A stretch of 16,812 nt of DNA from Actinomycetota bacterium. GTDB taxonomy: Bacteria > Actinomycetota > Thermoleophilia > Gaiellales > Gaiellaceae. The stretch is taken from contig JACDBY010000306.1 in the NCBI GenBank assembly GCA_013694685.1, positions 1-16,812 on the forward strand, given 5' to 3'. The notes under the pieces were generated by a model, which was given only the letters and a program-made list of their open reading frames with translations, had not been told where the DNA came from and made no database searches. The translations under genes were made by a program, and so were the position numbers. Position 1 is the stretch's first letter, and each line of letters opens with the position of its first letter. Shown here piece by piece: positions 1 through 16,812 of the stretch.

Positions 1-139
1 CTCCTTCAGCACGTTGCAAGGCGAACGCGCGGAGAGCCTCCGGCGTCGAACGCGCGGCCAACCCCGACCGTGTGGTCCCGAAGGCGGCTTTCAGCGTCAG
101 GCGTCCGCGTCCGCTTGGGGCGTGTCCCTTGCTCCTCTG
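1..139. other. Short non-coding stretch at left edge / IS110 right flank
   Basis: No convincing gene lies between the window edge and the transposase stop codon. Open frames crossing it run on into the antisense of the transposase and look like GC-bias artefacts. An 11-bp direct repeat, CGAACGCGCGG, occurs at 22-32 and 47-57. The right end of the insertion sequence must lie somewhere here, but no terminal repeat fixes it. Confidence 0.5.
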
Positions 140-1174
140 TCAAGCGACGAGTCGGAGTTCGATCTTGGTGTCGGCTCTGAGGGCGCGGTAGACGACGTCG
201 GAGAGGCGGCGTTTGAGGACGCGGAGTGCTTCGAGGCCGCCGTCGCCGTTGGCGCGTCGGCGGGCGATCAGCGCTTGTGCGTCGGGATGGAGGCGTGCTT
301 GGGTGAGCGCGATGCGGTGTAGGGCCGCGTTTAGCTGCCGGTTGCCGTTACGGCTGAGTCTGTGGCGCGCGCGGTTCGATGACCAGACCGGCAGCGGTGC
401 GGTGCCGTTGTGGCGGGCGTAGGCGTCGGGGCTTTTGAAGCGTTCGATGCCGGCGGTCTCGCCGAGGATCTTTGCGGCTGTGAGCGCCCCGCAGCCGCAG
501 ATCGCGAGCAGCGCCGGAGCGAGCTGTGTGACGAGCGTGCTGATCTCTTCTTCGAGCTGGTTGATCTCGCTTGTGAGCGCACGACAGCGTGCGACGAGCT
601 CACGCGCGATCCGCGCCACAGGTCCTTCGAGGCCGGCAAGACGCTGGGCGAGCCGGTCGAGGTTGCGGAGATGGGTGAGCGTCCGCAGAGCCGGCTCGCT
701 ACCGGGGTCGAGCTCATGCAGATGCCAGCGAAGACGGCTGATCATGCGGGTTCGCTCGCCAACCAGGTCTGCGCGGTGGTCGACGAGCAGCCGCACCTCC
801 CGCTCTGCTCCGTCCAGCTTGGCGACCGGCAGATCGGGCTCGCGCAAGGCGGCGCGGGCGACGGCGAGCGCGTCGATCGGGTCGCTCTTGCCAAACGAGC
901 GGGCGCCCGCGCGCACGTTGGCCATCAGCTTGGGCGGCACCCGCACGACCCGCTCGCCCGCAGCGAGCAGATCACGCTCGAGTCGGCGCGAAAGATGCCG
1001 GCAGTCCTCGACCGCCCAGAGCCGCTTCTCGTCGAGCTTCCAAGCCCACCGCACAAGCCGCAAGTGATCGTCCGAGCAGCTACCGGTCGTCGTCTCGGCC
1101 AGCCGCCGGCCCCGCTCGTCGACGGCCACGACGGTGTGGCTGCGCTTGTGCGCATCGATCCCGATCGTCACCAT
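140..1174 (-). CDS. IS110-family transposase (DEDD RuvC-like recombinase)
   Basis: This 344-residue protein carries out cut-and-circularise transposition or recombination of its element; in this family it acts with an element-encoded guide RNA. The N-terminal RuvC-like domain (about 1-150) shows the acidic set D7 (IGIDAHK), E56 (AVEDCRH) and D98/D101 (GKSDPIDALA). A Glu-rich helical segment lies near 195-215. The C-terminal Transposase_20 domain (about 220-310) holds GCGALTAAKILGE, the ARHNGTAP segment and SRNGNRQLNAALHRIA, near where the family's catalytic Ser is expected. The frame is open upstream to 1369, but I start at ATG 1174: the protein then begins MVTIGIDAHK, as family members do, and AAGGAGAG sits 8 nt upstream. 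The 65-residue extension would be read through the hairpin-rich RNA region and has no family resemblance. Length is typical and the gene appears intact. Confidence 0.95.
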   Translation of the reverse strand: MVTIGIDAHKRSHTVVAVDERGRRLAETTTGSCSDDHLRLVRWAWKLDEKRLWAVEDCRHLSRRLERDLLAAGERVVRVPPKLMANVRAGARSFGKSDPIDALAVARAALREPDLPVAKLDGAEREVRLLVDHRADLVGERTRMISRLRWHLHELDPGSEPALRTLTHLRNLDRLAQRLAGLEGPVARIARELVARCRALTSEINQLEEEISTLVTQLAPALLAICGCGALTAAKILGETAGIERFKSPDAYARHNGTAPLPVWSSNRARHRLSRNGNRQLNAALHRIALTQARLHPDAQALIARRRANGDGGLEALRVLKRRLSDVVYRALRADTKIELRLVA

Positions 1175-1179
1175 GACCT

Positions 1180-1370
1180 TGTCTCTCCTTCCACTGGAGG
1201 GGCACGCTCGGGATCGGTCGGCGGGCATATCCCAGTGGGGCTTGCAGCACGCTCCTCTCAAGCCACGCCGGCCGGTCCCCGCTGCGCCGTGCGGGCCGCA
1301 CAACGGACACCAGCCACAAAGGCAGACAACAAGTAGAGCGAACCCGCACGGCGGGCTCCACTCTGACACT
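1180..1370 (-). ncRNA. Candidate bridge (seek) RNA of the IS110 element
   Basis: In the transposase's orientation, the 190 nt upstream of its start fold into a chain of hairpins. (a) 1364-1335: outer AGAG/CTCT, an internal loop, inner CCCGC/GCGGG. (b) 1314-1271: long stem GCTGGT..ACCGGC, closed by the 8-bp GTTGTGCG/CGCACGGC stem with G-U pairs and a GCC loop. (c) 1263-1240: GCTTG/CAAGC with a 14-nt loop. (d) 1238-1191: perfect 7-bp CCACTGG/CCAGTGG enclosing a 34-nt loop that can itself pair GGGAT/ATCCC. Known IS110 bridge RNAs lie in this left-end non-coding segment, are about 150-200 nt, and have a 5' stem-loop followed by two internal guide loops. Position, size and architecture all match. 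The RNA ends, and which loop binds target or donor, are inference. Confidence 0.55.
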
Positions 1371-1430
1371 GGGACTTCAGTCGGACACGTGCTCTTACCG
1401 ACGCCCGAACAGTCCTGATCTCACACGAGC

Positions 1431-1444
1431 ACGACGTACGACGT
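1431..1444. repeat. Tandem 7-bp repeat ACGACGT x2 upstream of sigma gene
   Basis: ACGACGT occurs twice head to tail, ending 5 bp before the first ATG of the sigma-factor gene. It occupies the place where a ribosome-binding site would be expected, and none is visible. It could be an operator half-site pair or simple chance in GC-rich DNA. Confidence 0.3.
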
Positions 1445-1449
1445 TTCCC

Positions 1450-1920
1450 ATGATGATGACTGCCGTGGCGTCGATCCCGCCGTTCGAGACGTTCTACGCC
1501 GACCACTCGGCCGAGGTTCTCGGCCTGCTGCGCCGCCGGCTCGGACGCGATCGTGCGGACGATGCCTTCCAGGAGACGTTCCTTCGCGCCCTCCGGGCGT
1601 ACGACCGGCTCAGGCACGGCGAGTACCTCCGCGCCTGGGTGCTCACGATCGCGACCCGCGTCGCGATAGATACCCATCGCAGGGCCGGAGAGCCGACCGA
1701 CGAGCTCCCCGACCTGCCCCATCGTGATGGGGTGCCCGCCTACGAGGAGCTTGCATTCCTCACCGACGAGCTGCCGCCCAAAGAACGGGCGGCGGTCGTT
1801 CTCCGCTACGGCTACGACCTCGACTACGAGCAGATCGCGAGCGCCCTCGAATCCAGCGAGGACGCGGCCCGACAGGCCGCATCAGCAGGCGTCCGACGGC
1901 TGCGAAGGAGGCTGACATGA
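1450..1920 (+). CDS. ECF-type RNA polymerase sigma factor
   Basis: A 156-residue sigma-70-family factor with only regions 2 and 4, as in ECF sigmas. Region 2 spans about 12-75 (FYADHSAEVLGLLRRRLG, DDAFQETFLRALRAY, then LRAWVLTIATRVAIDTHRR). Region 4 spans about 105-155 (LPPKERAAVVLRYGYDLDYEQIA followed by the helix-turn-helix ASALESSEDAARQAASAGVRRL). Three consecutive ATG codons (1450, 1453, 1456) leave the exact start open, and no clear Shine-Dalgarno is visible. The TGA stop overlaps the ATG of the methyltransferase gene (ATGA, 1917-1920), so the two are translationally coupled. No anti-sigma gene is adjacent. The coupling suggests, but does not prove, a role in a DNA-alkylation or related stress response. 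The IS110 element upstream may have altered its promoter. Confidence 0.88.
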   Translation: MMMTAVASIPPFETFYADHSAEVLGLLRRRLGRDRADDAFQETFLRALRAYDRLRHGEYLRAWVLTIATRVAIDTHRRAGEPTDELPDLPHRDGVPAYEELAFLTDELPPKERAAVVLRYGYDLDYEQIASALESSEDAARQAASAGVRRLRRRLT

Positions 1921-2477
1921 CCATTCCCACCGACCTCGACCGGCGGTTCCGCGCGAGTGCCGCCTCGAGCGGCCTGCTCGCGGCGTCGTACGACATCATC
2001 GAGAGCGAGCTCGGACCGCTCTTCGCCGCGGTCACGGATCGGGGGCTCGCGCGTATCTCCTTCGATCCCGAGCCCGAGGTGGAGCTCGACCGTCTCGCCT
2101 CGCTCGCGGGTCCGCGCGTCATGCGCGCCCCGCGCGCGCTCGACGAGACACGCCGCGAGCTCGACGACTACTTCGCCGGCCGCCGGACGGCGTTCGACCT
2201 CGAGCTCGACCTCCGCGGCCTGCCCGACTTCACGCTCCGCGTGCTCGAGCACCTGGCGCACGTGCCGTACGGACAGACGTCGACCTACCGCGACCTTGCC
2301 GGACAGGCCGGGAACCCGCGGGCCTCGCGCGCCGTCGGGATGGTGATGAACCGCAACCCCCTCCCGATCGTGCTCCCTTGTCATCGGATCGTCGGCTCGA
2401 GTGGCTCGCTCGTCGGGTACGGCGGCGGTCTCGAGCGCAAGGAGAAGCTCCTGCGGCTGGAAGGCGCGATGCTCTGA
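1917..2477 (+). CDS. ogt: Methylated-DNA--protein-cysteine S-methyltransferase
   Basis: A 186-residue suicide repair protein that moves the alkyl group from O6-alkylguanine (or O4-alkylthymine) to its own cysteine. The acceptor is C155 in the signature PCHRIVG. The DNA-binding helix-turn-helix precedes it (HVPYGQTSTYRDLAGQAGNP), with ASRAVG holding the Arg finger R138, then NRNPLPIVLPCHR and the C-terminal SGSLVGYGGGLERKEKLLRLEG. The N-terminal domain (about 20-100) is the usual RNase-H-like fold. There is no Ada-type metal-binding or AraC domain, so it belongs to the Ogt/MGMT class. The start is fixed by the 4-nt ATGA overlap with the sigma factor, and the pair is one transcription unit. Length is typical and all key residues are present. 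Confidence 0.95.
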   Translation: MTIPTDLDRRFRASAASSGLLAASYDIIESELGPLFAAVTDRGLARISFDPEPEVELDRLASLAGPRVMRAPRALDETRRELDDYFAGRRTAFDLELDLRGLPDFTLRVLEHLAHVPYGQTSTYRDLAGQAGNPRASRAVGMVMNRNPLPIVLPCHRIVGSSGSLVGYGGGLERKEKLLRLEGAML

Positions 2478-2496
2478 CTCTCTCCGCTGATTCGAC

Positions 2497-2514
2497 GATT
2501 CGCCAGAGCGAATC
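2497..2514 (+). terminator. Hairpin after ogt in convergent gap
   Basis: A perfect 7-bp stem GATTCGC/GCGAATC with a CAGA loop starts 20 bp after the ogt stop. There is no T-run, so it is a weak terminator candidate. The rest of the 130-bp gap to the convergent regulator gene holds a second GC hairpin, CCGCC/GGCGG, near 2545 and nothing else recognisable. Confidence 0.4.
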
Positions 2515-2607
2515 CTCGGAAGCGGGCTGCTTCAGAAATCTGCCCGCCGGAGGCGGAGATCGGCCGCGGTCGTGGCCCGAACTGCGTCGTTTTCGACATT
2601 CTGTCGT

Positions 2608-3285
2608 TCAGTCCAAGAGCCGATAGCCCACACCCCAGTCGTTGACGACGACGTCGCGAGCGCCTGCCGCCTCGAGCTTGCGGCGCAGGCGCGATGCGTG
2701 GGAGTCGACGGTGCGGGTCCGGATGTCGTTCGTGCGGATGCCCCAGATGTCGCGCAGCAGCTCCGTCTTCGTGAACACCCGGCGCGGCTCGCTCGCGAGC
2801 TGCGCCACGAGCTCGAACTCGCGTCCCGACAGTCGAACCGGGGTGTCGCCGACGCGCACCTGCCGCGCGCGACGGTCGACGACGATAGGCCCCGCCTCGA
2901 CGAGGTCGGCCTGAACGAGCATCGCACGACGAAGCAGCGCGCGGACGCGCGCGACGAGCTCGAGGTACACGTCTCTCGGGACGACGTCGTCCGCACCGCT
3001 CTCGAGGGCCCGAACGCGCGCGACCGCGTCCGCCCCGGGCTCGGTCAGGACGATCACGGGGACGTTGCGATCCCACCTCCGGCCGGGCTCCCCTGCACGA
3101 AGCCTGCGACAGAGATCCGCTTCGCTCGCGATCACCACGTCGGGCGCGTGCCGTTCGACGAGATCCAGCGCGCGGGAGGTCCAGGCGGCGCCGAAGACGG
3201 TGAACCCGTCGTCGCGGAGATGGCGCTCGAGGTACTCCCGCGAACCGGGCTCGTGGTCGGCCAGCAGCACCGCGTTCGTCGCCAT
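2608..3285 (-). CDS. OmpR/PhoB-type response regulator with degenerate receiver
   Basis: A 225-residue DNA-binding regulator. Residues 1-120 form a receiver-like domain (NAVLLADHEPGSREYLERHL at the start; VPVIVLTE with the conserved T81; ALESGADDVV). Residues about 128-224 form an OmpR-type winged helix (VRLSGREFELVAQLASEPRRVFTKTELLRDIWG, then TRTVDSHASRLRRKLEAAG and the wing NDWGVGYRLLD). The receiver is atypical. Where the phospho-acceptor Asp is expected (PDVVIAS) there is S54, the following loop is shortened, the acidic pair is DH (D10, H11), and the conserved Lys is R104. It therefore probably does not use Asp phosphorylation. The frame is open further upstream (to 3489), but ATG 3285 gives a standard receiver N-terminus. 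No histidine kinase is adjacent. It is divergent from the Kelch gene, a likely target. Confidence 0.88.
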   Translation of the reverse strand: MATNAVLLADHEPGSREYLERHLRDDGFTVFGAAWTSRALDLVERHAPDVVIASEADLCRRLRAGEPGRRWDRNVPVIVLTEPGADAVARVRALESGADDVVPRDVYLELVARVRALLRRAMLVQADLVEAGPIVVDRRARQVRVGDTPVRLSGREFELVAQLASEPRRVFTKTELLRDIWGIRTNDIRTRTVDSHASRLRRKLEAAGARDVVVNDWGVGYRLLD

Positions 3286-3308
3286 CGCGAGCGACGGTAG
3301 AGGCCACC

Positions 3309-3321
3309 GGCGCTGGGCGCC
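3309..3321. promoter_or_regulatory. Short inverted repeat GGCGC-TGG-GCGCC in divergent spacer
   Basis: Five-base arms around a 3-nt centre lie 24 bp upstream of the regulator's start, inside its presumed leader. It could be a small hairpin or an operator. The signal is weak in such GC-rich DNA. Confidence 0.25.
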
Positions 3322-3376
3322 AGATGTCCATTGCGCCAGCTTCGTGTCGATCGCTGCACACGCGTCCGGACGGGCC

Positions 3377-3388
3377 AGTGACGTCACT
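3377..3388. promoter_or_regulatory. Candidate operator: perfect 12-bp palindrome AGTGACGTCACT
   Basis: This palindrome lies in the 139-bp spacer between the divergent regulator (start 3285) and Kelch gene (start 3425), 36 bp before the latter. Its position fits an operator for either gene. OmpR-type regulators more often bind direct repeats, so it may serve a different protein. Function is inferred from position only. Confidence 0.4.
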
Positions 3389-3424
3389 CGGTCGGCGCCG
3401 CGACCCTCGGTCAGGCACGCTTCG

Positions 3425-4342
3425 ATGGTGGCTGTCCTCTCCTCCGCGCCTCTCGTGGCCGGTCTGACCGCGGTCGCCGTCGCCGCCACGTGGACCGCGG
3501 GCGCTCCGCTCCCGGAGCCGCGGACGGAGGTCGCCGCCGCGGCCCTCGGTCAGAGGATCGTCGTCGTGGGCGGATTCCTCGCGAGCGGCGCGAACTCGCG
3601 GCGGGTCGACGCCTACGACACGCGGCGCGACACCTGGGAGCGTCTCCCCGACCTGCCCGTCTCGGTCGACCATGCGGCGGCAGCCTCGTGGCGGGGCAGA
3701 GTCGTCGTCGTCGGCGGCTACGGCGCCGATCGACAGCCGCTGCGCGCGGCCTTCGTCTTCGACGGCACCCGCTGGCGCAACCTGCCCCGGCCACCCGAGG
3801 AGCGGGCGGCGGCGGCCACCGCCGCCACGGCAGACGGCCGTGTCCTCGTCGTCGGCGGTCGGAAGCGGGACGGGCTCGCGACGACAGCGCTCTCGCTCGA
3901 CCTCCGCACGCTCCGCTGGCGCACCGTGCGAGGTCCGCGCCCTCGCGAGCATTTGTCCGCCACCGCGCTCGGTGGGCGCGTCTACGCCATCGGGGGTCGT
4001 CTCGCAGGCTACGACACCAATCTCGCGACGGTCGAGCGCTACGACGCGGCACGCAATCGTTGGACAAGGCTTCCGGCCCTTCCCGATCCGCGCGGCGGGA
4101 CCGGCGCCACGGCGATCGCCGGCCGCATCGTCTCGGTCGGGGGCGAGTCGCCGGAGGGGACGACGAAGTCCGTCTGGGCCCTGCCGCGGCAGACGCAGCG
4201 ATGGGTGCGCCTGCCCGACCTCCCCACCCCCCGCCACGGCCTGGGCGTGGTCGCGCTCGGTGGCCGCGTCTGGGTGATCGCAGGTGGGCCGAAACCCGGC
4301 CTGACCGTCAGTGGGGCAGTCGAGTTTCTACGCGTCCCCTGA
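3425..4342 (+). CDS. Exported Kelch-repeat (six-bladed beta-propeller) protein
   Basis: A 305-residue protein made almost entirely of Kelch motifs. The diagnostic Gly pairs follow a hydrophobic strand at 49-50, 97-98, 144-145, 190-191, 239-240 and 287-288. The matching Trp residues are W71, W117, W165, W213 and W260, and (P)LP turns end most blades. Six repeats of about 45-48 residues suggest a closed six-bladed propeller. The N-terminus (LSSAPLVAGLTAVAVAATWTAG) is hydrophobic and looks like a signal peptide or membrane anchor. The start is ATG 3425; GTG 3428 is an alternative, and the frame is open upstream without coding character. Kelch propellers usually bind proteins or sugars, and a few are oxidases or epimerases, but no catalytic residues can be assigned. 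Its divergent neighbour is a DNA-binding regulator. Partner and function are unknown. Confidence 0.85.
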   Translation: MVAVLSSAPLVAGLTAVAVAATWTAGAPLPEPRTEVAAAALGQRIVVVGGFLASGANSRRVDAYDTRRDTWERLPDLPVSVDHAAAASWRGRVVVVGGYGADRQPLRAAFVFDGTRWRNLPRPPEERAAAATAATADGRVLVVGGRKRDGLATTALSLDLRTLRWRTVRGPRPREHLSATALGGRVYAIGGRLAGYDTNLATVERYDAARNRWTRLPALPDPRGGTGATAIAGRIVSVGGESPEGTTKSVWALPRQTQRWVRLPDLPTPRHGLGVVALGGRVWVIAGGPKPGLTVSGAVEFLRVP

Positions 4343-4560
4343 CCGCCCCACACGCCGGGCGGACGAGCCGGTCGCCGCAGCGCCCTCCGGACGGTGGCGA
4401 TCCGGCACAGATTCGACACAAAGCTGACACATGCGCGTGACGGTTTGGCCGATAGCCTGGAACCAGGGCATCGGGGGTGCCCCTGGGGGTGGTTCTCGAG
4501 CGTGTCGGGCGCGCGGAACGTCGCACCAGAAATCGTGTAGGTGCCGGATTTGTCCGGCAT
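4343..4560. other. Convergent intergenic region rich in inverted repeats
   Basis: No credible gene lies between the Kelch stop and the UbiB stop. The second half is densely structured. Hairpin A (4449-4474) pairs CCGAT/ATCGG and CCTGG/CCAGG around an AA loop. Hairpin B (4473-4483) is GGGG-GTG-CCCC. Element C (4488-4527) pairs GGTG/CACC and GTTC/GAAC. Hairpin D (4542-4559) is a perfect 7-bp TGCCGGA/TCCGGCA with a TTTG loop. With the larger hairpin at 4561-4628 they make a chain that could be a structured RNA or a cluster of palindromic repeats. Short open frames here on both strands lack family resemblance. Confidence 0.5.
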
Positions 4561-4628
4561 CTAGTGCCGCGGCGTCGCGATGTCTCACCGGCCGTGTCCG
4601 GTGGAACACGGCGAGACACCGGCACTAG
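4561..4628. repeat. 68-bp hairpin/cruciform-forming inverted repeat at UbiB stop
   Basis: The outer arms CTAGTGCCG (4561-4569) and CGGCACTAG (4620-4628) are perfect 9-bp complements. Inside, TGTCTC (4581-4586) pairs with GAGACA (4613-4618), and GCCGTGT (4591-4597) pairs with ACACGGC (4606-4612) around an 8-nt loop, giving about 22 pairs in all. The TAG stop codon of the UbiB-like gene lies in one outer arm. Likely roles are a transcription barrier between convergent genes or a dispersed palindromic repeat. There is no T-run for a classical terminator. Confidence 0.6.
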
Positions 4629-6253
4629 AGGCGGCCGCTCTTCACGACGCCCCAGAGGAGCCAGAGCCCGAAGGCGCCCGAGAGGACGAAGCCGACGACC
4701 GAGACGAGGTGCAGCCCGAGCACCTGGGGGCCGTCCTCGGCGAGGACGCCGATCAGTGACGAGCCGACGAGACCGCCGAGGATCACGAGGGCGACGGCGA
4801 TCCGGTTGACGGAGACATCGATCCGGTGGGCGAGGTCGTCGACACCCGGGTTCGTGATCTTCATCGAGAACTCGCCGTCGCGGAGCTCGTTGAGGACGTC
4901 GTGCACCTGCCTGGGCATGGCGAGCGCGATCTCGCCGAGCTCCTGCAGCTCCCGACGGGTCCGCAGAGCGACCCGCCGGGGCGAGAGCCGCTCGGCGACG
5001 AGCCCCTTCGCGTAGGGGCGCGCGACCTCGAAGACGTTGAACTCCGGGTAGACCTCGACCGCAACCGAGCCGAGGGTCGCGATCGCCTTGTCGAGGATCA
5101 CGAATCGCGTCGGCAGCCGGAGATTCATCGAGTAGATGAGATCGAGCCCCTCGCGGATCGCCTCGATCGGATCGATGTCGGAGAGCCGCATGCCGTAGTA
5201 GCGGTAGTAGAGCTCCTCCAAACGACCGCGCAGCTCGTCCTCCCTCTCGCGCGGATAGCGCACCCCGAGGTCGGCCAGCCGGCGGGGAAGCCCCGCAACG
5301 TTCTCGGTTGCGGCGTCCACGAAGAGCCGCGTGAGCCGCGCCATGTCCGTGTCCGTCAGGCGCCCGGTGAGGCCGAAGTCGACGAGCCCCAGCCGCCCGT
5401 CGTCCAGGTGAAGGATGTTGGACGGGTGCGGATCCCCGTGGAAGAACGCGTGCCTGAAGATCATCGTCATCCAGGCGTCCGTCATCGTGTACGCGAGGTC
5501 GCGGCGCTCCTCGGACGACCATCCCTCGAAGTCCAGGTCGCGAATGTGCACGCCTTCGAGCCGGTCGAGTGTGAGGAGCCGGCTCGTCGTGTAGCGCCAC
5601 CAGACCCTCGGTACGGCGATCCGCTCGTCGCCCGCGAAGTTCCGCCGGAACGTCTCCGCGTTCCTCGCCTCCTGCTGGTAGTCGAGCTCCAGCCGGATCG
5701 AGCGCCCGAACTCGTCGACGAGCTCGCCCGCGTCGATGAAGTCGAGTTGCCGTACGCGGTCGCGGACGACCCGGGCGGCGGAGGCCATCAGCTTGAGATC
5801 CGATTCGATCCGCCGCGGTGCGGTCGGCCGCTGCACCTTGACGACGACCTCGGCGTCGTTCGGCAGCGTCGCACGGTGCACCTGCCCGATCGAGGCCGCG
5901 GCGATCGGACGCTCGTCGAAGTCGACGAACGCCTGCTCGATGGTGAGCCCGAGCTCGCTGTGGACGACACGCTCGACGTCCTCGATGGGGAACGGCGAGA
6001 CGTCGTCCTGGAGCTTGCGCAGCTCGACGATCATGTCCGGGGGCACGAGGTCGGGACGCGTCGAGAGCACCTGGCCGAACTTGACGAACGTCGGACCGAG
6101 CTCGTCGAGCATCTCGCGTAGGCGGCGTCCCCGCTCGGCGTCGGGCTGGTCGGCGGCACGGCGTCGGTCGAGCAGGTAGCCGAACCCGTGGCGCGTCGCG
6201 ACACGTCCTATCTCTGTCACCCGCGCGATGCTCCGCTGCGGCGCGGTGTCCAT
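4625..6253 (-). CDS. ABC1/UbiB/AarF atypical kinase-like membrane protein
   Basis: A 542-residue member of the UbiB (ADCK/AarF) protein-kinase-like family, which supports isoprenoid-quinone or lipid metabolism at the membrane through ATP binding. Hallmarks are KFGQ (K58-Q61), the Ala-rich AAAS loop (118-121) replacing the kinase Gly-rich loop, K139 in VVVKVQRP, ExD at E189-D191 (ELDYQQEA), HGDPHPSNI with D274 and N279, and VDFG with D292. Two C-terminal hydrophobic segments (about 485-505 and 513-535) anchor it. The frame is open upstream to 6421, but that part is the overlapping antisense or out-of-frame reading of the neighbour. ATG 6253 lies 2 nt after the TGA of the phasin-like gene, which implies coupled translation. 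All diagnostic residues are present. The exact substrate in bacteria of this kind is unknown. Confidence 0.93.
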   Translation of the reverse strand: MDTAPQRSIARVTEIGRVATRHGFGYLLDRRRAADQPDAERGRRLREMLDELGPTFVKFGQVLSTRPDLVPPDMIVELRKLQDDVSPFPIEDVERVVHSELGLTIEQAFVDFDERPIAAASIGQVHRATLPNDAEVVVKVQRPTAPRRIESDLKLMASAARVVRDRVRQLDFIDAGELVDEFGRSIRLELDYQQEARNAETFRRNFAGDERIAVPRVWWRYTTSRLLTLDRLEGVHIRDLDFEGWSSEERRDLAYTMTDAWMTMIFRHAFFHGDPHPSNILHLDDGRLGLVDFGLTGRLTDTDMARLTRLFVDAATENVAGLPRRLADLGVRYPREREDELRGRLEELYYRYYGMRLSDIDPIEAIREGLDLIYSMNLRLPTRFVILDKAIATLGSVAVEVYPEFNVFEVARPYAKGLVAERLSPRRVALRTRRELQELGEIALAMPRQVHDVLNELRDGEFSMKITNPGVDDLAHRIDVSVNRIAVALVILGGLVGSSLIGVLAEDGPQVLGLHLVSVVGFVLSGAFGLWLLWGVVKSGRL

Positions 6254-6255
6254 CG

Positions 6256-6597
6256 TCAGCCGGTCGGGTCGCGCTCGAGCAGCCGGAGGCGATGCTCGAG
6301 CTGTGCCACGCGAAGACCGAGATCCTCGACCTCCTCGCGCCGCGCGAGTCCAGCTCGCGCGAGTCCGCGCTCGACCGCCTCGTCCCGCCGCGCCCCGAGC
6401 TGGTCTGCCTCGGCGCGCCACGAGGAGATGGTGTCGCGGACGGCGCCACGCATCGCGGCGCGATCGACGCCCACCCGACGGGCGAGGTCGTCTGCGACCT
6501 CGTCCGCCGCCTCGAGCCCGAGGCTCGCCCAGCCGATCCCGGCGAGCAGGAGCTCGGAGACAGACCGCGGGTCGTCGTTCTCGGTCGGCGCGCTCAC
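6256..6597 (-). CDS. Small phasin-like coiled-coil protein
   Basis: A 113-residue soluble protein with a GTG start. It has a helical N-terminal half (VSELLLAGIGWASLGLEAADEVADDLARRVGVD) and a C-terminal heptad segment, REEVEDLGLRVAQLEHRLRLLE (about 88-109), predicted to form a coiled coil. The final pattern resembles the C-terminus of poly(hydroxyalkanoate) granule-associated proteins (PhaI/PhaF-type phasins), but no Lys/Ala-rich tail or PHA synthase gene is present, so a granule role is only a possibility. It lies 2 nt upstream of the UbiB-like gene and is almost certainly co-transcribed. It may be a partner or regulator of that kinase-like protein. Confidence 0.75.
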   Translation of the reverse strand: MSAPTENDDPRSVSELLLAGIGWASLGLEAADEVADDLARRVGVDRAAMRGAVRDTISSWRAEADQLGARRDEAVERGLARAGLARREEVEDLGLRVAQLEHRLRLLERDPTG

Positions 6598-6744
6598 GTC
6601 CTCAGTCTACGGGTGCTCTACAGCGGCGTTGCGACCGCGGCGGCCTGACACCCGAAGGCGGCGGCCGCTGGGATCTGCTTTGCCGGAGGCGAGGAGTGAG
6701 CGGGTATCCGCATCTGTGAATTATTGCCGCCTCGCGAACAGGAA
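6598..6744. other. 147-bp gap between secDF and the phasin-like gene
   Basis: No gene is visible. An inverted pair GCGGCC/GGCCGC (6640-6645 and 6663-6668) and a 4-bp hairpin GCGG-GTAT-CCGC further on could slow transcription, but neither has a T-run. The promoter of the phasin-like/ubiB pair is expected here on the minus strand, but no consensus boxes stand out. Confidence 0.4.
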
Positions 6745-9534
6745 CTAGCGCGGGCGACCGTGAGGCCGGTTGCTGCGACGCTGCCGACGGCGCTCTCGCT
6801 TTGCCAGCTCCGCGGCCGAGACGGGAGTGTCCGCAGGCGCGACGGGAGCGACGGGAGCGACGGGAGCGGCGGGAGCGGCCGTCACGGGAGTCGGCCCGGC
6901 GGCCGGGACGGGAGCGGACGTCTCAGCACCGAGGAGCGCGCCACCGACCGAGACGTCGACCGCGTGCTCGTCGTCTCGCCGGCGCGCGTACTCGGGCTCG
7001 CGCTCCTTGAAGATCGCGAGCAGCGGCGCCCCGATGAAGATCGACGAGTAGGCGCCGGCTCCGATCCCGACGAGCAGCGCGAAGGCGAAGTCCTTGAGCG
7101 TGTCGCCGCCGAAGAGCCAGAGCGAGGCGATCGGGACGAGCGTGATGAACGTCGTCGCAAGCGATCGCGGAATCGTCTCCCAGAGCGAGACGTTGCCGAG
7201 CACCCGGAAAGAAGCTCGCTTCATGAGCGGGATGTTCTCCCTGATCCTGTCGAAGATGATGATCGTGTCGTAGATCGAGTAGCCGAGCACCGTCAGGAGG
7301 GCGGCGACCGTCGCGGTCGTCACCTCCCGGCCGAGCAGCGCGTAGATCCCGACCGTGATCAGCACGTCGTGCGCGAGGGCGACGAGCACCGGCAACGCGA
7401 ACTTCCACTGGAAGCGGACCGAGATGTAGAGGACGATCAGGAGGAGCGAGACGATGATCGCGAGCACCGCGCCGCGCGCGATCTGGCGACCGAAGCTCGC
7501 CGAGACGTTCTTCACCTCGCCCGGCTCGGCCTCCACCGCAGCGGCGAGGTTCGACTGGAGCGATGCCACCTCGCTCGTCGAGAGCGCCTCCGTGCGCACC
7601 GTGAACGCGCGGTAGCTCTCGTTCGAAGGCCCGCTCGCCTCGCCGCGGCCCTGGATCTGCGCATTCGACTGGCCGATCTTGGCCGCCTGGGCGCGCACGT
7701 CGTCGAGCGCGGCGGGCTGTGGCGTCGCGAACGAGATCTGCGTCCCGCCCCGGAAGTCGATCCCGAGGTTGAGCTTCTTGACCGCGATCGCGCCGACCGA
7801 GAGCAGCAGGACCGCGCCCGAGATCGCGAACCACGTGTTGCGCCGGCCGATGTAGTCGGCCTTCAACCAGCGCGGGATGCCGCCGCCGGCGGCGCCCATC
7901 ACCCGCGGGCTCTCGAGCACCCTGAGCCCGGCGAGGATCGCGAGGAACGCTCGGGTCGCGAGCACGGCGGTGAGCATCGAGATCGCGGTACCGACGAGCA
8001 GCATCAGCGCGAAGCCGCGGACGCTCGCTGTCGCCACGGCGAAGAGCACCATCGCCGTGATCATCGTGACGACGTTCGCGTCGACGATCGTCGCGAATCC
8101 CTTCGTGTAGCCCGTCTGGATCGCCGCCCGGATCGAGCGTCCGGCGCGCACTTCTTCCTTGATCCGCTCGAAGATCACGATGTTCGCGTCGGCTGCGACA
8201 CCGAGCGTCAGCACGAGGCCGGCGATGCCCGGCAGGGTCATGGTCACGTTGAAGAGCAGGATCGCCGCGTACAGGAACGCCGCGTAGACGCCGAGCCCGA
8301 TGACGGCGACGAGACCGAGGAAGCGATAGAAGAGGAGGAGGAAAACCGCGACGGCGAGGAGCCCTACGAGCGCTGCGATCTTCGCCTCCTCGAGCGAGTC
8401 CTTGCCGAGCGTCGCCGAGATCGCGGTCTGGTCGAGCGTCCGGAACTCGACGGGCAGCGCGCCGGTCTGAAGGACGAGCGCCAGGTCCTTCGCCTCGCCG
8501 ACATCCCCGAGACCGGAGATCTGCGCCCCGTTCGATCCCGTGATCCCGCCCGGGTACTGATCGAAGTCGATCGTCGGCCACGACTTGATCTCGCGGTCGA
8601 GCACGATCGCGAAGTGCTGGAGATAGGGCTCGTAGTCTCCCTGTCCCCCGCCGAGCGAGTTGAAGAGGAGCTTCCCGCGCTGCGCGACGTTCCGCGTGAT
8701 CTCCTCGAACGTGTCCGCGCCGCTGTCGGTGAAGTCCATCAGGACGATCGGCTCGCCGGTCTGCGTGTCGAAGTCCTGGCGCGTGCCGGAGAGGACGAGG
8801 TCGTCACCGGTCATCTCCGGCACCTCCGGTGGCGTGAAGCGGAAGAGGTACCACGAGGTCGTCGTGGGCTCGAACTCCGCGACGCCGGGGCAGACGACCT
8901 CGCCGATGCCGCACTGGACGACGACCGCCTCGGGCGGCACGGCGAACAGGCGATGACCGTCGGGCACCTCTCCGTCCCATTTGAACAGGGCGGCCTCCCG
9001 TGTTGCGACGGGCCCGCGGACGAGCTTCTTACCCTTCGTCCGAAAGACGTAGAACGACTCGGGCTCGCCTCGGCGAGCGAGCGCCTGCTGTCCTGCGAGC
9101 AGGTCGTAGAGCTTCGGGGTTGCGACGGGCTCTCGCGTTCGCGCGTCGATCGAGGGAGCGACGAGGTTCGCCTCGAGGTCGAAGAGCTCGAGCTGCGCGG
9201 TCTTGCCGATGATCTCCGCAGCGGCAGCGGGATCCTTCACGCCCGGTAGCTGGATCGAGATCTGGTCGTCGCCCTGGGTGCGGATCTCCGGCTCCGCGAC
9301 GCCCAGGCGGTCGACGCGGTCGCGCATGATCGAGACCGAGCGGTCGAGGTCTTCCTTCGTCAGCTCCCGATCGCGCGGCGGAACTGCCTGCAGCGTCACC
9401 TCGAGACCGCCCTGGAGGTCGAGACCGAGCGTCGGACGCTCCTCGAGCGGTGAGCCGGGGATGGCGAGCAACCCGACCCCGACGAGGGCCGCGGCCACCA
9501 GGGCGACGACGAAAACGGCTGCTCGGCGGGTCAT
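6745..9534 (-). CDS. secDF: Fused SecD-SecF protein translocase subunit
   Basis: A 929-residue accessory subunit of the Sec translocon that uses the proton-motive force to complete export of preproteins on the outer face of the membrane. The SecD half has TM1 (about 5-25), the large P1 domain beginning LGLDLQGGLEV (37-46), and five TM segments (about 385-535) with the conserved GVAADANIVIFERIKEE (D449). The SecF half starts near 558: TM at about 567-585, GIDFRGGTQ (591-599), a small periplasmic domain, then TM segments with GYSIYDTIIIFDRIREN (D756). SecD and SecF are separate in most actinobacteria, so the fusion is notable. The P1 insertion carries two cysteines (C208, C215). A Pro/Ala/Val tail ends in a strongly basic segment (KRERRRQRRSNRPHGRPR). 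It starts 15 bp after yajC in the tgt-yajC-secDF operon. Confidence 0.96.
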   Translation of the reverse strand: MTRRAAVFVVALVAAALVGVGLLAIPGSPLEERPTLGLDLQGGLEVTLQAVPPRDRELTKEDLDRSVSIMRDRVDRLGVAEPEIRTQGDDQISIQLPGVKDPAAAAEIIGKTAQLELFDLEANLVAPSIDARTREPVATPKLYDLLAGQQALARRGEPESFYVFRTKGKKLVRGPVATREAALFKWDGEVPDGHRLFAVPPEAVVVQCGIGEVVCPGVAEFEPTTTSWYLFRFTPPEVPEMTGDDLVLSGTRQDFDTQTGEPIVLMDFTDSGADTFEEITRNVAQRGKLLFNSLGGGQGDYEPYLQHFAIVLDREIKSWPTIDFDQYPGGITGSNGAQISGLGDVGEAKDLALVLQTGALPVEFRTLDQTAISATLGKDSLEEAKIAALVGLLAVAVFLLLFYRFLGLVAVIGLGVYAAFLYAAILLFNVTMTLPGIAGLVLTLGVAADANIVIFERIKEEVRAGRSIRAAIQTGYTKGFATIVDANVVTMITAMVLFAVATASVRGFALMLLVGTAISMLTAVLATRAFLAILAGLRVLESPRVMGAAGGGIPRWLKADYIGRRNTWFAISGAVLLLSVGAIAVKKLNLGIDFRGGTQISFATPQPAALDDVRAQAAKIGQSNAQIQGRGEASGPSNESYRAFTVRTEALSTSEVASLQSNLAAAVEAEPGEVKNVSASFGRQIARGAVLAIIVSLLLIVLYISVRFQWKFALPVLVALAHDVLITVGIYALLGREVTTATVAALLTVLGYSIYDTIIIFDRIRENIPLMKRASFRVLGNVSLWETIPRSLATTFITLVPIASLWLFGGDTLKDFAFALLVGIGAGAYSSIFIGAPLLAIFKEREPEYARRRDDEHAVDVSVGGALLGAETSAPVPAAGPTPVTAAPAAPVAPVAPVAPADTPVSAAELAKRERRRQRRSNRPHGRPR
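6841..6876. repeat. 9-bp tandem repeat inside secDF tail
   Basis: Three exact copies of GACGGGAGC are followed by one variant (GGCGGGAGC). On the minus strand they encode the Ala-Pro-Val repeats of the SecDF C-terminal tail (about residues 889-900). Length variation by slippage would stay in frame and only change the spacer before the basic end. Confidence 0.8.
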
Positions 9535-9549
9535 CGGCGACCGCCCAGG

Positions 9550-9921
9550 TTAGCGGCGCTCGAGCGCGGGAGCGTCGTCCGCGGGGCCTTTGCTCACGAT
9601 TTCTTCGGAGTCCGTAACACCGTCTACGCCATCGGTGTCGCTGTCTTCGAGCTCGTCCGTCTCGTCGTCGGGCTTTACCACCCCTCCGATCGCCCGCCGC
9701 GCGATCCGGACGTGGATGCCGTCGGCGATCTCGACGATCAGGTCGTCCTCGTCGTCGATCTCCTGGACGATGCCGTAGAGCCCGCCGACGGTCAGCACCT
9801 CGTCGCCGGGCTCGACGGACGCGAGCAGCGCCTGTTGCTTCTGCTGTCGCTGGCGTTGCGGGCGGATCAGGAGTGCCCAGAGCAGGACGAACATCGCGGC
9901 GAGCAAGATCAACGTTGCCAA
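9550..9921 (-). CDS. yajC: Preprotein translocase subunit YajC
   Basis: A 123-residue single-pass membrane protein that associates with SecDF. One N-terminal TM helix (LATLILLAAMFVLLWALLI) is followed by the typical RPQRQRQQKQQALLASVEPGDEVLTVGGLYGIV and a small beta domain ending in IARRAIGGVV. An acidic tail (about 84-105, rich in D/E) makes it slightly longer than average. I start at the TTG at 9921 because the strong GGAGGA lies 5 nt upstream and the TM begins at once. The longer frame (to 10035) adds only out-of-frame tgt sequence. The ribosome-binding site and start lie inside the last codons of tgt, overlapping it by 13 nt. Confident by sequence and by operon. Confidence 0.93.
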   Translation of the reverse strand: MATLILLAAMFVLLWALLIRPQRQRQQKQQALLASVEPGDEVLTVGGLYGIVQEIDDEDDLIVEIADGIHVRIARRAIGGVVKPDDETDELEDSDTDGVDGVTDSEEIVSKGPADDAPALERR

Positions 9922-11039
9922 GCTTCCTCCTCGGGGCCGGTGGCGAGCGTGGCGAGCGCTTCCGCGCGGTAGGCGTCGAACGCGCCGCGGGTGATCGCCT
10001 CTCGCGCCCCGGCGGTCAGTTGCAGGGTGAACCACAGATTATGCAGGGTCAGCAGCCGCAGACCGAGGAGCTCCTGCTGGTTCACGAGGTGACGGACGTA
10101 CGCCCGCGAGAACTCGGCGCACGCCGGGCAGCCGCAACCCTCCTCGAGCGGTCGGGGATCGCGGGCAAAGCGGGCGTTCCGCAGGTTCAGCCGGCCGCGC
10201 GCCGTGAGGGCAGAGCCGGTTCGGGCCGTCCGCGTCGGCAGCACGCAGTCGAACATGTCGATCCCGCGGGCGATCACCTCGAGGATTCCTTCGGCATCAC
10301 CGAGCCCCATGAAGTACCGCGGCCGGTCGGCGGGGAGCTCCGGTGCCGCCCAGGCGACGGTCTCGAGCATCTCCTTCCGGCTCTCACCGACCGCGAGGCC
10401 GCCCAGCGCATACCCGTCGAACGGCAGCTCGACGACGCCCGCGATCGAACGGCTTCGTAGCGCGCGGTCGGTGCCGCCCTGTGCGATGCCGAAGCGGAGC
10501 TGACCAGGAGCACGGGGCGCCGCGACCTGCCGGGCGGCCCAGAGCTCCGTCCGCCGGACGGCCTCCTCGTGCTCCCGGGCGGTCGCGTCGGCCGGCGGAC
10601 AGATGTCGAGGCACATCGCGATGTCCGAGCCGAGGCGACGCTGGATCTCGGCGACCCCCTCCGGCGTCAGGCGCTCCGCCCGGCCGTCGTAGACGGAGCG
10701 GAAGGTCGCGCCGTCGTCGTCGACCTCGAGCAGCGTGTCGCGGAGCGAGAAGACCTGGAAGCCGCCCGAATCGGTCAGGATCGGCCTGTCCCAGCCGCTG
10801 AACGCGTGCAACCCACCGAGCTCCTCGATCAGGTCCTCGCCGGGCCGCAGGTGCAGATGGTACGTGTTGCAGAGCATCACGTCGGCTCCGAGCGCACGAA
10901 CCTCCACCGGGAGCAGGGACTTGACCGTGGCCTTGGTCCCAACCGGCATGAACGCGGGCGTGCGGATCTCTCCGTGCGCGGTTTGGAGCAGACCTGCGCG
11001 GGCCGCGCCGTCGCTCGCCTCGAGCGTGAAGGAGCTCAC
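9909..11039 (-). CDS. tgt: Queuine tRNA-ribosyltransferase (tRNA-guanine transglycosylase)
   Basis: A 376-residue enzyme that swaps guanine-34 for preQ1 in GUN-anticodon tRNAs (Asp, Asn, His, Tyr) in queuosine synthesis. It shows FMPVGTKATVK, the catalytic TDSGGFQVFS (D90), GIAQGG, GYALGGLAVGE, and the nucleophile motif GIDMFDCVLPTR (D264). The zinc site is C302-x-C304-x2-C307 with H333. D264 and the zinc ligands carry the same numbers as in the E. coli enzyme when translation begins at GTG 11039, which supports this start. The frame is open to 11351, but that stretch lies under the divergent gene and has no family resemblance. No other queuosine gene is in the window. It leads the tgt-yajC-secDF operon, an arrangement also known in E. 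coli. No Shine-Dalgarno is obvious. Confidence 0.95.
   Translation of the reverse strand: MSSFTLEASDGAARAGLLQTAHGEIRTPAFMPVGTKATVKSLLPVEVRALGADVMLCNTYHLHLRPGEDLIEELGGLHAFSGWDRPILTDSGGFQVFSLRDTLLEVDDDGATFRSVYDGRAERLTPEGVAEIQRRLGSDIAMCLDICPPADATAREHEEAVRRTELWAARQVAAPRAPGQLRFGIAQGGTDRALRSRSIAGVVELPFDGYALGGLAVGESRKEMLETVAWAAPELPADRPRYFMGLGDAEGILEVIARGIDMFDCVLPTRTARTGSALTARGRLNLRNARFARDPRPLEEGCGCPACAEFSRAYVRHLVNQQELLGLRLLTLHNLWFTLQLTAGAREAITRGAFDAYRAEALATLATGPEEEAWQR
9923..9930 (-). promoter_or_regulatory. Ribosome-binding site of yajC inside tgt
   Basis: On the minus strand GGAGGAAG precedes the TTG start of yajC. The same bases encode the Glu-Glu-Glu run at the end of tgt. The site decides the TTG start and couples yajC to tgt translation. 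Confidence 0.75.
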
Positions 11040-11088
11040 GGCGGTGAGGATGCCCGAGCCTCTGTCCCGCCGTGCGAGAATCGACGGC

Positions 11089-12051
11089 GTGGCTACCTTG
11101 CCGGACGAGTTCGACGTGCCGCTGACGACGGGAGCGGGGCTCTCGGGCGGCACCCAGTTCGACGACCTCCCGGACGCCGAGACGCTCGACGTCGGCGAGC
11201 TCGAGGGCGACCCGGCGATTGCCTTTCGACGGACGCTCGGGATGTTCGCGACCGGCGTCACGGTCCTCACGACCTTGAGTCGCGAGCAGGTGCACGGGAT
11301 GACCGCCAACGCGTTCATGTCCGTCTCGCTCTCACCCCCGCTCGTCCTCATCTCGCTCGATCGCAGGGCTCGCCTCTGCGCGATGCTCCACGAGGGGACC
11401 CACTTCGGCGTCAGCGTGCTGGCAGACGGGCAGGCGGGCCTCTCCGACCATTTCGCCCGGCGAGTCCAGCGCGAAGGCGATGTGCTCGTGCCGCAGTTCG
11501 CGATCGTGCGGGAGACGCCGCTCGTCGAGGGCGCGCTCGCTCACCTCGTCGCACGCGTCGTCCGCTCCTACTGGGGCGGCGATCACTCGCTCTTCCTCGG
11601 CCACGTCGAGTACGCGCGCTACGGGGAGGGGCGGCCGCTCCTCTTCCACGGCGGCCGCTACGAGAGCATCGTCACGAACCCGGAGCTCTTCAGCCTCCTG
11701 CCGCCCGAGCTGCTCCAGCTGCTCGTCGGCCGTGGCGTCGAGCGGACGTACGCAGCGGGCGAGGCGTTGATGCGGCGAGGGGAGGCGTCCGACGAGCTCA
11801 TGACCGTCGTCGAGGGCACCGTCTCGATCGAGCGCCCCGGCTTGCGGCTCACGCGTGGGCCGGGCGCGCTGCTCGGCGAGATCGAGGTGCTCGACCGGGG
11901 CGGCGGGCGGATGGCGACGATCACCGCCGAGACGGACGTCCGCTGCATCGTCGTGCCACGCGAAGAACTGCGAGCCGCGCTGGAGGAATCGCCCGGCGCC
12001 GCAATCGCCCTGCTCGAGATCCTCGCCGCGCGCTTTCGCGAGACCGCCTGA
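11089..12051 (+). CDS. Flavin reductase-like domain fused to cyclic-nucleotide-binding domain
   Basis: A 320-residue two-domain protein. Residues about 45-195 are a flavin-reductase-like FMN-binding split barrel (FRRTLGMFATGVTVLTT, GMTANAFMSVSLSPPLVLISLD, HFGVSVLADGQ, then YWGGDHSLFLGHVEYARY and PLLFHGGRY). This family reduces FMN or FAD with NAD(P)H, often for a partner monooxygenase. Residues about 200-318 are a CRP-type cyclic-nucleotide-binding domain (LLPPELLQLLVGRGVERTYAAGEALMRRGEASDELMTVVEG). Its phosphate-binding cassette runs from G263-E264 to R274-M-A-T, retaining the key Glu and Arg. There is no DNA-binding helix-turn-helix. The GTG at 11089 is tentative; ATG 11050 is an in-frame alternative only 10 bp from the divergent tgt start. 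Control of reductase activity by a nucleotide ligand is inference. Confidence 0.85.
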   Translation: MATLPDEFDVPLTTGAGLSGGTQFDDLPDAETLDVGELEGDPAIAFRRTLGMFATGVTVLTTLSREQVHGMTANAFMSVSLSPPLVLISLDRRARLCAMLHEGTHFGVSVLADGQAGLSDHFARRVQREGDVLVPQFAIVRETPLVEGALAHLVARVVRSYWGGDHSLFLGHVEYARYGEGRPLLFHGGRYESIVTNPELFSLLPPELLQLLVGRGVERTYAAGEALMRRGEASDELMTVVEGTVSIERPGLRLTRGPGALLGEIEVLDRGGGRMATITAETDVRCIVVPREELRAALEESPGAAIALLEILAARFRETA

Positions 12052-12154
12052 GGGGACTGGCCCCATAGGGGCCTGTCCCCCGCGCGACACGTATCCGTTT
12101 GACGCAAGGCGACGCCTGTCGCGCGGGGGTCAGTCCCCTTCGGGGACAGACCCC
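12052..12154. repeat. 103-bp imperfect inverted repeat (REP/BIME-like) in convergent gap
   Basis: Two 38-bp arms (12052-12089 and 12117-12154) are complementary at 32 of 38 positions by my count. The inner 13 bp are perfect (CCCCCGCGCGACA against TGTCGCGCGGGGG). Each arm carries two copies of a small palindromic unit, roughly GGGG-N-CTG-N-CCCC, so the unit occurs four times. It starts at the base after the upstream stop codon and ends 3 bp before the stop of the convergent gene, so it can act as a two-way terminator. Its composite form resembles dispersed REP-type repeats. There is no target duplication or encoded protein. Confidence 0.75.
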
Positions 12155-12157
12155 ACC

Positions 12158-13018
12158 TCAATCGATCGCCGGCAACTCGGCGAGCCAGGGCGTGCGATAG
12201 CCCGTCTCGTGCCACACCACCGGGAAGAACGACTCGTCGAGCGAGAGGTCGCCCCGTTTCCGGTAGCGCGAATAGATCAGGTCGGCCCGCTCGTGGTGGA
12301 AGCGCGCATCGGCGGGGACCAGGTGCGAGACGAGCGCCATGCGCGCGACCGACGCGTTCGTGTTCGGCGCAGAGCCGTGCCAGCAGAGGCCGTGGTGGAA
12401 GGAGCCGCCCCCGGCCTTGACGACGACCGGGACGGTGTCGAGCTCCTCACCGTTCGGGGCAGACGCCCGGGCGGGTGCGAGCCAATCCTCCGGCGCATGG
12501 AACTGCGACCGCTCGGGAGGCGTCACGGGCCACGTATGCGAGCCGCGCACGTACTCGATCGGACCGGCGTCGGCGGTCGTCTCGTGGAGCGAGAGCCAGC
12601 ATGTGAGCATCACGGGAGGGACGAGATAGCCCGCGTACGACGCGTCCTGGTGGAAGCCGATCGCCTTCGTCCCCGGTGGCTTCCAGAGGACGTTGTCCTG
12701 GAGCATCCGGACGCCCGACCAGTCCGAGAGCTGCGCCCCGAGCCGGCCCGTGCGCTCGTGCAGCACCTGGGCCGCGACGACGTTGTCGGAGCGCCAGCCG
12801 TTGCAGAGCTGCCGCGTACGGTCTTCCGGATCGCGACCGCGCACCCAGTTCACCTCGTCCGGCGCGATCCCGGTCTCGTACTCCCGGTCGAAGAGCAGCT
12901 CGTAGCGCTCGCGCAGGCGCTCGAGCGCGGGCTCCGAGACGAGTCCCCCCTCGACGACCAGGAAGCCGTCGCGGTGGAACGACGCGACCTGCTCCGGACT
13001 TAGCGCCTCGACCGTCAC
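12158..13018 (-). CDS. Phytanoyl-CoA dioxygenase (PhyH) family Fe(II)/2-oxoglutarate oxygenase
   Basis: A 286-residue double-stranded beta-helix oxygenase expected to couple 2-oxoglutarate decarboxylation to hydroxylation of a small molecule. It starts with the typical LSPEQVASFHRDGFLVVEG. The iron triad is H123 and D125 in GFHQDASY and H214 in LCWHGSAPN. R226 in SVARMAL probably binds the 2-oxoglutarate carboxylate. GPIEYVRGSH is also characteristic of the family. The substrate is not evident. The start is uncertain: GTG 13018 gives a family-like N-terminus, while an upstream GTG at 13063 (15 extra residues) falls inside a 19-bp palindrome. Neither has a clear Shine-Dalgarno. It follows the DUF1989-GcvT gene by 100 bp on the same strand and probably belongs to the same catabolic unit. 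Confidence 0.88.
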   Translation of the reverse strand: MTVEALSPEQVASFHRDGFLVVEGGLVSEPALERLRERYELLFDREYETGIAPDEVNWVRGRDPEDRTRQLCNGWRSDNVVAAQVLHERTGRLGAQLSDWSGVRMLQDNVLWKPPGTKAIGFHQDASYAGYLVPPVMLTCWLSLHETTADAGPIEYVRGSHTWPVTPPERSQFHAPEDWLAPARASAPNGEELDTVPVVVKAGGGSFHHGLCWHGSAPNTNASVARMALVSHLVPADARFHHERADLIYSRYRKRGDLSLDESFFPVVWHETGYRTPWLAELPAID

Positions 13019-13048
13019 GGACGCGGCTCGGAGGGGAGGTCCGCGAGC

Positions 13049-13067
13049 ATCGGTGTCAGACACCGAT
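13049..13067. promoter_or_regulatory. 19-bp palindrome upstream of the PhyH-family gene
   Basis: ATCGGTGTCAGACACCGAT is a perfect palindrome with 9-bp arms and one central base, 31 bp upstream of the preferred PhyH start. On the plus strand a TTT follows. It could be an operator for the downstream gene, a hairpin between the two genes, or a dispersed palindrome. It shares GACACCG, and a nearby AGTGCCG (13075-13081), with the inverted repeat at 4561-4628. Confidence 0.5.
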
Positions 13068-13118
13068 TTTGGTCAGTGCCGAGTTCGCACCACTTTTCCC
13101 AGAGGCGATGCCAGCTGA

Positions 13119-15452
13119 TCACGCGCGCGGTCTCGTCTTCTCGGGGTCGTAGAACGGGAAGCGGACGACGGTCGCCGGGATCCGCTTCTGATGACCGTCG
13201 AGCTTGCCGACCTCGACCTCGGTGCCGAGCCCGGCGTACTGGACTGCGAGTCGACAGAGGGCGACGTTCTTGCCCAGCAAGGGTGAGCGCGTCCCGGAGG
13301 TGACGACACCGACCTGCGAGCGACCAACGTGCACGCAGTCGCCGTGCCCCGCCGTCTCGTTCCCCTCGAGCTCGAGCCCGACGAGCGTCCGCTGCGGATG
13401 CGCGCGGCGCTCGACGAGCGCCTCCTTGCCGACGTAGTCCGCCTCCTTGTCCACCGGCACGGTGAACCCGATCCCGGCCTCGAACGGATCGACCTGGTCG
13501 TCGAACTCGTACCCCGCGAAGATCAGCCCCGCCTCGATGCGGAGCATGTCGAGCGCCTCGAGCCCGAGCGGACTCAGGCCCCGCGACGTGCCCGCCTCGA
13601 GCACCGCGTCCCAGAGGGCGGTCGCGTCGCGCGGATGGCAGAAGAGCTCGTAGCCGAGCTCGCCCGAATAGCCGGTGCGCGAGGCGATCAGCGGGATCCC
13701 GGTCGGGCCCCCTAGGCGGCTAACCGAGAAACGGAACCAGCGGAGCTCGGCGAAGGGCGTCTGGGCGGGGGCCGTCCAGACGAGGCCGGTGAGGATCTCC
13801 CGCGAGAGCGGCCCCTGCACGGCGACGTTCGCGAGGTCGTCGGTCGACTCCTTCACCCACGCCCGCAAGCCGAGCCGCTCCGCCTGCTCGCGCAGCCAGA
13901 CGCCGCCGTACTCGGAGCCGCCGATCCAGCGGAAGTTGTCCGCGCCGAGCCTGAAGACGGTGCCGTCGTCGAGCATGCCGCCGGTCTCGTTGCACATTGC
14001 CGTGTAGACGACCTGGCCGTCGGCGAGCCGGCTCACGTCGCGGGTCAGCGTCGCCTGGAGCAGGGCGAGCGCGTCCGGCCCGAGCACCTCGAACTTCCGG
14101 AGCGGCGAGAGATCCATGATCGCCGCCCGTTCCCGGCAGGCCCAGTACTCGTCGACGGCGCCGTGGTTCGAGTAGGACGTCGGCAGCCAGTAGCCGTTGT
14201 ACTCGGTGAACCGCGTGGTGAGCGCCGAAGTACGCGTGTGGAAGGGGGTCTCGCGAGTCAGCTTCGGCTCCGCATCCGGTGTCACGCGATGCGCGATCGC
14301 TGCGGAGAACCGCTCCTTCGCCGGGTAGACGCGGACGTGCACCTCGGTCGGGTTCCAGCCGTTGGCGGCATCGATGTCATCGGGGCACGCACTCGAGAGG
14401 CAGACGAGATCGGTCGCGGCGCGCAGGAGCACGTAGTCGCCCGGGCGCGACCACGGCTCGTCGAGGACATAGGCGTTGTCGGCGTCGAACGACGTGTTGT
14501 AGAAGAAGTTGATCGCGGGCCACCCCTTGCGGGGCTCGATCGTGTACGGCTCGAGCTCCGCGTTGAAGTTGTCCGAGCAGTTGACGTGTCCGAAGTACCC
14601 CAGGTCCTCGTAGTACTTCGCGGTGCAGGCCAGGCCGAACGTGTCGTGCCGGCCGACCGTGTCACGGACGACCTCGACGAGCGGCTCGAGATCCGGGTCG
14701 AAGAACCTCGAATAGAGACCGGGCTGCGGATACGCGCTGCCCATGAGCGAACGCGTCGCGGTCGAGTCGAGACCACGCTCCTTGCCCGAATCGAGCTTCA
14801 CCGTGTTGAACGCGAGAAAGTCGGAGCACTGCCGTCCGCGCACGTCGACGATCTGGATGTACTCCCCCGCCCGGACCTCGTAGGCGAGCGCCGATGCGCG
14901 GTCGACCTGGAAGTCGAGTCGCGGCTCGGCGAGCGGCTCGGGCAAGGTCGGCCCGTCGTCCTCGAGCGGGCGCGCCCGGGCGAGCACGAGCTCCAGGTCG
15001 GAGGCGGGCACACCGCCTTCGACGACCTCGGCAACGTTCTCCGGTGCCCCCACGACGACGAGCAGCGGCTCGTCCGCGCGCACCGTCAGCTCGGCGCCCG
15101 GTCGTGCCGAGGAGCCGAAGAGAACGGCCGCGCGCGCGCTCGCCGGGTCGGTGCCGCGCGAGGCGACCGCCTCGAGGATCTCCCCCGCGCCGCTCGGTCG
15201 AGAAGCGAGCGCCTGGAGCACCGTGGCGTCGCCGTCGGCCGTCAGTCCGAGGCCGCCGAACGCCTCCCGTTGGGAGCCGAGCACCGTCACCTCAGCGCGC
15301 TGCCCGCCGTCGAGATCGCGGATCGTCAGACGGTCGTCGGGCTCGAGGAGGAGCGCCGTCGCTGCGCCGCGGCGCACGCGATGGCGCTCGCGCGAGGGAT
15401 CGCGCGGGACGAGCCCGGGAACGAGGAGCCGCGGACGTGCCGAGACCGACAT
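13119..15452 (-). CDS. DUF1989 (urea-carboxylase-associated) plus GcvT-type aminomethyltransferase fusion
   Basis: A 777-residue multidomain protein. Residues about 180-378 are a DUF1989 domain (YEVRAGEYIQIVDVRGRQCSDFLAF, GHVNCSDNFN, and RPGDYVLLRAATDLVCLSSACPDD with C350 and C356). Residues 25-145 look like a shortened, degenerate first copy (RLTIRDLDGGQRAEVTVL; RPGAELTVRADEPLLVVV). Residues about 400-775 are a GcvT/DmdA-type folate-binding methyltransferase fold (SPLRKFEVLGPDA, GGMLDDG with D495-D496, RTGYSGELGYELF, and a C-terminal barrel). DUF1989 proteins are known as carboxyguanidine deiminase subunits (CgdA/CgdB) beside urea or guanidine carboxylases; GcvT enzymes move one-carbon units to tetrahydrofolate. 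A joint role in degrading an N-methylated nitrogen compound is inference. ATG 15452 lies 1 nt after the stop of the upstream acyl-CoA-dehydrogenase-like gene, so the two are coupled. Confidence 0.88.
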   Translation of the reverse strand: MSVSARPRLLVPGLVPRDPSRERHRVRRGAATALLLEPDDRLTIRDLDGGQRAEVTVLGSQREAFGGLGLTADGDATVLQALASRPSGAGEILEAVASRGTDPASARAAVLFGSSARPGAELTVRADEPLLVVVGAPENVAEVVEGGVPASDLELVLARARPLEDDGPTLPEPLAEPRLDFQVDRASALAYEVRAGEYIQIVDVRGRQCSDFLAFNTVKLDSGKERGLDSTATRSLMGSAYPQPGLYSRFFDPDLEPLVEVVRDTVGRHDTFGLACTAKYYEDLGYFGHVNCSDNFNAELEPYTIEPRKGWPAINFFYNTSFDADNAYVLDEPWSRPGDYVLLRAATDLVCLSSACPDDIDAANGWNPTEVHVRVYPAKERFSAAIAHRVTPDAEPKLTRETPFHTRTSALTTRFTEYNGYWLPTSYSNHGAVDEYWACRERAAIMDLSPLRKFEVLGPDALALLQATLTRDVSRLADGQVVYTAMCNETGGMLDDGTVFRLGADNFRWIGGSEYGGVWLREQAERLGLRAWVKESTDDLANVAVQGPLSREILTGLVWTAPAQTPFAELRWFRFSVSRLGGPTGIPLIASRTGYSGELGYELFCHPRDATALWDAVLEAGTSRGLSPLGLEALDMLRIEAGLIFAGYEFDDQVDPFEAGIGFTVPVDKEADYVGKEALVERRAHPQRTLVGLELEGNETAGHGDCVHVGRSQVGVVTSGTRSPLLGKNVALCRLAVQYAGLGTEVEVGKLDGHQKRIPATVVRFPFYDPEKTRPRA

Positions 15453-15453
15453 C

Positions 15454-16812
15454 CTAGGCCTTCGCGGGCTCTTTGGCCTCCTGCGACTGGGCCTCGGAGA
15501 GGAGCTGCTCCGCGAGCTCACGCTTGCCGACAGCGTCGAGCTTCTTCGTCTCGTTCTCGACGGCGCGGCGGTTGTAGCTCTGGTTCCAGTAGTCGAGCGA
15601 CTCGAACCCGAGGAGCACCGCCTTCCCGACGAACTGGCGCAGAACCTCGTTCGTGGGGCCCATCACCCACCCCGCCTTTGCGTCGCGCAGGTAGCGCTCG
15701 AGCTCCATGTCGCGCTTGTAGCCGGAGCCACCGCAGGCGTGGAGCATCTTGTCGACAACCTTCGCCGTGTTCTGCGCGGCGATGAACTTGATCTGCCAGG
15801 CCCAGTGGAGGAAGTTCCCGCGCGCGAGAACCCCCGGCTCGAGCACCACCGTGTTGTTCTCCGTCGCCTCGTCGAACGCCTTGGCGACGGAGAGGACGAA
15901 GAGGCGGGAGGCGTTCGTCTCCATCACCGCCTGGCCCACGTAGTCCTGGATGGTCGGGTAGTCCGCGACGCGAAGCCCGACGTCCACATGCTTCTTCCGC
16001 GTCGTGTGGCGCTTCGCGATGTCGATCGCTCCGAGCGCGAGGCCGTTCCAGACCGACGACGAGCCGATCAGGAACCACGGGTCGACCGCCTCGTCGTTCG
16101 ACGTCGCGCCGTCCCCCTCCGGTCCGACGATCTGCTCGCCGGGGATCTCGACGTCTGTGAACGAGATCGCTCCGGACTGGTTGCCTCGGAGGCCGAGCGC
16201 GTCCCAGAGCGAGGGTTGCGCCTCGCAGAACTCCTTGTCGACGACGAAGACCGAGAGGTCGTCGTAGCCCTTGAAGTCCGGGCTGGTCGTCTGGAGGACG
16301 TAGAAGTCGGCGAAGCCGCCGGAGGTCGTCCAGGAGGCCTTCTTCGAGATCCTGTAGCCGCCGTTCTCGCGGCGCGCGTTCGACGAGACGGGGTACCAGA
16401 AGTGCGAGCCCGTCTCGGGATCCGAGTACGAGAGCGTCCCGATCAGACCCGTGTTGAGCGGGCGGATGTACTTGTCGACGAGCTCGTCGGTCGGCCGCAG
16501 CATGATCGCCGCGACCGCGCCCATGTGCATCACGTAGCACATCGCCGTCGAGGCACAGCCGTAACGCGCGATCGTCTCGCACGTCATCGCGAAGGCGACG
16601 TGGTTCTCGCCGAGGCCGCCGTACTCCTCGGGAACGGTGAGCGCCAGGAAGCCGTGCTCGCCGAGAAGCTCGAGGTTGCGCCGTGGGAAGAGGAGCTCGT
16701 CGTCGGAGCGCTTTGCGTTCACGCGCATCTCCGTCTCGCACAGCTCGATCAGGGTGTCGCGGAGCTCACGCTGCCGGTCGGTCAGCAACCACTCGGGATC
16801 CCATTCGTAGCC
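15454..16812 (-). CDS. Acyl-CoA dehydrogenase-fold flavoprotein (5' end outside window)
   Basis: At least 453 codons; the frame is open to the window edge. The residues before the TTG at 16788 (GYEWDPEW) read like coding sequence, so the true start is probably beyond the window. Numbering from that TTG, the protein shows an N-terminal helical domain (FLALTVPEEYGGLGE, 47-61), the middle beta domain (TLSYSDPETGSHFWYP; SWTTSGGFADFYVLQTT; GLRGNQSGAISFTDVEIP) and the C-terminal helical domain with ACGGSGYKRDMELERYLRDA. The fold and FAD-contacting segments are typical. The catalytic Glu of medium- or short-chain enzymes is replaced by Gly (RDAKAGWVMGPTNEV, G377), and the isovaleryl-type alternative near 235-245 has no Glu either. 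It may be an oxidase, monooxygenase or specialised dehydrogenase. It is the upstream partner of the DUF1989-GcvT gene. Confidence 0.88.
   Translation of the reverse strand, partial: GYEWDPEWLLTDRQRELRDTLIELCETEMRVNAKRSDDELLFPRRNLELLGEHGFLALTVPEEYGGLGENHVAFAMTCETIARYGCASTAMCYVMHMGAVAAIMLRPTDELVDKYIRPLNTGLIGTLSYSDPETGSHFWYPVSSNARRENGGYRISKKASWTTSGGFADFYVLQTTSPDFKGYDDLSVFVVDKEFCEAQPSLWDALGLRGNQSGAISFTDVEIPGEQIVGPEGDGATSNDEAVDPWFLIGSSSVWNGLALGAIDIAKRHTTRKKHVDVGLRVADYPTIQDYVGQAVMETNASRLFVLSVAKAFDEATENNTVVLEPGVLARGNFLHWAWQIKFIAAQNTAKVVDKMLHACGGSGYKRDMELERYLRDAKAGWVMGPTNEVLRQFVGKAVLLGFESLDYWNQSYNRRAVENETKKLDAVGKRELAEQLLSEAQSQEAKEPAKA

Follow-up and report, generated by a model that had tools for sequence, protein, structure and literature searches.

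The window analysed here, a stretch of 16,812 nucleotides from contig JACDBY010000306.1 of a Gaiellaceae assembly (GCA_013694685.1), carries close to its first position a transposase gene (tnp), a conserved non-coding region upstream of it and, on either side of the two, the parts of a short host repeat (REP). We are highly confident of the explanation taken as a whole, in which positions 128-1372 of the minus strand are an IS110-group insertion sequence whose left end (LE) encodes a bridge RNA. The contig ends 127 bp past the right end (RE) of this element, and an open reading frame that by eye resembles an ECF sigma factor (1450-1920, plus strand) starts 77 bp from LE. The element and its flanks comprise the following features:

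128..1372, minus strand: IS110-group element of 1245 bp, LE (CCAGTGTCAG..) at 1372 and RE (..GAGGAGCAAG) at 128
140..1174, minus strand: DEDD/Tnp IS110 transposase, 344 aa, free of internal stop codons
1373..1395, minus strand: left part of the interrupted REP, AGAGCAC GTGTCCGACTGAAGTC, of which there are REP copies in the genome
122..127, minus strand: right part of the interrupted REP, GGACAC, continuing the left flank

The element and the repeat it interrupts

The transposase matches PF01548 with 83.2 bits and PF02371 with 60.8 bits (cut-offs 29 and 21.3), which assigns it to the IS110 family, and the layout of its non-coding DNA, 198 nt before the ATG at 1174 versus 12 nt after the stop codon, speaks for the IS110 group rather than IS1111. 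Its similarity to the IS621 protein (8wt6; E 8.3e-5) comes through the C-terminal part; D7, E56, D98 and D101 align with the DEDD positions of IS621 in a first segment that alone is not significant (2.5 bits). The program-made reading frame starts at GTG 1369; we place the likely start of the gene at ATG 1174, from which the protein searches also began, because the DNA upstream is conserved as a structured RNA. Relatives were found at 77 loci of named genomes; within the order Gaiellales, 33 genomes out of 129 have them, the window's own among them. That the window belongs to this order is indicated by locus L086 of genome G063, assigned to the family of the window, which matches L071 of Candidatus Gaiellasilicea maunaloa (Gaiellaceae by taxonomy) without a difference over 2852 bases. 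The window's own genome, assembled in 493 contigs, holds a single copy of the element, and its sole other transposase match is a piece of 78 residues.

Comparison at the sequence level fixes the boundaries. Their geometry is that of four copies in Pseudonocardia dioxanivorans, in which LE begins TCAGTG and RE ends AGGAGCAAC; transferred to the window, these ends correspond to CCAGTG, which starts at 1372, and to AGGAGCAAG, which ends at 128. The same geometry also fits the uninterrupted targets of relatives, and DNA likeness between the window and its relatives extends at its furthest from 1374 to 113. A first model, with RE ending at AGGAGC and 8 nt of right-guide pairing taken as the target, was dropped for a recurring mismatch, and this RE end was overruled by the Pseudonocardia sites and the REP, which move it three bases further.

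Without a shift of the right boundary, the right flank picks up the REP where the left flank leaves off, at 6 of 6 bases; twelve other shifts give no more than 3 of 6; over the full comparison the scores are 22/22 and at most 19/22, respectively. The REP pattern GCACGTGTCCGACTGAAGT has 107 matches in the window's own genome (up to 3 mismatches, both strands), some sites being counted twice as the repeat is near-palindromic; 43 are exact, including the window copy, and the reversed control gave 0. CGGACAC follows directly in 28 of 31 distinct REP copies fetched. At up to 3 mismatches, 7 of 129 genomes contain the full REP. Copies are abundant in the window's own (86 forward and 87 reverse matches, largely the same sites) and in two of six other genomes of the genus, the sister genome G061 (85/77) and G062 (10/20). 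As would be expected of an interrupted target, the intact REP is absent from the window and its left part is present once. A gapped search for a joined REP in the own genome came up empty because the pattern required GGGACAC. By eye, there is no REP in the 300 nt upstream of the same sigma-factor gene in G061, a genome in which the window transposase found no match. For a REP-associated transposase (PF01797), six of the 7 genomes gave matches, with 5 above the cut-off, and the patterns used found a REP at 0 of these 8 loci.

The REP-like palindrome AGAGCAC GTGTCCGACTGAAGTCGGACAC (for example L119-L153 and L179 in the window's own genome, G000) stands at times in inverted pairs (for example L120), and three of the 7 genomes of the genus have it in abundance. 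At a single place (L121/L138, G000 contig 181, around 1481) a REP carries an insert exactly at the element crossover, GTGTCCGACTGAAGTC CCAGTGAGCCGGAC CGGACAC; the insert starts like LE (CCAGTG) and could be a scar of the element or a matter of chance.

Fold and guides of the bridge RNA

The first-pass annotation had recognised a candidate bridge RNA at the left end, upstream of an IS110-group transposase, and this was borne out by two covarying stems and by an independent model. The features of the RNA, with the candidate promoter boxes, are:

1205..1355, minus strand: bridge RNA body (covariance-model match), with a predicted transcript start near 1354
1338..1353, minus strand: 5' arm of the target-binding-loop stem (helix 1), pairing with 1285-1299; 8 of 15 pairs double-changed
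1285..1299, minus strand: 3' arm of the target-binding-loop stem (helix 1)
1262..1278, minus strand: 5' arm of the donor-binding-loop stem (helix 2), pairing with 1211-1226; 8 of 15 pairs double-changed
1211..1226, minus strand: 3' arm of the donor-binding-loop stem (helix 2)
1240..1248, minus strand: apical hairpin of the donor loop, GCU-GCA-AGC (helix 3)
1325..1335, minus strand: left target guide, TACTTGTTGTC, placed by position relative to relatives
1304..1310, minus strand: right target guide, GTGTCCG, pairing 7/7 with CGGACAC of the intact REP
1301..1303, minus strand: handshake guide (UUG), complementary to donor A8 A7 C6 of RE
1251..1258, minus strand: left donor guide (LDG), AGAGGAGC, identical to RE 131-138
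1230..1237, minus strand: right donor guide (RDG), CACTGGGA; its CACTGG (1237-1232) is the reverse complement of LE CCAGTG
138..143, minus strand: TTGACA at RE, outward -35 candidate, overlapping the tnp stop codon
1360..1365, minus strand: CAGAGT in LE, candidate -10, with a 17-nt spacer from TTGACA across the circular RE-LE junction

A covariance model built from 12 relatives, with the window excluded, matches 1205-1355 of the minus strand with 120 bits (E 3.7e-22), its only match in the window up to E 10. Tried on 27 other selected loci, the same model recovers the RNA in full upstream of tnp at 18 (E 7.5e-26 to 0.007) and only the 3' half at L062, whose sequence begins with that half; the remaining 8 stay at noise level. 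Rfam gave no match. The fold was assessed on the aligned left ends of 13 elements, with a structure drawn with the 11-bp pair 1343-1353/1285-1295, the GGACCGGCCGGC/GCCGACCGATCC pair and the RNAalifold consensus in view. Eighteen of its 33 pairs change on both sides (6.1 in shuffles) and 88.7% of cells are paired (79.9% in shuffles); none of 500 shuffles reaches any of five measures. The double changes are the better evidence and the percentage paired the weaker, because the structure was drawn from the same sequences. When the partner is slid by one to three columns, 23-49% of cells are paired and 3-7 pairs are double-changed. The perfect 11-bp pair, which is the target-loop stem, appears in 0 of 500 shuffles; the donor-loop stem has two C-A mismatches in the window. 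As in known bridge RNAs, two stem-enclosed internal loops follow one another, the target loop (1353-1285) before the donor loop (1278-1211). In the 13 aligned elements the target-loop stem begins about 20 nt from LE, at the presumed transcription start, so that the 5' stem-loop of the IS621 type, which had been expected, appears to be missing from these RNAs. Eight Pseudonocardia-type relatives have a longer sequence before the right guide (offset 105-110 versus 68-90 in the others, misanchored rows excluded).

The guides were compared across 108 loci, the window being one of them, of which 41 have a recognisable LE 180-245 nt before tnp, making 42 with the window; dropping one exact duplicate leaves 41 elements, 29 with an RE and 28 with enough right flank. 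In both donor guides the RNA can be read against the element's own ends. The variable G/T position of the LDG agrees with RE in 29 of 29 elements (20 T-T, 9 G-G, none mixed), relatives with ATAGGAGC in the RNA carrying ATAGGAGC at RE. LE position 1 agrees with the RDG in 41/41 (T-A 31, C-G 10), LE position 2 in 40/41 (C-G 38, G-C 2, one misfit) and LE position 4 in 41/41 (G-C 28, A-T 13). The RDG was placed wherever six bases beyond the LDG matched best, a choice that favours agreement, and because elements were admitted by an LE filter that already sets the letter classes at the LE start, the comparison speaks for the variable letters and not for the motif.

The target guides match both genomic flanks across the clade. 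The left guide shares a mean run of 8.12 with its own left flank and of 4.94 with the flanks of others (0 of 20000 permutations, n=41). For the right guide the values are 4.89 and 4.11 with the crossover base included (0 of 20000, n=28) and, more weakly, 4.57 and 4.02 without it (3 of 20000). These permutations treat related elements as independent, and a single P. dioxanivorans genome contributes four of the 41 elements. Complementarity between the loops and the flanks and ends, proposed at the outset as a check, is accordingly found in the relatives, and fails in the window at the left target guide: the right guide pairs at 7 of 7 bases, and the left guide has a longest run of 3 with its left flank, the worst of 41, and fits the REP at 5 of 11 bases when aligned by hand. 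Searching for the left guide plus the REP right arm (up to 2 mismatches) gave matches in 72 of 129 genomes; many were matched by the reversed control as well; among the matches listed, the REP-like ones are four ACTTGAAGTCGGACAC and one ACTTGGAGTCGGACAC, all in G061. The four ACTTGAAGTCGGACAC variants would fit the window left guide at 8 of the 10 bases seen, in a post hoc comparison. The left guide of the window may have drifted after insertion, may never have been a good match or may be fitted to a G061-like variant REP; in this copy it is a putative selector of the REP site.

The sequence itself shows both boundaries, the REP, the right target guide, both donor guides and the two stems; from these we infer how the window element may be transcribed, bind and recombine. 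TTGACA is present at RE in most relatives with a recognised RE, and CANNNT stands at the -10 place of LE in 37 of 41 elements; it is tempting to propose that the element leaves as a circle, whereupon the two boxes would make a promoter spanning the circle junction. The RNA would then begin at the base of the target-loop stem, its loop 1353-1285 reading the target and its loop 1278-1211 the element's own joined ends. The target would be one copy of the host REP-like palindrome, cut between GAAGTC and GGACAC, and the recombinase would join donor and target with no target base duplicated.

The crossover and competing readings

IS621, according to PMC11208160, has a CT core that is common to donor and target and takes part in all four pairings, and PMC11208158 describes a handshake in which RNA bases beside the core pair with the other partner after strand exchange. 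With positions numbered as in the IS621 papers, 28 elements were scored; related elements among them are not independent, and flanks may have mutated after insertion. Positions 10-14 of the right target guide pair with the target in 22, 24, 19, 24 and 26 of the 28. Position 9 pairs with the donor in 18 (permutation p 0.026) and with the target in 12, position 8 in 23 and 5 (0 of 5000 permutations) and position 7 in 23 and 3 (p 0.0008), while position 6 pairs with donor C6 in 17. The anchor of the right guide was picked by the best right-flank pairing plus a small donor weight, which somewhat favours the donor reading, and it is visibly wrong for L019, L024, L042 and L051, all four of which were kept in the counts. 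In the window, it is the target rather than the donor that position 9 pairs with.

A shared core of the IS621 type was not found: the window has AG versus TC, and the donor bases differ from those of the target in 25 of 28 elements, the two being equal at position 9 in 7, at position 8 in 4 and at both in 3. At the window crossover neither junction has a base in common with the REP. Judged from the sequences, numbering and handshake agree with IS621 and the shared core appears to be missing, so that we are probably dealing with a coreless variant of a known system. A broader proposal, which we advance tentatively and hold to be slightly more doubtful than probable, is that a mainly actinobacterial clade recombines without a common core, that the handshake, with positions 7-8 read from the donor, replaces core identity, and that the RNA is shortened by the lack of a 5' stem-loop.

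Uninterrupted targets of relatives bear on the same boundaries. For the IS3-like target of another sub-group the chosen boundaries predict TTCTTCG-5 nt-GARMTCGACC, and this pattern with a gap of 0-16 nt gave 11 matches in 8 of the 10 genomes holding such elements. Four have a gap of 5 nt (genomes of L020, L032, L046 and L068), and one of these, TTCTTCGCGGCGGAGCTCGACC in the L020 genome, equals the two L020 flanks joined end to end, letter for letter; the remaining seven, with 2, 8 (three), 11, 13 or 14 nt, look unrelated. Four P. dioxanivorans sites rebuilt with the chosen boundaries have 5 nt between box and start codon, and 14 other Pseudonocardia-type genomes have, in front of the gene that L034 hit, 5-6 nt by eye from a TANNNTC box to the start codon where one is visible. 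Unoccupied TACGGTC..AACNNRTG sites in P. dioxanivorans numbered 0, with a pattern built on the first, wrong boundary.

Two other readings of LE were weighed against the bridge RNA proposed here. The first-pass annotation had drawn four successive hairpins and taken 1263-1240 and 1238-1191 as guide loops, a fold that we consider highly implausible. Its inverted repeats can be read in this one sequence: pairing is possible at 1364-1335, at 1305-1285 (the inner part of the proposed 1314-1271) and at 1263-1240, CCACTGG/CCAGTGG is legible at 1232-1238 and 1191-1197, and the minimum-energy fold of the single sequence contains the first hairpin. Across relatives, however, the repeats are at chance level or not conserved. 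The first three hairpins, as drawn from the coordinates given for them, have 52.6% of cells paired in the 13 aligned elements (51.8% in shuffles) and 5 double-changed pairs (4.0 in shuffles, 180 of 500 of which reach 5). The fourth, which lies partly outside this alignment and was judged by shuffles and by a count over 41 elements, has its arms in 1 of 41, the window's own; dinucleotide shuffles of 1180-1370 contain on average 0.6 perfect 7-bp stems closing a loop of at most 40 nt, and 37% of 500 shuffles have one. By agreement with the element ends, 1258-1251 and 1237-1230 are donor guides: the proposed loop 1263-1240 contains the left one, the proposed 1238-1191 uses the right one as a stem arm, and the target loop at 1353-1285 lies outside both. 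It is scarcely credible, in turn, that the conserved LE is merely a cis-regulatory 5' UTR of the transposase mRNA; LE does lie directly upstream of tnp, but its variable bases agree with both element ends and, in relatives, with both genomic flanks, which a UTR has no reason to match.

Closer to the bridge RNA reading is the possibility, which we take seriously while leaning against it, that the element is degenerate, with a formerly working bridge RNA whose left guide has drifted and which came to lie in the REP by an old or off-target insertion. The mismatch of the left guide and the single copy would fit this, as would the two sites in the own genome within 2 mismatches of the left guide plus REP right arm, neither of which is REP-like. 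Against it stand a transposase that is open and of full length, junctions that are still exact, and the intact state of the stems, of the two donor guides and of the right guide. A constant CA core shared by LE positions 2-3 and RE positions 6-7, with the true boundaries there, seems quite unlikely. Twenty-two of 28 elements have CA in both positions, more than any other shared dinucleotide by raw count, and in some elements the right guide can pair with it, through the pairing of position 6 with donor C6 already mentioned. Such a core would nevertheless put extra bases in the middle of the REP in the window target, where nearly all fetched copies run straight into CGGACAC; it predicts 10 nt in the IS3-like target, a gap seen in 0 of the 11 matches, and 10 nt from box to start codon in the Pseudonocardia target, where relatives have 5-6 by eye.

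Known systems and target classes

Bridge RNAs of IS110 elements (PMC11208160, PMC11208158, PMC11187229) and REPs as targets of insertion sequences (PMC1525189) are already described in these papers, and the window system is a variant of the known bridge-RNA system. With IS621 of E. coli, as PMC11208160 and PMC11208158 present it, it shares an LE-encoded RNA upstream of tnp, two internal loops with the target loop first and the donor loop second, loops of which the 5' side reads the bottom strand and the 3' side the top strand, a promoter across the RE-LE junction (inferred for the window element), a handshake guide reading donor position 7 and the targeting of REP elements. It differs in the shared CT core that its clade seemingly lacks, in a target-loop stem so near LE that there is seemingly no room for a 5' stem-loop, and in a protein that is only distantly similar. 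The seekRNA of ISEc21, another member of the IS110 family (PMC11187229), resembles it in the upstream non-coding region, the short RNA, the matches to both target strands, insertion without target duplication and a target within IS3-family elements, as in some relatives of the window element; the target of the latter itself differs, being a host REP. ISPpu9 and ISPa11 (PMC1525189 and, for ISPa11, PMC11187229) likewise insert into species-specific REPs, but the window REP (GTGTCCGACTGAAGTCGGACAC) is a different one, and its host belongs to the Actinomycetota, order Gaiellales. A literature search of open-licence papers on bridge RNA, IS110, leaderless genes and the core dinucleotide brought up no work whose title points to a coreless clade.

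IS110 bridge recombinases are programmable tools for DNA insertion, and a required common core restricts their targeting. A clade seemingly without a shared core, and with a shorter RNA, would allow direct tests of what the core and handshake pairing do, and boundaries, guides and uninterrupted sites are now given for elements of little-studied lineages. If the reading is right, pipelines that rely on a repeated core to set boundaries, like the one in the methods of PMC11208160, would tend to miss such elements or to bound them wrongly.

The targets of the clade apparently fall into three classes: the host REP, other insertion sequences and the start codons of apparently leaderless genes. The left flanks of L013, L007 and L005 and the right flanks of L020, L025 and L036 adjoin, by eye, what we take to be IS256-like or IS3-like coding pieces, which suggests that some members of the clade target other insertion sequences. 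In nine elements an ATG or GTG lies two bases past the right end, with frames open for 80-660 codons, and every printed left flank of these nine has, by eye, a TANNNT box.

These nine, L033, L034, L039 and L048 in P. dioxanivorans together with L022, L028, L030, L067 and L052, form a sub-group inserted between the TANNNT box and the start codon of apparently leaderless genes; L155-L168 are uninterrupted sites of this kind. The RE may supply AGGAG, 6 nt upstream, as a ribosome-binding site. In most of this sub-group the right guide is CATGCG, the complement of a start codon.
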